Of a stretch of 64,000 bases of DNA, positions 1-64,000 are shown one piece after another. The DNA is from Desulfolithobacter dissulfuricans (lineage in GTDB: Bacteria > Desulfobacterota > Desulfobulbia > Desulfobulbales > Desulfobulbaceae): contig NZ_AP024233.1 of the NCBI RefSeq assembly GCF_025998535.1, positions 3,310,001 through 3,374,000 of the forward strand. Direction: 5' to 3'. The translations under genes and the position numbers were made by a program. The notes beneath the pieces were generated by a model. That model did not search any database and was not told where the DNA came from. It worked only from the letters and a program-made list of their open reading frames with translations. Every line of letters begins with the position of its first letter. Position 1 is the first letter of the stretch.

Positions 1-1032
1 CTCCAGCTCGCTGCAGACCTTTCTGGTAAAATGATCGACGAGCAGGGGAATATCTTCCCGGATCTCGGCCAGGGAGGGCGTGTGCAGGGTGACCACGTTG
101 AGCCGGTAGAAAAGATCTTCCCGAAACGATCGTTCCCGGATCTTCTTCTCCAGATCACGGTTAGTCGAGGCGATGATCCGCACATCGACAGACCGGGTCC
201 TGGTGCTGCCCACCGGCTTGACCTCATGCTCCTGGAGAACGCGCAGCAGCTTGGTCTGGACCGCCACCGGCACGTCTCCGATCTCATCGAGGCACAGGGT
301 GGATTTATCAGCCTCGACAAAGAGCCCCTTCTGGTCCCGGTCCGCTCCGGTAAAGGCCCCGCGCGTGTGACCGAACAGCTCGCTTTCCAGGAGATGCTCG
401 GGAATGGCCGGACAGTTTACCATCAGAAGAGGCCGGTTGCGCCGCTTGCTGAGACTGTGGATGGCCCGGGCGGTCAGTTCCTTGCCGGTACCGGATTCCC
501 CGCGGATCAGGACCGTATAATCGGTCCGGGCTGTAGTCCTGATTGCATGATAAAGCTGCTGCATGGGCTTGGATTCACCGACAAAATCGGCAAAGGGCGC
601 CGTTTCCCGGACCCGCTGGCGCAGGTTGGCGTTTTCCCGCACCAGCAGGTTATGCTCCAACCCCTTGCGGACCGTGCGGAACAGCCCTGCCTTGTCAAAG
701 GGCTTGGTGATGAAATCATAGGCCCCGGCCTTGATGGCCTCGACCGCGGTTTCGATACTGCCATAGCCGGTCATCATGATCACGGTTATGCATCTGTCCG
801 CCCGCTGCAGCTTTTCCAGCATCTCGAAGCCGTTCATTTCAGGCATCTGGATATCGAGCAGGACCAGGTCGATGGACTTGGAGGCCACCAGGTCCAGGGC
901 CTCCACGGTGTCCACGCGGGTGAAGATCGAAAGCCCGGGAAATTCCCGACCAAGCATCCGTTTCAACCCCTGGAGGAGGTCCGGCTGATCATCCACTATC
1001 AAAATGTTCTGCAATACCAAATCGTTTTCCAT
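1..1032 (-). CDS. Sigma54-dependent NtrC-family response regulator (C-terminus cut off by window edge)
   Basis: Reading from the ATG at 1032, 344 codons stay open to the window edge. Residues 1-125 form a receiver domain with the acidic pair DD at 14-15 and the phosphoacceptor D60 in LLDIQMP. An AAA+ domain follows, with Walker A GESGTGKE and the sigma54-contact loop GAFTGA. The C-terminal HTH lies outside the window. Proteins of this build activate sigma54 promoters after phosphorylation by a partner kinase. The haem-sensor histidine kinase starts downstream of this gene's own start at 3624 and ends at 1066, only 33 bp before this ATG on the same strand, so the two form a kinase-regulator operon. 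A candidate sigma54 promoter lies 5' of the divergent transporter operon at 3897-3910. Confidence 0.93.
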   Translation of the reverse strand, partial: MENDLVLQNILIVDDQPDLLQGLKRMLGREFPGLSIFTRVDTVEALDLVASKSIDLVLLDIQMPEMNGFEMLEKLQRADRCITVIMMTGYGSIETAVEAIKAGAYDFITKPFDKAGLFRTVRKGLEHNLLVRENANLRQRVRETAPFADFVGESKPMQQLYHAIRTTARTDYTVLIRGESGTGKELTARAIHSLSKRRNRPLLMVNCPAIPEHLLESELFGHTRGAFTGADRDQKGLFVEADKSTLCLDEIGDVPVAVQTKLLRVLQEHEVKPVGSTRTRSVDVRIIASTNRDLEKKIRERSFREDLFYRLNVVTLHTPSLAEIREDIPLLVDHFTRKVCSELE

Positions 1033-1065
1033 AAACTCTCTCGTACCTTACCGTCCATCGTTGGC

Positions 1066-3624
1066 TCAGCGTGCCCCGGAAGGCTGCACCGGCAGGATAA
1101 TGGTGAAACGGGTCCACTTGCCCGGTTTTGATTCCACCTGAATATCGCCGTCGTGGTCCCGGACGATCCCGTAGCTGACCGACAACCCCAGCCCGGTGCC
1201 GCCGCTCTGGGACTTGGTGGTGAAAAAAGGATCAAATATTTTGTCCACCACCTCCCGGTCGATGCCGCGGCCATTGTCCTCCACCGTGACCACCAGCCGG
1301 TTATCCTCAGCCTCATAACGGCTCACCACCAGGATGACGCCCTCATCGTCAATGGCGTGGGCCGCGTTCATCAACAGGTTCAGGAAGACCTGTTTCATCT
1401 TGTCAAGATCAAGAAAGATATCGGGCAGCTCATCCTCGAGATGGAGGGTCAGGCGGATTTTCTGCTTGAGAAACTGCTGCCGCACCAGGGCCACCACCTC
1501 TTCGATGGCCCGGTTGATGGAGCCGTGGCGCTTGTCGGTCTTCTGGCTCCGGGAGAAGTTCAGCAGGTCGGTGACAATCCGCTGGCAGGACCGGGCGTGT
1601 TTCTCGATAACCCGGATGTCCTCGAGGACAGATGGATCAAGGTCCTCGTTGTCTTCGAGCAGGTTGTCGGTGTAACAGAGGATGATCCCCAGGGGATTGT
1701 TGATCTCATGGGCAACGCCTGCGGCCAGCTGGCCGAGGGAAACCAGTTTTTCCGTCTGCTGGATTCGCTGCTCCACCTGCTTTTTCTCCGTGATGTCCTT
1801 GGCATAGCAGACCACGTTACGGACCTCGCCCCGGTCGGAGAACAGAGGGTAAAAATTGACCTCATAGATGTGGCCGTCCCGGCCGTCAATCTGTTCCACC
1901 ACCGGCGTCTCGGGCAGCTGGGCAAGCGGGGTTCTGCAGGCGGTGAAGGGACAGGGGTTCTTCAGGGGCAGCTCGATGAGGGAGCGGTTGAGAATCTCTT
2001 CCAGATGCAGCCCGTGCCGGTCGAGAAAGGCCTTGTTGACCATCTTTATCCGGTACTCGGCATCGAGCAGGATCACCACGTCGGTGATCCCGTCGAATAC
2101 CGACTGGAGCAGTTCCTTGCTCTCGACGAGCCGGGCAATATTCTGCAGGCTCTCGATGGTGATGCCGATCTGGTGGCCGATGGAGAAGAGCAGTTCCTGA
2201 AGCTGGACATCCACCTCCTCCAGGTCGCGGCCGACAAAGGTCATGACGCCCAGGACCTGGGACCGGCAGCAGAGCGGGACATTGAAGTTGTTCACCAGCA
2301 CAGCCTCCTCCCCGGTCAGACTGAGGCGGCTGCAGGCCGCCTCCTGGATAAACCGGTCAAAATCAAGCATCTTCTCGTCCAGAAAGGGAAGGCAGACCAG
2401 GGGATCAAAGGGGATGGTCTCATCAAGAATCTCAGCCCGTTCCCGGCACTGGAGGACCAGCCTGGCCCGCTGCCGGTCAAGCAGATAGATTCCCGCCCCT
2501 TCGGCCGGGATGACCTTGAGGGCCTGCTGCAGTACCTTGGGCAGAATATCGGCCAGATGAACAGACTGGGTAATCAGCTCGCTGATGGTATTCAGGGTCC
2601 GCAGCTCCTGGCCGCGGGTGATCACCTTTTCCCGCAGGCTCTGTTCCGAGCGCCGCAGGGCCAGGGTCCGTTCCTCCACCTTTTTCTCCAGATTCTTGGC
2701 ATAATCCTCGAGCTGGTGCCGGGTCGTACGGAGATGGCGGGCCACCGCCTGGACCGAGGCCGCCAGTTCGCCGAACTCGTCTTTTGTCCGGGCCTGCTCA
2801 TAGAGCTGGACGCCGTATTCGTCGCGCAGGTTGTCGCGGAAGATCTCCAGCAGGCCGCGCAGGTCGCGGATAATGAGTTTATTGAAGAAAAACCAGACAA
2901 TACCGTAGAGGAGAAAAACGGAAATAAAGGTTGTGCAGAAAACCTTCCAGGCCACCTCCATGATGGGCACCAGGCCCACGTCCACCGGCACCCCGACACT
3001 GACCACCCCGCTGACCACGTCCAGCCGACGGCCAAAACCACGCTCATTGCCATACAGATCGACAACAGCCTGCGGTGCATCGTCGGGATCTCCGTGGCAA
3101 CGGAAACACGGCGGGGTAAAGCGCACCGGCCGGAAACGCATGTACATGTGCCGGCTCCCTGATTTTACAATCCCGTGCCAGTCGTCTTCCTCGGGATGTT
3201 CGGCAAAGTAGTTGATCTTTGCCAGCTCAAGATCATTGGCCTCGAATTTCGGATTGCGGGCATTGATGGCCACCCGCCGGTAGGCAAAGGAGGGCAGTTT
3301 GTCCTGGAAACGATCCATCACCACCCTGCCGATGTACGAGGTGGACATGGCCTCGAGAACAAACGTTTCATCACCGAGCACCTCATACATCTTCGGCCGG
3401 AGTACCTCCCGCACATACCCCCTGGTTGACTCCACGGCCGCCATGATCAGTTCTGTCTTCTGATAGACATCCTCTTCAAGCAGTTTCTTTTCGTGCAGGT
3501 AGAGAAAGGCGGTCACCACGATACAGAAGCAGATGAAGATACAGGCCAGCCCGAGCATAAACCTCGACTGCAGGCCGATGGAGGAGTTGCTGATGCCGGA
3601 AGAAAGGGTGTGGTTCTGTTCCAT
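1066..3624 (-). CDS. Membrane haem-sensor histidine kinase (Tll0287/DUF3365-GAF-PAS-HisKA-HATPase)
   Basis: An 852-residue sensor kinase. A first membrane segment (about 22-43) is followed by a periplasmic DUF3365/Tll0287-like domain with the covalent haem motif CFRCH at 173-177, then a second membrane segment (about 213-240), a coiled coil, a GAF domain (about 340-500), a PAS domain (about 510-620), and a kinase core with the phospho-His motif AHEINNPLG. The HATPase part shows N (MNAAHAID), G1 (EDNGRGID) and G2 (GGTGLGLS) boxes. Family knowledge suggests redox or gas sensing through a c-type haem-bound PAS-like fold; the actual ligand is not visible. It is the probable partner of the NtrC-type regulator that follows it, and perhaps controls the divergent transporter operon. 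Two further proteins with the same sensor domain occur in this window. Confidence 0.93.
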   Translation of the reverse strand: MEQNHTLSSGISNSSIGLQSRFMLGLACIFICFCIVVTAFLYLHEKKLLEEDVYQKTELIMAAVESTRGYVREVLRPKMYEVLGDETFVLEAMSTSYIGRVVMDRFQDKLPSFAYRRVAINARNPKFEANDLELAKINYFAEHPEEDDWHGIVKSGSRHMYMRFRPVRFTPPCFRCHGDPDDAPQAVVDLYGNERGFGRRLDVVSGVVSVGVPVDVGLVPIMEVAWKVFCTTFISVFLLYGIVWFFFNKLIIRDLRGLLEIFRDNLRDEYGVQLYEQARTKDEFGELAASVQAVARHLRTTRHQLEDYAKNLEKKVEERTLALRRSEQSLREKVITRGQELRTLNTISELITQSVHLADILPKVLQQALKVIPAEGAGIYLLDRQRARLVLQCRERAEILDETIPFDPLVCLPFLDEKMLDFDRFIQEAACSRLSLTGEEAVLVNNFNVPLCCRSQVLGVMTFVGRDLEEVDVQLQELLFSIGHQIGITIESLQNIARLVESKELLQSVFDGITDVVILLDAEYRIKMVNKAFLDRHGLHLEEILNRSLIELPLKNPCPFTACRTPLAQLPETPVVEQIDGRDGHIYEVNFYPLFSDRGEVRNVVCYAKDITEKKQVEQRIQQTEKLVSLGQLAAGVAHEINNPLGIILCYTDNLLEDNEDLDPSVLEDIRVIEKHARSCQRIVTDLLNFSRSQKTDKRHGSINRAIEEVVALVRQQFLKQKIRLTLHLEDELPDIFLDLDKMKQVFLNLLMNAAHAIDDEGVILVVSRYEAEDNRLVVTVEDNGRGIDREVVDKIFDPFFTTKSQSGGTGLGLSVSYGIVRDHDGDIQVESKPGKWTRFTIILPVQPSGAR

Positions 3625-3979
3625 GATTGTCTTTCCTTTTCACTTCATATCGCGGACAGGCCGGGAAAGAAAACGATGGCTGCCTCCCGGCGTACACACT
3701 GCATCCACGCGGAGGCACCTGGCCGTTGTTGCCTGGTACAGCCCTGGCAGAGGGCTGACTGCATCCTTAAGGAAGCACCATATCGTGTTTTTGCGCCACA
3801 ACTTTCCCTGCCAGCAGACAAAAAACCTGGAAAACATAAACTAACTACCTGTGATTTCATAATTATCTTCCAAAAAACCAGGGCAAGTAACTTTTGGGCC
3901 CTGAAATTGCTTTAAAAAGATTCCAGCTGGAACCGCCGCTTAAAAAGATATTTTTTCAACAAGATAGAAGGAGACCGTT
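3625..3979. other. Divergent intergenic region between sensor kinase and transporter operon
   Basis: 355 bp without a convincing gene. It becomes AT-rich towards the right and holds the candidate sigma54 promoter described separately. Imperfect repeats such as the two CCTGG-containing stretches near 3719-3748 could be activator sites, but I cannot define an operator. Confidence 0.5.
3897..3910 (+). promoter_or_regulatory. Candidate sigma54 (-24/-12) promoter for the YeiH operon
   Basis: GG at 3897-3898 and GC at 3909-3910 are separated by exactly 10 nt, with TTGCT at the -12 element, as in the consensus TGGCAC-N5-TTGCW; the -24 half is a weaker match (GGGCCC). It lies 70 bp before the first gene of the + strand operon and next to genes for an NtrC-type activator and its kinase, which strengthens the call. 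No activator site was identified. Confidence 0.5.
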
Positions 3980-4258
3980 ATGGACAGACCACGCCAGAGT
4001 ACAATCATCCTGCTCCTGCTGGGCATCATCACCGCCCTTCTTCTCATCGCCAGAACGGATCTCATGGTCCCGGTGATGCGGTTTATCCTGGACACTGACC
4101 AGGGAACCCCGCTGCAGCTCATCGCCACCACGGTGGCAGGCATCCTCGGCCTCTGGCTGATCTATCTGCTCCTCGACATGGTGGGCAGCTATTACTCGCA
4201 TAAGCTCGATTCCCTACATTCAACCGAAAAGTCAGTACAAGGAGGTGACCGACCCTGA
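3980..4258 (+). CDS. Small two-helix membrane protein upstream of YeiH-type transporter
   Basis: 92 residues with two hydrophobic segments (about 8-25 and 43-66) and polar ends; no family recognised. The ATG is preceded by AGAAGGAGA at a good distance. It is the first gene after the candidate sigma54 promoter and is followed 134 bp later by a YeiH-type transporter, so it may be an accessory subunit of that system, by position only. Confidence 0.75.
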   Translation: MDRPRQSTIILLLLGIITALLLIARTDLMVPVMRFILDTDQGTPLQLIATTVAGILGLWLIYLLLDMVGSYYSHKLDSLHSTEKSVQGGDRP

Positions 4259-4392
4259 GACAGACAATGCATTTTTCAGACCATGGAGCAGCGGCCCGGC
4301 CGCAAGACAACCATTGATACCCCCCTGAAAAATCCATCCGGCAGCATGGGGTTACCGGGTGATTTTTCGATAAACGCAAAAGGAGAGAAATT

Positions 4393-6021
4393 ATGGCCCA
4401 GACACAGGACAATAAGCCGCTGTTCATAATCAGCGGCCTCATGATACTCTACGCGATGCTCGCCAGCAGCGGCATCCTGCATCCACTGATGAAATATCTG
4501 CACACCGCCAAGACAGCGGATCTCCAGGTTACCATGGGCTTCATAGCCGGTGGCATCGGCATCCTGGGTGCCATTGTCAACTCGGTGCGCAAACCCGGCA
4601 ACACCATCCTTGACCGATTTGTCCTCCAGCCCCTGCCCGGTATTCTTCTCATCCTGGTGATGGCCATGGCCATCCGCTGGTATCTGGAGCCGGTGGTCAA
4701 GCTGATCAGCCATAGCCTGCAGCCGGTCCTCGGTTTTAAAATCTACAAAGTCCTCAACCTGAACTATGTTATTCTCGGTCTGCTGGCCGGTGTCATCCTG
4801 ACCAACACCTACGGCATTCCCAAGTTCGCCCAGGCCGGGGTCAAATGCGCCCGGTTCGTCCTCAAGATGGGCGTTATCATGCTCGGCGCCCGGTACAGCT
4901 TTGCCGAGCTGGCCAAGCTTGGCACCTACAGCATCTTTCTGGTCGGCACCTTTGTCCTTGGCACGGTCTTTTTTGTTCTCTGGCTGGGCAACATATTCAA
5001 ACAGCCCAAGACCATGACCGGTGTCCTCTCCGCGGGCATGGGAGTCTGCGGTGTTTCGGCAACGGTAGCGGTGGCGCCGGTAGTCAAGGCCAAGAGTGAA
5101 GAGATGGCCTATACCATCGGAACCATCCTCTCCTTCGGTATCATCTGCATGTTCGTTTTCCCCACCATCGGCCACCTGGCCGGCATGAACGCGGTCCAGT
5201 TCGGGGCCTGGGCCGGAACCGGTATCCTGAACTCGGCCCAGGTCGCGGCCGCGGCCCTGGCATTCAACGCGGTGGATATCAAAACCCTGAAAGTAGCGGA
5301 AATCTTCAACATCACCCGTATCCTCTTCCTGCCGATCATCGTTCTGGTGCTGGCCACCTGGTTTGGCAAGGAAAGCGGCAAGAAACTGACCTTCAAGGAA
5401 GTGGTTATCGACAAGTTCCCGATTTTTATCCTCGGCTTCCTGCTGCTGTTTGCCATGTCCTCCATGGGTCTCTTTTCACCCCCGACCCACTACAAGGGTA
5501 AATTCATCGATTTCAGCTATAATGAAAGGACCCAGGTGACGGAAAAGGAATGGGAAACCCTGAAAAAGGCCGTGGAGACAGGTGCGATCCAGGGATTGAC
5601 TCCCGAGCAGATGGAAGCGGTCAAGGACCTTGTCGCCCAGCGGCAGATCGCCGGTAACTATGAAAACCGTAACGACAAAAAGCTGTTTTACAAGCAGGGT
5701 GAGCAGCGGATGTTCCAGCTTGAATCCGTGGTTGCTGCGGCCAAGGCCAAAGCCATCGAGATGCCATCCGAGGTGACCTCGGCAATCAAACATGCTGTCA
5801 AGCAGGTTCATAAGAAATCAAAAACCGTCACCACCCTGACCGACTGCATGATCTGGTTCTTTGCCTTCGGCCTGATCGGGCTTGGTATGCAGATCACGAA
5901 AAAGGCCATCTTCCAGGCCGGTGGCTGGCCCCTGGTCATAGGTGTTATTTCCGGCATCACCAAGGCGAGCCTGTCCTTCCTGGTTGTCCTTTGGCTGGTA
6001 AAAGATGTGGTGCTCAAATAG
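4393..6021 (+). CDS. YeiH/UPF0324-family membrane transporter (putative sulfate/anion exporter)
   Basis: 542 residues with about 11 hydrophobic helices. Conserved YeiH (PF03601) features are visible: GVILTNTYGIP, the FVLKMGVIMLGARYS helix, and AGMGVCGVSATVAVAPV around 215-232, then GTGILNSAQVAAAA. The family is often labelled putative sulfate exporter on limited evidence. Unusually for the family (commonly about 340 residues), a long soluble charged insert (about 375-480) sits before the last two helices; it is seen in related proteins of sulfur bacteria, as far as I recall. A ribosome site (AAAGGAGA) precedes the start. It is in a likely operon with the small membrane proteins on each side. 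Confidence 0.88.
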   Translation: MAQTQDNKPLFIISGLMILYAMLASSGILHPLMKYLHTAKTADLQVTMGFIAGGIGILGAIVNSVRKPGNTILDRFVLQPLPGILLILVMAMAIRWYLEPVVKLISHSLQPVLGFKIYKVLNLNYVILGLLAGVILTNTYGIPKFAQAGVKCARFVLKMGVIMLGARYSFAELAKLGTYSIFLVGTFVLGTVFFVLWLGNIFKQPKTMTGVLSAGMGVCGVSATVAVAPVVKAKSEEMAYTIGTILSFGIICMFVFPTIGHLAGMNAVQFGAWAGTGILNSAQVAAAALAFNAVDIKTLKVAEIFNITRILFLPIIVLVLATWFGKESGKKLTFKEVVIDKFPIFILGFLLLFAMSSMGLFSPPTHYKGKFIDFSYNERTQVTEKEWETLKKAVETGAIQGLTPEQMEAVKDLVAQRQIAGNYENRNDKKLFYKQGEQRMFQLESVVAAAKAKAIEMPSEVTSAIKHAVKQVHKKSKTVTTLTDCMIWFFAFGLIGLGMQITKKAIFQAGGWPLVIGVISGITKASLSFLVVLWLVKDVVLK

Positions 6022-6108
6022 CGGATCGGCACCAGCAAGCGATGAAAGCAAAGCCCGGAATGTGGAGCCCTGGCTCCCTGTTCCGGTATATTTTCCGGAG
6101 GTAATACA

Positions 6109-6306
6109 ATGAGTGATGATAAACTGAAAATAGAGACCGGTGACGCCGGTAAAGGAGAGACTGAAATCGCCCGGGAGGCCAACACGGACGAGCTCGAAGA
6201 GCGTGCCCTTTCTGTTTTCTCCAGTGAGCGAAATGAGGATCTCACGGCCCTTATCCTGTCACTGATTACCACCTTTCTGGTCCTGCTTTTCACCAAGTGG
6301 ATGTAA
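6109..6306 (+). CDS. Small tail-anchored membrane protein
   Basis: 65 residues: an acidic soluble part (1-47) and one C-terminal hydrophobic helix (about 48-62) ending KWM. A strong ribosome site (CGGAGG) precedes the ATG. It closes the YeiH operon just before a good terminator. Function unknown; its position suggests an accessory role to the transporter. Confidence 0.72.
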   Translation: MSDDKLKIETGDAGKGETEIAREANTDELEERALSVFSSERNEDLTALILSLITTFLVLLFTKWM

Positions 6307-6330
6307 GCTGGCTCCAGAATTATCACAAAC

Positions 6331-6372
6331 AACACCCCCTCCGGCATTTCCGTGCCGGAAGGGGTGTTTTCT
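6331..6372 (+). terminator. Rho-independent terminator of the YeiH operon
   Basis: The arms AACACCCCCTCCGGCA and TGCCGGAAGGGGTGTT form a near-perfect stem of about 15 bp around a short loop, followed by TTTTCTC. It lies 25 bp after the small tail-anchored protein gene. Confidence 0.9.
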
Positions 6373-6415
6373 CCCGCGCCTGCCAGCGCGGATAACCTCA
6401 GATACTCTTTTAGAT

Positions 6416-6913
6416 ATGTTTACCTCTCTTCTTCTCTGCACCCATGGAACAGACGGCGCCAGACGGGCCGAACAACTTGTCTTTACCGAGCTGTGCACCC
6501 GGAATCCTGAACTGCAGGTCACGGTCCTGACCATCATCGACCAGGACTGGCAGTCCATGACCGGCGATGACTGGCTCAACTCCAGCAAGACCCACACCAC
6601 CTTCCTGGACCACGTGGAAAAACAGATGCAGGAGGAAAATGAAGAAGACTGGCAGCGAATCAGGGAACAATACCCTGCCGCCGCCAGGGCGGTCTTTGCC
6701 GGCGTGGTTGGACCCATCGAACAGACCATTGCCGATGAGGCCAGGAAAAGAAACTGCGATCTGATTGTCATCGGCCCTTACCGGGAGAGCCGGAGACTGT
6801 TCAACCTGGCTATGGAAAAAGGGCTGAGGTCCCGAATCGATGCGCCCGGTCTGCACAAGATACTGCCCTGCCCGATGCTGGTTGCTCCGCCACTTCCCGG
6901 ACCTGCGAGCTGA
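6416..6913 (+). CDS. UspA-like universal stress protein
   Basis: 165 residues with a Usp/adenine-nucleotide alpha-hydrolase fold pattern: an N-terminal hydrophobic strand (LLLCTHGTDGARRAEQ), a central strand, IEQTIADEARKRNCDLIVIGPYRES around 113-137, and a C-terminal PCPMLVAP strand. The G-2X-G-9X-G(S/T) ATP loop is not clear, so it may be a non-ATP-binding member. It is followed after one base by the next gene, which implies translational coupling. Confidence 0.82.
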   Translation: MFTSLLLCTHGTDGARRAEQLVFTELCTRNPELQVTVLTIIDQDWQSMTGDDWLNSSKTHTTFLDHVEKQMQEENEEDWQRIREQYPAAARAVFAGVVGPIEQTIADEARKRNCDLIVIGPYRESRRLFNLAMEKGLRSRIDAPGLHKILPCPMLVAPPLPGPAS

Positions 6914-6914
6914 C

Positions 6915-7493
6915 ATGGAACGTATTTATGACCTGTACCTGCCGGTTTCGGCCGCAGACCTCGATATCAGCAGGATTCTCGATGAAGAGAAACTTCTCCA
7001 TCTCCACCCCCACTGGTTTGTCGAGGAAACTGATCCGCGGGACATCGGGTTGTTTGCAATCCTGCGCGACTATGCCACCGACCAGTTCTTCTCCCTGGAA
7101 CTGCGCCTGGACCTGTCGTCGGTCCCGGCACCGGACGATCCCGGGGATTGCCGGCTGATCATGCGGATCTTTCTTTTTGATTATCATGTCGAGGAACTGC
7201 TCTTCTTCGCCGACCGGGAAAAATCGCGGGTTCGGGTCCGCTTTGTCGCCGATCGGGTCAGTGACGAGGAGGAACAGGATATCCTCCTGTGGATACGAGC
7301 GATTCAGGAATACCTCAGGCTCTATACCGCCACCACGCCGCGGACGCTGTTCTTCCGTCTGCTCATGAACAGGATGGTCCTGCAGATGAACCCGTCCCAG
7401 CGCAAGATCTGCCTGATGCTGACCAAGATCACGATCATTGAACTTCTTGTTATCCTGGTCCTCGTTTTGGGGTATGCTTATTTCATACGCTAA
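6915..7493 (+). CDS. Uncharacterised protein with C-terminal membrane anchor
   Basis: 192 residues from the ATG one base after the UspA stop; an upstream in-frame extension would overlap UspA and is less likely. The soluble part alternates acidic loops and hydrophobic strands (for example CRLIMRIFLFDYHVEELLFF); residues about 168-190 form one transmembrane helix ending FIR. I do not recognise the family. It is coupled to the UspA gene and precedes a kinase-UspA fusion, so a stress-signalling role is conceivable. Confidence 0.75.
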   Translation: MERIYDLYLPVSAADLDISRILDEEKLLHLHPHWFVEETDPRDIGLFAILRDYATDQFFSLELRLDLSSVPAPDDPGDCRLIMRIFLFDYHVEELLFFADREKSRVRVRFVADRVSDEEEQDILLWIRAIQEYLRLYTATTPRTLFFRLLMNRMVLQMNPSQRKICLMLTKITIIELLVILVLVLGYAYFIR

Positions 7494-7731
7494 GGAGGAG
7501 CCGTCGGAAACGGTTCCTCTCCCGGAACCCCTGACCAGCTGATTTCATCCCTCTGCCCCGGACCGGAAACCAAACCCGGTATGCTGACAGAGGCTGCCCT
7601 GCTGCGGAAATCCCACGTCAGAGTCCTGCCAACGAGGTGGAAGGCGCCCTGACCCATCAATACCAAGCCTCACCACGTTCAGTCGCCACCACCAACAGTC
7701 TGCCAATATCCTGGTTCAAGAGTGCGCCATC

Positions 7732-9660
7732 ATGTCCACCCTCCAGATCGGTGATACCCTCGACACCTTCGCCATCGACAGGATTGTCCATGGCGGGGCC
7801 ATGGCCCGTATCTACAGGGCCGTGGACCTGCTCACTGACCAGAGAGTGGTCCTCAAGATCCCCCTGGGCGATATCTTCAACCATCCCATGCGGTTCTACC
7901 ATTACCAGAACGAGGAACGAATCGGCCGTTTCCTCGATCATCCAGGTGTCGTCCGCTTCCTGTACCGGAAACGATCTCGGCCCTATATCATCCAGGAATA
8001 CGTGGAAGGACAGGAACTCCGGACCCTGGTCGGTCCCGGACGGACCATCCCCCTGGAGCGGGCCTGCAGCCTGGTGGGCCAACTCGCCCGGACCCTTGCC
8101 TATCTCCACGACCAGGGTATCTGCCATCTCGATCTCAAGCCGGAAAACATCATCATAACCAGCCAGGGAACCACCCGGCTGCTTGATTTCGGCCTGGCGA
8201 CCAGGAGAGGCATGGAGGACCTGCTGGGCGAAGATTTCCCGGTCCCCCACGGAACGCCCTACTATATCGCCCCGGAACAGCTGCAGAAAAGGCAATACGT
8301 GGAGGCAAGCGACCTCTACAGTCTGGGGGTGATACTCTATGAAATGCTCACCGGCCACCTGCCCTTTCCCAGGTCCGGAAAACTCTCCATCACCCGCTGG
8401 CGCCTCAAGGTGCGGCCGGTGCCGCCACGCTGTCATGCCCCGGACCTCCCGCCCCAGCTCCAGGAAATCATCCTCACCTGTCTTGAGCGGGACATCACGG
8501 CCCGTTTTGGGAGCGGTCTGGAGCTGGCCCGGGCCCTGGATCATTGGCGGAATGCTCCTGTAACCGAGCTCGGCACGAGAACCCGTAATCCGTGGCAATG
8601 GGTCGCCTTTCTTCTTCCCTCACCACCGCCACTGGCACAAGCGGATCCAGCAGACCACCTCAGCGATGGAAAGAAGTGCTACCACGTGCTCGGAGCGGTG
8701 ATCAACGACAACGCCGCCGAACCGGTGGTCGAGGAAGTGCGGCACCAGGCCCTGCTCAACCACGGCCGGGCCACACTGCTCTTTGTCATCGAGGATGAGG
8801 GGGACGACCAGTTCCTCAAATACCGCCGGCAAATAGAAGGCGAACAGTTTCGCCAGCGCCTGGAAACCTTTATTCAGCGCTTTCGTCATTATAACCTGGA
8901 TCCCACCATCCGCCTGGTACGCGGCCATGTCGTGGAAACCATCCTTGAAATTGCCGACAAAATTCAGGCTGAGCTGATCGTTCTCGGTCCGCCCCGCCGA
9001 CCCGATTCTCTTTTCAGTCAATCGGTGGTCGATGCGGTCACGGCCGGCAGCCATGCTCCGGTCCTGATCGCTCATCCGCTCGATAACGACGAGATCTGGA
9101 AACTGGTCGAGCGTCCGCCCCACGACCTGAGCGGCCGCCAGGTGCTGGCCCTGGATCTTTTTCTGATCGACTGCTGGTTCGATCACGTGGCCTGGATCGG
9201 GGACCTGGCTCTGGCCCTGGTACGGAAAAATGCTCCGCCCCCGGATCCGGGGGCACACCATTGCTGTATCCAGGAGTGGCTTGAGCTTCTCCGTTCCTCC
9301 CCCGGCTGGCAGGAGGTGGGCGAACTCCTGGAGCCGATCCACACCGAGATACACGCTATTGGCGAAGACATGCGGACCCGTGCCGGAGAGGATGAGGCCT
9401 TGAAATCTCTCTATCTCCACCGGGCCCTGCCCTGTGCCTGCCGATTTCGCGAACAGCTCCAGAAGGTCAGTAGACTTGTCCGCAACCTGTCCGGCCAGCG
9501 ACAGCTGGAGCAGCTGACCACCCTGTCGGCGACCTGCTGCCCGGTGTATGCCACCACCATGCCCTTCGGTGGACCGCTGCTCCAACTCCACACCATCAGG
9601 CAATACATGGAAAATCATCCCGGACCATCGACATCCGGTACCAGTGGAAGATCCAACTGA
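7732..9660 (+). CDS. Ser/Thr protein kinase fused to a UspA domain
   Basis: 642 residues. A Hanks-type kinase domain (about 10-275) shows a modified glycine loop (HGGAMARIY), catalytic Lys in VVLKIPL, catalytic loop CHLDLKPENI, DFG in LLDFGLA and APE in IAPEQL, so it should be active. A UspA-like domain (about 305-450) includes VLIAHP and DKIQAELIVLGPP. The last 190 residues are helical with several Cys/His residues and no family I recognise. There is no membrane segment, so it should be cytosolic. Its stop overlaps the ATG of a phosphoesterase (TGATG), and a haem-sensor/kinase-fold gene follows: a kinase, phosphatase-like and sensor set in one operon. Confidence 0.9.
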   Translation: MSTLQIGDTLDTFAIDRIVHGGAMARIYRAVDLLTDQRVVLKIPLGDIFNHPMRFYHYQNEERIGRFLDHPGVVRFLYRKRSRPYIIQEYVEGQELRTLVGPGRTIPLERACSLVGQLARTLAYLHDQGICHLDLKPENIIITSQGTTRLLDFGLATRRGMEDLLGEDFPVPHGTPYYIAPEQLQKRQYVEASDLYSLGVILYEMLTGHLPFPRSGKLSITRWRLKVRPVPPRCHAPDLPPQLQEIILTCLERDITARFGSGLELARALDHWRNAPVTELGTRTRNPWQWVAFLLPSPPPLAQADPADHLSDGKKCYHVLGAVINDNAAEPVVEEVRHQALLNHGRATLLFVIEDEGDDQFLKYRRQIEGEQFRQRLETFIQRFRHYNLDPTIRLVRGHVVETILEIADKIQAELIVLGPPRRPDSLFSQSVVDAVTAGSHAPVLIAHPLDNDEIWKLVERPPHDLSGRQVLALDLFLIDCWFDHVAWIGDLALALVRKNAPPPDPGAHHCCIQEWLELLRSSPGWQEVGELLEPIHTEIHAIGEDMRTRAGEDEALKSLYLHRALPCACRFREQLQKVSRLVRNLSGQRQLEQLTTLSATCCPVYATTMPFGGPLLQLHTIRQYMENHPGPSTSGTSGRSN

Positions 9661-10403
9661 TGCGTCTGGCCGTATTTGCCGATATCCATGCCAACCTGGA
9701 GGCACTGGTGGCGGTACTCGATGATGCCGCCGGACGCCACGTACATCGCTATTTCTGTCTCGGGGACATCGTCGGCTACGGACCAGACCCCAACGGGTGC
9801 ATCGAGCTTGTCCGCTCCCTGCCCCGGGCCAACTGCCTCGCCGGCAACCACGATGCCGCCGTCACCTGGCGATACTCGCCCTACAATATGAACAGGAAGG
9901 CCACCGAGGCCATCTTCTGGACCATGGACCAGCTGACGAAAAAGCACAGCGATTTTCTCGAAGACCTGCCTCTGATCCTGCCCATGGGCGACATGCTCTT
10001 TGCCCATGCCAACCCCTATAACCCGGGGGCCTATCGCTATGTTCTCAGCAGCAAGTACGCCCTCCGTTCCTTCCGGGCTACCCGGGCACGGCTCCTCTTT
10101 GTCTCCCACACCCATCGGCCGATGATCATCACCAGGAAAAACTTTTTTCAGGTCGAATTTTTCGAGCCACAAGGGGAGATCACCTGCAGTCTCAACCCGG
10201 AAAAACGCCATATCATCAACTGCGGCTCTGTCGGCCAGCCCCGCGACCGGGACCCAAGGGCCTGTTACTGCATTCTCGACACCAGAAAAAACACCTTGGA
10301 ATTTCGCAGAGTTGAATATGATATCGGCCAAACAGCGAAAAAAATACAACGCATCGACGGCCTCTCCGACACCCTGGTCCAGCGGCTGCTCCAGGGGAAA
10401 TGA
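9660..10403 (+). CDS. Calcineurin-type metallophosphoesterase (YfcE-like)
   Basis: 247 residues. Metal-binding motifs in order: FADIHANLEAL, LGDIVGYGP, GNHDAAV and SHTHRP, with a C-terminal NCGSVGQPRD motif typical of YfcE/DNA-phosphoesterase members. It starts inside the stop codon of the kinase-UspA gene, so it is translationally coupled. It might dephosphorylate products of the neighbouring kinase, but the family mostly hydrolyses small phosphodiesters or phosphomonoesters, so this is inference from context. Confidence 0.88.
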   Translation: MRLAVFADIHANLEALVAVLDDAAGRHVHRYFCLGDIVGYGPDPNGCIELVRSLPRANCLAGNHDAAVTWRYSPYNMNRKATEAIFWTMDQLTKKHSDFLEDLPLILPMGDMLFAHANPYNPGAYRYVLSSKYALRSFRATRARLLFVSHTHRPMIITRKNFFQVEFFEPQGEITCSLNPEKRHIINCGSVGQPRDRDPRACYCILDTRKNTLEFRRVEYDIGQTAKKIQRIDGLSDTLVQRLLQGK

Positions 10404-10475
10404 CCGGCGGCTGCTCCCGCACCAGACCCCATCTCTGATCGGGACCCGTCACCGGAACAGACAGGGAAAGAAACC

Positions 10476-12149
10476 ATGATCAAGTACGTGAATGATATGA
10501 ACCTGCGCACCAAATTCCTGCTCTGGTCGGCGCTGCTCCTTGTCGGCTTTGGCCTCCTGGCCTCCACCCTCTACTACCTTCACCTCAAATCCATCCTGGT
10601 CCGGGACGCACTCGACACTTCGGAGGTGATTCTCCTGGAAGTGGAATCCATTCGCGAATACGTACGGGACGTGCTGCGGCCGACCATATCCCGCCGCGAA
10701 CCTCCGGATACCTTTATCATCGAGGCCATGTCATCCACCTTTGTCAGCCTCAACATCATGCGCCGCTTCGGAACCAAAATGGAGGGCTACAGCTTTCGCC
10801 GGGCCGCCCTCAATCCACTCAATCCCGACAACCGGGCCGATGACTTTGAAGAGGAAATGTTCTCCTGGTTCGAAGAGGATCCCTCACGGACCCTGTGGCG
10901 CGGCATCGTGGTGCGAAACGGCCAGCTCTCTTTTGTGACCATAATCCCCGACTACATGGAAAAAAGCTGCCTGCGCTGCCACGGCGATGCCTCCCGGGCC
11001 CCGGCCGAGGTGGTCCGCCGGTACGGCACTGCGGGCGGTTTTCGCTTCAAGGAGGGGGACCTGGCCGGTATCAATTCCGTGTCCATCCCGGTGGCCGAGG
11101 CCTTTGCCCGGATCAGGCGCAACTCCATCATCGTCTTTGTCGTCATCCAGGCAGGCGCCGCCCTGCTCCTGTTTCTCTTCAGCGTCCTCTTCAACAACCT
11201 GGTCATCAGACGGCTCACCCATGTGAACCACGCCCTGGTGGCAAAGAAAACCTCCAGGCAGCCGAACCAGGATGAGCTGGATATATTGCGGCAATCGGTA
11301 ACCTCCCTGTCCCGGTATGTCCGGGCTGCCCGCAAGGGAGCCGGCCTGCAGCCGAATTTCATCGACTCCTGGTCCATCGGACCGCCGATAACCGGCGGCA
11401 CCCTTTCCTGGATCTACCAGGGACGGGACCTGGCCGTAAACAGAGACATATCGCTGAAGATCGGCCTGAGCGAAGTCCTGGCCAATCCCCTGTACGAGAC
11501 CTGCCTGCGGACCGAGCTCAGGATATTTGCCAGCTTCCACCATGAATGCGTGCCGGAGATCATCGCAACACGCGAGGATATGCTGGTCATGGAGCCGCTA
11601 CCGCAAATGGATCTGGCCGAATGGATAGAATCGACCCGAAACCACACCCTGGGCAGGAAAACCATCCTGGCCAGGCTCTGCGACCTGGTGGCCACCATGC
11701 ACACTGCCGGCATAGTCCACCATGATCTGCGGCCGGAAATCTTTCTCGTCGGGGACACGGAGAAGGAGATAAAAATCATCGACATGGGACTGGCCTCCTG
11801 GCGCGAAATCCCCGATGTCATCCTCTCCTCGGGTCTCGGCCCCCAGGGAGACTTTGCTTCCATGGCCCCGGAACAGCTCCGGGGTGAGCGGTCCAATCCG
11901 CTTAGCGATATCTATGCACTTGGAGTACTTCTCTACCGGATGGTCACCAGAACCATGCCGTTTGCAGCCCGTCCTTCAGGCCCCAGGGGTTGGCTCCAGG
12001 CCAAAAAAGAGGTGGTGCCCCCCTCTGCCCGTGGTGCGGACATCACCCCGGAGCTGGAACAGATCATTCTCAGGGCCATGGCCTGGGAACCGGCGAAACG
12101 GTATCAGTGGATCGAAGACCTGTGGGAGGACCTGAAAAGAGCCCTGTAA
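10476..12149 (+). CDS. Membrane haem-sensor (Tll0287/DUF3365) fused to a degenerate Ser/Thr-kinase domain
   Basis: 557 residues. A membrane segment (about 15-35), a periplasmic DUF3365-like domain with haem motif CLRCH at 165-169, a second membrane segment (about 213-237), a short linker, then a protein-kinase fold (about 295-557). In the kinase part the ATP-anchoring Lys is present (ISLKIGL), but the catalytic loop reads HHDLRPEI instead of HRDLKPEN, so the metal-binding Asn is Ile and the loop Lys is Arg. DFG reads DMG, and APE is kept (MAPEQL). It may be a pseudokinase or weak kinase gated by haem or redox state. The sensor half is related to the histidine kinase at 1066-3624. Confidence 0.88.
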   Translation: MIKYVNDMNLRTKFLLWSALLLVGFGLLASTLYYLHLKSILVRDALDTSEVILLEVESIREYVRDVLRPTISRREPPDTFIIEAMSSTFVSLNIMRRFGTKMEGYSFRRAALNPLNPDNRADDFEEEMFSWFEEDPSRTLWRGIVVRNGQLSFVTIIPDYMEKSCLRCHGDASRAPAEVVRRYGTAGGFRFKEGDLAGINSVSIPVAEAFARIRRNSIIVFVVIQAGAALLLFLFSVLFNNLVIRRLTHVNHALVAKKTSRQPNQDELDILRQSVTSLSRYVRAARKGAGLQPNFIDSWSIGPPITGGTLSWIYQGRDLAVNRDISLKIGLSEVLANPLYETCLRTELRIFASFHHECVPEIIATREDMLVMEPLPQMDLAEWIESTRNHTLGRKTILARLCDLVATMHTAGIVHHDLRPEIFLVGDTEKEIKIIDMGLASWREIPDVILSSGLGPQGDFASMAPEQLRGERSNPLSDIYALGVLLYRMVTRTMPFAARPSGPRGWLQAKKEVVPPSARGADITPELEQIILRAMAWEPAKRYQWIEDLWEDLKRAL

Positions 12150-12166
12150 TCCACACGCTCAAGGAC

Positions 12167-12197
12167 GGGATCACACTGCAAAACACGGCGTGATCCC
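12167..12197. terminator. Hairpin between convergent genes
   Basis: GGGATCAC (12167-12174) pairs perfectly with GTGATCCC (12190-12197). It lies between two convergent genes. The T-rich tail is weak on both strands, so termination is plausible but not certain. Confidence 0.45.
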
Positions 12198-12256
12198 TCT
12201 TCAGGGACATCCGTACATGAACGGAGGAATGGAATGTCGGTCGCCCGGCAGGCCCG

Positions 12257-12910
12257 CTACACCAGCGGCACGAAGGAGACACCGAGGATTTCCCGGGCTT
12301 TGATGTTGCCCCCGGTGTCCTTTTCCACCAGGTAGAGCTTCTGATAGCTGTAGGGCTCTCCCACCGGGATGACCAGTCTGGATCCGGGCTTGAGCTGCTC
12401 TATGAGCGGTGAAGGAATATGACTGGCGGCAGCGGTGACGATGATGCCATCATAGGGCGCATGCTCGGGCCAGCCCTCGTAGCCGTTGCCTGTCTTGAGA
12501 TGGATGTTGTCGTAGCCAAGCTCCCTGAACAGTCGCTGCGCGGTGGAGCTGAGTTCCGGCACCACCTCCACGCTGTACACCTCTTTGCACAGCCGGGAGA
12601 GGATGGCGCTCTGGTAGCCGGAACCGGTCCCGATTTCCAGCACCCGGTGTTCCGGCCTGGTCCGCAGCAAATCGGTCATCAGGGCCACGATGAAGGGCTG
12701 GGAAATGGTCTGGCCGTGACCGATGGGCAGCGGGCCGTTGTCAAAGGCGGCATGTTTCAGGTGATCCGGGACAAAGGCGTCCCTTGGTACCTCACGCATG
12801 GCGTCCATGACCCTTGGGTCCAGATGATTCCGGCCGATCAGCTGGCGGGTGTAGGCCACCTCCCTTTCGATGTCCTCGATCATGCGCTGCTGCCCGTTCT
12901 TCCTGTTCAT
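12257..12910 (-). CDS. pcm: Protein-L-isoaspartate O-methyltransferase
   Basis: 217 residues, normal for the family. The diagnostic PCMT motifs are visible: REVPRDAFVP, the GHGQTISQPFIVALMTDLL substrate segment, SAM-binding VLEIGTGSGYQSAIL, and the late motif GYDNIHLKTGNGYEGWPEHAPYDGIIVTAAA in pieces. It repairs isoaspartyl residues in damaged proteins, using SAM in the cytosol. Its ATG overlaps the stop of the small upstream ORF by 4 bp (ATGA), showing translational coupling to the adenosylhomocysteinase relic. Confidence 0.95.
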   Translation of the reverse strand: MNRKNGQQRMIEDIEREVAYTRQLIGRNHLDPRVMDAMREVPRDAFVPDHLKHAAFDNGPLPIGHGQTISQPFIVALMTDLLRTRPEHRVLEIGTGSGYQSAILSRLCKEVYSVEVVPELSSTAQRLFRELGYDNIHLKTGNGYEGWPEHAPYDGIIVTAAASHIPSPLIEQLKPGSRLVIPVGEPYSYQKLYLVEKDTGGNIKAREILGVSFVPLV

Positions 12911-13110
12911 GTACCCTCCTCCCAGGATGCGAGATACTCCCGCTGTTCCGGTGTCAGCTCATCGATGGCAATGTCCATGGCTGCCAGCTTGAGTCGGGCC
13001 ACTTCGCTGTCGATTTCCTGTGGCACTCCGTGAACCCGTTTCTCCAGGGCCTGCCCGTGGCGGGCCAGGTATACTGCACAGAAAAGCTGGTTGGCAAAAC
13101 TCATGTCCAT
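12907..13110 (-). CDS. Orphan C-terminal segment of adenosylhomocysteinase (AhcY relic or micro-protein)
   Basis: 67 residues that match, from memory, the extreme C-terminus of bacterial/archaeal-type S-adenosylhomocysteine hydrolase: MDMSFANQ at the start, PQEIDSEVARLKL in the middle and LTPEQREYLASWEEGT at the end. The full enzyme is about 420 residues; the catalytic and NAD-binding parts are missing. The reading frame upstream is open for at least 28 codons, but those residues do not resemble AhcY. The ATG has a strong Shine-Dalgarno (GAGGAGG, 5 nt before it) and the stop overlaps pcm. It is either a decayed ahcY whose end is kept to couple pcm translation, or a retained small protein. Confidence 0.7.
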   Translation of the reverse strand: MDMSFANQLFCAVYLARHGQALEKRVHGVPQEIDSEVARLKLAAMDIAIDELTPEQREYLASWEEGT

Positions 13111-13195
13111 GGCAGCCTCCTCATCCCCTGTTCTACCTATTATCTCCCCCTTCGAGGTTCCGGATGGCCGAGTTGCGACAGGATGGCACGGGTGG

Positions 13196-14347
13196 TCAGA
13201 GGGAGAGAAAGCCGTCCGGGGCCAGGCTGGTGGCCAACATCACCGCATTGATATCCAGATGTTCCTTCCAGGTTGCAGCCTCCCGGTTGAGGGGATCGAG
13301 CCAGAAGGCCTCGATCTCTCCGGCCAGGGACTGATAGCCCCTCAGGCGGCCCACCACTTCCGGCAGGCGACCGTGACTTTCATACTGTTCAGGCTGTTGG
13401 CAGGTCGATCGATGGAGCCGCTCCATGGCCCGCAGGCCGATGGCGAGCCCGAATTCCCGAAACGGCAGCCGGTACGGTGCCGGCAACCGGAGGGGTTCGG
13501 TGAGAACAAAAGCGTGCAGGCCAGCCGCAGCGCTGTCCACTATGGTCGTGAGCAGTCCAGGCTGATTGAATCCACACTGGATCATCATCTGCGCCAGCTT
13601 CCAGCCGTCGGTCAACAGCCCGCCAATGCCCAGCGCATCATCGGTTGCCCAGTTCCGGTCCCGGCAGATCTCCGCCAGTTCCCTGATCTCGTTGCCAAGA
13701 TCCACAGCCGCGGGATCGGTTTCGCCCTCTGGCAGGCAAAGCTGGAGCTGGTTGTAGGTGATGTAGCCGTCCAGGGGATCATGCTGCCCCATTGAGGGCA
13801 CCAGTGGCCGGCTCAGGTCGATGCTCATCTTCCAGTACATCCGCCGGGGACCACCGGAAGGAGGCAGGTAGGTGAAGCGAGCGTGGACGGCCCTGGCCAT
13901 TTCCACCGCCCAGCGGTTATAGGTGGGATCGCCCGTGACCCGGCTCAACCGGTTCAGAGCGTGCATCCACTTGGTCAGATAATGGAAGTACTGGCCGTCC
14001 CGCTTCCACTCCAGGGCTTCGTCAAAAGGATCTCCGGGAGCACGTTCATTCATTTTCTTGCCGATGCGCAGGCCGCCGATGGTGGGATGGTGCTCGCCTT
14101 CCGCCTCGCCAAGACCACTGATCCAGCCTTTGCGTGCGTCATCGGGTCGATGGCGCCCCAGGGTGTGATGTACCTGGTCCACCAGGGCCAGAGCCAGGTC
14201 CAGATATTTCCGCTCACCGGTCTGGTCATGAAGTCCCAGGAAATTGCAGACTGCAAAGGCGTCGGTCCACAGGTACCGCCGGGGCTGTTCCGTGGCCGGT
14301 GACAACCCGGTCCGGCGGGCAAACTCGATCATCAGCTCTTCAATCAT
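13196..14347 (-). CDS. Uncharacterised protein, probable (alpha/alpha)6-barrel fold
   Basis: 383 residues with repeated helix-pair patterns and aromatic/acidic motifs (YLWTDAFAVCNFLGLH, RDGQYFHYLTKWMHALNRL, WATDDALGIGGLLTDGWKLAQ) as in six-hairpin glycosidase-like proteins. No signal peptide is seen. I cannot name a substrate. The gene lies 85 bp upstream of the AhcY relic on the same strand and may share its transcript. Confidence 0.78.
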   Translation of the reverse strand: MIEELMIEFARRTGLSPATEQPRRYLWTDAFAVCNFLGLHDQTGERKYLDLALALVDQVHHTLGRHRPDDARKGWISGLGEAEGEHHPTIGGLRIGKKMNERAPGDPFDEALEWKRDGQYFHYLTKWMHALNRLSRVTGDPTYNRWAVEMARAVHARFTYLPPSGGPRRMYWKMSIDLSRPLVPSMGQHDPLDGYITYNQLQLCLPEGETDPAAVDLGNEIRELAEICRDRNWATDDALGIGGLLTDGWKLAQMMIQCGFNQPGLLTTIVDSAAAGLHAFVLTEPLRLPAPYRLPFREFGLAIGLRAMERLHRSTCQQPEQYESHGRLPEVVGRLRGYQSLAGEIEAFWLDPLNREAATWKEHLDINAVMLATSLAPDGFLSL

Positions 14348-14676
14348 GGCCTGTTCCTCCAGACCTCATCCCCGCATTCCGAAGACATACCTTTCTCTCC
14401 GGTTCATCACCGTGAAGACGCCACCGGAGAATGCCACAGGCTCAAGAGTGCCGGATCAGCCATGCACGAAACCGACTCTGCACCCCCAGGAACAAAGAAC
14501 GATAAATAAACAGAGATGAGCCGCACCACCCGATCCTTCCCGGCAGGGAGTCGAGCCGGTGACTGATATATTTAACACCCATGCACGCTCCCACGACCTG
14601 CACAACAAAACATGAAAGCTGTTGTCCCCCTGGAGGATGGAACAAGACTTTCACATAAAAAGTAATCATCAGCAGA
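14348..14676. other. Gene-free stretch before the group II introns
   Basis: 329 bp. It should hold the promoter of the leftward gene ending at 13196. No credible ORF, hairpin or repeat was recognised. Confidence 0.4.
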
Positions 14677-16765
14677 ATCGAGTAGGGTGAGGCAAGTTAA
14701 TTACGCTTGCCTCATCCCTCTCACAGAACCGTACGTACGGGTCTCGTATACGGCTCCTGTTTATTTTCCTTCATATTGAAACAGAGATTCCAGTAGATAC
14801 AGCACCAAGATCAAAGAGACCCAAGCCCCGGTGTAAATATCCGTTGGGCAGGGCATAATGGCTCAAAGGACTTGCCGCATTGGCCCAGGAGTTCATTTTG
14901 ATCGCATCAAACTTCCCCCTGTATCCAAGCTGCCTCAGCCTGCGGTGAAGCCGATTGGGCTTCTTCCACAATTTCAGCTGGATGGCTCGCAGTCTTCTCC
15001 GAATCCATCTCATCAGCCTTGAAAATTCTCCTGTGCAGTTCGCTATCCGGAAGTAGTTGGCAAATCCCCTCAAGAGCGGATTGAGATCTGCAATCACTTT
15101 CTCAAGATTCACCGGGGAATTACGCCGGGTCATTGCCTTGACCTTTGCCTTGAAAGACTTAATCTTGCCTCGCTGGATTTGCGTATACTGAGAGCATACG
15201 GATACTCCCAGAAAGTTTACGCCCCGACTGCTGTGGCAGATATGGGTCTTTTCACGGTTGACAGTCAGCAGCAATTCTCCTTCAAGATAGTGCCGTGCCT
15301 GCTCAAGAGCATTCTCGGCCGCTTTCTTTGATTGGCACAGAATCAGGATATCGTCCGCATAGCGGACTATTCGGTGGCCACGATTCTTCATGAATTGATC
15401 AAAAGAATCGAGATACACATTGGCTATCAGAGGGCTGATCACGCCGCCCTGTGGACTGCCGATCTCGCTAGCCGTAAATCCCGAATCCGTCATTACACCG
15501 CTCTTCAGAAACTTCTCCAGGAGACCGAGGATACTCCCGTCCCTGATCCGGCGACGAAAGGCGCTGAGGATGAGATCATGGTCCAAGGTGTCAAAGCATT
15601 TGGACAGATCCATATCAACTACCCACTTTCGATCGTAGTCACGGATAAACATCGTCGCCTTGGATATCGCCTGATGACAACTGCGGCCTGGGCGATAGCC
15701 ATAGCTCGACGGGTGGAAATCCCGATCGAATATCGGCAGGAGAATGTCGAGCAGTGCCTGCTGCACTACACGGTCACGGACTGCTGGAATACCGAGCAAC
15801 CGAACTCCTCCGGTTGGCTTGGGTATCTCTACCCGGCGCACGGCCAGTGGCTGGTAACTCTTTTCCCACAGTTCCTTCAGGAGACAGTCGATGTTGGCTT
15901 CGGCTGATGCGGCAAAGTCCTTGATGGACTGGCCGTCTATTCCGGCAGCTCCCTTCGCAGACCTCACCTTCCCAAACGCCTTGTGCAGAGCGTCCCTGCT
16001 CAGCATCCGGTCATACAGACTGTACCAAACGTCAACCATGCTCCTGTCCTGCGTCCCCATCCCTCCACTTCTGCCTGGAATCCCCGGGTCTTCACCCAAA
16101 TGAGAGCGCCTTCTATCCCAATGGGCAATGTACGCTCAACTGTTCAGGTTACTCCGATGAACGGCCAAAATCAGCAGACGGCCTCTCACAGCATACCGCC
16201 GAAAATGTGCCCCGCCCCGTCGGGCAGCTTGTGTTCTGACTCCAGACCTCCATGATCTTCAGGGAACCTTCAAATAAACTTCATCCCTTCGCAACTGATA
16301 CCGCTTTTGGCAAATACCAGCCCCTGTCAAACAACGCTGACAGGTCATCCCGGTTTTATCCTCCACGCTGTTACCAGGCTTCTCCGGCCGGGATTTCATC
16401 ACTACTACGGAATCATCTGCCACCTCCCACCGCTTCGGTAGGCCTTGGATCTCTCCTTGAACCTTCCTTAACTCTCGTACTGCAAGTACGCTAGGAGGCT
16501 TCCCCGGTTAAGGCGAACTCCCGGTGAGCAATCCCATCCTCAATCACGCCAAAGGTCTGACCAGGTATCGGGCTTCACGCTATTGTGCACGCTTACCCAC
16601 CTATGACGCCGAATCAGGTTCACTTACGCTATGTACCGCTCACTTCCTATCGCTTCCTTCAGACCCTGCCGTTGCCAGCAACGCCCTTGCGATTCGGATT
16701 GTCTTCCCCCTGGTCGGGGTGACGCCTGCGTTCCGCAGGCTGGGTTTGCCCGCCATGCCGGGCAA
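14677..16765 (-). mobile_element. Group II intron, copy A (lacks its first 5-6 nt)
   Basis: On the minus strand the 3' part shows a typical domain V (14727-14757, beginning GAGCCGTA and ending TACGGTTC) and a domain VI hairpin with arms GGCAAG/CTTGCC (about 14691-14711), ending CTACTCGAT at 14677. The body is the same as copy B with an offset of 2089 bp. At its 5' end, however, the GTGTG that begins copy B is missing and copy B's 3' end is joined directly. Loss of the 5' splice site should block normal splicing of this copy. A one-base difference (five C versus four C near 16706) is the only internal difference I noticed. Confidence 0.88.
14771..16099 (-). CDS. ltrA: Group II intron reverse transcriptase/maturase (copy A)
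   Basis: 442 residues. Reverse transcriptase blocks: RRVEIPKPTGGVRLLGIP, SYGYRPGRSCHQAI, DMDLSKCFDTLDH, IGSPQGGVISPLIANVYL and the active site YADD, followed by the maturase (GIIM/domain X) segment with PLLRGFANYFRIANC. No C-terminal HNH endonuclease is visible. The protein is identical in length and translation to copy B. Confidence 0.95.
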   Translation of the reverse strand: MGEDPGIPGRSGGMGTQDRSMVDVWYSLYDRMLSRDALHKAFGKVRSAKGAAGIDGQSIKDFAASAEANIDCLLKELWEKSYQPLAVRRVEIPKPTGGVRLLGIPAVRDRVVQQALLDILLPIFDRDFHPSSYGYRPGRSCHQAISKATMFIRDYDRKWVVDMDLSKCFDTLDHDLILSAFRRRIRDGSILGLLEKFLKSGVMTDSGFTASEIGSPQGGVISPLIANVYLDSFDQFMKNRGHRIVRYADDILILCQSKKAAENALEQARHYLEGELLLTVNREKTHICHSSRGVNFLGVSVCSQYTQIQRGKIKSFKAKVKAMTRRNSPVNLEKVIADLNPLLRGFANYFRIANCTGEFSRLMRWIRRRLRAIQLKLWKKPNRLHRRLRQLGYRGKFDAIKMNSWANAASPLSHYALPNGYLHRGLGLFDLGAVSTGISVSI

Positions 16766-18859
16766 ATCGAGTAGGGTGAGGCAAGTTAATTACGCTTGCC
16801 TCATCCCTCTCACAGAACCGTACGTACGGGTCTCGTATACGGCTCCTGTTTATTTTCCTTCATATTGAAACAGAGATTCCAGTAGATACAGCACCAAGAT
16901 CAAAGAGACCCAAGCCCCGGTGTAAATATCCGTTGGGCAGGGCATAATGGCTCAAAGGACTTGCCGCATTGGCCCAGGAGTTCATTTTGATCGCATCAAA
17001 CTTCCCCCTGTATCCAAGCTGCCTCAGCCTGCGGTGAAGCCGATTGGGCTTCTTCCACAATTTCAGCTGGATGGCTCGCAGTCTTCTCCGAATCCATCTC
17101 ATCAGCCTTGAAAATTCTCCTGTGCAGTTCGCTATCCGGAAGTAGTTGGCAAATCCCCTCAAGAGCGGATTGAGATCTGCAATCACTTTCTCAAGATTCA
17201 CCGGGGAATTACGCCGGGTCATTGCCTTGACCTTTGCCTTGAAAGACTTAATCTTGCCTCGCTGGATTTGCGTATACTGAGAGCATACGGATACTCCCAG
17301 AAAGTTTACGCCCCGACTGCTGTGGCAGATATGGGTCTTTTCACGGTTGACAGTCAGCAGCAATTCTCCTTCAAGATAGTGCCGTGCCTGCTCAAGAGCA
17401 TTCTCGGCCGCTTTCTTTGATTGGCACAGAATCAGGATATCGTCCGCATAGCGGACTATTCGGTGGCCACGATTCTTCATGAATTGATCAAAAGAATCGA
17501 GATACACATTGGCTATCAGAGGGCTGATCACGCCGCCCTGTGGACTGCCGATCTCGCTAGCCGTAAATCCCGAATCCGTCATTACACCGCTCTTCAGAAA
17601 CTTCTCCAGGAGACCGAGGATACTCCCGTCCCTGATCCGGCGACGAAAGGCGCTGAGGATGAGATCATGGTCCAAGGTGTCAAAGCATTTGGACAGATCC
17701 ATATCAACTACCCACTTTCGATCGTAGTCACGGATAAACATCGTCGCCTTGGATATCGCCTGATGACAACTGCGGCCTGGGCGATAGCCATAGCTCGACG
17801 GGTGGAAATCCCGATCGAATATCGGCAGGAGAATGTCGAGCAGTGCCTGCTGCACTACACGGTCACGGACTGCTGGAATACCGAGCAACCGAACTCCTCC
17901 GGTTGGCTTGGGTATCTCTACCCGGCGCACGGCCAGTGGCTGGTAACTCTTTTCCCACAGTTCCTTCAGGAGACAGTCGATGTTGGCTTCGGCTGATGCG
18001 GCAAAGTCCTTGATGGACTGGCCGTCTATTCCGGCAGCTCCCTTCGCAGACCTCACCTTCCCAAACGCCTTGTGCAGAGCGTCCCTGCTCAGCATCCGGT
18101 CATACAGACTGTACCAAACGTCAACCATGCTCCTGTCCTGCGTCCCCATCCCTCCACTTCTGCCTGGAATCCCCGGGTCTTCACCCAAATGAGAGCGCCT
18201 TCTATCCCAATGGGCAATGTACGCTCAACTGTTCAGGTTACTCCGATGAACGGCCAAAATCAGCAGACGGCCTCTCACAGCATACCGCCGAAAATGTGCC
18301 CCGCCCCGTCGGGCAGCTTGTGTTCTGACTCCAGACCTCCATGATCTTCAGGGAACCTTCAAATAAACTTCATCCCTTCGCAACTGATACCGCTTTTGGC
18401 AAATACCAGCCCCTGTCAAACAACGCTGACAGGTCATCCCGGTTTTATCCTCCACGCTGTTACCAGGCTTCTCCGGCCGGGATTTCATCACTACTACGGA
18501 ATCATCTGCCACCTCCCACCGCTTCGGTAGGCCTTGGATCTCTCCTTGAACCTTCCTTAACTCTCGTACTGCAAGTACGCTAGGAGGCTTCCCCGGTTAA
18601 GGCGAACTCCCGGTGAGCAATCCCATCCTCAATCACGCCAAAGGTCTGACCAGGTATCGGGCTTCACGCTATTGTGCACGCTTACCCACCTATGACGCCG
18701 AATCAGGTTCACTTACGCTATGTACCGCTCACTTCCTATCGCTTCCTTCAGACCCTGCCGTTGCCAGCAACGCCCTTGCGATTCGGATTGTCTTCCCCTG
18801 GTCGGGGTGACGCCTGCGTTCCGCAGGCTGGGTTTGCCCGCCATGCCGGGCAAACACAC
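16766..18859 (-). mobile_element. Group II intron, copy B (both ends present)
   Basis: On the minus strand it begins GTGTGTTTGCCC at 18859 (matches the GUGYG group II start) and ends CTACTCGAT at 16766, with domain V at 16816-16846. The 5' exon is the T-tract of a terminator hairpin (18860-18888), the insertion preference described for bacterial group IIC introns, although the RT sequence alone does not let me fix the class. Its 3' exon is copy A. Length about 2094 nt. Confidence 0.9.
16860..18188 (-). CDS. ltrA: Group II intron reverse transcriptase/maturase (copy B)
   Basis: 442 residues, the same translation as copy A: RT fingers/palm with YADD, QGGVISPL, and the maturase domain; no endonuclease domain. 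It provides splicing and mobility for its own intron and could act in trans on copy A, except that copy A has lost its 5' splice site. Confidence 0.95.
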   Translation of the reverse strand: MGEDPGIPGRSGGMGTQDRSMVDVWYSLYDRMLSRDALHKAFGKVRSAKGAAGIDGQSIKDFAASAEANIDCLLKELWEKSYQPLAVRRVEIPKPTGGVRLLGIPAVRDRVVQQALLDILLPIFDRDFHPSSYGYRPGRSCHQAISKATMFIRDYDRKWVVDMDLSKCFDTLDHDLILSAFRRRIRDGSILGLLEKFLKSGVMTDSGFTASEIGSPQGGVISPLIANVYLDSFDQFMKNRGHRIVRYADDILILCQSKKAAENALEQARHYLEGELLLTVNREKTHICHSSRGVNFLGVSVCSQYTQIQRGKIKSFKAKVKAMTRRNSPVNLEKVIADLNPLLRGFANYFRIANCTGEFSRLMRWIRRRLRAIQLKLWKKPNRLHRRLRQLGYRGKFDAIKMNSWANAASPLSHYALPNGYLHRGLGLFDLGAVSTGISVSI

Positions 18860-18888
18860 AAAAGCAAGCGCGGCAACAGGGGCCGCGC
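18860..18888 (-). terminator. Rho-independent terminator used as intron insertion site
   Basis: GCGCGGC (18868-18874) and GCCGCGC (18882-18888) form a 7-bp GC stem around a 7-nt loop; on the minus strand it is followed by TTGCTTTT, then immediately by the intron's GTGTG. It is the natural terminator of the secreted-protein gene at 18964-19770. Confidence 0.8.
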
Positions 18889-18963
18889 CTGCTGATATAA
18901 CACGGAAAGACAGGCTGTTGTGCGCGGGTGGATAAGGGCGGATCCGGGCGGATCCACTTTCTG

Positions 18964-19770
18964 TTATGGAAAGAGCTGCCACAGGATAATGGGTGGGGGT
19001 GCAAAGCCCGGAGCGCATTTCTCTTCCGGCCAGAAACGGTTGCCGGGCTGCCGCTGGCAGTGGTGGGAACCACAGTCGATCACCCCCCGTCGGCACAGGG
19101 TCCGGCGCCACTCGTACTTGATGAATTTGACCAGTACCGGCTTTCCGGCCGCCCTGAAGTTCACCCGGCGAGCGGGCGACCAGGCGGATTCGCCGAAACC
19201 GGTGCCGGCGAAATTCCGCTTCTGCGACCGGAAGTGGTTGCGTCCCGACAGGTCGGACGGCAGGCTGTAGCGGCGCTCATGTCTCCGCTGTTTCTCGGGA
19301 AAGACAGCCACCCCGATGACTCCCATGGCGCTGCGATCACCCCAGGCGGCAGCATACGAATCCGATACGTTGGTGAAATAAAACCGACTCTCCCGTTCGA
19401 GGCTGGTCCGCCAGCCACTGTACTCGGCCGTTGCCCATGGCCCCAGGACATAGAGCGGCTCATTGGAACAAAGATCGGAACGGCGGCCGGAAATAATATT
19501 GCGTCCATCAACAGCAATCACCACCCCGATCCTCTCACCGGAGTTGTTCCGGATACGGATACGGTAACGCTCATCCCGGCGGACCGCGATATAGCTACGC
19601 AAGGCCCGTCCGGTGGACGGGGCCGGATACTGTTGCAGCTCGCCCCGGTGATCGGAGACAACCTCGACATCAATGGAATAGTGGTTCAGAGAACGGGCCT
19701 CGGTCTGCATGGTCCAGGTTAGAATCAGGGTAATGGCAACGGAAAATAACAGTGTTTTCTTGTTTTTCAT
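18964..19770 (-). CDS. Uncharacterised secreted protein
   Basis: 268 residues from the ATG at 19770, which has a GGAGG site upstream and is followed by a clean signal peptide (MKNKKTLLFSVAITLILTW, cleavage near QTEA). An in-frame upstream extension to 19956 would hide the signal peptide and is rejected. The mature part has a beta-rich stretch (YRIRIRNNSGERIGVVIAVD, then VLGPWATAEYSGW and RFYFTNVSDSYAAAWGD) that looks like a periplasmic beta-sandwich; the tail is Cys/His rich. Family not recognised. Confidence 0.75.
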   Translation of the reverse strand: MKNKKTLLFSVAITLILTWTMQTEARSLNHYSIDVEVVSDHRGELQQYPAPSTGRALRSYIAVRRDERYRIRIRNNSGERIGVVIAVDGRNIISGRRSDLCSNEPLYVLGPWATAEYSGWRTSLERESRFYFTNVSDSYAAAWGDRSAMGVIGVAVFPEKQRRHERRYSLPSDLSGRNHFRSQKRNFAGTGFGESAWSPARRVNFRAAGKPVLVKFIKYEWRRTLCRRGVIDCGSHHCQRQPGNRFWPEEKCAPGFAPPPIILWQLFP

Positions 19771-20429
19771 AATTTCCTCCCTGCACCGGCCAGGCCTGGC
19801 TGCCCTGATCCGGCTGCTTGATGAACAATGATCGGCCTGTTTGTCTCCAACATTAGGGCAGCAGCCTGAATGAAAAAAGACGATACGGGGCCAAACAGGG
19901 AGAAATTGAACCCGATGTCGGGTCGTCATGAATGAAAAAACAACAAGATAGAACAAAAGGCGCCGACTGTACGGAAGTACCGGTAACCGGACCTGAACAG
20001 GAGACTAACAGGGTTTACAGATGCTGCAGAACCATGATCGCCTGGACAACATGCCAGGAGGCGTCGGGAAAGATATCAGTTTATCCCTCTGCCTCAGCAT
20101 TCGTTTAATTGAACTGTGTGTCCAGGAGGACAATGCAAATAATCGTATACTAAATATGCAATTTTCTTGTTCACAGGCGGACGCTTTGCTATACCCATAA
20201 AAGAGGTACTTGAAAAAATCCCGATTGATACCGGCAGGCTGCCGTCTTTTTCCTGCCATATCCACAGCAAACAAGCCTGGTTCAACCTGTGGCATTCTCT
20301 TCCGGCTCAACCGGTTCGGGGAAATTGCCAGGTCTGTAATCTGTTTGCCGGCCGCAGGTCCTTCAAACCGAGCATCACTGCAAGTGGCCCGGTCTCCTGC
20401 GCTTGAGCAGACGCAACCACAGAAAAACA
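19771..20429. other. Gene-free stretch between divergent genes
   Basis: About 660 bp between divergently transcribed genes. Overlapping short ORFs here have no family features and no good ribosome sites. The stretch 20090-20240 is AT-rich and may contain the promoter of the TPR gene. Confidence 0.4.
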
Positions 20430-21977
20430 ATGAACAGCTCCATATTTCTGATCGCAGGCCTGCTGGGCCTGGCCATTCTTGTTCTCTTTCTGATCCTCAG
20501 AAAACGTTCTGCAGGGTCTCCACCGGCAGAAAAAACAGAAGCTCCCATCCCGCCCCCCACCCAGGAGCAACCGGTCGTGACCGAAGAACAGGAGGAGGAA
20601 GTTGAAGACGGAGAGATTGAACCGGTTGCCGAAGAAAAGGTCCCTGAAGCTGAAATCCCGGCAGAGGAGGATTCTGCCGGGGAAAAGGCCTCTGTCGAAC
20701 CTGGTGTTGCCGAACTGACGGAACAAACTGCCCCGCCCGAAGAATCCCAGGGGGAACAGCCCGCCGTCACCCTGTCGCTTGGTCTGTATGAACAGCGGCT
20801 GATGGGCTACCGGGAACAGCGTCTCCGCGACCTGACCAGGGCCATGGAAGAGGAGAATGAAGCGCAGCGGGAACAGCTCCAGGCGGAACTGGTGGTGGTC
20901 ACCGAATCGCTGAACTTCCTCGAAATCAGCTATGAACAGGAACTCGCCTGCCGGAAGCAGGCCCTGGAAGCTCTGGGCCAGATGGATCTGGCTTCGGAAG
21001 AGTATGAACAGGCCAGGGTGTCCATCGAAGAGGATGATACCGCTGTTGCCGGCCAGATACTTGATGATGTCGCGGCCAGAAATCCCTCCCGGGCCGCCCA
21101 GGCAGCCTACCTCAGCGGTCGCCTCGCCGAGTGCCGGGTCGATCTCAACAGGGCCATGGATCGATATGAACAGGCCGTGACCCTGGACGACAACACTCCG
21201 GAATATCTCCGGACCGCTTCCGCACTGGCCAGAAGACTGTACCGCCATAAGAAGGCACTGGCCTGGTCCCACCGCCTTGTCGAGCTACTGGAGGACGAAG
21301 GCGAGCACACGGTGGAACTGGCCCTGGCCCGCCGCGACCTGGCGTACACCTCGGCCCTTGTGGGACAGCACAAGCAGGCCGGCAGCCTCTACAAACAGGC
21401 CATGGTCAGCCTGTCCAAACTCAAGGGCAGCGACGATCCGGAACTGGGCATCTGCTGGCTTCAGATCGGCAAACTGCAGGAAGCCCTGGGCCGGTATGAA
21501 AAAGCAGAAGATGGTTATGTGAAGGCCCTGGCCATTGTGGAGAAGGTGGATGGCCACGTGGCCCTGGGAGAAATCCTGGAAAAACTTGCCGGGCTCTACA
21601 TGGAACTGGAGCGGGAAAAAGAGGCCATTCCCCTGTTGGAACGCCTCTGCGCCGTGAAGGAACAGTCGAGTAACCCGGACCGGGCAAGCCTGATCATGGC
21701 CTACAACAACCTGGCCGAGGCCTGCAGGATCTGCGGCAGGTATGCCCAGGCCGAGGAAAACTACCTCCGCAGCCTGGCCATAACCGAAGACCTGCGCGGC
21801 CCCGACCATCCGGCCGTGGGAAGCATACTCCAGGAACTGGGCAAGCTCTGCCAGCGACAGGGGAAACAGGACCAGGCCGAACAATACCGCCAGCGTGCCT
21901 CAGCCATTTTTCAGCGCCTCATGGAGGAAGAAGAAAAGGCCGGTCGACAGCAGGCCAGCCTGACCCTGCAGGAATAA
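20430..21977 (+). CDS. Membrane-anchored TPR-repeat protein
   Basis: 515 residues from ATG 20430; a TTG 9 codons earlier is possible, and neither has a strong ribosome site. One N-terminal membrane helix (IFLIAGLLGLAILVLFLIL), a Pro/Glu-rich acidic spacer (about 25-125), a coiled-coil region, and at least six tetratricopeptide-like repeats to the end (for example LGICWLQIGKLQEALGRYEKAE, YNNLAEACRICGRYAQAEENY). A scaffold for protein complexes at the inner membrane is the usual role; partner unknown. Confidence 0.85.
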   Translation: MNSSIFLIAGLLGLAILVLFLILRKRSAGSPPAEKTEAPIPPPTQEQPVVTEEQEEEVEDGEIEPVAEEKVPEAEIPAEEDSAGEKASVEPGVAELTEQTAPPEESQGEQPAVTLSLGLYEQRLMGYREQRLRDLTRAMEEENEAQREQLQAELVVVTESLNFLEISYEQELACRKQALEALGQMDLASEEYEQARVSIEEDDTAVAGQILDDVAARNPSRAAQAAYLSGRLAECRVDLNRAMDRYEQAVTLDDNTPEYLRTASALARRLYRHKKALAWSHRLVELLEDEGEHTVELALARRDLAYTSALVGQHKQAGSLYKQAMVSLSKLKGSDDPELGICWLQIGKLQEALGRYEKAEDGYVKALAIVEKVDGHVALGEILEKLAGLYMELEREKEAIPLLERLCAVKEQSSNPDRASLIMAYNNLAEACRICGRYAQAEENYLRSLAITEDLRGPDHPAVGSILQELGKLCQRQGKQDQAEQYRQRASAIFQRLMEEEEKAGRQQASLTLQE

Positions 21978-22137
21978 TCCCGATCCACTGCAACGCTTAA
22001 CTGTAGCCGTTTCACATAGTAGCGCTTGTTCGTTCGGGCGGAGCTACTTGATCTCGGCCCAGGAAGCCGAAACGCTTCTGCCGGGGAAGTGAGCATGGAA
22101 TGATATTAGGCGCTTTTTATCCTGCCAAAGCCGAAGG

Positions 22138-22232
22138 ATATACAGACAAAACGCACTCAATTTACTGTTTTTACGTTGTCAACACAAGGGACTGGGGCAG
22201 GTTATCCAGACCTGTATAATTACTTGTTATGT
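22138..22232 (+). other. Candidate attC remnant (R' box GTTATGT) at start of cassette 1
   Basis: GTTATGT at 22226-22232 fits the GTTRRRY-type core loosely and is the exact reverse complement of the box ACATAAC (24034-24040) that ends the ATPase cassette. To its left, CTGTATA (22212-22218) pairs with TATACAG (about 22138-22144), in the position of L boxes, and GACAAAACG/CGTTGTC may pair inside. A clear left R'' box is missing, so this may be a decayed attC or the array's left junction. Confidence 0.45.
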
Positions 22233-22259
22233 GTTGCGAAAATTACTAGGAAGTAAAAA

Positions 22260-23999
22260 GTGATAAAGAAGATCGAAATTGAAAACATCAAAGGTATTGG
22301 GGCAGACACACCAAATAAATGTTTTGAGTTTGACCTTTATCCCAATAAGCCAAATATTTTTGTTGCGCCAAATGGTTTCGGGAAAAGCTCGCTAGCTATT
22401 GCTTTTAAGTCCTTAAATCAAAACAGGATTAACCTTGATAGCGATCATCACTATGAAGAAAATGAAGATAATGTTCCGTCAATAGAAATATCATACATAG
22501 ATAATGATGGGGTTTTGCAACTGAAAACAGCTACAAACAATTCAAATGAAATTAAGGATACATTTGGATGGTTTGTAATCAACAGTCAAGTTTTCGCGAA
22601 AGCAAGACAATATGGTGGTAATTTTACGGCTTCAGCCTCACTTGAAACTCCCACTATTGTTTTGCAAAGCACAATACCACAAAATATAAAAATTGGTTAT
22701 TCAGTTAACAACCAAAGACATTCGTTTGGCAACAATGGCAAGGTATTACCCAATATCTCTGATATTTATGACAACAAAAAGTTTATGAAATCATTGTCCC
22801 AGGTGTTTACAACACTTGGGCGAATATCAAACCAAGGCGTCCAAAACAGAATAAACGCTTTTAAAGACAGAGTAAATGCACAACAAGGAACAAGAAACGA
22901 ACTACTAGAGTGGATTGATGATAATGAATTGGAATCTCTAGATAGTATTCCAAACTTAACTATAATTTCGCAGCTAATAGCCTCTTTTGATTTAGGATTT
23001 GAGAATGAATCAGAAATTCATTTAAGTGCTATTCAGATTGCCAGTGATTACAATGAAAATCGGTCTCAATTCAAATCAGCGGTTAAAAGGAAAATATACG
23101 AATTAAAAAAAGAGAAATGCATAAAATTATTCAACGACTTCAATTCAAGCTGGAAGTCATTCGTACCCAAAGAAAAAAACGGAAAACTAATTGCTGAAAT
23201 ACCAAAAACAATACACATATCAAATGGCCAACGAGATATAATGTGCTTTGTGGCATTGTTAATACAGGCTGAAATCAAGCTTACCAAAGAAAACAGTATT
23301 CTTATTATTGATGAAATTTTTGATTACTTAGATGATGCTAATTTAATTGCAGCCCAATATTACATCACAAAGTTAATAAAAAAATTCAAAACTAATGACG
23401 GGAAAAAAATTTATCCGATTATTTTAACGCACCTCAATCCACATTTTTTTAAAAATTTTACATTTAGCAATCAGAAAGTATTTTTTCTTCAACAAAAAGA
23501 AGCCAAAACAAATGAACATCTAAAAAAAATTCTAATAAAAAGGGAAGATCCATCTATTAAAGAGAACCTAGCAAAATACCATCTTCATTTTGACCCAACT
23601 GGCATCAACATACGGACTGAATTTGAAAATTTAGGGCTAAAACCAACGTGGGGAGTTTCTTCTAATTTTGAAACATACATCGATGAACAGTTTTCATTAT
23701 ACCTTGCCGAAGAGACTGTTTATGATCCCCATGCTGTCTGCTGTGCTATCAGGAAGAAAGTCGAAGAATTGGCATATAATCAACTAGATGATGCTATATT
23801 TAAAGATGAATTCTTAACCACCCACACTACCCCCAAAAAATTAAATTATGCTGAGGAAAAAGGCGCAATAATACCAGAAACACATTACTTACTTGGAATA
23901 ATTTATAATGATGGTTTGCATTGGAAAAATAATGAATCTGCAATAGCTGGTAAGCTTGAGAACTTAACCATACGAAAAATGATAAGTGAAATACAATGA
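22260..23999 (+). CDS. SMC/ABC-like ATPase, putative defence protein (cassette 1)
   Basis: 579 residues from GTG 22260, preceded by AGGAAG. An ABC/SMC-type ATPase head: Walker A APNGFGKSS at 36-44, signature SNGQRD at 321-326, Walker B SILIIDEIFDYLDD around 346-359, and an H-loop LTHLNPH near 392. The middle (about 190-300) is helical but too short for a long SMC coiled coil. The C-terminal 130 residues match no domain I know. Codon use is strongly AT-rich compared with the host. It occupies its own integron-like cassette, next to an AvcD-like deaminase and a retron, so phage defence is the likely role; no partner effector gene is in the cassette. Confidence 0.85.
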   Translation: MIKKIEIENIKGIGADTPNKCFEFDLYPNKPNIFVAPNGFGKSSLAIAFKSLNQNRINLDSDHHYEENEDNVPSIEISYIDNDGVLQLKTATNNSNEIKDTFGWFVINSQVFAKARQYGGNFTASASLETPTIVLQSTIPQNIKIGYSVNNQRHSFGNNGKVLPNISDIYDNKKFMKSLSQVFTTLGRISNQGVQNRINAFKDRVNAQQGTRNELLEWIDDNELESLDSIPNLTIISQLIASFDLGFENESEIHLSAIQIASDYNENRSQFKSAVKRKIYELKKEKCIKLFNDFNSSWKSFVPKEKNGKLIAEIPKTIHISNGQRDIMCFVALLIQAEIKLTKENSILIIDEIFDYLDDANLIAAQYYITKLIKKFKTNDGKKIYPIILTHLNPHFFKNFTFSNQKVFFLQQKEAKTNEHLKKILIKREDPSIKENLAKYHLHFDPTGINIRTEFENLGLKPTWGVSSNFETYIDEQFSLYLAEETVYDPHAVCCAIRKKVEELAYNQLDDAIFKDEFLTTHTTPKKLNYAEEKGAIIPETHYLLGIIYNDGLHWKNNESAIAGKLENLTIRKMISEIQ

Positions 24000-24033
24000 C
24001 CCTGCATCAGTATTTACCTATCAGCTTGAAACC

Positions 24034-24156
24034 ACATAACAAATCAATTAACTTGACCCGCGTGCACGCGCGTTTTCCTGAGTTTCCCTAAGCATTGTGC
24101 TACGCATAAATTTGGTTGCTAAACCCAAGGCGGGCAAGTGATCTCAAGCGTTAGGC
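24034..24156 (+). other. attC recombination site, 123 bp, between ATPase and deaminase cassettes
   Basis: R'' box ACATAAC (24034-24040) and R' box GTTAGGC (24150-24156) bound an imperfect palindrome. Exactly 10 nt inside each box, ACTTGACCCGC (24051-24061) pairs with GCGGGCAAGT (24130-24139) with one unpaired A on the left arm, the extrahelical-base arrangement that orients attC recombination. The length is close to that of Vibrio-type repeats. It lies 34 bp after the ATPase stop and 34 bp before the deaminase start. Confidence 0.75.
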
Positions 24157-24190
24157 GCTTGAAAATTGGGAGGCCAAGCGAGCTTTGATT

Positions 24191-25963
24191 ATGAAATTAG
24201 TTTTTACTGGATCGTTTGAAGATCTCCAAGCTGCTTTAGCAGGCGTTAATGGAAAATGGGACTCTTCCCAACCCAATAAGAAAGTACTGAGGGCGCGTGG
24301 AGGTGTGCTCAACTGGTATGTATCTACTGGCACCATACAGTTACAGGGAAAGGAACCGGGGAGAACTTGGTTAGAAAATCAAGCCAAATATGCTCTTTCT
24401 CCCAGTGAATTCCCATCAGAAGAATCCGACATTGAAGCCCCGTGGGATTCCGAATCCCCAGAGGAACCAACGAATGCTGACAGTACAGAGATAACACCAG
24501 CCGAGAAATACCTTGCTGGAGCCTTCGAAGAATCTGAGCTTGTAATAGGCATCGTTACAGCTGTTGGAACTGAGACCGAACGTGTAGTAACCCCATTGAC
24601 TGATCGGCTGAAACATTTTGGCTATGAAGTAGAACACATTCGCGTATCGACTCTTTTAACCGCCGAACACGCAGAAAACGAGTACGAAAGAATCAAGGGA
24701 CTCATGGCGGCGGGCGATGAAATCAGAAAAAACTCCGGGAACAACGCAATTCTGGCTTATGGTGCGGCCAAATTGATCCATGAACGGCGAGACGAAAGTA
24801 AAGCTAAACGGGCCTATATAATAAATTCGCTTAAGCATCCAGATGAAGTCGGGTTGCTACGCAAAATTTATGGCCAGGGTTTTTACCTATTTGGTGTTCA
24901 TGCCGACAAAGTAAGAAGGCTAAGTTATCTAACCAACGACAAGGGACTAACGCCGACACAAGCAGCCGAACTCACGGATATTGATGAAGACGAGAAAATC
25001 CCTCATGGCCAACGGACACGGGACACTTACCACTTGGCAGATTTCTTTCTGAACTTTGGAAAAAATGACGACCAAGTAAAAAACACCATACAGCGCTTTC
25101 TCGAACTGATTTTTTCCCATCCATATAAAAATCCAACCTTCGATGAATTTTCGATGTTCATGGCGTTTTCGAGCTCTGTTAGGTCAGGGGATCTATCTCG
25201 TCAAGTTGGAGCGGTAATAACCCGAAACCAGCAAATTATCGCCACTGGAGCAAATGAATGTCCGGTATCAGGGGGAGGTCTCTATTGGTCCAAGGTCGAC
25301 CCGGAAACCGGTGAGGTTATTGATTCTGGCGACGGCAAGGACTACACGAGAGAGCAAGACTCAAACAAGGCTGAACAGCAGGAAATCATCCAAAGCATCC
25401 TGAGCCAGCTCATTTCAGTAGCTGGTACAGATGAAGAACTAAAGGATAGGTTTACCAAGGTTCTTGAGCAGAGCCGTATCAGCGATCTAACCGAGTTTGG
25501 ACGTGTAGTGCATGCGGAGATGGAGGCCATAATTTCTTGCGCAAGGGCTGGTATCGATTGTGTGGATTCCACAATGTATTGCACCACATTTCCCTGCCAT
25601 AACTGTGCTAAACATATTATTGCTTCTGGTATTTCTCGGGTTGTGTATGTCGAGCCGTACCCCAAGAGCAAAGCATTAGAGCTGCATTCGGAATCGATAG
25701 AATTGAAGACTAAGCTGGATGCGGAGATTAATACAGATCGTGTTGTATTTGAGCCGTTCACCGGAGTTGGGGCCAGACGGTTTCTAGATTTCTTTTCTAT
25801 GAATCTTGGTGTGGGAAATAAACTTCGCAGAAAGAACAAGGATGGAACTACAGTATCCTGGGAGAAGAAAAATGCAAAGCTTAGAGTTCCACTTTTGCCT
25901 GCCTCATACCGTGATATAGAAGAAACTTCGGCTAGTTTGTATGCAAAAGTCACTGACGCCTAA
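24191..25963 (+). CDS. AvcD/DcdV-like antiphage dC(T)P deaminase with extra N-terminal domain (cassette 2)
   Basis: 590 residues from ATG 24191 (a TTG two codons earlier is possible). Residues about 1-65 are an extra small domain (GGVLNWYVSTGTIQLQGK) followed by an acidic linker (70-105). Residues about 115-300 are the nucleotide-binding-like half (ELVIGIVTAVGTETERV). The deaminase half shows zinc motifs HAE at 441-443 and PCHNC at 468-472 within a CMP/dCMP deaminase core (QVGAVITRN). Known relatives deplete deoxycytidine nucleotides after phage infection. The known AvcI inhibitor RNA lies upstream of avcD; here only about 35 nt separate attC and gene, leaving no room for it in the cassette. 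The stop codon lies inside the next attC box, typical for cassettes. Confidence 0.87.
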   Translation: MKLVFTGSFEDLQAALAGVNGKWDSSQPNKKVLRARGGVLNWYVSTGTIQLQGKEPGRTWLENQAKYALSPSEFPSEESDIEAPWDSESPEEPTNADSTEITPAEKYLAGAFEESELVIGIVTAVGTETERVVTPLTDRLKHFGYEVEHIRVSTLLTAEHAENEYERIKGLMAAGDEIRKNSGNNAILAYGAAKLIHERRDESKAKRAYIINSLKHPDEVGLLRKIYGQGFYLFGVHADKVRRLSYLTNDKGLTPTQAAELTDIDEDEKIPHGQRTRDTYHLADFFLNFGKNDDQVKNTIQRFLELIFSHPYKNPTFDEFSMFMAFSSSVRSGDLSRQVGAVITRNQQIIATGANECPVSGGGLYWSKVDPETGEVIDSGDGKDYTREQDSNKAEQQEIIQSILSQLISVAGTDEELKDRFTKVLEQSRISDLTEFGRVVHAEMEAIISCARAGIDCVDSTMYCTTFPCHNCAKHIIASGISRVVYVEPYPKSKALELHSESIELKTKLDAEINTDRVVFEPFTGVGARRFLDFFSMNLGVGNKLRRKNKDGTTVSWEKKNAKLRVPLLPASYRDIEETSASLYAKVTDA

Positions 25964-25964
25964 C
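25958..25964 (+). other. attC R'' box GCCTAAC closing the deaminase cassette
   Basis: GCCTAAC is the exact reverse complement of the GTTAGGC that opens this cassette at 24150-24156. The deaminase TAA stop (25961-25963) lies within it. The rest of this attC appears to continue beyond the IS110-family insertion, at 27640-27720. Confidence 0.7.
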
Positions 25965-27639
25965 AAGCCGCTACCTTTAGGCGAAAAAAGTCAAGCCTCT
26001 CCTTTGAAGATACAAAAATGCAATAAAAACTCCTTAAAGTCCAATGCAATCCGTTCACGACTGGCAATCCTACCAAGCTTCGGTCCTGGCCCAATCAGGG
26101 GGCGGGACGGCCATACTTTATCGGCCATGTCGGGAACACCCGGCCCGAGTGACGGATTGTGCACCTGATGATTCCGTAAAGGATCACGAGCGAATTGCGG
26201 TCATCTCCGGACCGGGGTTCACCGGACTTTTTCTTGCTGTTTTTTCTACAACATCTCTGTCATGCTGCTTTGGCCATCGTTTCGTACCTGCTTTGACAGG
26301 TAAAAAATCGTCGCTCATCAAACGCTTCTCCCGAACGATACCAACCAAATATCTTTTTGAGCAGATGCCTGGCCACAATGGTCATGGCCTTGTTTCCGGG
26401 CATTTTGGTTTCATCTTTCTTTTTGTGATAAAATTCCCCATAGAGGCGCCCTTTCTTGACCAGCGGCAGGACTATTGCCTGCAGGACTTTCCTCAGCAGT
26501 TTTCTTCCTTTTTTGCTGATTTTATTCTGGCCCTGGTATGTCCCGCTCTGCCTGGTTTTGAGATTGAGACCGGCATAGCGCATGAGTTTGCGCCAGTTAG
26601 CGAAATCAGAGAGCGGGCCGGTTTCCGCAAGCAGCCTGGCAAGATTTTTTTCAGAGATGACATGCGGTGTTGGTGGCGGAATCAACGGGTCATCCAGGCG
26701 CAGTTTCTCCAGAATCTCAACCATCTGTTCCGTGATTTTCTCTTTTCGTTCCAATACGTTGAAATAGTCGTCCAGTCGGTCGTAGAGATATTGTTCAAGC
26801 ACCTGCACATATCCAGGAGGCAATACGTTCAAAACGGAACTATTGGCATCTTCCCACAAACGTTCCAAGGTGCGGGACATGATCCGCGGTGCTGCCTTTC
26901 GCATCTTCCGGCAAAAAATCTGATAACCATCATCGACTATCCGGTATGGATTGCATCCGTACTGCGCAACCAGGGCAAGACCGGAGTTGCTGTACAGAAA
27001 ATCTTTTTTAAAGGAATAATCGCAGAAAAGCTCAACCAGCAACTTGCTGATCCGACAACGATGGCTGGTAATAGCAACATCGCATTCATCGCAGATTTTG
27101 TGCAGTTTTCTGAGCATCAAATATTTTTCTCCGATCATGCGGAACCTGATGACCTTATTCAGTTTTCCCAGGGTATTGATAACTCGCGGATCCTTTTTGT
27201 CGGTTTTGTTGTTATCATTGGACTCCACTACTCGGAATTTTGCTACGGACTCGGCATTGACATAGTTGGTGAAAAATCCAAGTCTCCTGGCAGTTCTCAT
27301 GAGTTTATTCTGAAACTGTCCGGTCGGTTCGCAGATGATCCGCAACCCCTTTCTGCCATGCTCAAGGGCTATATCACGATAACTGATAAGCCTTTTTTCA
27401 ATAATTGTCGTACGGTTGCTGCAGGTGTAGGAAAATTCAGCCCCGTCGATTTCAAAGAAAAAGCACAGGGTATCTTTGTGAACATCCACCGAAATATCGA
27501 CAATATTATCCATGTTGATTTTCTGAGCAGTTCGCGTAACTTTCATTGTGGCTTCTCCTTTTGTGTTGATAGTATCCGTTGTGATCGAAACACTCACATT
27601 ATACATCAGCTCTTGAAGGAGAAGCCTTTTTGCCTGGCT
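25965..27639 (-). mobile_element. IS110-family (IS1111-like) insertion sequence at an attC site
   Basis: The element encodes one DEDD transposase on the minus strand. It has a short leader (about 95 bp, 27547-27639) and a long 3' non-coding part (about 295 bp, 25965-26259), the layout of the IS1111 group, where the bridge RNA is expected at the 3' end. Subterminal inverted repeats are visible (CCTCTCCTTTGAAG near 25998-26011 versus CTTGAAGGAGAAGC near 27613-27626). Both flanks show GCCTAA (25958 and 27640), the attC R'' core, as known for the IS1111-attC group that targets integron cassette sites. Exact ends are uncertain by several bases. Confidence 0.75.
26260..27546 (-). CDS. IS110-family DEDD transposase
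   Basis: 428 residues from ATG 27546, which has AAGGAG upstream; a longer start at 27657 would run outside the element. The N-terminal RuvC-like DEDD domain starts with ISVDVHKDTLCFFF (first Asp). The C-terminal Transposase_20 region shows the serine-containing motif LNLKTRQSGTYQGQNKISKKG. Such enzymes recombine through a bridge RNA that pairs with both donor and target DNA. Confidence 0.92.
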   Translation of the reverse strand: MKVTRTAQKINMDNIVDISVDVHKDTLCFFFEIDGAEFSYTCSNRTTIIEKRLISYRDIALEHGRKGLRIICEPTGQFQNKLMRTARRLGFFTNYVNAESVAKFRVVESNDNNKTDKKDPRVINTLGKLNKVIRFRMIGEKYLMLRKLHKICDECDVAITSHRCRISKLLVELFCDYSFKKDFLYSNSGLALVAQYGCNPYRIVDDGYQIFCRKMRKAAPRIMSRTLERLWEDANSSVLNVLPPGYVQVLEQYLYDRLDDYFNVLERKEKITEQMVEILEKLRLDDPLIPPPTPHVISEKNLARLLAETGPLSDFANWRKLMRYAGLNLKTRQSGTYQGQNKISKKGRKLLRKVLQAIVLPLVKKGRLYGEFYHKKKDETKMPGNKAMTIVARHLLKKIFGWYRSGEAFDERRFFTCQSRYETMAKAA

Positions 27640-27720
27640 GCCTAATAGTATGTTCAAGCAGGACGCATTTTTCGCTCGCTGCGCTCCCTACAAATGCGCC
27701 TGTTAAGCTGGACGTTCGGC
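27640..27720 (+). other. attC recombination site upstream of the retron cassette
   Basis: GCCTAAT (27640-27646, R''-like with the last C changed to T), 5-nt spacer, L'' GTTCAAGC (27652-27659), a hairpin AGGACGCATTT/AAATGCGCCT with one unpaired A, loop with TCGCTCGCTGCGCTCC, then L' GTTAAGC, 5-nt spacer and R' GTTCGGC (27714-27720). Box order, 5-nt spacers and extrahelical bases are those of classical attC sites such as that of aadA cassettes. The IS110-family element abuts its left edge. Confidence 0.75.
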
Positions 27721-27736
27721 TGATTATGGATGAAGT

Positions 27737-27883
27737 GAGAAACGTGGCTTATAGGCAGATTTATTATTGCGTATCGCAATATAAGAAACCAATGTCAGGG
27801 CGGATTGCCTTCGACACTCCTTGATCATTTATATGCCTGAAATGTTCCATTTCGCATAAGAGTGCCTATAAGCCACAATTCTC
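27737..27883 (+). ncRNA. Retron msr-msd RNA
   Basis: 21-nt outer repeats a1 (27737-27757, ending GTGGCTTATAGGCA) and a2 (27863-27883, beginning TGCCTATAAGCCAC) are complementary at 18-19 of 21 positions, as for the a1/a2 stem of retron RNAs. Inside are a stem TATTGCG/CGCAATA (about 27764-27780, msr side) and a stem GAAATG/CATTTC (about 27837-27851, msd side). It ends 17 bp before the RT start. The branching G and the msd ends cannot be fixed from one sequence. Confidence 0.85.
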
Positions 27884-27900
27884 ATTTTAATTTCGATAAA

Positions 27901-29667
27901 ATGTCTTCACTCGAAAAACTAAAACAAACAAATTCACTCAGTGATCTTGCTAAATTAATAGGATATAAACCGAACTCACTTGCTTATATTATATATAAAA
28001 TACCTAATGAAAAAAAATACATAGAATTTAAAGTTCCTAAAAAAACTGGTGGTGAAAGGATAATCAAATCGCCTACTAGTAGATTAAAAAAATTACAGCG
28101 AAGGGTTGCTGATCTCCTAAATGATTGTCTTGAAGAGATCTTATCGGAAAATAAACATTCACTCTCACATGGTTTCAGGAGGAACCACTCGATTATATCA
28201 AATGCTCAAAAACATGTTAAAAAACGGCATGTTTTTAATGTTGATCTAAAAGATTTTTTTCCTTCAATAAACTTTGGTAGAGTAAGAGGTTTTTTTATCA
28301 AAAACCATCATTTTAAATTAAAACCTAAGATTGCCACAATTTTGGCTCAAATTGCGTGCCACAATAACGAATTACCTCAAGGGAGTCCATGTTCTCCGGT
28401 TATTTCAAATTTGATAGGGCATTTAATAGACATAAGGATGGTGAACCTTGCAAAAAGAGCTAAATGTACATACTCAAGATATGCTGATGATCTCACATTT
28501 TCTACAAATAAGAAAGAGTTTCCAAACATAATAGCGGTTAGAAAAGAAAATGGTTCAAATATATGGATTCCTAGCAGAACCTTAGTAAATGAAATCAAGA
28601 AAATAGGCTTCGAGGTAAACGAATCAAAAACTTCATTACAGTATAAAACTTCTCGTCAGATAACTACAGGCCTCATTGTAAATAAAAAAGTCAACATAAA
28701 AAAAGAATACTACCGAATGGCGAGAGCTATGTGTAATGAATTATTTGCAACTAACGAGTTTTACTTAAAAAGTGATATTGATGGGGAAGAGGCCAAGAAA
28801 GGAACTGTTAATCAATTAATTGGTATTGTAAACTTTATTTATTATGTGAAACGATTGCATGATAAGAGAAAACTGAACGAAAGACATTACAACCCTAGTT
28901 CAATTACAAAGCTATACAGGCGACTGTTATTTTATAAATATTTTTATGCCCTTAAGTGTCCATTGCTTATATGTGAAGGTAAAACGGATATAATCTATCT
29001 TAGATGCGCCCTTAAGCAACTCGCAAAAGATTTTCCAACACTTATAGAAAAAAAAGACGAAAAATATAACTTTAATATTGCTTTTTTGAAGTTTTCTAAA
29101 CAATTGCGAGATGTTTTCGCTATAGCCAAAGGAACATCTGGTCTTTGCCGGATACTTGAAATGTATCCGAAAATAATGAGTAAATTTTATGCACCAGGAA
29201 AAGTATTTCCAGTGATAATAATTATCGATAATGATGATGGAGCAAGCAAAATAAATAGTATTTTGCAGAATAAATATAAAATCAACAATCATTGCAACAG
29301 AGAATTTAATTATATTTGTGATAATTTATATGTTGTGCATATACCTAGTCTAGAAGGACAAAATGTTTCAATTGAAAGTCTATTTAATCCGGAATTGCTA
29401 AAAACTAAAATTGATGGGAAAATATTTAATCCAAAATCATATTTGGATAAAAAGAAAGAATATAGCAAGACAGTTTTTGCAGAAAAGGTTGTTAGAATGA
29501 ACCAAAACGACATCGACTTTACAGGTTTTAAACCACTTTTCAATCGAATCGAGTTAGCTATTCAAAATTACACTCAAATAAACGCCGAACACTTAGAAGG
29601 CCCCTGGTTGTCAAGAGACAAAAATAATTTTGAAGCGAAAATTAATCGCCCTTCAGCCGAAGGCTGA
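27901..29667 (+). CDS. Retron reverse transcriptase fused to a TOPRIM domain (cassette 3)
   Basis: 588 residues from ATG 27901; an in-frame GTG at 27862 lies inside the msd repeat and is rejected. The RT half shows the retron-specific NAxxH motif (NAQKH, 101-105), DLKDFFPSI, QGSPCSP near 160, the active site YADD at 194-197, and TTG in place of the usual VTG. From about 350 a TOPRIM domain follows: EGKTD at 359-363 and IIIIDNDDG around 439-447, the acidic metal-binding residues of TOPRIM nucleases. In retron defence systems such a fused nuclease is the effector, held back by the msDNA until phage infection. The gene is AT-rich and forms its own cassette with the upstream RNA. It ends PSAEG, its last codons overlapping a degenerate R'' box GCCGAAG (29656-29662). 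Confidence 0.92.
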   Translation: MSSLEKLKQTNSLSDLAKLIGYKPNSLAYIIYKIPNEKKYIEFKVPKKTGGERIIKSPTSRLKKLQRRVADLLNDCLEEILSENKHSLSHGFRRNHSIISNAQKHVKKRHVFNVDLKDFFPSINFGRVRGFFIKNHHFKLKPKIATILAQIACHNNELPQGSPCSPVISNLIGHLIDIRMVNLAKRAKCTYSRYADDLTFSTNKKEFPNIIAVRKENGSNIWIPSRTLVNEIKKIGFEVNESKTSLQYKTSRQITTGLIVNKKVNIKKEYYRMARAMCNELFATNEFYLKSDIDGEEAKKGTVNQLIGIVNFIYYVKRLHDKRKLNERHYNPSSITKLYRRLLFYKYFYALKCPLLICEGKTDIIYLRCALKQLAKDFPTLIEKKDEKYNFNIAFLKFSKQLRDVFAIAKGTSGLCRILEMYPKIMSKFYAPGKVFPVIIIIDNDDGASKINSILQNKYKINNHCNREFNYICDNLYVVHIPSLEGQNVSIESLFNPELLKTKIDGKIFNPKSYLDKKKEYSKTVFAEKVVRMNQNDIDFTGFKPLFNRIELAIQNYTQINAEHLEGPWLSRDKNNFEAKINRPSAEG

Positions 29668-30232
29668 CTGATCTTTGAAAACGCCCTGTCTTGGGTTTCA
29701 TATTCGATGACAGCAATTCAGCACCAAACACTCGTCGTATCTTACGATACCACTATCGATGATCAACCCTCCGGCAGCAGGTAAGAACTTGGCTCTACCT
29801 CGGAGCGGACAAGGTGTCCGGCCGAGAATGGGCCCTCAAATTGCTCGTCGGAGGCCGGACACCTTGTCCGCGGACTCACAATAGATCCCGCTGTCGGACA
29901 GCTGCAGAAAATTACCAACTTTCCGCGTCCTAGAAACGATCACGTACCCTCATGCCGTCCCAGTCAAAGAAGCGTGGTCATGCAAAAACTCAGCATGCCG
30001 GAGTTAGTGTCGGGTTCGGGGGAGGAGCAGAACCATATCAAAGAATCAGTATGTAAACGGAGCAGGACGGACGGCCAATCAAAGCAACTGGCTGCCGAGA
30101 TGCGGCATAGCACCGACCAGTGTGATTTCACCACATGATGCGTGTTCATCAATATCCGGTGCAGATACATGCTCGCTGAAAAACAACAACGGTGGCTCCA
30201 GTTAGACGTCCGGTTCATCCGTCCCCTCCAGC
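29668..30232. other. Gene-free junction between cassette array and IS relics
   Basis: 565 bp with no credible gene. It contains the long inverted repeat at 29805-29871 and an isolated GTTAGAC (30201-30207) that resembles an attC box without a visible partner. The composition returns to GC-rich after about 29760. Confidence 0.45.
29805..29871. repeat. Perfect 19-bp inverted repeat
   Basis: GCGGACAAGGTGTCCGGCC at 29805-29823 is the exact reverse complement of 29853-29871, with a 29-nt spacer. As RNA it would make a very stable hairpin on either strand. No T-tract follows, so a simple terminator is unlikely; it could be a structured RNA or a mobile-element end. Confidence 0.75.
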
Positions 30233-30574
30233 TCATGCGGCAAGAAATCTGTTCATATCAAACCCCTGTCTGTTTTTGAGCATAAAGTACACGGCCCTCC
30301 CCAGCTTGTGGGCCAGGATGGACAGGGCCTTGCCCTTGCCGTGCTTACTGGTGACCTTCTGGAGATAGTGCTGTCCCCGCTCGTTACCCTTGAGAAAAAG
30401 CTGCGCTGCCCTGAAAAAGCCCAGCGCAGATGGGCATTGCCGATCTTCCTGCCGGCCGTGCCATACTTTTTGCCATTGGACTCCTTGGCGCACTTGACCA
30501 GGGGGCAGTAGGAGGCGAAATCCTGCACCCTGGGAAAACGGTCGATATCCTCGATCTCATAGAGCAGGTTCAGA
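30233..30574 (-). pseudogene. IS110-family transposase relic, C-terminal part (frameshifted)
   Basis: Minus-strand fragments in two frames: one with YEIEDIDRFPRVQDFASYC and KYGTAGRKIGNAHLRWAFS, then a shift to a frame with KGKALSILAHKLGRAVYFML. These are Transposase_20 motifs. The preceding residues TIPGVGRIIALT are encoded at about 32531-32570, beyond the IS1634-family element that split the gene. Confidence 0.8.
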
Positions 30575-32530
30575 CAGGAGTTTAACCGCTAACCCCCGGA
30601 TCAGCAAAAATACCATTTAATATCAACATGATAGCTACGGCCAACCCGTAGGCCCCTTCCGTTTTACGTTTCCAGCCAATAATTTTTTCGAAAAAACCAT
30701 CTGATAAATATTTTTTCTTGATCACGTAGGCCCCTACTCGTATAATATCCGTATGGCGCATATACATAAGAAAATTAAAAAGGGGCGACCCTACTACTAC
30801 ATCAGGGAAACCGCCAGGGTTAACGGCAAGCCCAGGGTGATCAACCAGGTCTACCTGGGCTCACCCGAGCGGATCATGAAAATGGCCGCGGGCGAGCTGT
30901 CAGGTCCGGATAGAATCCAGATCCAGGAGTTTGGCGCGCTCTGGCTGGCCAACCTGATGGACAGCGAGGTCGATATTGCCGGTATCGTCGATTCCGTTGT
31001 CCCAAGGTCCGCGCGGGAGAAAGGCCCCAGTGTAGGTGAATATTTTTTGTATGGCGTCCTGAACAGGATGGTTGACCCTCGCTCCAAAAGGGCGCTGCCC
31101 GAATGGTATTCATCAACCGCTGTTCAGCATATCCGGCCAGTGGACATAAACGCCCTTACCTCGCAGAGATTTTGGAAGAAATGGGACCGGGTCGATGCGA
31201 ATCAGCTGCGGGAGATCGCCAGCCGATTTTTTCAACGTATTGCGGAGCTGGAACCTGGCACATCTGACTGTTTCCTGTTCGATACGACGAACTACTACAC
31301 GTTCATGGCGAGTGATACTCCTTCCGATCTTGCCCGGCGCGGCAAGAACAAGGAAGGCAGAAACTGGTTGCGCCAGGTTGGCGTTGCCCTGCTGGTGTCC
31401 AGGAAAAGCAAGTTGCCCCTGTACTATCGCGAATACGAGGGAAATCGCCATGACTCAAAACTGTTTCTGCGGGTTATGGAGGAGCTGTTTTCGGTCATGA
31501 ATACGCTCTCCGGGCGGGAGAGCGACATGACCCTGGTTATTGACAAGGGCATGAACAGTGAAGAGAATTTTGCCTTGATTGATGCCAATCCCCATGTGCA
31601 TTTCATCACCACCTATTCCACCTATTATGCCGAAGACCTGATTCACGTTGATCTCAACAAGTTTCAGCCGGTTGATACGGACAAAAACCGGGTGTTGCGT
31701 GAACAAGGTCGCGAGGATGACCAGCTGGTAGCGTGGCGGACAAGCGGTGCGTATTGGGGCCAGGACAGGACAGTGGTGGTCACCTATAATCCCAGGACCG
31801 CCACCAGGCAGCGTTACGGTTTTGAGAAAAAGCTCCTGCGGCTTGGGGAAGAGCTTGCCCTGATGCGGGCCAAGGTCAATGGCGGGGAACGGAACTGGCG
31901 TAACAGAGACCGGGTTTGGCGGCGGTATGTTGAGCTTTGTGCAGGTCTTCATCTGCCGGACAACCTGTACAAGATGGAGCTGTATTTTGACAATGGACGG
32001 TTGCGCATGTCCTGTCGCAAGAATCATTACCGGATAAGCCGTTATATTGACCGGTTCGGCAAGAATATTCTTATCACCGACAACACATCCTGGACAACCG
32101 ACGAGATAGTTCGAGCCAGTCTTGACCGGTACGGCGTGGAAAGTAATTTTCGGCAGAGTAAGGATACTGGCCTGGTCAGCCTGATGCCGTTACGGCACTG
32201 GACCGACAGCAAGATTCGGTGCCATATTTTTACCTGCATTGTTGCGTTGACCTATCTCCGCAGGATTGAGCTGATGGCACGTCGTGCCGGATTAGAGATG
32301 AGCTCAGCAACCATCATGGATACCATGCACAGGCTTCACTCCTGTCTGGTGTGGAACAAGGGGAGGAGAAAACCGGAGCGACTGCTTGAGGAACCGAGCG
32401 TGAAACAGGCAGCCATTCTGAAGGCGTTCGGGTATTACATTGACGGTGGGGTCTTACAAAGGGCCGGAGAGTAACTTTTTGTTTTTACAAGTTTATGCTG
32501 GAGTGTCGGTTTTTATCGGTTAAACTCCTG
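30575..32530 (+). mobile_element. IS1634-family insertion sequence with 5-bp target duplication
   Basis: Terminal inverted repeats CAGGAGTTTAACCG (30575-30588) and CGGTTAAACTCCTG (32517-32530), flanked by direct repeats TCAGA (30570-30574 and 32531-32535). Length 1956 bp. It carries one intact transposase and interrupts an IS110-family transposase relic, so it is a later arrival. Confidence 0.93.
30753..32474 (+). CDS. IS1634-family DDE transposase
   Basis: 573 residues. The N-terminus (MAHIHKKIKKGRPYYYIRET, YLGSPERI) and the DDE core (FLFDTTNYYTF, TLVIDKGMNSEENF, and the late YGVESNFRQSKDTGLVSLMP E block) are those of IS1634/IS4-superfamily enzymes. It is full length with both terminal repeats present, so the element is potentially active. 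Confidence 0.93.
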   Translation: MAHIHKKIKKGRPYYYIRETARVNGKPRVINQVYLGSPERIMKMAAGELSGPDRIQIQEFGALWLANLMDSEVDIAGIVDSVVPRSAREKGPSVGEYFLYGVLNRMVDPRSKRALPEWYSSTAVQHIRPVDINALTSQRFWKKWDRVDANQLREIASRFFQRIAELEPGTSDCFLFDTTNYYTFMASDTPSDLARRGKNKEGRNWLRQVGVALLVSRKSKLPLYYREYEGNRHDSKLFLRVMEELFSVMNTLSGRESDMTLVIDKGMNSEENFALIDANPHVHFITTYSTYYAEDLIHVDLNKFQPVDTDKNRVLREQGREDDQLVAWRTSGAYWGQDRTVVVTYNPRTATRQRYGFEKKLLRLGEELALMRAKVNGGERNWRNRDRVWRRYVELCAGLHLPDNLYKMELYFDNGRLRMSCRKNHYRISRYIDRFGKNILITDNTSWTTDEIVRASLDRYGVESNFRQSKDTGLVSLMPLRHWTDSKIRCHIFTCIVALTYLRRIELMARRAGLEMSSATIMDTMHRLHSCLVWNKGRRKPERLLEEPSVKQAAILKAFGYYIDGGVLQRAGE

Positions 32531-32590
32531 TCAGAGCAATGATGCGACCCACGCCAGGGATGGTCTTGGGGGGTCCTGGACGGGGGTTCT

Positions 32591-33314
32591 GGGGACAGGA
32601 TATATATCTTTACTGCGCCAGGCCAATCTGTTACCTTTTTTGTATGGCAAGAATAGCAAGAGTTGTCTGTCCGGGGATTCCTCATCATATCACCCAGCGG
32701 GGGAATCGACGGCAGCCTGTTTTTTTCTGTGACGATGATTATCTCGCTTATATCGAGTTGATGGGGGAGTGGTGCCGTAAACATGGTGTCGGAATCTGGG
32801 CCTGGTGTCTAATGCCGAACCATGTCCATCTGGTTGCTGTGCCGCAAACGGAAACCGGGCTTGCCCGTGCCATTGGCGAGGCCCATCGCCGCTACACCAG
32901 AAGAATCAATTTCAGGGAGAACTGGCGTGGCCATTTATGGCAGGAACGATTTGCCTCCTTTCCCATGGACGAGCATCATCTGCTTGCATCAATTCGCTAT
33001 GTGGAGATGAATCCGGTGGCGGCTGGGCTGGTGTCTGAACCGGGTCAATACCGCTGGAGCAGCGCCCGTGCTCATCTTGAAGGAACAGACGACCTACTGG
33101 CGTCTCCCTTCCCTTTTCCGGAACTGATCCCTCGTTGGGATGATTTCCTCCACCTGTCCACAGCCGAAGAACTTGAGAAACTGAAACGCCATGAGCATAC
33201 CGGCCGGCCCCTGGGCAGCGACTCTTTCGTGGAGAGCATGGAGAAAACCCTGGGGAGAATTCTGAGACCCCAGAAACCCGGTCCTAAAAAGCGTTAGTTG
33301 GGTATCCTGTCCCC
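32591..33314. repeat. 12-bp inverted repeats flanking the REP-type transposase gene
   Basis: GGGGACAGGATA (32591-32602) and TATCCTGTCCCC (33303-33314) are exact reverse complements on either side of the Y1 transposase gene. A related CCCCGGAACT motif continues at 33311-33320 and recurs near 43180-43205 beside a relic of the same transposase type, so these look like REP elements. Confidence 0.65.
32644..33297 (+). CDS. REP-associated Y1 tyrosine transposase (RAYT)
   Basis: 217 residues from ATG 32644. Motifs: PHHITQRGNRRQPVFF, the HUH pair in CLMPNHVHLVAVP, and the catalytic-tyrosine region IRYVEMNPVAAGLV with YRWSSARAHL. These single-strand nucleases act on REP palindromes; a pair of 12-bp inverted repeats flanks this gene. 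A longer in-frame start at 32539 would begin inside the IS110 relic and is rejected. Confidence 0.93.
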   Translation: MARIARVVCPGIPHHITQRGNRRQPVFFCDDDYLAYIELMGEWCRKHGVGIWAWCLMPNHVHLVAVPQTETGLARAIGEAHRRYTRRINFRENWRGHLWQERFASFPMDEHHLLASIRYVEMNPVAAGLVSEPGQYRWSSARAHLEGTDDLLASPFPFPELIPRWDDFLHLSTAEELEKLKRHEHTGRPLGSDSFVESMEKTLGRILRPQKPGPKKR

Positions 33315-33410
33315 GGAACTCGCGGCCATGCCGACGGTCTCCAGGACTTCCCGGACCCGCTTTTTGCGTTTCGCCGCCGACCAGTTCTGCACCATTGCAG
33401 GGGCTATTCG

Positions 33411-33605
33411 ATGTTTTCAAAAACCGTCAACCACCGGGCTCAGGTTGAAATCCTGGAAGATAAAACCAATATGCCGGGCAGGTATGCCATGCTCGAGGTA
33501 CGGGATACCGGTGAGGACATACCCGGGGAGATCATGGCAAAAATCTTTTATCCCTACCTTACCACCAAAAGGCAAGGACAAGGGTACAGGACTGGGACTG
33601 AATAA
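33411..33605 (+). pseudogene. Histidine kinase ATPase-domain relic
   Basis: A fragment with PGRYAMLEVRDTGEDIPGEI and KIFYPYLTTKRQGQG is the G1/F region of a histidine kinase. The expected GTGLGL box follows in another frame near 33585 (a one-base shift), and nothing of the rest remains. The segment just before it, read leftwards (about 33310-33405), faintly resembles an ABC-transporter ATPase fragment (KKRVREVLETVGM). Confidence 0.6.
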
Positions 33606-33932
33606 GAAGGGTAAGGAACTTCAGAAAAACCAGGACCGGTCCCGGTGTCCTTGAAAGAATGTGGGAGAGGAAGAGATCATTTTCCCCGAGCGTAGGCTCA
33701 ACGAGAACAAGGGCCTGCGGGGATCTCCCGCTGTCTCGTAGTTGATCTGCAGCCGATGGCCCTGGAGCCTGATCTCCTGTTTCATCTCTGCAAGTGGTCA
33801 ATGGGGCGCATCCCCGGAAAGCCTTCTTGCGCTCCTGCCCGGTCAGCCCCACCGAAGCTGACTACCGTGCTCCGCATGGCATGGACACCGGGCCAGGAAA
33901 GTACCAGATTCCGCTCGAGTCGTCGAGAAGCC

Positions 33933-36433
33933 TTACCTTTTCCGCCAGAAATATGCCATGATTTCATCAATCTCTGCCGGCAGGTACTCTTCCCGCAAAA
34001 GCGCCTGTTTGTATTCGCGAAGTACGGTTGCAGCACGAAAAGCGTCATTTCCCTGGACATAGAGATGATAAAGTAATCGTACCAGTGCGTCATTTGTTGG
34101 AGCATGGGGCAGAGCCTGCCTGACCAGAGCTATTGCTTCCTCATATAATTCCTGTTCCCTCAAAATTGTGCCCCAGCTTTCAACACCACGGATATACAGG
34201 TCCAAAATTTCCGCGCTGAACCATGAGGTGACTTCGTCCACATCCGTTTCCATCGGCAAAGGCCCCTGCCAGAGCTGAAAGGCACGATGGAATGCATTGG
34301 CAGCCTGCCATTTATTTTCTTTTTTCATACAAGCAAAGCCAGTCTCTACAAAATGCTTGAATTCCACAACATCTATCTGAGCATTGGCCAGTTTGAGCAT
34401 CCCTTTGTCCACCATCAGGTAGCGCTTTGCAGGGGATGGTCTCATCAGCTCATTAATAACTGTACGAAGCCGACTGATCAGAGTGTCACATCTTGATCGT
34501 GCCTTGTTGGGTGGAATGTCCGGCCAGAAGACAAGCTGAAATTCTTCAAGCGAAACCTGCTGACCCGGAACCGAGGCAAGATAACAGATCACCCGTCGCT
34601 GAGCCGGAGTCAATACCACTTTATGACCCGTATTCGCCCCGGAGTTTGACAACTCAACACGCCCCAGAACCTGTACCCTGAGCAGGGGAAAAAACTCACC
34701 GCTGTCGAGAACCCCGGAATTAAAACGACGCCTGGCAAGATGCTCAGCATAGTTTTTTTCTATGTCAAGGTGAACGGCTTTTCCAAGCAGGGGCACCATG
34801 ACCTGTGGTGCCCAGCTGAAGAAATAATCAAAACCGCCCCTGCGCATCCTGCCGAGTCCCTCGAGCAGATCCGCCCGCATCTTTTTCTCATCGCCACGTT
34901 GCAGCCACAGAAAAGCCCTGTGCAGGAAGGCAGCAGCCAGGAGGTGTGCATCACTTACCTCTGTAAAAATCCTGAGGGCCTCTTCCAGACTGTTTTCCGC
35001 CTCGGCCAGCAGGCCGAGCTGGACAAAAGCCGCCCCGGTATACAAATGATGCAACCCCAGAAATCGATATCCACCGGCCCGTTCACGGTGTTTCAGGGAT
35101 TTTTTTGCTGCGGCCAGAGCCTCATCCCGCTTCCCTTCACAAGCAGCGATAAAAGCTAAGAGGTACTTGTACTGACTCTGTAAATGGGGACTGCCGGCGG
35201 CATATCCTTCCTCAAAAGCCGTATTCAAAATTTCACGCCCATCACCAAGGCGGCCCTCGGCGATGGCAAAGGTTGCAGACCATGAATAAAGGAAGGCCTT
35301 GATCTGGCCCTGGGAGACCAAGTCCTTTTCTGCTTTTGCAAACAGTACCCGTTTCAAGCGGAGATAATTCTGAAAATCACCCTTGAGGGCAAGAAAGGTG
35401 ATCTGGGTTTCCAGTAGATGTTGTCTGCTGGAAGGGCTGACTCCGGAGCTCTGCATGAGCGAGAGGGAGTTTTCAATCTCTCTGCTGAAGGCTTGCCAGT
35501 CTCCGCCAAAGGCATGCACGTAGAACAGGATAATGATTGAGCTGGCTGAAATTTCTTCAAAACCGTGTCGCCGTGCCCTTGCAAGGCTGAGCTCGGCAAA
35601 ATATCGCGCCTTTTCAAGATCACAATGAAAGAAACAATAGCCCCCGCCCAGAGCCTGTTGAAGACGAATCCGCACGACTTCGGGCAGGCTGTCGCCATGG
35701 TCACGATACAGTTGCTCCGCCCGTTCCAGCAGCGGATAACCCTTTTTGAAAAACCCATCAACGGAGATATGAAACGCCACCAGCTGGGTGATTGAAATAA
35801 TTTCCCCTAATATATCTTCCTGTTTACAAAAAAGAGCATGGGCCCTGGCAAGCAGAGGATAACTTTTTGCCGGTTGGGTGTCCATGGCCAGAGTTCCGAG
35901 GAAAAAAACCAGCCAGGCATGTTTTTGGATGAAGTCTTCCGGAATGTCATCAATATTTTTTTTAAGGGTCAGGAGCTGTTTGGTCGCCAGTAGGGTCAGA
36001 CCGAAACGACGGAGAATCTCTTCCATGGCCCGGTAATCTTTTGCCAGCCGGAAATATCGCAAAGCGGTCTTCCAGTCTGTACGCTGCAGGTAATACGCGC
36101 CAGCCGCCAGATAGGCCCGCTTCTGTTCCTCCCTGCTTAATATCGCTCTAGATTTTTGCCAGAGAAACAACCGGAAAAGATGATGGAACAGTACAATACG
36201 ATTGTCCGGATCCGTGTAGCTGACAAAAAAATTTTTCTCGACCAGGGTGACGAAAAACCTTTCAATATCGATGTCCGGGAATAACCCCTGAACCAGGGGT
36301 AGCGGCACTTCGTCAAAAAGAGCAAGGTACAAGAGGATATGCTGCTGATCTGCGGGAAGAAGGTCCAGGAGTTCGCCGGCAAAATAGTTGAACATTTCCA
36401 ACCGAGCCGCATCATTCATCAAAGGCCCCTGAA
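33933..36433 (-). pseudogene. STAND/BTAD transcription regulator, C-terminal part, split by IS21
   Basis: About 830 residues of a MalT/SARP-like regulator: the end of the STAND ATPase region (HHLFRLFLWQKSR), a long TPR-like superhelix, an OmpR-type winged helix (VLTPAQRRVICYLASVPGQQ, RCDTLISRLRTVINE) and a bacterial transcriptional activation domain at the C-terminus (VVEFKHFVETG, ALVRLLYHLYVQGN). Removing the IS21 element and one 7-bp target copy joins it in frame with 39016-39773 into a 1083-residue protein. Translation from an internal start is conceivable but would lack the P-loop. Confidence 0.88.
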
Positions 36434-36560
36434 TGTCAATGGCCAAGTATATTGACCCACATAAGGCCAACAATTTTGACCCATTTCGAGGCTGAAACGG
36501 CAGCCGTTTGGCTGTATCCTCTCTCCTTTTCCCAACCATACAAACCGGGAGGAGGCAACC

Positions 36561-38102
36561 TTGAAGGGGTGGAACATGATACACAAAATCAAAGCGTTAC
36601 ATAGCAATGGGTCGGGGATGTCCATCCGTGGCATTGCGCGACGGCTGGGGATCTCCCGCAACACGGTCCGGAAGTACCTGGCCATGTCCGAAGAGGAGAT
36701 CCAGGCCCGGCAGAGCAACCGTGAGAGGCGCAAGCTCCTCGATCCCCACCGGGCCTACATCCGGCATCTCATGGAGTCGTTTCCCGGCTTGAGCGCGGTG
36801 AAGATCCACCGCAAACTTAAGGAGAAACACCCTGACCTGCCGGTGTCGATCCGGACGGTGCGAAGATACGTGGCCCGGCTCAAGCAGACCTCCACGCTCA
36901 AGCAGGAGCGCTATTACGAGCCGGTTCTGGACATGGTCCCCGGGGTCCAATGCCAGGTGGACCCCGGGGAGTTGCGGGGAGTCCTGGTGGCCTGCCAGCC
37001 GACGACCGTCTACTTCGTGGTCTTTGTCCTCTCCTATTCGAGGCTGATGTACGTGGGGCTTTCTCCCCGGCCTATCGACACCGGCACGTTCATCCGCATG
37101 CACGACGCAGCGTTTCGGTACTTCGGCGGTCGGCCCGAGGAGTGCGTCTACGACCAGACCAGGCTGGTGGTGATCAAGGAACGCTACCGGGAGCTGACCC
37201 TCAACGAGCAGTTCCATGGCTATGCCACCGTAGCCGGTTTCCGGATCCGGGCCTGCGAGGGATACGACCCCGAGAGCAAGGGCAAGGTGGAAGCCGGGGT
37301 CCGGTACGTAAAGGGTAATGGACTGGCCGGGGAGCATTTCGACTCCTGGGCCGACCTGGAAGCCTATATGGCCGAATGGCTCGACGCCACGGCCAACGCC
37401 AGAAAGCACGGCAGCACTGGCGAGTCACCGCGGCAGCGCTACGAGCGGGACGAACGGCGCCACATGCGGCCCTACCTCACCCCGAGCATCGACTTCACCC
37501 CCGCCTGCCGGGAGACCCGCAAGGCGGACAAGACCGGGCTCGTCTCCTGGAAGAGCAACCGTTACTCGGTGCCCATGCGTTACCAGCGCGCCACGGTGGG
37601 GGTGCGCGAGGAGCAGGACTTCCTGGTGTTCCTGGACCTGGAGACCGGCGAGGAGATCACGCGGCACGCCCTGTGTCACGGCCGGGGCCAGGTGATCAAG
37701 AAGAAGTCCCACTACCGGGACAAGGCCCGGCGGATCGCCGACTGCGAGGCGGAGATCCAGCGCCGCCTGGGCGACGACGGCATCCGCATGAGCGCCCTGC
37801 TCAAGAAGGGCGCGCCGGACATCTACAAGGACCAGCTGACCGGCCTGATCCGCCTGCTGGACCGCCACGGGATCCCGGCCCCCCTGCTGGCGCATCTCCT
37901 CGACCAGCCGCGCCTGACCACCTCCCGCATCGAGGACTACCTGGAGGCGTACCGGAAGCGCCCGGACCTGCTCGACGAACTGCGGACAGGCCAGGAGCCC
38001 CGGGAGCGGCCGGCAGCCGCGGCCGACAGCGCCACCAGGGCCATGCTGCGCCCATACGCCGCTATCTGCGAGACAGGGGAGGTGAGCGATGCCGTCCATT
38101 GA
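36561..38102 (+). CDS. istA: IS21 transposase IstA
   Basis: 513 residues. N-terminal HTH (GMSIRGIARRLGISRNTVRKYL), DDE core starting with QVDPGELRG, continuing through YDQTRLVV and the Glu in SKGKVEAGVRYVKG, and a C-terminal Mu-type beta domain (NRYSVPMRYQ). The 3' end overlaps istB by 14 bp. Confidence 0.95.
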   Translation: MKGWNMIHKIKALHSNGSGMSIRGIARRLGISRNTVRKYLAMSEEEIQARQSNRERRKLLDPHRAYIRHLMESFPGLSAVKIHRKLKEKHPDLPVSIRTVRRYVARLKQTSTLKQERYYEPVLDMVPGVQCQVDPGELRGVLVACQPTTVYFVVFVLSYSRLMYVGLSPRPIDTGTFIRMHDAAFRYFGGRPEECVYDQTRLVVIKERYRELTLNEQFHGYATVAGFRIRACEGYDPESKGKVEAGVRYVKGNGLAGEHFDSWADLEAYMAEWLDATANARKHGSTGESPRQRYERDERRHMRPYLTPSIDFTPACRETRKADKTGLVSWKSNRYSVPMRYQRATVGVREEQDFLVFLDLETGEEITRHALCHGRGQVIKKKSHYRDKARRIADCEAEIQRRLGDDGIRMSALLKKGAPDIYKDQLTGLIRLLDRHGIPAPLLAHLLDQPRLTTSRIEDYLEAYRKRPDLLDELRTGQEPRERPAAAADSATRAMLRPYAAICETGEVSDAVH

Positions 38103-38829
38103 GACCACCGTTGCCAAGTTCCGCGGCCTGCGCTGTACCAGCATCGCCGCCGGCCTCCCGGACCTGCTCGCCGCCGCCGAGACCAACGAGGTCTCATACC
38201 TGGAGTTCGCCGACATGCTGGTGGAGCACGAGCGCCGGCAGCGCAACCACAAGCGCATCCTCCGCAACCGCAAGGCGGCGGGCTTCCCCACAATCAAGCG
38301 GCTGGAGGAGTTCGACTACAGATACCAGACCACCATCACCAAGCGCCAGGTCAACGCCCTGCTCGATTTCTCCTTCATCGACAACCGCGAGAACCTGATC
38401 TTCATCGGCCCCCCGGGCGTGGGCAAGACCCACCTGGCCATCGGCATCGGCCACAAGGCCGTCGAGGCCGGCTACAAGGTCCTCTTCACCCGGGCCGCCG
38501 AACTGGTGGAGTCGCTCGACCTGGCCCTGGCCAAGGGCGAGCTCAAGGCCAGGATAACGGCCCTGGCCAAGAACGACCTCCTGATCATCGACGAGCTCGG
38601 CTACCTGCCCATGAACAAAACCGCGCTCTACAACCTCTTCCAACTCGTCAACAGCCTGTACGAGTACCGCTCCATCGTCGTCACCACCAACAAGGAGTTC
38701 ACCGCCTGGGGCGACTTCTTCCACGACGACAACGTGGCGGTGCCCATCATCGACCGCCTGGTCCACCACTCCCGCGTCTTCATGCTCGGCGGCGAGAGCT
38801 ACAGGCTGCGCCAGAAGCTGACAGGGTGA
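38089..38829 (+). CDS. istB: IS21 helper ATPase IstB
   Basis: 246 residues, DnaC-like AAA+: Walker A GPPGVGKTH, Walker B LLIIDELGYLP, sensor SIVVTTNKEF. It regulates target choice and activates IstA. Confidence 0.96.
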   Translation: MPSIETTVAKFRGLRCTSIAAGLPDLLAAAETNEVSYLEFADMLVEHERRQRNHKRILRNRKAAGFPTIKRLEEFDYRYQTTITKRQVNALLDFSFIDNRENLIFIGPPGVGKTHLAIGIGHKAVEAGYKVLFTRAAELVESLDLALAKGELKARITALAKNDLLIIDELGYLPMNKTALYNLFQLVNSLYEYRSIVVTTNKEFTAWGDFFHDDNVAVPIIDRLVHHSRVFMLGGESYRLRQKLTG

Positions 38830-39015
38830 CCGCCATGCAGGAGCGTCACGACAACGCATATCGCCTCCGTGGTCTCGACCTGGAACTCTCCCAGCCCGCT
38901 CTCCTTGCGGGCACCGGACAGGCTCTTGGCCAGGGGCCTCGGGTGGGTCAATTTTTTTGTCCGGGTGGGTCAATTTTGTCGTCCGGTAGTGGGTCAGTTT
39001 TTTTGGCTATTGACA

Positions 39016-39773
39016 CCCTGAAAATAAAAATCTGCCTGTGGCCTTTGCCTCAAGACATGCTGGGCCATAACCAACCCCATGACCCAGCCATCTGTCAGGG
39101 TGTGCAATTCGGCAATCTGATCAACAGGAAGAGCAAGCTCGAGAAGAGAGCAGTACAACTCGGCAATTTCTTCTGGTTGAAACGCCAGGTCACTGTTTGT
39201 CAGCCGGTGAGAACCCGTGACTCCATAAAAGCCCGCCTGCCGAAGCGAGGATCGGCTCAACAGCAAAAATCGGTTCGAGCTTCCCGGCCATTGAACAAGA
39301 GCACGGATACAATCAAGAGTGGCGGTGTTTTCAAGAAGATGCAGATCATCGAAAATGATAAGCAACCCGTCTTGAAAAGCGGCTTCCACGCCCCGGTGAA
39401 TCAGGTTGACAACTTCAGGCAACGTTTCCTGAAAGACCTCGCCCCCGGCGATCTTTTTCTCAACCAGCGGGGCTGAAAAAGTGGAGCCAACCGATTTAAG
39501 GCCGGTGATGAAAGAAAGGAGAAAGGTGATCAGATCCCGGTCGGTCTCATCGATATTGTACCACAAAAAAGGCTGCTCAATGTCTTTGAGATATTGAGCA
39601 GCCAAAATGCTTTTCCCCTGTCCGGCCTGGGCCTCGATAACAACAGAGCTAAAACCAGCAAAGGCCTCATTGAGGTATTTTGTCAGGCGGGGACGGTCAA
39701 GATGAACCTCTGTCCTGAATACCGGCGAACTATACTTCGTCTCGGAACGCTGATTCTGCAACGTAGCTGGCAC
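39016..39773 (-). pseudogene. STAND/BTAD transcription regulator, N-terminal part, split by IS21
   Basis: 252 codons before the insertion point. It starts with a MalT-like preface (VHLDRPRLTKYLNEAF), has the P-loop EAQAGQGKSILAAQYL, WYNIDETDRD, and the Walker B-like LLIIFDDLHLL and arginine-rich sensor LLLSRSSLRQ. After 39016 the frame runs a few codons into the IS (to 38994) and stops. It is the amino half of the gene whose remainder is at 33933-36433. Confidence 0.88.
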
Positions 39774-40110
39774 TTGTGAGCTCCTGCCCAGGACGGAGCC
39801 TGGCCACTCTTGGTTCCAAGGCCGTGCTCCCTCTCTGTTATTCTCATATTCTTATTTCTCTAAGCCGGCCTTTATGTGGCCTTCCTGTAATTCCCTAGTA
39901 ATTCCTGCCAGATTTCAGGGCACATCCATGATAAATAATGTCAGATGGAGGGGCCAATTCGGCGAATTGGAATCGCGCGCGCCAGATCCCGAACCGGGAA
40001 TCAAAAAAACAGCGCAACCGGAGTTCCACCCTGTTGTCGGTCAATTTTTCACCATATTCAGCGGGGGAGCCACCCGGAGAGGTAGTCCCCAGATCTGAAG
40101 AAATGCCAGT
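39774..40110. other. Gene-free stretch with palindrome, upstream of the split regulator
   Basis: 337 bp between two leftward genes. It holds a perfect 17-bp palindrome (39954-39970, listed separately) and AT-rich stretches near 39840-39880 that could hold the promoter of the split regulator. No ORF of interest. Confidence 0.45.
39954..39970. promoter_or_regulatory. 17-bp perfect palindrome, possible operator
   Basis: CCAATTCG, a central G, then CGAATTGG. It lies about 180 bp upstream of the split regulator and 140 bp downstream of the cNMP/AAA+/ferredoxin gene. A dimeric regulator site is plausible; no second copy was noticed. Confidence 0.35.
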
Positions 40111-42774
40111 TTACACCATGATAAGGAAAAGTCCTGCTAAAGTGAAAAGAAAACTGAATGGGATCATCAGAGGCTTAATATTGAGAACACTTCCGGCAAT
40201 GGTACGCTCAGTCAACCTGTACGTGGCATACAGCGATGCCAGCAAGCCACCTATAACAGTCAGCGCTTTCAACACATAGGTACTGTCTGAACTTATCAAT
40301 CGAATGTTTTCGTATGAGTATTGCAGGCCAAGCCATTCTTGAATGTTAGGGACAATACGCCCTGCTCCGCTGATAAAAGCTTCCAGATGGACTGCCATAA
40401 ACCCACCAAGGATCAATGGGATAAAACCATAACCCAAAAGTGGGAGCAGGGTCTCTCTTTCTATTTTGGCATATAAACACTGAGACGTAACCATGAAATA
40501 GTAACCAAGCTGGAACACAAGGATAAGTGTAAAAAAAATCAAACTTCCTGCTAGAAAGTCTGGTAGCACCACCCCAATTTCCGCTAAATCAGCCACCAAC
40601 AGGTCAACCAGATGTGAAAACTTCTCGTGCAGAGCGAAAGGAAAAAATATTGCCCCCATGGAAATTATAAGGAAACTGTCTGCCTTTCTCGGGTTTTTCA
40701 GCGTCCATAATTCATTCGGGGCCAGCCTGATATTTAACTGAATCGAGCTGTTGTTACAGTTTTTTATGCAGTTTGCGCACATGATGCAGTCTCGATTATT
40801 ATCAACCAGGTACGGATGCCTGAACATGGGACATCCCAGACCAGTGGCGCCTCCCACGAAGCAGGCATGCTCCTGGCAACGATTCAGACAGACATGCCGA
40901 TTTGAGCGTAATTCAACAATCGAAGGCATGGAAAAAATCGCATTTACCGCACCAAGCGGGCAGAGATAACGGCACCAGGATCTCCTCGAATACAGGACAC
41001 TGAAAATGATTGATCCGGTGGTTACGGCAAGGATAATTCCGCCGGTGAGCCAGGGACTATTGTACGCATCCCAGACAATTTCCACCCAGAAGACAAGGAT
41101 ACATAAAATGGCCATTATCCAGCCGGAATTATTCTTTATATAGGATGGCGTCTTCTTTTGTGGTTTCACCAGGTTCTGAAGTATTCTTCCCGGAACAGCA
41201 AGCGTACAGACACTGCACCAGGTTCGGGCCAGAAAGAAAAAAGAGAAAAACATCAGAGGCCAGCCAATATACCAACCCATTGTTATTCCCGCATTTGAAA
41301 CACCATGTTGTGGCCCGGAAAAAAGAGCGATAACCGTGATAAGCAAAAAGAACCCAACAACTATCCGGGGGCCAAGCGGAAAAATCGAACTGCTCAGAAA
41401 TTTTCTTATCCAGGGGATCCGTAAGATATTGTATTCCCATTTTCCTTCACTCTTTGGCAAGCCGAGAAGGATTTCCTCCGGGAGTATTTCGTCATTCTGG
41501 GCGAGCATTACAGCTCGACGCATAACACTGGCCAGTTCCGTCAAATTACCAGGCCAGTCATAGTGCATCAGGATGCCGAGAGTTTCTGAAGACACTCTGT
41601 AGATTTTTTTCTCGTATTCTTTGCTGTAACGATCGAGATAATATGAAATAAGCAGTGGAATATCTTTTTTGTGCTTGCGCAAGGGAGGCACATGGAAATG
41701 GTGCTTCTCAAAAAAATTAAGCAATTCCGGCAGAAGCTTTTTCGATTTTCCAAGTTGGCGAAAAGAGAAGGTGGAAATAAAAACAATTCGAGACCTTACA
41801 GCCAACTGGCGATCGCTGTCTACCGGGGTAAAGGTCTTCCTTTCTATTGCCTGGAGCAGGCGCCTCTGCAACCTTTCACCCATGAGATGAACATTGGTAA
41901 AAACCAGTGTCCCGCCGGAGACCCGGAGGGCACCTGCCTGTCGCATCTGCGCAAAGGGATAGACACCCTGTTCCGTACCAAAAAGTATTCTTTCAAGCCA
42001 TTCCGGTTCATATTCTCTCAGGTCGATCTCCTGGTATGGACCATCTGTCCAATCAGCCTGAGAGTGAATTTGCCGGGCTATGAATGACTTGCCGGTGCCC
42101 GCTTCTCCAGTGATCATATATGGCTCGCTCTCCGCAACAAACCTGTCTATTGCAGCCTGGATTTTCTGAGCCGTTCTGGAGGGCCGAATAGTATCGTTTT
42201 TGTTTTTTATTAACCCGGACACCTGGTCTGCAGAGAAGGATTTCTCCTTAAAGAGAATTAATTCAGCCGCTTTTAATGTCTCTTTGTCCGGCTGTTGCAC
42301 ACCCGCAGGATCGGCATAGTCATGAAATGCGACCCTTAACCGCTCTGCCAGAAGAGCATCGAGGCGATTGTGGATCTTCTGGTTGGATAGAATAGTTGTC
42401 TTGAAAAAATATTTGTCAAAACAGATAACAACAAGATCACAAAGTGCACGTGCCCCGACCGAATGTGGTTTTGAGCTCAGAATGCCGGTTTCTCCAAAAT
42501 GACCGCCTGCGTCAATTCGTCCGACAACACTCTTCACTCCATCATCCCGTGTTACAACGAGTTCCGCTTCTCCAGTGGCAACGATATAAAAGACATCACT
42601 GGGATCACCCTGCCTGTACACGTACTGTCCCTGAGAAAAGTTTTGCACACGGGCATTCGCTGCATAGGATGCCAATTCTGATTCACCGACATCCTGGAAA
42701 AGGAGCGAGCGCTGCAAATTCCTGACAATAAATTCACCTTCCATACTTGCTGAAGCCAGTTGTGAAATCATCAA
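40111..42774 (-). CDS. cNMP-binding/AAA+/membrane 4Fe-4S polyferredoxin fusion protein
   Basis: 887 residues. Residues about 20-145 are a CRP-type cyclic-nucleotide-binding domain (GQYVYRQGDPSDVFYIV, GHFGETGIL). About 190-420 form a sigma54-activator-like AAA+ domain with Walker A GEAGTGKSF and the helical subdomain WPGNLTELASVMRRAV; the sigma54-contact GAFTGA loop is absent, as is a C-terminal HTH. From about 455 there are 8-9 membrane helices with NapH/CcoG-like cysteine clusters (CSVCTLAVPGR, CRYLCPLGAV, CLNRCQEHAC, and CIMCANCIKNCN). This suggests ATP-dependent or ligand-gated control of membrane electron transfer rather than transcription. It is divergent from the dehydratase activase, which needs low-potential electrons. 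Confidence 0.88.
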   Translation of the reverse strand: MMISQLASASMEGEFIVRNLQRSLLFQDVGESELASYAANARVQNFSQGQYVYRQGDPSDVFYIVATGEAELVVTRDDGVKSVVGRIDAGGHFGETGILSSKPHSVGARALCDLVVICFDKYFFKTTILSNQKIHNRLDALLAERLRVAFHDYADPAGVQQPDKETLKAAELILFKEKSFSADQVSGLIKNKNDTIRPSRTAQKIQAAIDRFVAESEPYMITGEAGTGKSFIARQIHSQADWTDGPYQEIDLREYEPEWLERILFGTEQGVYPFAQMRQAGALRVSGGTLVFTNVHLMGERLQRRLLQAIERKTFTPVDSDRQLAVRSRIVFISTFSFRQLGKSKKLLPELLNFFEKHHFHVPPLRKHKKDIPLLISYYLDRYSKEYEKKIYRVSSETLGILMHYDWPGNLTELASVMRRAVMLAQNDEILPEEILLGLPKSEGKWEYNILRIPWIRKFLSSSIFPLGPRIVVGFFLLITVIALFSGPQHGVSNAGITMGWYIGWPLMFFSFFFLARTWCSVCTLAVPGRILQNLVKPQKKTPSYIKNNSGWIMAILCILVFWVEIVWDAYNSPWLTGGIILAVTTGSIIFSVLYSRRSWCRYLCPLGAVNAIFSMPSIVELRSNRHVCLNRCQEHACFVGGATGLGCPMFRHPYLVDNNRDCIMCANCIKNCNNSSIQLNIRLAPNELWTLKNPRKADSFLIISMGAIFFPFALHEKFSHLVDLLVADLAEIGVVLPDFLAGSLIFFTLILVFQLGYYFMVTSQCLYAKIERETLLPLLGYGFIPLILGGFMAVHLEAFISGAGRIVPNIQEWLGLQYSYENIRLISSDSTYVLKALTVIGGLLASLYATYRLTERTIAGSVLNIKPLMIPFSFLFTLAGLFLIMV

Positions 42775-43350
42775 TATTTTTACTTAAGAGAGCTCAGAAC
42801 CCACTATTCTAATAATTTTTTTCCGGGCCCGGTTTCTTTTTTCTCAATGGGCGGGAAACGAGCTGCTCAAGATGATCAATAAAAGTGTCTCCTCCCAGTG
42901 GCCGCCCGGCGCAAACCATCTTCGGACTCAGGGGTTGCTATCAGCAGGACATGGTTCGGCATCAGGCAATATGCCCGGATCTGCACATTGCAGCGACTGC
43001 ACCATCCGGCCATCAGGCACAGGTGTTCCTCATAGTCAGCGTCAGCAAAGAAAGTCTCCATCTGACGGTTGCCGCGCCGGGTAATATGATGGGGTATTCC
43101 CGGTGCTACCACTCTTGCTATTCACACCATGTCTCAAGGATACTACTTTTCAACCCGGAGTCAATTAATTAGGCATGTTGTCTCCGGAACTACTATGTCC
43201 CCGGAACTACGTACAAAAAAGATCATGGAGAATCTCCTTCCAACTCTTCTTGATGTTTGTTGTATCCAATCGTGGTATTGCTTCTATACCCAGGGCTATA
43301 ATCTCGTGGATATTGCTCTGAATGTCTAAGCCTGCAATAAGGAGATAGGC
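42775..43350. other. Divergent intergenic region with RAYT relic and REP motifs
   Basis: 576 bp between the polyferredoxin fusion and the dehydratase activase. It contains a Y1 transposase relic (42876-43112) and two CCGGAACTAC repeats at about 43182-43191 and 43200-43209. Promoters of both divergent genes are expected here but cannot be fixed. Confidence 0.5.
42876..43112 (-). pseudogene. REP-type Y1 transposase (RAYT) relic
   Basis: 78 residues of a RAYT N-terminus: VAPGIPHHITRRGNRQMETF and AYCLMPNHVLLIATP (the first HUH His pair is altered, HVL instead of HVH). It breaks off at GLRRAATG. It is related to, but not the same as, the intact enzyme at 32644-33297. Confidence 0.82.
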
Positions 43351-46300
43351 ATGAACAACAGAGTATCAGGTCTGTTATACGGAGTGGATGTAGGTTCGAC
43401 CACTGCCAAGATCGCCATACTGGACCAAAAATTTTCCTTGTTATATGAGAAAAGGACCAGAACGAATGGTCGGCCCGCAGAGGCGGTTTACAGGCTTCTC
43501 AAAAGCATCCTGAAGGGTTTCCATTCCCCTGAAAAGCGAGCATCATTTGTCTTCACCGGCACTGGAGGACGACTGTTGTCAAAAATTCTGGGTGGAACTT
43601 TTGTCAACGAGATTATGGCCCACACGGAAGCCGCTCTTTTCTATTGCCCCGATGCCAGAGCGGTTCTTGATATCGGCGGCCAGGATACCAAGCTGGTCCT
43701 TCTGGCCCCGGGCGAAGGTGGTCGAATGCAGGTCGAAGACTTTGCCCTCAACAGCCTGTGCGCAGCCGGCACCGGTGCCTTCCTGGACCAGCAGGCTGGA
43801 CGCCTCGGTATCTCCATTGATGAATTCAGCCGTCTGGCTCTCAAGGCAACATCCCCAGCCCGACTGGCAGGAAGATGTACGGTATTTGCCAAGAGTGACA
43901 TGATCCACCTCCAGCAGGCGGCAGTACCGGAAGAAAACATCATTGCCGGACTCTGCATGGCCCTGGCCCGCAATATCAAAGCCACCCTGGCAAAAGGAAG
44001 GATTCTGCAGCCGCCGCTTGTCTTCCAGGGCGGAGTGGCGGAAAATCACGGGGTGGCGAGAGCGCTCAAGGAGGTATTTCGCCTGGCCGACGACCGCCTT
44101 GTCATCCCTCCCCATTTTCGCATGATGGGAGCCATCGGCGCAGTTATCAAGGCGACCCGGGAAGAGAAGCTGGAACCGGGATTCAAAGGGCTGGACGCCC
44201 TGGAGGCCTTTATCAAAGACAGGGCTCCGCAGCTCAGGAGACTTCCCCGACTTGTGCCCAGGAACATCTCCGGTTCCCGGAAAAATAATGCTCCGGGCCC
44301 GGGTCGGGCGAGAGAAAAAAATTTGCTCTTGGGAGTGGATGTCGGTTCTGTCAGCACCAAAATAATTGGTTGTGACAGCAGAGGCAGGATTGTCGCCTCC
44401 TACTACGGTCCGACCGCTGGTCGTCCAATCGAGGCCCTGAAAAAGGGGCTGGCGGAGCTGCGCCTGCAACTGGGGTCAGACACTACTTTCAAGGCGGCAG
44501 GTACCACCGGCTCCGGACGCTATCTGGCGGCGGATTTCATTGGTGCCGATTCGGTGATCAACGAGATCACGGCCCAGGCCAAGGCTGCCATGGTCCTTGA
44601 TCCGGAAGTGGATACGATCTTCGAGATCGGCGGTCAGGATTCCAAATATATCAGGATCGAACGGGGGGTCGTAAAGGACTTCATGATGAATCGGGCCTGT
44701 GCGGCAGGAACCGGTTCTTTTCTTGAAGAGCAGGCAACCAGGCTCGGGGTGGGTCTGGAAGAGTTCGGCACCATAGCCCTTGAAGCCTCCTCCCCTGTGA
44801 AAATGGGACAAAGATGCACCGTTTTCATGGAATCGGACCTTGTCCACTATCAGCAGCAGGGGGCCTCGACACCGGATCTGGTGGCCGGACTCTGTTACGC
44901 CATAGCCCATAACTACATGAACAAGGTTGTGGAAGGCCGTCCCATAGGCAGACGGGTGTTCTATCAGGGAGCGACCGCTCTGAACAAAGGAGTGGTGGCG
45001 GCCTTTGGAACGATCCTGGATCGTCCTGTTACCGTGCCGGATAACTGCGGCCTGACCGGCGCGCTGGGAGCAGCGCTCATTGCCGGGGAAAGAACTTCCG
45101 GAATAAGTGGATTCAAAGGTCTTGAAGCTGCCGATGTCCAATTCAAGACCCATACCTTTGAGTGTAAAGCCTGCCCCAACCTGTGCTCCATCAGCAAAAT
45201 AAGCATCCAGGGACAAAATTCCTTTTTCTACGGAGGCCGATGTGAACGCTATGAAACAGGCGGAACGTCCTCCGGGCACAGTGCGGCAAGGTATCCGGAT
45301 CTGGTCCAGCAGCGCCAGGGGCTTCTCTTGTCCTATGGCTGCAAAGATCTGGAAGAGGCCAGGAGCTTCCCCAAGGGCCCCATGGGCCTTCCCTATGCCC
45401 TCGTCCTCCAGGAATGGCTGCCCTTTTTCGCCACCTTCCTGCGGGAACTTGGCTATGGTCCGCTCATTTCCGGGCCAACCAGCAAGGCCCTTATCAGGAA
45501 AGGAGCGGAGGCCGTGGCCAATGAACCCTGCTTTCCGGTCAAGGTGGGCCATGGTCACGTACTGGAGCTGATAGAACAAGGTGTCGGAAAAATTTTTATC
45601 CCGGCCGTCATAGAGCTGCCCTTCCGCCGGCCTGCCACAGGAGGACAGGTTTGTCCCTATGTGCAAAGCTTTCCCTATACCGTGCAGGCCGGGGTGGATT
45701 TTGAGGCCCTCAACACCCGGTTGCTGACCGTCGCCCTCAGGATGGGCGCAAGAGAGAAACTCTCTCCCGGCACCACCGCTGCTCTGTGCCATTTATTCAA
45801 GGCCGGACCCGGTACCGTTGCCAGGGCATGGAAGGCAGCCTGGAAAGCACAGGACGGCTTTGCTGCGGAGTGTCTGCGCCGTGGACGGGAGGCTCTCGAG
45901 GCCCTCGAGCCGGGCCTCAAGGCGGTTCTTCTTGTCGGGCGCCCCTACAACGCCCTGGATCCCGGAGCTAATCTGGGAGTCCATCACAAGCTTCTCAGGC
46001 TCGGGATAATGCCCATCCCCATGGACCACGTCTCCCTGAACGAGCATATCAGGGATATCCCGACGCTCGAGAGCATGTATTGGAGATATGGTCAGAAGAT
46101 TCTGGCAGCCGCTATCAAGGTGGCGCACGACCCTGGACTTCGAGCCATCTACATTACCAATTTCGGCTGCGGTCCCGACTCCTTTCTACTGCACTTTTTC
46201 AAGGATATAATGGGGGACAAACCGTTTCTGGAGCTGGAAATCGATGAACACAGTGCCGATGCCGGTGCTCTTACCAGGATAGAGGCCTTTCTGGATACGG

Positions 46301-47592
46301 CGGGAGAGGCAGAAGGAGCGAAACAGTTTAACAGCCTATCCTCGTCCATTGGGAGCCAGGCGTCTCCTACCAGGAACAAAGGCGGGAAATCAGCCAGGGA
46401 AAGGACCGTCTATATCCCTTATATGTGCGACCATTCTCACGCGGTAAAAGCCGCCATGAAAGGTTGCGGCTGCAGGGCCGAGGTACTTCCCGCCACCGAC
46501 GAGGAAAGCCTGGAACTTGGCCTCAGGCATACAAGCGGCAAAGAGTGTTATCCGGCCGTTTTGACCACCGGAGACCTGGTTAAAATGATCAACCGGCCGG
46601 ACTTTGATCCAAAGAGAGCCGCCTTCTTCATGCCGGCTGGCGCCGGCCCATGTCGTTTTGGGCAATATCCCAGCTTCCACCGGCGGGTTCTGGACCGTCT
46701 GGGCCTGAGCGAGGTGCCTGTTATCAGCCTGAATCAGGATATTTCCTTTTACAGCGAGGCGGATGAGCTGGGAAAAAACTTTCCCCGACTGGCATGGCAG
46801 GGGGTTGTGGCTGTAGACCTGCTTGACAGGATGACCAGAGCGGTCAGGCCCAGGGCGGAGAACGCTCAGGAGGTCAACGCTCTCTATAAGGAAGGCCTGA
46901 GCGAGATCTGCAGGGCTCTGGAATCCAGAGGTGATGCCGGTCCGATATTGAGGAGACTGGCGGATACCTTTCTGGCACTGAAGCGCCACGATACACGAAA
47001 CAAACCACTCATAGCGGTGATAGGCGAGATTTATACCAGAGTCAACCCCCATGCCAACACCTCGCTGGTGGCTCTCCTGGAGGAACTGGGGGCTGAAGTG
47101 CTCCTGCCATCCATGAGCGAATGGATTCTCTACACCAACTTCACGGCCCTGAGGAGGGCCCGGAGAAAAGGGGAATGGAAGACATGTTTACGCCTTGTGG
47201 CCGAAAACATCATCCAGATCCGCGATCTCCGAAAGCTCGAAAGCATGGTCTTTGATCTGCCGGGCGGCAAAGAGCAGGGCATCCGCAAAGTGCTCACCAG
47301 GGCTAAGCCTTTTATCAGCCTGGAATACGAAGGCGAGGCCATCCTGGGTGCCGGCAACACGGTAGATTATATTGAAAACGGTACCCATGGAATAATAAAT
47401 GTCATGCCCCTGTCCTGCATGCCGGGAACCATTACCAATGCCCTGGTTGCCAAAATCCGCAAAAAGCTTGGTCCCAAGCCCTTCCTGGTCCTGGCCTGTG
47501 ACGGTCAGCAGGAGACAGGCAGGTTGCTGCGGCTCGAGGCCTTTGTTCAGCAGGCCAGGCAGCAACATGGCTCCAACATGGTTGCCTCCTGA
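43351..47592 (+). CDS. Giant acyl-CoA dehydratase activase-related protein (BcrA/BadF/HgdC ATPase duplicate + DUF2229)
   Basis: 1413 residues. Two ASKHA ATPase domains in tandem: YGVDVGSTTAKIAILD with IGGQDTKLVLL and CAAGTGAFLDQQ (about 8-270), and LLGVDVGSVSTKIIG with IGGQDSKYIRI and CAAGTGSFLEEQ (about 325-580). A cysteine motif (CKACPNLCSISK, about 608-619) is followed by a DUF2229-like region (to about 1000) and a HgdB-like C-terminal region with SGKECYPAVLTTGDLVKM. Family members use ATP to push an electron into radical 2-hydroxyacyl-CoA dehydratases or benzoyl-CoA-type reductases; the role of the fused giants is not established. The divergent membrane ferredoxin fusion could be its electron source. 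Confidence 0.92.
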   Translation: MNNRVSGLLYGVDVGSTTAKIAILDQKFSLLYEKRTRTNGRPAEAVYRLLKSILKGFHSPEKRASFVFTGTGGRLLSKILGGTFVNEIMAHTEAALFYCPDARAVLDIGGQDTKLVLLAPGEGGRMQVEDFALNSLCAAGTGAFLDQQAGRLGISIDEFSRLALKATSPARLAGRCTVFAKSDMIHLQQAAVPEENIIAGLCMALARNIKATLAKGRILQPPLVFQGGVAENHGVARALKEVFRLADDRLVIPPHFRMMGAIGAVIKATREEKLEPGFKGLDALEAFIKDRAPQLRRLPRLVPRNISGSRKNNAPGPGRAREKNLLLGVDVGSVSTKIIGCDSRGRIVASYYGPTAGRPIEALKKGLAELRLQLGSDTTFKAAGTTGSGRYLAADFIGADSVINEITAQAKAAMVLDPEVDTIFEIGGQDSKYIRIERGVVKDFMMNRACAAGTGSFLEEQATRLGVGLEEFGTIALEASSPVKMGQRCTVFMESDLVHYQQQGASTPDLVAGLCYAIAHNYMNKVVEGRPIGRRVFYQGATALNKGVVAAFGTILDRPVTVPDNCGLTGALGAALIAGERTSGISGFKGLEAADVQFKTHTFECKACPNLCSISKISIQGQNSFFYGGRCERYETGGTSSGHSAARYPDLVQQRQGLLLSYGCKDLEEARSFPKGPMGLPYALVLQEWLPFFATFLRELGYGPLISGPTSKALIRKGAEAVANEPCFPVKVGHGHVLELIEQGVGKIFIPAVIELPFRRPATGGQVCPYVQSFPYTVQAGVDFEALNTRLLTVALRMGAREKLSPGTTAALCHLFKAGPGTVARAWKAAWKAQDGFAAECLRRGREALEALEPGLKAVLLVGRPYNALDPGANLGVHHKLLRLGIMPIPMDHVSLNEHIRDIPTLESMYWRYGQKILAAAIKVAHDPGLRAIYITNFGCGPDSFLLHFFKDIMGDKPFLELEIDEHSADAGALTRIEAFLDTAGEAEGAKQFNSLSSSIGSQASPTRNKGGKSARERTVYIPYMCDHSHAVKAAMKGCGCRAEVLPATDEESLELGLRHTSGKECYPAVLTTGDLVKMINRPDFDPKRAAFFMPAGAGPCRFGQYPSFHRRVLDRLGLSEVPVISLNQDISFYSEADELGKNFPRLAWQGVVAVDLLDRMTRAVRPRAENAQEVNALYKEGLSEICRALESRGDAGPILRRLADTFLALKRHDTRNKPLIAVIGEIYTRVNPHANTSLVALLEELGAEVLLPSMSEWILYTNFTALRRARRKGEWKTCLRLVAENIIQIRDLRKLESMVFDLPGGKEQGIRKVLTRAKPFISLEYEGEAILGAGNTVDYIENGTHGIINVMPLSCMPGTITNALVAKIRKKLGPKPFLVLACDGQQETGRLLRLEAFVQQARQQHGSNMVAS

Positions 47593-47843
47593 GCGGCTTA
47601 CGACCCGGAAAGATGGCCGGGGAGGTCTCCCCGGTGCCGGAGGGTACATGGACACCGGTCCCCTGGTGACGGGAAGATGCCCCGACACACGCATCGCAGG
47701 GGCAAGCTCCTGTGCCTGCCCGCTCGCCACGGAGAACCTGAACAAAAATTTCCCCCTTGCCGGCCATGGAACTGGTGAGATATTTGGGTCGAACAGGGCG
47801 ACGAAGGGTTAGATAACATCCTGTCACCCCATGGGTAAAACCC

Positions 47844-47865
47844 GGGCGGCCGCGGGGGGCCGCCC
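47844..47865 (-). terminator. Terminator hairpin after the yhaN-like gene
   Basis: GGGCGGCC (47844-47851) pairs exactly with GGCCGCCC (47858-47865) around a 6-nt loop; read leftwards it is followed by GGGTTTTACCC. It begins in the stop codon of the leftward ATPase gene. Confidence 0.65.
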
Positions 47866-50800
47866 TACAGGGGCGATCCCTGTTCGAGGGTGTGGAGATG
47901 GATGGTGGTCTCGAGCTGGCCTGCCAGCTCAACCACCCGGTGGTGGTGGGTGAAGAGGATGATCTGGTTCTTTCTGCCCACCTCGGCCAAGAGTTCCAGG
48001 GTGGCGCGGGAGCGGTCATCGTCGAAGTTGATAAGGATATCGTCGGCGATAAAAGGCATGGACTGGCCGGCCTGGGCCCGCTGGAGAAGCGAGGCCAACC
48101 GGAGGCAGAGGTAGAGCTGATCGCGGGTGCCGGTGGACATACCCTCTACCCCGAGGCGCTGGTTGTCACCCCGCAATCCCACCAGTACCGGCTTGCCCTG
48201 ACCGTCGATGTCGGTGGCCAGGCCGGTGAAGGAGTGCAGAGTGATCCGGGCGAACATGGCCGAGGCGGCCTCCAGGAGTGGATCGCGATTTTCTTCCCGG
48301 AAACGGTCGATCCCGCGCCGCAGGAGGCCGGCGGCCAGGCGGAGGCGGATATAGCGCTCGGCATGCTCCCGCAGCAGGGCCAGGTTTTCCTCAAGCTCGG
48401 ATGCCCGGAGCGCAGCCTGGCTGGTGCCGTCCATCTGGGCCAGTTCCCGCTTAAGTTCGCCCCTCTGCTCGGCCAGGTGCCTGAGTTCCGGTTCAAGATC
48501 CTGCTCGATTTCCCGTCGCAGCTCCCCGATGCGTTCGGGCAGGGTATCGCTGTCTTCGGCGGCCACCTGTTTTTCAAAGCTGTCCAGAGATTGGTCGCCG
48601 GCCAGGGGACGGAGATCGGTTTCCAGAGCCTGGATCGCCTCCTGGAGCCTGGCCTGTTCCGCGGCCCTGCGCTCGACTTCGACCAGCTCCTGTTCCGCCC
48701 GGCATCCGGCCTCGGTGAGAAGTTTCTCCAGCTCCTCCTCCCAGAAACCGATCCTGGTTTCGAGCTCTCCCAGTTCCTGCTCCAGGATTTCTACCTGTTC
48801 TTCCCAGGTACGCTGCCGGGTCTCGATCTCCCGGGCCTGACCAAGAAGCCGGTAAAGGTGCTCGGCGCAATCATCCGGCCGGTCTTCACCGAGCTCCGGG
48901 GCAAGCTGTGCCGCCAGCTGGCGGATCTCCCGGGCAAAGGTTTCGGCGTCCCGGTTGATGCCCCGGATCCGGCTGGTATCCTCGTCCATCTGCTCAAGGA
49001 GATGGAAGAGCTTTTCCACTGCCTCGAGAATCCCCGGGGCGCTGCCCGGATCCAGAGGCACTGCACCCTCCGGCAGGCTGACCGCTGTTTGCCACTGTGC
49101 CTGCCAGTCTTCCTGCTGGCGGGCCGTTTCCGCAAGTTCCCGGTCCACCTCTTCGAGAAGCTGCTGCTGGCGGGCCAGCTCGCGGTCGTGTTCCCGGGCC
49201 AGGGACTGCTGCTCTTCCAGGTCGGTCAGGTGTGCGGCGACCAGGTCGATGACCGGGGCCAGCTCCGGGCCGGACGGTGCGGTTTCCCTGTCCAGCAGGG
49301 ACAGGAGCGCGGCCCGGTGTTCTTCCCGCCGACCGGCCAGGTCCCCGAGCCGAGCCTGCTGTTCCTCCAGGGCAGCTGCCTCGGTTCGCAGGTTCTCCAT
49401 GCGTCGCAGCCAGGCCTGCATCTCGGGCGGTGTGAGCGGAGTAATACCCAGCGGCTGCCAGAGCCCGGTCCAGGACAGGGCGAGCTGTTCCCGTTCCCTG
49501 GCGAGTTTTTCCCGTTCTTCCTCCAGGATGGCCAGCCGGGTGGCGTAGAGCTGTTCATCCGCACCCAGGGCAGCGAACTTGTGGACCCGCTCCGCTTCCA
49601 GGCGCAACCGATCGGCCAGGGTGTCGGCCTGGAGAACGAGTTGTTCATACTGGTCGGCCGGATCGTCCGGAGCCCACTGGTGGAGTAAGTCACCAATCCC
49701 CTCCCCCTGCAGCCAGGCCTGGCGGATGAGACGCCAACCGTGATCCCGATTCCGGCGGATTGTTGCCAGTTCCTCTTCCTTGGGTACGGTCCCGGCCAGT
49801 TCCAGTTCACGCCGGTCCCGGCGCAGTTGCTCCAGCCGTTCCCGTGTTTCGGCAATGGCCTGGTCCTGGCCGGCCAGACGGATCTCCAGGTCCCGGAACT
49901 GTTCCGCAAAGCGACTCACGCTTTCCTCGCCGGGCAGCCGGAGCCGGACCAGGTCCGCTGCCGTGCCCTCCCACAGCTGCTGACGGGCCAGCTCACGGTC
50001 GCAGTGGAGGGCCAGGGCAGCGATTTCCCGCTCGAGCGTCCCGATAGCGATGTCGATGTCACCCAGACGGCGGGCCGCGTCCAGGGCCAGGCGCAGCCTT
50101 TCCATGGTTCGCGGATGGGGTGGTACCAGGGACTGGTCCTGCAACTGCTTGAGCCTCTGCAGGATGGTCCTGCGGCGACGGCCGGTGTCCTGCCGGGCCT
50201 GATCCAGGGCCTCGAAGCGGGTGAGCAGGTGGCGCACCCTTTCCCGGTTGCGCCACAATTCGCCAAGCCGGTCGGCCTGGTCCAGCTCCAGGTTCGGGGC
50301 CGCCATTTTCAGGGCCCTTCTTGCCTCCCGCCGACGGGTGGCGCGCAGCCCCTCGATCCGTGGCAGGTCGCGCTGGGCCTTGCGGTACTCGCTCACCTGC
50401 TGGTAGAAGAACTCGATCCGGGACTCCTGCTCCAGCAGGGCCCGATCGGTGTCCAGGGAACCAAGTTTTGTCTTCAGTTCCGCCAGTCTTGTCCGGTTAC
50501 CGGCCTCCTGAAGGCGCAGGTCGCGCAGCTGTTCCTGGACTTTGAGCCTGCGGGCAGAAAAATCTGGCGCCAGGGGGTGTACCTGGCCAAGTTCGGCCAG
50601 CTGCCTCCGCAGGGCACGGCGGCGACCGATCAGGGAGAAGGCCCGGTGGATCCGGTCCAGAGAACGGATCCTTTGTTCCAGCTCCCGCCTGATTGCATCC
50701 AGGTCCCGGTAGCGGTCAGTCACTTCCCGCAGTTCCCGGTCCGCTTCCAGGTAGCGCTCCGGGGCCAGGGACAGGTCGCGGATCTCCTTTTTCAGTTCCC

Positions 50801-51365
50801 GGTGACGGGCGATGGCCTTGTTGATCAACGGAAGCTGGCCGCCGGACTTGAAAAGACGGCCGCTTTCCTCGTCCAGGCTGGCCATGAGCCGGTGTAAAGA
50901 AGCAACCCCGGTGGAAGCGGCAAAGAGGATGTCGCCCAGTTCACCCCGCTGTTCCAGAATATCGCGGCCACCCTGGACCAGCCGGTCGTGGTCGATCCCG
51001 TACAGAGCTTCGAAGAGCTGCTGGTCCAGGGAGTGGAGGAAAGGATCAAGCGCCCCGGTCGGCAAGGGATTGCCGTCCGGATCGAGCAGGTCACCCTTGT
51101 TGCGCTTGCGGCGGTAGAAACCCAGGCGCTTGCCCTGCTCCTCGATCTCGCCGCCCACCAGGAGCTTGTTGTAGGGATGGAGGAAGGCGTCAGCGGTGCG
51201 GACCGGAAAACCGAAGAGCCAGGCTTTGAGCGCCCGCAGCGAGCTGGACTTGCCGGCCTCGTTGGGACCGAATACCAGGTGCAGGCCGGGCAGGTCCGAG
51301 GAAAAATCGAGAACCCGGCGCGTGAAGGGGCCAAAGGCGGCAATATCCAGGCGAAGAATTCTCAC
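47865..51365 (-). CDS. YhaN-like SMC/Rad50-type ATPase
   Basis: 1166 residues. N-terminal Rad50-like half (ILRLDIAAFGPFTRRVLDF, Walker A FGPNEAGKSSS at about 31-41), very long Glu/Arg/Gln-rich coiled coils (about 170-1000), and C-terminal signature GMSTGTRDQLYLCLRLA with Walker B PFIADDILINFDDDR. The coiled coil has no clear zinc-hook CxxC. The gene start overlaps the stop of the nuclease gene by 4 bp. Together they resemble the YhaN/YhaO branch of SbcCD, thought to act on DNA ends. Confidence 0.93.
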   Translation of the reverse strand: MRILRLDIAAFGPFTRRVLDFSSDLPGLHLVFGPNEAGKSSSLRALKAWLFGFPVRTADAFLHPYNKLLVGGEIEEQGKRLGFYRRKRNKGDLLDPDGNPLPTGALDPFLHSLDQQLFEALYGIDHDRLVQGGRDILEQRGELGDILFAASTGVASLHRLMASLDEESGRLFKSGGQLPLINKAIARHRELKKEIRDLSLAPERYLEADRELREVTDRYRDLDAIRRELEQRIRSLDRIHRAFSLIGRRRALRRQLAELGQVHPLAPDFSARRLKVQEQLRDLRLQEAGNRTRLAELKTKLGSLDTDRALLEQESRIEFFYQQVSEYRKAQRDLPRIEGLRATRRREARRALKMAAPNLELDQADRLGELWRNRERVRHLLTRFEALDQARQDTGRRRRTILQRLKQLQDQSLVPPHPRTMERLRLALDAARRLGDIDIAIGTLEREIAALALHCDRELARQQLWEGTAADLVRLRLPGEESVSRFAEQFRDLEIRLAGQDQAIAETRERLEQLRRDRRELELAGTVPKEEELATIRRNRDHGWRLIRQAWLQGEGIGDLLHQWAPDDPADQYEQLVLQADTLADRLRLEAERVHKFAALGADEQLYATRLAILEEEREKLAREREQLALSWTGLWQPLGITPLTPPEMQAWLRRMENLRTEAAALEEQQARLGDLAGRREEHRAALLSLLDRETAPSGPELAPVIDLVAAHLTDLEEQQSLAREHDRELARQQQLLEEVDRELAETARQQEDWQAQWQTAVSLPEGAVPLDPGSAPGILEAVEKLFHLLEQMDEDTSRIRGINRDAETFAREIRQLAAQLAPELGEDRPDDCAEHLYRLLGQAREIETRQRTWEEQVEILEQELGELETRIGFWEEELEKLLTEAGCRAEQELVEVERRAAEQARLQEAIQALETDLRPLAGDQSLDSFEKQVAAEDSDTLPERIGELRREIEQDLEPELRHLAEQRGELKRELAQMDGTSQAALRASELEENLALLREHAERYIRLRLAAGLLRRGIDRFREENRDPLLEAASAMFARITLHSFTGLATDIDGQGKPVLVGLRGDNQRLGVEGMSTGTRDQLYLCLRLASLLQRAQAGQSMPFIADDILINFDDDRSRATLELLAEVGRKNQIILFTHHHRVVELAGQLETTIHLHTLEQGSPL

Positions 51366-52597
51366 GGGGTCCCCCGGTGGCCAAGGATCCGGCCCAGGAG
51401 CAAGTCCCGGGCCGTGCTGAGCAGTTCGCGGCTTTGGGCGGGATCATCGGGGAGGAGGGATTCCCGGCCGCCGAGTTCCGGGGGCAGCCTGCCAAGGAAC
51501 TTTTCCAGCTCCGGCGCCAGCTCCAGGGGGGAATCGATCTCCGCAAGCAACCGCTCCAGGTCTTCCAGCCCGGGGTCAGCCGTTACAGGATCGCAGGCAG
51601 GGGGCCGGGTACGCAACCGGATCTTTTCCAGCCACACCTCGCCCAGGTCACCGGCCAGGGCCATAAGTTCCGACACCAGGTGCTCCCGGTCCCGGTGCAG
51701 CTCCGGATGACAGGATACCTCGCCGCTCAGTTCCAGACGGACCGCCACCGGCCGGCCATCGGCCCGGTCCGCGGTATCACTCAGGTCATGACCGGTCCGT
51801 TCCAGAACCTCGTCCACACTGGTGCAACCGGTAAGATCCACCCGGCACAGGCTCCAGCGCACCACGTCCAGGTCCCGGTGCTCCACTGCGGTGACCTTCC
51901 CGTTTTCCACCGTCACCAGGGTGGCGCCCCGGGGTCCGGCCTCGCGGATGTGGCGCCCCTGAATGTTGCCGGGAAAGACGATCCAGGGGTCCCGGTGCAC
52001 CACTTCGCGCTGGTGCACATGACCCAGGGCCCAATAGTCGTAGCCTCGGCTGACCAGGTCCTCCACCGTGCACGGGGCATAGGGTTCGTGCCCGGGACGG
52101 CCGGAAAGCCCGGTGTGGAGCAGGCCGATGTTGAACATGTCCGGGTCCGGATCCGGATAGGAAAGGGCCAGATTGTCGGTGACCGCTCGCCGATCGTAGC
52201 CGCGGCCATGGATCGCCACCCGCAGATCCTCCAGGACCACGGTCTCGGCCCGCCGGGTGGAAAACTGGACCACATTGTCCGGTAACCGCAGGGCCGTGGT
52301 AATCCGGCTGGAGGCGTCATGGTTGCCGGAGACCAGGAAAACCCGGATCCCGGCCCGGCCGAGGCGCTGCATGTGGCTGATGAAATAGAGCCCGGTGTGG
52401 TAATCCTTCCAGGCCCCGTCGTAGAGGTCGCCTCCGATCAGAACGAAGGCCACCTGCTGATCCAGGGCCAGCTGAACCAGGTCGGCAAAGGCGCGGCGGA
52501 CCGCGCCGCGAATCACGGAGCCATCCTGTTCCCGCAGGGCCAGATTGCGCAGCGGACTGTCCAGGTGAATATCGGCGCAGTGGAGAAAGATAAACAA
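51362..52597 (-). CDS. YhaO-like DNA repair exonuclease (SbcD/Mre11-type)
   Basis: 411 residues. Mre11-type phosphoesterase motifs in order: CADIHLDSPLRNL, LIGGDLYDGAWKD, VSGNHDASSRI, LLHTGLSG, and ALGHVHQREV. The C-terminal third is a poorly conserved capping region. It is translated ahead of and coupled to the ATPase gene (ATGA overlap). Confidence 0.94.
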   Translation of the reverse strand: MFIFLHCADIHLDSPLRNLALREQDGSVIRGAVRRAFADLVQLALDQQVAFVLIGGDLYDGAWKDYHTGLYFISHMQRLGRAGIRVFLVSGNHDASSRITTALRLPDNVVQFSTRRAETVVLEDLRVAIHGRGYDRRAVTDNLALSYPDPDPDMFNIGLLHTGLSGRPGHEPYAPCTVEDLVSRGYDYWALGHVHQREVVHRDPWIVFPGNIQGRHIREAGPRGATLVTVENGKVTAVEHRDLDVVRWSLCRVDLTGCTSVDEVLERTGHDLSDTADRADGRPVAVRLELSGEVSCHPELHRDREHLVSELMALAGDLGEVWLEKIRLRTRPPACDPVTADPGLEDLERLLAEIDSPLELAPELEKFLGRLPPELGGRESLLPDDPAQSRELLSTARDLLLGRILGHRGTP

Positions 52598-52701
52598 AAG
52601 ATCGACTCTCGGAAAAAGGGGGACGGAAAATACGGCGCACTGTCTGCCGGACCTCAGGAGCTCGGGACAGTGGACCGAAACGACCAGCCGATCGGGACCG
52701 G

Positions 52702-53148
52702 TCAGGAATCGAAGTCGCCGGAATCCTCCCGGAGCAGGTTCAGCAGCCGGGTGGTGTAGAACTCGGCCAGGAAGGCGGCGTCCCGGGCCCGGGAATCGAG
52801 AAACTCGATACCCACGTGATGGCGCAGGGTCCAGCGGACCCGGGCGTCGGATTCAAAATCCAGCCCGCCCAGCCGCAGTTCCACGTGAATCAAGTCCCCT
52901 TCGCGCAGGGAATGACCTGGCAGGATAAAGGACATGCCGTTCTGGTGCAGATCCCGGAGTACCGCATCCTGCCACCTGGTTTTTTCCACCCCGGCCACCT
53001 GGACATTGATCGAGCCGTTTTCCGCCAGCAGGGCCTGTTCCACCACCTGCCTGGGAATCCGGACCGCCCGCCGGTTTTCGGTGAAGCCGGAATCAAGCTT
53101 GCGTGAGCCCTGGCCCGGCTCGACCTGCTCCCTTTTCTGTGCAATCAT
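52702..53148 (-). CDS. PilZ-domain protein
   Basis: 148 residues. The c-di-GMP-binding N-terminal motif is recognisable as ENRRAVRIPR (RxxxR-like), then LRDLHQNGMSFILPG (D/NxSxxG-like) and a C-terminal VGIEFLD strand. It is a single-domain adaptor or effector; target unknown. Confidence 0.82.
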   Translation of the reverse strand: MIAQKREQVEPGQGSRKLDSGFTENRRAVRIPRQVVEQALLAENGSINVQVAGVEKTRWQDAVLRDLHQNGMSFILPGHSLREGDLIHVELRLGGLDFESDARVRWTLRHHVGIEFLDSRARDAAFLAEFYTTRLLNLLREDSGDFDS

Positions 53149-53436
53149 CTCTTCTCCCTCCCATCTGTGTGCACGTTGCCTGTCCCCTCACGTGTCTCTC
53201 TGTATCAGCGGGATTTTATTCACGATATATAACCAGTACCTGGCCGAAAAATCAATCAGATACTCAGCAGGCGGTCCGGACAGCGGGCAAACCGTTGGCG
53301 GGCAATGCAAACACAGGGGATCGTCGAAGGGAATTTTCGTCTCGTCAGGTGCACCGTGGAATCACGGGGAGGAGCGGGGCTGCCGGCGGGGAGGCAACAT
53401 CAAAGGGACGCGGATGGTGGCCCGGGTCCTGTTGTT

Positions 53437-54087
53437 TCAGCTCCCTGCCGCTTTCGGGGCATAGTCAAAGGAGAGCGCCGGCCTGAGTTTGCCGTCCGGG
53501 CCGCTGACATTGCAGTTGATGTAGGTTGTGGCGCCGTTTTTCACTACCCCGTGATTACTATGTATGTGGCCGAAAACATGGTACTTTGGCCTGAATACAT
53601 TGACCGCGGCGGTGAGATCGCAGCAGCCGTGGGCGACCGGGCCGTCCTGGTCCAGGATCCCGGCTGGCGGCGAATGGGTAACCAGAATATCGATACCAGG
53701 GGGGATCATTGCCCATTTTTCCTCCAGTGCCCTGCCACGGGGCAAGGCAAAGGCATCGCAGGCCCGGTCGTTGAAGACCGGCTGCCAGGGCGCACCGTAT
53801 ATAGTCAGGCCGCCGATCACGACCAGTTCATCCTGGAGGTAGATGGCCTCGGGGAGGAGCGCCTTGGCTGCCTGGGGGTTTTGGGCGAGCTGATGGTCAT
53901 GGTTGCCGCCGATCACGACTTTGTGGTGGTGGGGAAGGGTTGCAAGAAAGCTGTTGAAGTCGGCCACATCCTGTTCGTCCCGGCAGTTATTCATGTCGCC
54001 GGCAAAGATCAGGATATCGCCGGGGGGAATGCTGACCTGGTTATGGCGGGTATGGGTGTCGCTCAGTACGGTTATCTTCATGGTCAC
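53437..54087 (-). CDS. Calcineurin-type metallophosphoesterase (MPPED/239AB-like)
   Basis: 216 residues; ATG at 54087 or, two codons later, 54081. Motifs: LSDTHTRHNQV, FAGDMNN, VIGGNHDHQLA, THSPPAG, and VFGHIHSNHG. Members cleave phosphodiesters such as cyclic nucleotides in other organisms; the substrate here is not known. Confidence 0.9.
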   Translation of the reverse strand: MTMKITVLSDTHTRHNQVSIPPGDILIFAGDMNNCRDEQDVADFNSFLATLPHHHKVVIGGNHDHQLAQNPQAAKALLPEAIYLQDELVVIGGLTIYGAPWQPVFNDRACDAFALPRGRALEEKWAMIPPGIDILVTHSPPAGILDQDGPVAHGCCDLTAAVNVFRPKYHVFGHIHSNHGVVKNGATTYINCNVSGPDGKLRPALSFDYAPKAAGS

Positions 54088-54432
54088 TGTCTCTTTTCTG
54101 GTCTGGAACAGGTGGTCTGACGGCGGCCGGGTCTCCGCACATCTCTGCCCCGGAGGATACCGATCCTCTGTCAGTAAGCCGTTAGAAAGCCGTTATGTCT
54201 CTGATATGAAAAAACAGCCACAGTACCACAACGGGTGACAGTTCATCCAGAAAAAAAGCCGGGGTGATCAGGAGGGCGACAGCCCGTCCGGGCCCGGTTT
54301 TTCGTCGGAAGCGGGATCCCGAAGGTCCAGATCCAGGATTTCGGGACTTGAACCTGGCAAGGCACCGGCAGATGCGCTACACTGGACGAACGATTCTGGA
54401 CTCTATCAGTTGAAACCGCAAGGAGGAAACAA
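54088..54432. other. Gene-free divergent region
   Basis: 345 bp between divergent genes. A T-arm-like sequence (54336-54354, minus strand, containing GGTTCAAGTCCCGA) resembles a tRNA fragment, but no complete cloverleaf can be drawn. GC-rich palindrome CCGGGCCCGG followed by TTTTT near 54288-54302 could be a weak terminator. Confidence 0.4.
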
Positions 54433-54774
54433 ATGACCATTGACTGGGCATACCTGCGCAAGGGCTGAAAATCGTGCATCAGGGCACAGGCTGTGTTTGA
54501 CGAGAAGGGCATTGAAATAAAAGAGACGGTGGAAGCCCGGAAAGAGAAAATCGAGGGGGACGATGCCTGGGCCATCCTGTCCGGGGCCAGGGAAATCGTG
54601 GTCGGCCGGGGGAAGAAGTTCCAGGTCCTGGATCCGGCCACGGACGACCGGGACGAAATACTGAGGCTCTGTCTCGGCCGGACCGGCAACCTGCGGGCGC
54701 CGACCCTCAAGATCGGCGACCGGGTCGTGGTCGGTTTCAACGAGGCGATGTATGAACAGTATGTTCAGGGCTGA
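54433..54774 (+). CDS. Selenoprotein: ArsC/Spx-like protein with in-frame UGA (Sec)
   Basis: 113 residues if the TGA at 54466-54468 (codon 12) is read as selenocysteine: MTIDWAYLRKG-U-KSC, then IRAQAVFDEKGIEIKE. In ArsC/Spx-like proteins this is the CxxC redox site at the end of strand 1 (YxRKGCxTC), so Sec replaces the first Cys. The ATG has a strong ribosome site (AAGGAGG). The frame stays open to 54774 with family-like features (ILSGAREIVVGRGKK, and LRAPTLKIGDRVVVGF with the cis-Pro). A SECIS-like hairpin follows the UGA. Annotation pipelines would start this gene at the GTG at 54493 and miss the active site. Likely a thiol/selenol oxidoreductase. Confidence 0.88.
54472..54503 (+). promoter_or_regulatory. 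Bacterial SECIS-like hairpin after the UGA codon
   Basis: Starting 3 nt after the UGA: outer pairs TCGT/ACGA (54472-54475 with 54500-54503), inner stem CA-CAG with a bulged T at 54479 pairing CTGTG (54491-54495), apical loop GGCACAGG. A short stem with a bulged U and a G-rich loop about 11 nt past the UGA is what SelB recognises in known bacterial cases. Confidence 0.6.
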
Positions 54775-54789
54775 CAGCGGTCGCATCCG

Positions 54790-55974
54790 ATGACGACCTC
54801 ATTGCACAAACGTTTGGCCGGCCGGCTGGAGCGGCTGGAGGACGAAGGACTGCGCCGCAACCTGGTGGAACTCATTCCCGGGCCGAACAACCGTATCCGG
54901 GTGGGTGGCCGGGACTACCTCAACCTGGCCGGCAACGACTACCTGGGGCTGGCGGCCGACCCCGGGCTGGTCCGCCGGTTCTACGACAGCCTCGATGACC
55001 GGAACCTGCTGGAACGCTTTGCCCCCGGGGCCCGGGCCTCACGGCTGATGACCGGCAACAGCTCCCTGTACAGGGAACTGGAGACCCGGCTGGCCACCCT
55101 GTACGGGAGCGAAAGAGCGCTGGTCTTCAACTCCGGCTACCACATCAACATCGGTATCCTCCCGGCCCTGGCCACCAGGGACGACCTGATCCTGGCCGAC
55201 AAGCTCTGCCACGCCAGTCTTATCGACGGCATGCGGCTCTCGCGGGCCGAGGTGATCCGCTATCCCCATCTCGACTACCAGCGGATCCGGACCATCCTGG
55301 AACAGAAACGGGAGCGGTTCGACCAGGTGTTCCTGGTCACGGAATCCATCTTTTCTATGGACGGCGACCTGGCCGACCTGGGGGAGCTGGTCCGGATCCG
55401 GGACGAGTTCGATCTCTGCCTGTACGTGGACGAGGCCCATGCGGTGGGGGTCGCTGGCCGGCAGGGCCTGGGCCTTGCCGAGGAGCAGAACGTCAGCGGC
55501 CGTATCGACCTGCTGGTCGGCACCTTCGGCAAGGCATGGGGGGGCCAGGGCGCCTTTGTCGCCTGTTCGGATATTATCGCCGATGGGCTGATCAACCAGG
55601 CCCGGTCGCTGATATTCACCACCGGACTGCCCCCGGTCAACCTGCACTGGCTTCTCTTTCTGAGCCATATCATCCCCGGGATGGAGGAGAAGCGGGACCG
55701 GCTGCGGGCCATCTCGGCCTGGCTCCGGGAAGGGCTCCTTCAGCGGGGCCTGCGCACCGGCGGCAACAGCCAGATCGTGCCGGTGATGATCGGCGACGCG
55801 AGCCGCACCGTGGCCGTGGCCGAGCGGCTGCGCGAGGCCGGTTTCTGGGTCAATGGTGTGCGGCCGCCCACTGTGCCGCCGGGTACCTCGCGGCTCCGTT
55901 TCTCCCTGAGCGCCACCATGACCGAAGAGGAACTGGCCACTCTCCCGGATCGGATCGAATCGGTGCTTGCCTGA
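54790..55974 (+). CDS. bioF: 8-amino-7-oxononanoate synthase
   Basis: 394 residues, fold-type I PLP enzyme. Motifs: NLAGNDYLGLAADP, GARASRLMTGNSSLYRELE, FNSGYHINIGILPAL, LYVDEAHAVGVAGRQGLG and the PLP lysine in VGTFGKAWGGQGAF. It condenses pimeloyl-ACP/CoA with alanine in biotin synthesis. The related glycine C-acetyltransferase is the alternative, but the coupled bioG and later bioC and bioD settle it. Confidence 0.93.
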   Translation: MTTSLHKRLAGRLERLEDEGLRRNLVELIPGPNNRIRVGGRDYLNLAGNDYLGLAADPGLVRRFYDSLDDRNLLERFAPGARASRLMTGNSSLYRELETRLATLYGSERALVFNSGYHINIGILPALATRDDLILADKLCHASLIDGMRLSRAEVIRYPHLDYQRIRTILEQKRERFDQVFLVTESIFSMDGDLADLGELVRIRDEFDLCLYVDEAHAVGVAGRQGLGLAEEQNVSGRIDLLVGTFGKAWGGQGAFVACSDIIADGLINQARSLIFTTGLPPVNLHWLLFLSHIIPGMEEKRDRLRAISAWLREGLLQRGLRTGGNSQIVPVMIGDASRTVAVAERLREAGFWVNGVRPPTVPPGTSRLRFSLSATMTEEELATLPDRIESVLA

Positions 55975-56687
55975 TGCAGACCCACTGGCTTGTTCAAAAA
56001 GGGCATACCCGCTGCCTGCTCTTTTTCGCCGGCTGGTCCATGGATCCCAGGCCGTTTCAGGAACTGGACTGGGGCCGGCGGGACGTGCTGCTCTTCTATG
56101 ATTACCGGGACCTCACCCTGCCCGACCTGGAGATATTTTCCACTCGTCGGTCTTCGACCCTTTCCCGCAACCTGGAGCTGCTGGCCTGGTCCATGGGGGT
56201 CTGGGTTGCCGGCCACCTCCTGGCCGACATCCCCCTGGTCACGGCTACGGCCCTGGGCGGGACCTGTTTTCCAGTGGACGACCGCAGGGGTATCCCGGTC
56301 CGGGCCTGGAAGGCCAGTATCCGCGATTTTACCCCGGCCTACCCGGAACAGTTCCACCGCCAGATGTTTGACGACCAGGCGCAGTGCGACCGTTTCCTGG
56401 CTGCCAGACCCGGGCGGACCGGCAGCTCGCTGCACGGAGAGCTCACCCGGCTTGACCGATCCGTAAGCGATCTGGGCCCGGCACCGGACATCTATACCAG
56501 GCGTATCATCACTACCCGCGACCGGATCTTTCCACCCCGCAACCAGGTACGGGCCTGGAGGCGCGGGACGGCAACGAGCATCAAGCTACCCCATTTCCCC
56601 TTTTATGCCCCCGATTCAAGGCCGAGGTTCTGGGAGAATAACACGCCTGTGAGCGGCCCGCCCCCTGTCAGGGCATATCGGTCGTGA
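55974..56687 (+). CDS. bioG: Pimeloyl-ACP methyl ester esterase BioG (DUF452)
   Basis: 237 residues from the ATG overlapping the bioF stop (TGATG). Alpha/beta-hydrolase of the BioG type: LLFFAGWSMDPRPFQEL (oxyanion region), FYDYRDL, nucleophile Ser in LLAWSMGVWVA, the late RIFPPRNQVRAW region before the catalytic His of PHFPFY. It frees pimeloyl-ACP from its methyl ester, the gatekeeping step in place of BioH. Confidence 0.92.
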   Translation: MQTHWLVQKGHTRCLLFFAGWSMDPRPFQELDWGRRDVLLFYDYRDLTLPDLEIFSTRRSSTLSRNLELLAWSMGVWVAGHLLADIPLVTATALGGTCFPVDDRRGIPVRAWKASIRDFTPAYPEQFHRQMFDDQAQCDRFLAARPGRTGSSLHGELTRLDRSVSDLGPAPDIYTRRIITTRDRIFPPRNQVRAWRRGTATSIKLPHFPFYAPDSRPRFWENNTPVSGPPPVRAYRS

Positions 56688-56888
56688 CTGTCGGAACTAC
56701 CAGGGACCTCTTGTCGCCCAATGGTTTTTTCGCCCGCCTCCCCCGGCTGACCGGGAAAGTGGACCGCAGGTGGACTATCTGTTGACCCGTGGATAACTAT
56801 ATGTTATTAGGTAATTATTCTTTTTCTACACCGCGAAACTCCCGGCAACGTCATCGGCCGGCAGCCACAGCTGCCCTTCTGGAGGACC

Positions 56889-57970
56889 ATGTATCTCAGA
56901 CATTTTCAGTTACGGGAAAAACCCTTTGAGATCACCACGGATTCGCGGTTTCTCTGGCTGGGGGAAAAACACCAGGAGGCCTTTGCCACCCTGCGTTACG
57001 GCATCCTGGACAACAAGGGGTTTCTGCTCCTGACCGGCGATGTGGGTACCGGCAAGACCACCCTGATCAACGCCCTGATCAACAGCCTGGACGACGAGGT
57101 GATCGTTGCCCGGATCTCGGATCCCGACCTCAGCCTGGGTGATTTTTTCAAGACCATCGGTTCGGCCTTCCAGCTACCGCGCCAGCCGGAGAACAAGGGC
57201 GAATTCCTCGAACTCTTCAGGGAATTTCTCGAACAGGCCTACGAGGAGGGAGACCAGGTCCTGCTGATCATCGACGAGGCCCAGCGGTTCCGCCACGAGA
57301 TGCTCGAAGAGATCCGGTTGCTTTCCAACATCGAAAAGGAACACGCCAAGCTGCTCAACATCTTCTTTGTCGGCCAGAACGAGTTCCACGACACCATCCT
57401 CAAGCCGGAAAACCGGGCCATCCGCCAGCGGATCACGGTGAACTACTGCCTCAACCGGCTCAGCGAAGAAGAGACCGCCAGCTATATCAGCCACCGGCTC
57501 AAGATAGCCGGCGCCGAGCGCGACATATTCACCGCCGAGGCGGTGCGGGAGGTCCACCTCTTTTCCGGCGGCGCCCCGCGGCTCATCAACATCATCTGCG
57601 ACCGGGCCCTGCTCACCGGCTTTGTCGATGAGAAAGAGAGCATTGACAGGGACATCATCCGCGAATGCGCCACCGAGCTGGAGATTATCCCCTACACCCC
57701 GAGGAACAGGACAGCGGAGAAACCAGTGCCGAACCGGAAAACACCTCGCCGTCCCGACAAGCTGCGGCCGACGATGCCGGATCCGGGCCTGAAATTCCCT
57801 CCCGCCGCCGGAAAAAAGGCAGTGGCCTGGGACTTTTCCTGATCTTCTTTCTCCTGGCCGTGGTCCTGGCCGCCGCGGTGTTCTTTTTCTTTTTCTCGCC
57901 CGAAGACTTCTCTCTCAACCTGCCGTTTATCCAGCAATCAGCCATATCCATCCCTGCAGGAGGGCAATGA
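56889..57970 (+). CDS. ExeA-like AAA ATPase with apparent frameshift before its C-terminal membrane segment
   Basis: Frame 1 (56889-57842) encodes an ExeA/GspA-like ATPase: YLRHFQLREKPFEITTD, Walker A GDVGTGKTTL, Walker B LLIIDEAQRF, sensor NEFHDTILKPENRAIRQRI. After about residue 272 a frame +1 reading is better: it continues HPEEQDSGETSAEPENTS, RRRKKGSGLGLFL and a hydrophobic helix, and its TGA (57968-57970) overlaps the next ATG (ATGA). One extra C in CCCC (57697-57700) would join them into about 360 residues. Whether this is a sequence error or a real frameshift is open. Such ATPases sense or remodel peptidoglycan or drive trafficking. Confidence 0.82.
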
Positions 57971-58836
57971 TGAACCTACGTTCCCGGTTACTCGCGCTGA
58001 TGGGTGTGTTCAGCATTCTTGCCACCATCCTCATCGGCGTTGCCAGCTACAAGCTCAGCGAACAGACCGCCATCCAGGAGGCGCGGCAGAAGGGAAAGAT
58101 GATCTTTAGCTACATCATGGCCTCGCGCAAGTACTTCAAGGAACAGCAGCGGCCGCTCATCCTGGAGCTGGTGGAACAGAACCGTTTCTACCCGGAACTG
58201 ATGTCCGGCTTTGTCATCAGCCGGGGGGTGTGGGACGAATTCAAGGGTGATGCGGGCGGTATCCTGTTCAAGCAGGCCACCCTGGATCCGCTCTACCACG
58301 AAAATCTGGCCGACGCGCAGGAACAGCAACTCATCGAAACCTTTCGCAGAAACAGTGATCTCACCCATCTTGAAGGGGTGGTCACCAAAGGCGACGCCAC
58401 CTATTACTACATGGCCAGGCCAGTGCGGGTGAAGAGTAAGGGTTGTCTGCGCTGCCACGGGGATCCGAACACGGCGCCCAAGGATCAGATCGAGATATAC
58501 GGCACGGAAACCGGCTACCACTGGAAGATGGGCGATACGGTTTCAGCCTATGTGGTCTACGTCTCCATCAAGCAGGCCCTGCAGCAGGCAAAACGGTCGG
58601 CCGGTATTCTCTTTCTGGTCAGCCTGGGTGCCTTCTTCGGGGTCCTGCTCGCCATCGGCTACTTCATCGATCGCCGTATCATCGAGCCCGTCCAGTATCT
58701 CAGCGAACGGGCCGAGGAGATCAGTGTGGGTAAATTTCTCGATGAAAAGGTGGACTATGAACGCAACGATGAGATCGGGGTTCTGGCAAGGGCCCTGGAG
58801 CACCTGCGACGAACCCTGCTGAAAAAATCGGAATAA
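57967..58836 (+). CDS. Membrane haem sensor (Tll0287/DUF3365) with HAMP and no output domain
   Basis: 289 residues: membrane helix (about 8-28), DUF3365-like periplasmic domain with haem motif CLRCH at 160-164, a second helix (about 212-235) and a HAMP-like domain (RRIIEPVQYLSERAEEISVGKFL) to the end. No kinase or methyl-accepting part, so it must signal through a partner; the neighbouring ExeA-like ATPase and OmpA/TPR protein are coupled in the same transcript. Confidence 0.9.
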   Translation: MMNLRSRLLALMGVFSILATILIGVASYKLSEQTAIQEARQKGKMIFSYIMASRKYFKEQQRPLILELVEQNRFYPELMSGFVISRGVWDEFKGDAGGILFKQATLDPLYHENLADAQEQQLIETFRRNSDLTHLEGVVTKGDATYYYMARPVRVKSKGCLRCHGDPNTAPKDQIEIYGTETGYHWKMGDTVSAYVVYVSIKQALQQAKRSAGILFLVSLGAFFGVLLAIGYFIDRRIIEPVQYLSERAEEISVGKFLDEKVDYERNDEIGVLARALEHLRRTLLKKSE

Positions 58837-58841
58837 CAGTC

Positions 58842-60122
58842 ATGACGATCCTGCCCCTGTCCGTTTCCCGTCGCCTGGTCACTGTCCTGTTACCGGGGAT
58901 TTTCCTGGCCCTGGTTGCGCTTCCCCGGCCGGTGCTGGCCGACTGCGTCAAAATCCGGGCCGGCCTGCGGCAGGAAAAGGGGCTGATCAAACGCCACAAA
59001 ATCCTCAAAGAGGCGATCAAGGAGTGCCCCGACGATCCAAAAATCACCTACTTCTTTGCCTACAACCTGGAACGGCTGCGCAAGTATGATCAGGCGCGGG
59101 AACTCTACCGCCGGGCCGTGGAACTCGACCCTGATTTTGCCCGGGCCTGGTTCGGTCTTGGCGAGATGTACCTGGCCGGTGGTGACCCGGAAGATGCCAT
59201 TCAGGCCCTGGAAAAGGGACTGGCCATCGAGCCGGCCAACATCTGGGCCCAGCGCTCCCTGAAGGAGGCACGGCAAAAGGCCCTGGAAGCGGAGAAAAGC
59301 GCCCGGCCGACCGTTGCTGTCGACAGGGGAGCTGAGGAGGGTGTGGAACCGCCGACGGTGGCAGGCGAAGGGGAAAAAACAGCTTCCCAGGCTCCGGCCG
59401 GTTCGCTCCAGGAGCAGGTCACGACCGCAAAAGAGGCCCCGCCGCAGGATAGGCAGGCCACCGATACAGCGGCGGCCCCGGTAGCCGGGAAGGAACAGGC
59501 CCCTGCCCCGCCGTCACCTCCTGCGCCTGCAGACCTGCAGCTGGCCGCTGCATCCGGCGGCGAGATACGGCGCGGGGACACGATAGAACCGCTGCCTCCT
59601 CGGCAGACAAAGGCACCGACGACTCCGGCCCCGGAGACCGCACCGGCCACACCGGAAAAGAAAGAACAAGAGAAAAAGAACCGGATCGTGGTCCGGGCCC
59701 TGACCGAGGAGGAAATCGTCAGCTTCATGGAACTGCATCCGGCCCGGGAAAACACCGACCCCGCAGCAGACACCCCGGGCCTGCGCATGCCCATCCAGTT
59801 CGAACGCAACTCCGGAGAGTTGACCGAAGAGGCCCGCAAAATCATCGACCAGGTTATCTGTCCGGCGCTCAAGAACGACAAGCTGGCCGGCGCTGTCTAC
59901 GAACTCTCCGGACACACCGATGACCGGGGTGATTTTGACACCAACATGTACCTCTCCCGAATCCGGGTCAACACGGTTCGCGACTACCTGGTCGCCGGCT
60001 GCGGCATCGATCCGGCCCGGCTGCGGGTGGTCTACTACGGTCCCACCAGGCCCCTGGTCCCCAACACCAGCGCGGTCAACCGGCGGCTCAACCGGCGGGT
60101 GGAAATCCGGCGCCTGCAGTAA
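58842..60122 (+). CDS. Secreted TPR protein with C-terminal OmpA (peptidoglycan-binding) domain
   Basis: 426 residues. Signal peptide (to about VLADC), three TPR-like helix pairs (about 55-150), a long Pro/Ala/Glu-rich linker (150-280), and an OmpA-like domain (about 315-425) with QFERNSGELTEEA, ELSGHTDDRG and the Arg-rich NRRLNRRVEIRRL. It anchors to the cell wall in the periplasm. It starts 5 bp after the haem sensor gene. Confidence 0.9.
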   Translation: MTILPLSVSRRLVTVLLPGIFLALVALPRPVLADCVKIRAGLRQEKGLIKRHKILKEAIKECPDDPKITYFFAYNLERLRKYDQARELYRRAVELDPDFARAWFGLGEMYLAGGDPEDAIQALEKGLAIEPANIWAQRSLKEARQKALEAEKSARPTVAVDRGAEEGVEPPTVAGEGEKTASQAPAGSLQEQVTTAKEAPPQDRQATDTAAAPVAGKEQAPAPPSPPAPADLQLAAASGGEIRRGDTIEPLPPRQTKAPTTPAPETAPATPEKKEQEKKNRIVVRALTEEEIVSFMELHPARENTDPAADTPGLRMPIQFERNSGELTEEARKIIDQVICPALKNDKLAGAVYELSGHTDDRGDFDTNMYLSRIRVNTVRDYLVAGCGIDPARLRVVYYGPTRPLVPNTSAVNRRLNRRVEIRRLQ

Positions 60123-60178
60123 CACGTCAACCTTTCTCCTGTCCTTATCTCCCTGGTTCGATTATTATCTCCTGAATA

Positions 60179-60988
60179 ATGTCCAAACCGGACCGAACCC
60201 ACATTGAAGTAGCACGTCCCTTATACATGCCCACAGATAAAAAACAGATAGGCCGCCGCTTTGCCCGGGCTGCGGCCACCTATGACAGCCAGGCCCACAT
60301 CCAGTACCGGGTGGCGGACCGCTTGCTCGACCTGGTCGAGGAATCCGGCTGTACCCGGCCCCAGGATGTGCTGGAAATAGGCTGCTGCACAGGACTGCTC
60401 TCCCGGAGGCTGGCCGCCCGGTTCCCCTCCATCCAGACCCTGTACTGCAACGACCTGGTGGATTTTTCCGTCACCATCCGAGAAAAGCTTGGCGGGCACG
60501 CCCTCTCTCCTGTGTTTCTTCCCGGGGATATCGAAACCATTGACCTGCCCGCCCACTTCGACCTGATTATCTCCTCGTCCACCTTCCACTGGCTCCATGA
60601 CCTGCCGACCCTGCTGGCCAAACTGCGCAACCACCTGCAGCCGGGCGGTTTTCTCGCCTTTTCCATGTATGGGCCGGAAAATCTGCGCGAGGTGCGGGAG
60701 ATAAGCGGTATCGGCCTGGAGTACCCGGACCTGGCGACGGTGGAAGATATGCTGGCCGACCACTACCGACTTCTGCACTCCAGTCAGCACCTGGAGGAAT
60801 TCTTTTTCCCCGACCCCATGGCCATACTTCAGCACCTGCGCCAGACCGGGGTCAACAGCGTGCGCTCCACCCGCTGGAGCAAGGGCAGGCTGCAGCGGTT
60901 TATCGAGGCCTACCGCCAGCGGTTCAGTGGGGACCAGGGGCTTTCCCTGACCTATCATCCGATGTACCTGGTGGCCCGGTTGTGCTGA
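60179..60988 (+). CDS. bioC: Malonyl-ACP O-methyltransferase
   Basis: 269 residues (an alternative start, MPTDKK, at 60227 would give 253). BioC features: IGRRFARAAATYDSQAHIQ, SAM motif VLEIGCCTGLLSRRL, SSSTFHWLHD and GGFLAFSMYGPENLREVRE. It methylates malonyl-ACP to start pimelate assembly. Its 3' end overlaps the convergent antiporter gene by 65 bp. Confidence 0.93.
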   Translation: MSKPDRTHIEVARPLYMPTDKKQIGRRFARAAATYDSQAHIQYRVADRLLDLVEESGCTRPQDVLEIGCCTGLLSRRLAARFPSIQTLYCNDLVDFSVTIREKLGGHALSPVFLPGDIETIDLPAHFDLIISSSTFHWLHDLPTLLAKLRNHLQPGGFLAFSMYGPENLREVREISGIGLEYPDLATVEDMLADHYRLLHSSQHLEEFFFPDPMAILQHLRQTGVNSVRSTRWSKGRLQRFIEAYRQRFSGDQGLSLTYHPMYLVARLC

Positions 60989-62240
60989 CCTCCTCCCCGG
61001 ATGGTTGCGGCTGGAAACGGCTGAGAAGCGGAGTGACGGTCAAACCCTGGACCAGGATGGAAAAGGCCATTATCACGTAAGTGACCGGGATCAGGATGTC
61101 ACGTTCCGGGCCCGCTGGCAGGGCCAGGGCCAGGGCCACCGAGATGCCGCCGCGCAGCCCGGCCCAGGTGAGAATCACCACGGTTCCCCGGCCGAAAGAA
61201 CGGAAGCGAGCCAGGATCCGCACCACTCCGCCCACGGAAAGAAAACGGGCCAGAAGAACAAAGGGGATCAGGAGAAACCCGGCCCCGAGTGCCCAGAGAT
61301 CATGGGGCAGGAGCAGGATCTCAAGGCCGATGAGGACAAAGAGCACCGCGTTTAAAATCTCGTCCACCAACTCCCAGAAGGTGTCGAGATGACGCCGGGT
61401 CATGGGCGACATGCCCAGGTGCCGGCCGTGGTTGCCCACCAGCAGCCCGGCCACCACAATGGCCAGCGGCGCCGAGACGTGCAGGAGTTCGGCCAGCCGG
61501 TAGCCACCCATGACCAGGGACAGGGTGAGAAGAATTTCCACCTGGTAGTTGTCCACCCGCTTGAGAAGCTGGTAGCAGAGCAGGCCCAGCCCGGCCCCGA
61601 GCAGGATACCGCCCCCGGCCTCCAGGCCAAACAGCACCCCCACCTCCTGCCAGTGCATCTGCCCGCCATTTGCCAGGGTGGCCAGCAGGGCCAGGAAGAT
61701 GACCACCCCCATGCCGTCATTGAACAGCGACTCCCCGGCAATGGTGGTTTCCAGCTCTTTTGGTGCCCCGGCCTGTTTCATGATCCCCAGTACCGCGATG
61801 GGATCGGTGGGTGAGATCAGGGCCCCGAAGAGCAGGCAGTAGAGAAAATCGACCTCCAGACCGAGAAACCGGAGGATGGCCCAGGCAAAACCGCCGACCA
61901 GCAGAGTAGAGGCCAGGACTCCGGCCGTGGCCAGGCCCGAGATGATCCATCCCCGGGAGAGCAGGTCATCGAAGTTCACATGCAGCGCTCCGGCAAAGAG
62001 CAGGAAGCCGAGCATGCCGTGCATGAGGGTGTCGTAGAAGTCAAGCCGGCCCAGCAGGTGCTGCACCTGCGCTTCCAGGGGCAGAATCCCGGCCCGACCC
62101 AGGGTCAGGAGGACCAGGGAGACCGCCAGGGACATGGCCATCAGACCTATGGTCCGGGGCAAACGGAGGTAGCGGGCATTGACATAGGCAAAAATTGCTG
62201 CCAAAGTAACCAGGATGACCAGAATATCGTATAAGCCCAT
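60924..62240 (-). CDS. CPA1-family Na+/H+ antiporter (NhaP-type)
   Basis: 438 residues, about 12 membrane helices. Key CPA1 motifs: GALISPTDPIAVLGIMK and the ND pair in AGESLFNDGMGVVIFL; late helix VILTWAGLRGGISVALAL. It exchanges cations for protons at the inner membrane. The C-terminal soluble tail is short. It runs opposite to the flanking biotin genes, separating bioC from bioD. Confidence 0.92.
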   Translation of the reverse strand: MGLYDILVILVTLAAIFAYVNARYLRLPRTIGLMAMSLAVSLVLLTLGRAGILPLEAQVQHLLGRLDFYDTLMHGMLGFLLFAGALHVNFDDLLSRGWIISGLATAGVLASTLLVGGFAWAILRFLGLEVDFLYCLLFGALISPTDPIAVLGIMKQAGAPKELETTIAGESLFNDGMGVVIFLALLATLANGGQMHWQEVGVLFGLEAGGGILLGAGLGLLCYQLLKRVDNYQVEILLTLSLVMGGYRLAELLHVSAPLAIVVAGLLVGNHGRHLGMSPMTRRHLDTFWELVDEILNAVLFVLIGLEILLLPHDLWALGAGFLLIPFVLLARFLSVGGVVRILARFRSFGRGTVVILTWAGLRGGISVALALALPAGPERDILIPVTYVIMAFSILVQGLTVTPLLSRFQPQPSGEEVSTTGPPGTSDDRSGKAPGPH

Positions 62241-62398
62241 GGCGACGCTGCTCCAGAAAGCGTTTTTTTGAGTTCCACAGAAGTTCAGCCCCAGGACAGG
62301 GTCGCATCGCTATGCATCGTCAACAGCCTGGCCTGGATGGTAATCACAAAACGTTTTCCGTGATGAACCTGCCCTCTCGATAACACAGATAACGGATT

Positions 62399-63088
62399 AT
62401 GGCCAAGATAGCTGTCTGCGCAATAGATACCGATATCGGCAAATCAGTGGTGACCGGCCTGCTGGCCAGGTTTCTCAAAACAGGTGGTGCCACCGTGACC
62501 ACCATGAAACCGGTCCAGACCGGCTGTCTCGGCAAGCCGGAGGACATTCTCATGCACCGGCGGATCATGGAGTCCGACTGGGACCAGTGGGACGAACAGG
62601 GGCTGACCTGCCCCTACTGCTTTCCCTTTCCCGGCTCCCCCCATCTCGCCGCCCGGCTGGCGGATACAGCCATTGACCCGCAACGGCTTGACCGGGCCAT
62701 GGAAGAGCTCCAGGCCCACCACCGGTGGCTGGTGGTGGAAGGCGCCGGCGGCCTGCTGGTGCCGCTTGGCGAAGAACTGACCTGGCTGGAGTATCTCCGC
62801 GGGCGCCGGATCCCGGTGATCCTGGTCACCTCGCCCCGGCTGGGCTCCATCAACCATACCCAGCTCAGCCTGGAGGCCATCAGGGCCCGCGGTGTCCACC
62901 TGGCCGGCCTGGTCTACAACCTCCATGGCGACCACCCCAAAGAGATCGTCCTGGATTCCCTGCGGGTCTTCCGCCGGGCGCTTGGCCAATACGGTTTTCC
63001 CGAGAAGGTGATTCTCCTGCCAGATACCCGGGAGAGCCAGTCCACCAACTGGGGGCCCCTGCTGGAAGATATCGAAGGAGAGGGGTGA
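62399..63088 (+). CDS. bioD: Dethiobiotin synthetase
   Basis: 229 residues. P-loop variant AIDTDIGKSVVTGLL, MKPVQTG, VVEGAGGLLVPL and the purine-site region near LPDT. It carboxylates and closes the ureido ring of 7,8-diaminopelargonate using ATP. bioA and bioB are not in this window. Confidence 0.93.
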   Translation: MAKIAVCAIDTDIGKSVVTGLLARFLKTGGATVTTMKPVQTGCLGKPEDILMHRRIMESDWDQWDEQGLTCPYCFPFPGSPHLAARLADTAIDPQRLDRAMEELQAHHRWLVVEGAGGLLVPLGEELTWLEYLRGRRIPVILVTSPRLGSINHTQLSLEAIRARGVHLAGLVYNLHGDHPKEIVLDSLRVFRRALGQYGFPEKVILLPDTRESQSTNWGPLLEDIEGEG

Positions 63089-63101
63089 CCTGAGAGGCAG
63101 T

Positions 63102-64000
<899 letters not shown>

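Follow-up and report, generated by a model that had tools for sequence, protein, structure and literature searches.

A UGA-containing ArsC/Spx-like gene of Desulfolithobacter dissulfuricans as a well-supported new member of a catalogued selenoprotein family

Results and discussion

The gene, its reading frame and its start

We have analyzed a stretch of 64,000 nucleotides (the window) of the Desulfolithobacter dissulfuricans genome, which is a single contig of 3,596,428 bases. All coordinates given below are those of the window. On the plus strand at 54433..54774 lies a gene for an ArsC/Spx-like protein of 113 residues, assigned by its translation, a profile match and its relatives to the family NF041106, with selenocysteine (Sec, U) at position 12. 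The reading frame from the ATG at 54433 to the final stop codon TGA (54772-54774) has a single interruption, the UGA of codon 12 (54466..54468, plus strand). When this codon is translated as Sec, as the aligned relatives suggest, the protein reads MTIDWAYLRKGUKSCIRAQ...EQYVQG. The TGC codon at 54475..54477 on the same strand encodes Cys15, the presumed resolving residue of the motif UxxC, as judged from the translation and the aligned genes. A ribosome-binding site read directly from the sequence, AAGGAGG (54420..54426, plus strand), is spaced six bases from the ATG, and inspection by eye finds purine-rich sites resembling it before many of the relatives' genes. A SECIS-like hairpin, GGGCACA-GGC-UGUGUUU (54482..54498, plus strand), starts 13 nt after the UGA in a conserved register, although it is weak in this gene. 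Downstream and separate from the selenoprotein gene is a class I/II aminotransferase gene (54790..55974, plus strand; ORF listing, Pfam and neighbour clusters), which is probably bioF, and this is followed by a BioG gene identified by Pfam.

A preliminary description of this DNA had located the in-frame UGA at the place of the first active-site Cys, with a Cys three residues on and a strong ribosome site at the upstream ATG, and had warned that standard gene calling would start at 54493 and lose the active site. These observations all hold. The table-11 ORF listing gives a GTG start at 54493 and discards the active site, so that the warning is right for simple gene calling. The same listing is what one would expect if the UGA were an ordinary stop and the real protein a short one, translated from the GTG and devoid of the active site. 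Codons 2-11 do not behave accordingly. Comparison of the window gene with 51 relatives gives mean pN/pS values of 0.122 ahead of the UGA (codons 2-11), 0.451 just after it (codons 13-30) and 0.415 further on (codons 31-112); the segment before the UGA is thus the best conserved at the protein level while synonymous change is free. Since it is the most constrained of the three parts, a terminated peptide of 11 residues is inadequate as an explanation. The AAGGAGG before the upstream ATG, and the occurrence of Cys at codon 12 in 5 of 5 relatives that lack the TGA, also argue against termination, which we regard as very improbable. That 54433-54774 is a genuine selenoprotein gene has in our estimate a probability of about 95%: in a small redox protein, a nominal stop codon very probably serves to place selenocysteine in the active site. 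Computation supports this reading through coding across the UGA, Sec/Cys conservation, the decoding machinery, RNA constraint in the family and the predicted fold. Several tests together confirm a selenoprotein that plain ORF calling would cut at its active site.

Relatives and the conservation of codon 12

Relatives were sought in three overlapping samples of genomes. The family is carried by 55 of 96 genomes (that of the window included), and all 56 matches in them hold exactly one TGA. In 297 genomes of the phylum, 16 matches scored over the cut-off, each with one TGA; five more fell below it, three with one TGA and two with none. Of 257 genomes of the class 165 scored over the cut-off, and among the 150 matches listed 145 have one TGA and five lack it; two genomes of this sample (G403 and G419) gave weak matches only. 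The named relatives are mostly Desulfobulbaceae and Desulfuromonas. A pattern scan of viral contigs found no relative.

Seventy loci were scanned, four of which had no match (L082-L085). The resulting alignment has 64 rows representing 52 distinct genes, and leaves out an Spx/ArsC-like gene with Cys (L066) and a different ArsC-like gene with a UGA (L081). Codon 12 is TGA in all 52 distinct genes, and codon 15 encodes Cys in 51 of them and Ser in one. In the five genes without the TGA, position 12 is always Cys, encoded by TGT in four and by TGC in the fifth, and the genes read showed no sense codon for any other residue at this place. A second thiol is missing in some members: L078 is a Sec form with UxxS and L108 a Cys form with CxxS.

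The selenocysteine machinery

The preliminary description had proposed a search for the Sec machinery as a check, and this search was positive: tRNA-Sec (73 bits), SelA (637.4 bits), SelB (380.2 bits) and SelD (351.8 bits) all score over their cut-offs in the genome of the window. The selD gene itself contains one TGA, read as U11 of the matched stretch, and is an internal precedent for Sec decoding. Across the 96 genomes SelA was found in 86, that of the window among them. Among the 55 genomes with the selenoprotein gene 51 have SelA, but so have 35 of the 41 without it, and co-occurrence is therefore weak evidence.

The four gene-carrying genomes in which SelA was not found are G029 (74% complete), G031 (93%), G043 (87%) and G095 (100%). 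No tRNA-Sec scored over the cut-off in G029 and no SelD in G031. G095, which consists of two contigs, has tRNA-Sec, SelB, a UGA-containing SelD and the selenoprotein gene (L044, L089, L094 and L100); neither a profile search nor a protein search found SelA in it, which a hidden stretch in the searched sequence could explain. The protein search for SelA in five relatives gave a match only in G069.

A catalogued family

The window protein matches the NCBIfam profile NF041106, "ArsC family (seleno)protein", over its full length with 129.6 bits, against a cut-off of 85. This family is defined by Sec (UGA) or Cys at the first active-site position, and the UGA is found there at codon 12. All 52 aligned members match the same profile at E 0.001. 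With its full-length match over the cut-off, its UxxC motif and its UGA-encoded Sec, the window protein shows no essential difference from NF041106. The selenoproteins tabulated in a 2026 review (PMC13188914) include an "Arsenate reductase-like protein, NF041106, UxxC", and the review describes the functions of such selenoproteins as largely uncharacterized; a 2022 review (PMC9312934) likewise lists an "Arsenate reductase-like protein" with UxxC. The family is consequently known. The preliminary description had spoken of an overlooked selenoprotein: the selenoprotein part of that claim withstood both the search for the machinery and the alignment of homologues (Sec in 52 of 52 distinct genes, Cys in 5 of 5 without TGA), whereas NF041106 and the two reviews show that at the family level nothing had been overlooked. 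The gene is a well-supported new sequence of a catalogued family, and as such a new example, not a discovery.

Earlier surveys had already touched on similar proteins. Zhang et al. 2006 (PMC1794560) describe an ArsC-like selenoprotein in Desulfotalea psychrophila, which by its description resembles the present one in being a deltaproteobacterial ArsC-like selenoprotein. ArsC-like is also among the families that, in their account, sister organisms of Desulfotalea and of Desulfuromonas acetoxidans have lost. An ocean survey of 2008 (PMC2398784) distinguishes two groups of arsenate reductase selenoproteins, UxxS and UxxC.

The SECIS-like hairpin

In the preliminary description a SECIS-like hairpin had been placed 3 nt after the UGA. 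No conserved hairpin was found at that position; the conserved one is that at 54482-54498, in which 54482-54488 pair with 54492-54498 around the loop GGC (54489-54491). Three of its seven pairs are G-U. According to the bSECIS model as set out in the 2026 review (PMC13188914), the loop measures 3-9 nt with G in its first two positions, the stem 4-16 bp, the distance from the UGA 16-37 nt and the minimum free energy at most -7.5 kcal/mol. The geometry of the window hairpin agrees with this model: the loop is GGC, the stem has 7 bp, and the loop lies 20 nt beyond the UGA triplet. Its energy is less easily compared with the -7.5 of the model, being -10 kcal/mol for 50 nt with other pairing and -5.3 for codons 15-25 alone. 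Taken alone the window hairpin is weak, being matched in its folding by 56 of 200 synonymous recodings (z -0.41), a result that would also be expected if the UGA were an ordinary stop. For 54466-54515 the minimum-energy fold does not surpass those of shuffled sequences (z -0.11), and its pairing differs from that of the conserved hairpin. An Rfam search of 54400-54800 returned one match only, to ArcZ on the other strand, at 14.9 bits where the gathering score is 66.

A signal appears when the family is considered as a whole. In 30-base windows along the 52 genes, compared with synonymous recodings, there is a single peak of excess structure around codons 14-27. The mean z is -1.60 for codons 15-24 (38 of 52 genes below -1) and -1.56 for codons 16-25 (39 of 52), while outside the windows that start at codons 14-18 the lowest mean z is -0.59. 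The best continuous hairpin shares one centre in 30 of the 52 genes, that of the window included, and lies elsewhere in the other 22. Because the register differs between groups in this way, RNAalifold finds essentially no common structure in the codon alignment of all 52 genes. A simple hairpin search finds G in the first two loop positions in 51 of the 52 Sec genes, the exception being L030; among four further Sec genes the loop G is present in three and missing in L112.

Two subsets differ in the form that the constraint takes. In a subset of 11 genes, four of eight stem pairs change on both sides, a number as high in only 1 of 500 shuffles, and the covariation score is reached by none of the 500. 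In the subset of 30 genes to which the window gene belongs covariation is absent, 291 of 500 shuffles scoring as high. The stem codons of this subset are frozen: codon 18 is GCA in 30 of 30 genes (share elsewhere in the gene 0.23), codon 21 is GTG in 30 of 30 (0.29) and codon 20 is GCT in 16 of the 20 rows with Ala (0.13). These rows are related, so the counts do not represent independent events.

An apparent switch from Sec to Cys

The five Cys forms all come from one genus-level group (g28), of which another member, G073, keeps the TGA. In a tree of 61 proteins, which leaves out L112, the Cys forms fall together with two Sec forms inside a supported group (98/84; seven rows). Two changes of label between Sec and Cys are needed on this tree, although the Cys forms may have had a single origin nonetheless. 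The natural reading is that Sec has been replaced by Cys in g28. Table 1 of Zhang et al. 2006 (PMC1794560), by contrast with these five Cys forms nested among Sec forms, records for ArsC-like proteins one Cys-to-Sec event and no Sec-to-Cys event.

In all five Cys genes the loop of the best hairpin lacks G in its first two positions (AA in four, AC in one). One of them, L108, keeps a stem of 7 bp; the remaining four have no continuous stem longer than 3 or 4 bp, and their loops can therefore be compared only loosely. Overall folding energy was tried as a separator of Cys and Sec forms and fails: for codons 15-24 it is -4.6 to -11.2 kcal/mol in the Cys forms, against a mean of -7.92 in the 52 Sec forms. 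The differences are confined to the loop and the continuous stem. On balance we favour a switch from Sec to Cys in one genus-level group, in which the loop G of the SECIS was lost while most of the stem lingers, as coding sequence, in one gene. This apparent switch is the modest new element of the present analysis. If true, it would let one test, before and after a natural change, which parts of the SECIS are selected only while Sec is used, and the compact family allows a comparison of Sec with Cys forms and of hairpins that differ in register.

Fold, mechanism and function

The structure predicted for the protein (pLDDT 95.6, pTM 0.88) has an Spx/ArsC-like fold. Structural re-alignment places Spx, ArsC-related and YffB chains in the top twelve rows with moderate Z scores (9.0 to 7.4), and glutaredoxin-like chains below these. 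Foldseek puts Spx first, and a profile search against the sequences of solved structures gives YffB, Spx and a putative arsenate reductase. The invariant residues include W5, Y7, R9, position 12 and the motif LRAP.

An arsenate reductase with a selenol nucleophile is suggested by the ArsC-type fold, by the family name and by the selenoproteins, UxxS and also UxxC, that the literature cited above lists under that name. The window protein scores 18.8 against Pfam ArsC (PF03960), under the gathering cut-off of 24, and the reactivity of the selenol with arsenate that the preliminary description anticipated gains little from its sequence. In classical ArsC an Arg directly precedes the corresponding Pro; here the LRAP motif, present in 52 of 52 genes, puts R88 two residues, not one, before P90. 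The three window neighbours submitted to Pfam are an aminotransferase, BioG and a phosphoesterase. We consider an arsenate reductase unlikely. A redox-sensing transcription regulator of the Spx type would agree with the best solved-structure matches by sequence and by fold, which include Spx, and the Spx/MgsR regulators share with the window protein both its fold and, close to the N-terminus, a site of the CxxC type. The scores are far under the family cut-offs (29.5 against 75.05 for TIGR01617 and 24.7 against 159 for SpxA), and a regulator of this kind seems a little less likely still. The Uxx-star glutaredoxin-like selenoproteins (NF041212) resemble it weakly in the region of the active site, at 18.4 bits where the cut-off is 66; the window protein, with 113 residues, is longer than their profile of 70 positions, and glutaredoxins come after Spx in its structure lists.

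The role that we find fairly probable is that of a selenol-thiol oxidoreductase acting via a selenylsulfide. Translation would begin at the ATG at 54433, and at the UGA at 54466 SelB with Sec-tRNA would insert selenocysteine, presumably guided by the hairpin 13 nt downstream. The product would be a small protein with a thioredoxin fold, of the ArsC/Spx/glutaredoxin type, whose active site is U12-x-x-C15. Its selenol would most likely attack an oxidised substrate or a disulfide, and the resulting intermediate would be resolved by Cys15 via a selenylsulfide, in the manner of glutaredoxin-like oxidoreductases. Such a selenol-dependent activity in these bacteria is a candidate for testing.

Neighbouring genes and divergent relatives

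The neighbour cluster that holds the aminotransferase of the window comes after the selenoprotein gene in 10 of 29 loci, some of which span only about 1.5 kb on each side, and a second cluster does so in 8 of the 29. The link to biotin genes is weak and serves as a lead, not as evidence of function. At 47865-52597 on the minus strand of the window, an ATPase-like protein of 1166 residues and a phosphoesterase-like protein of 411 residues are encoded in tandem; by eye from their translations they resemble an SbcC/SbcD-type nuclease pair.

Two divergent genes were seen among the loci. L112, the second copy in genome G005, carries UKPC as its motif, is shortened in the middle and forms a weak hairpin. 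L081, at about 1482-1830 in its locus from genome G160, is the other ArsC/Spx-like gene with an in-frame UGA; its motif is UTTC, it scores below the NF041106 cut-off and has an 8-bp hairpin from nt 19, counted from the U of the UGA. It possibly represents another ArsC-type selenoprotein family.
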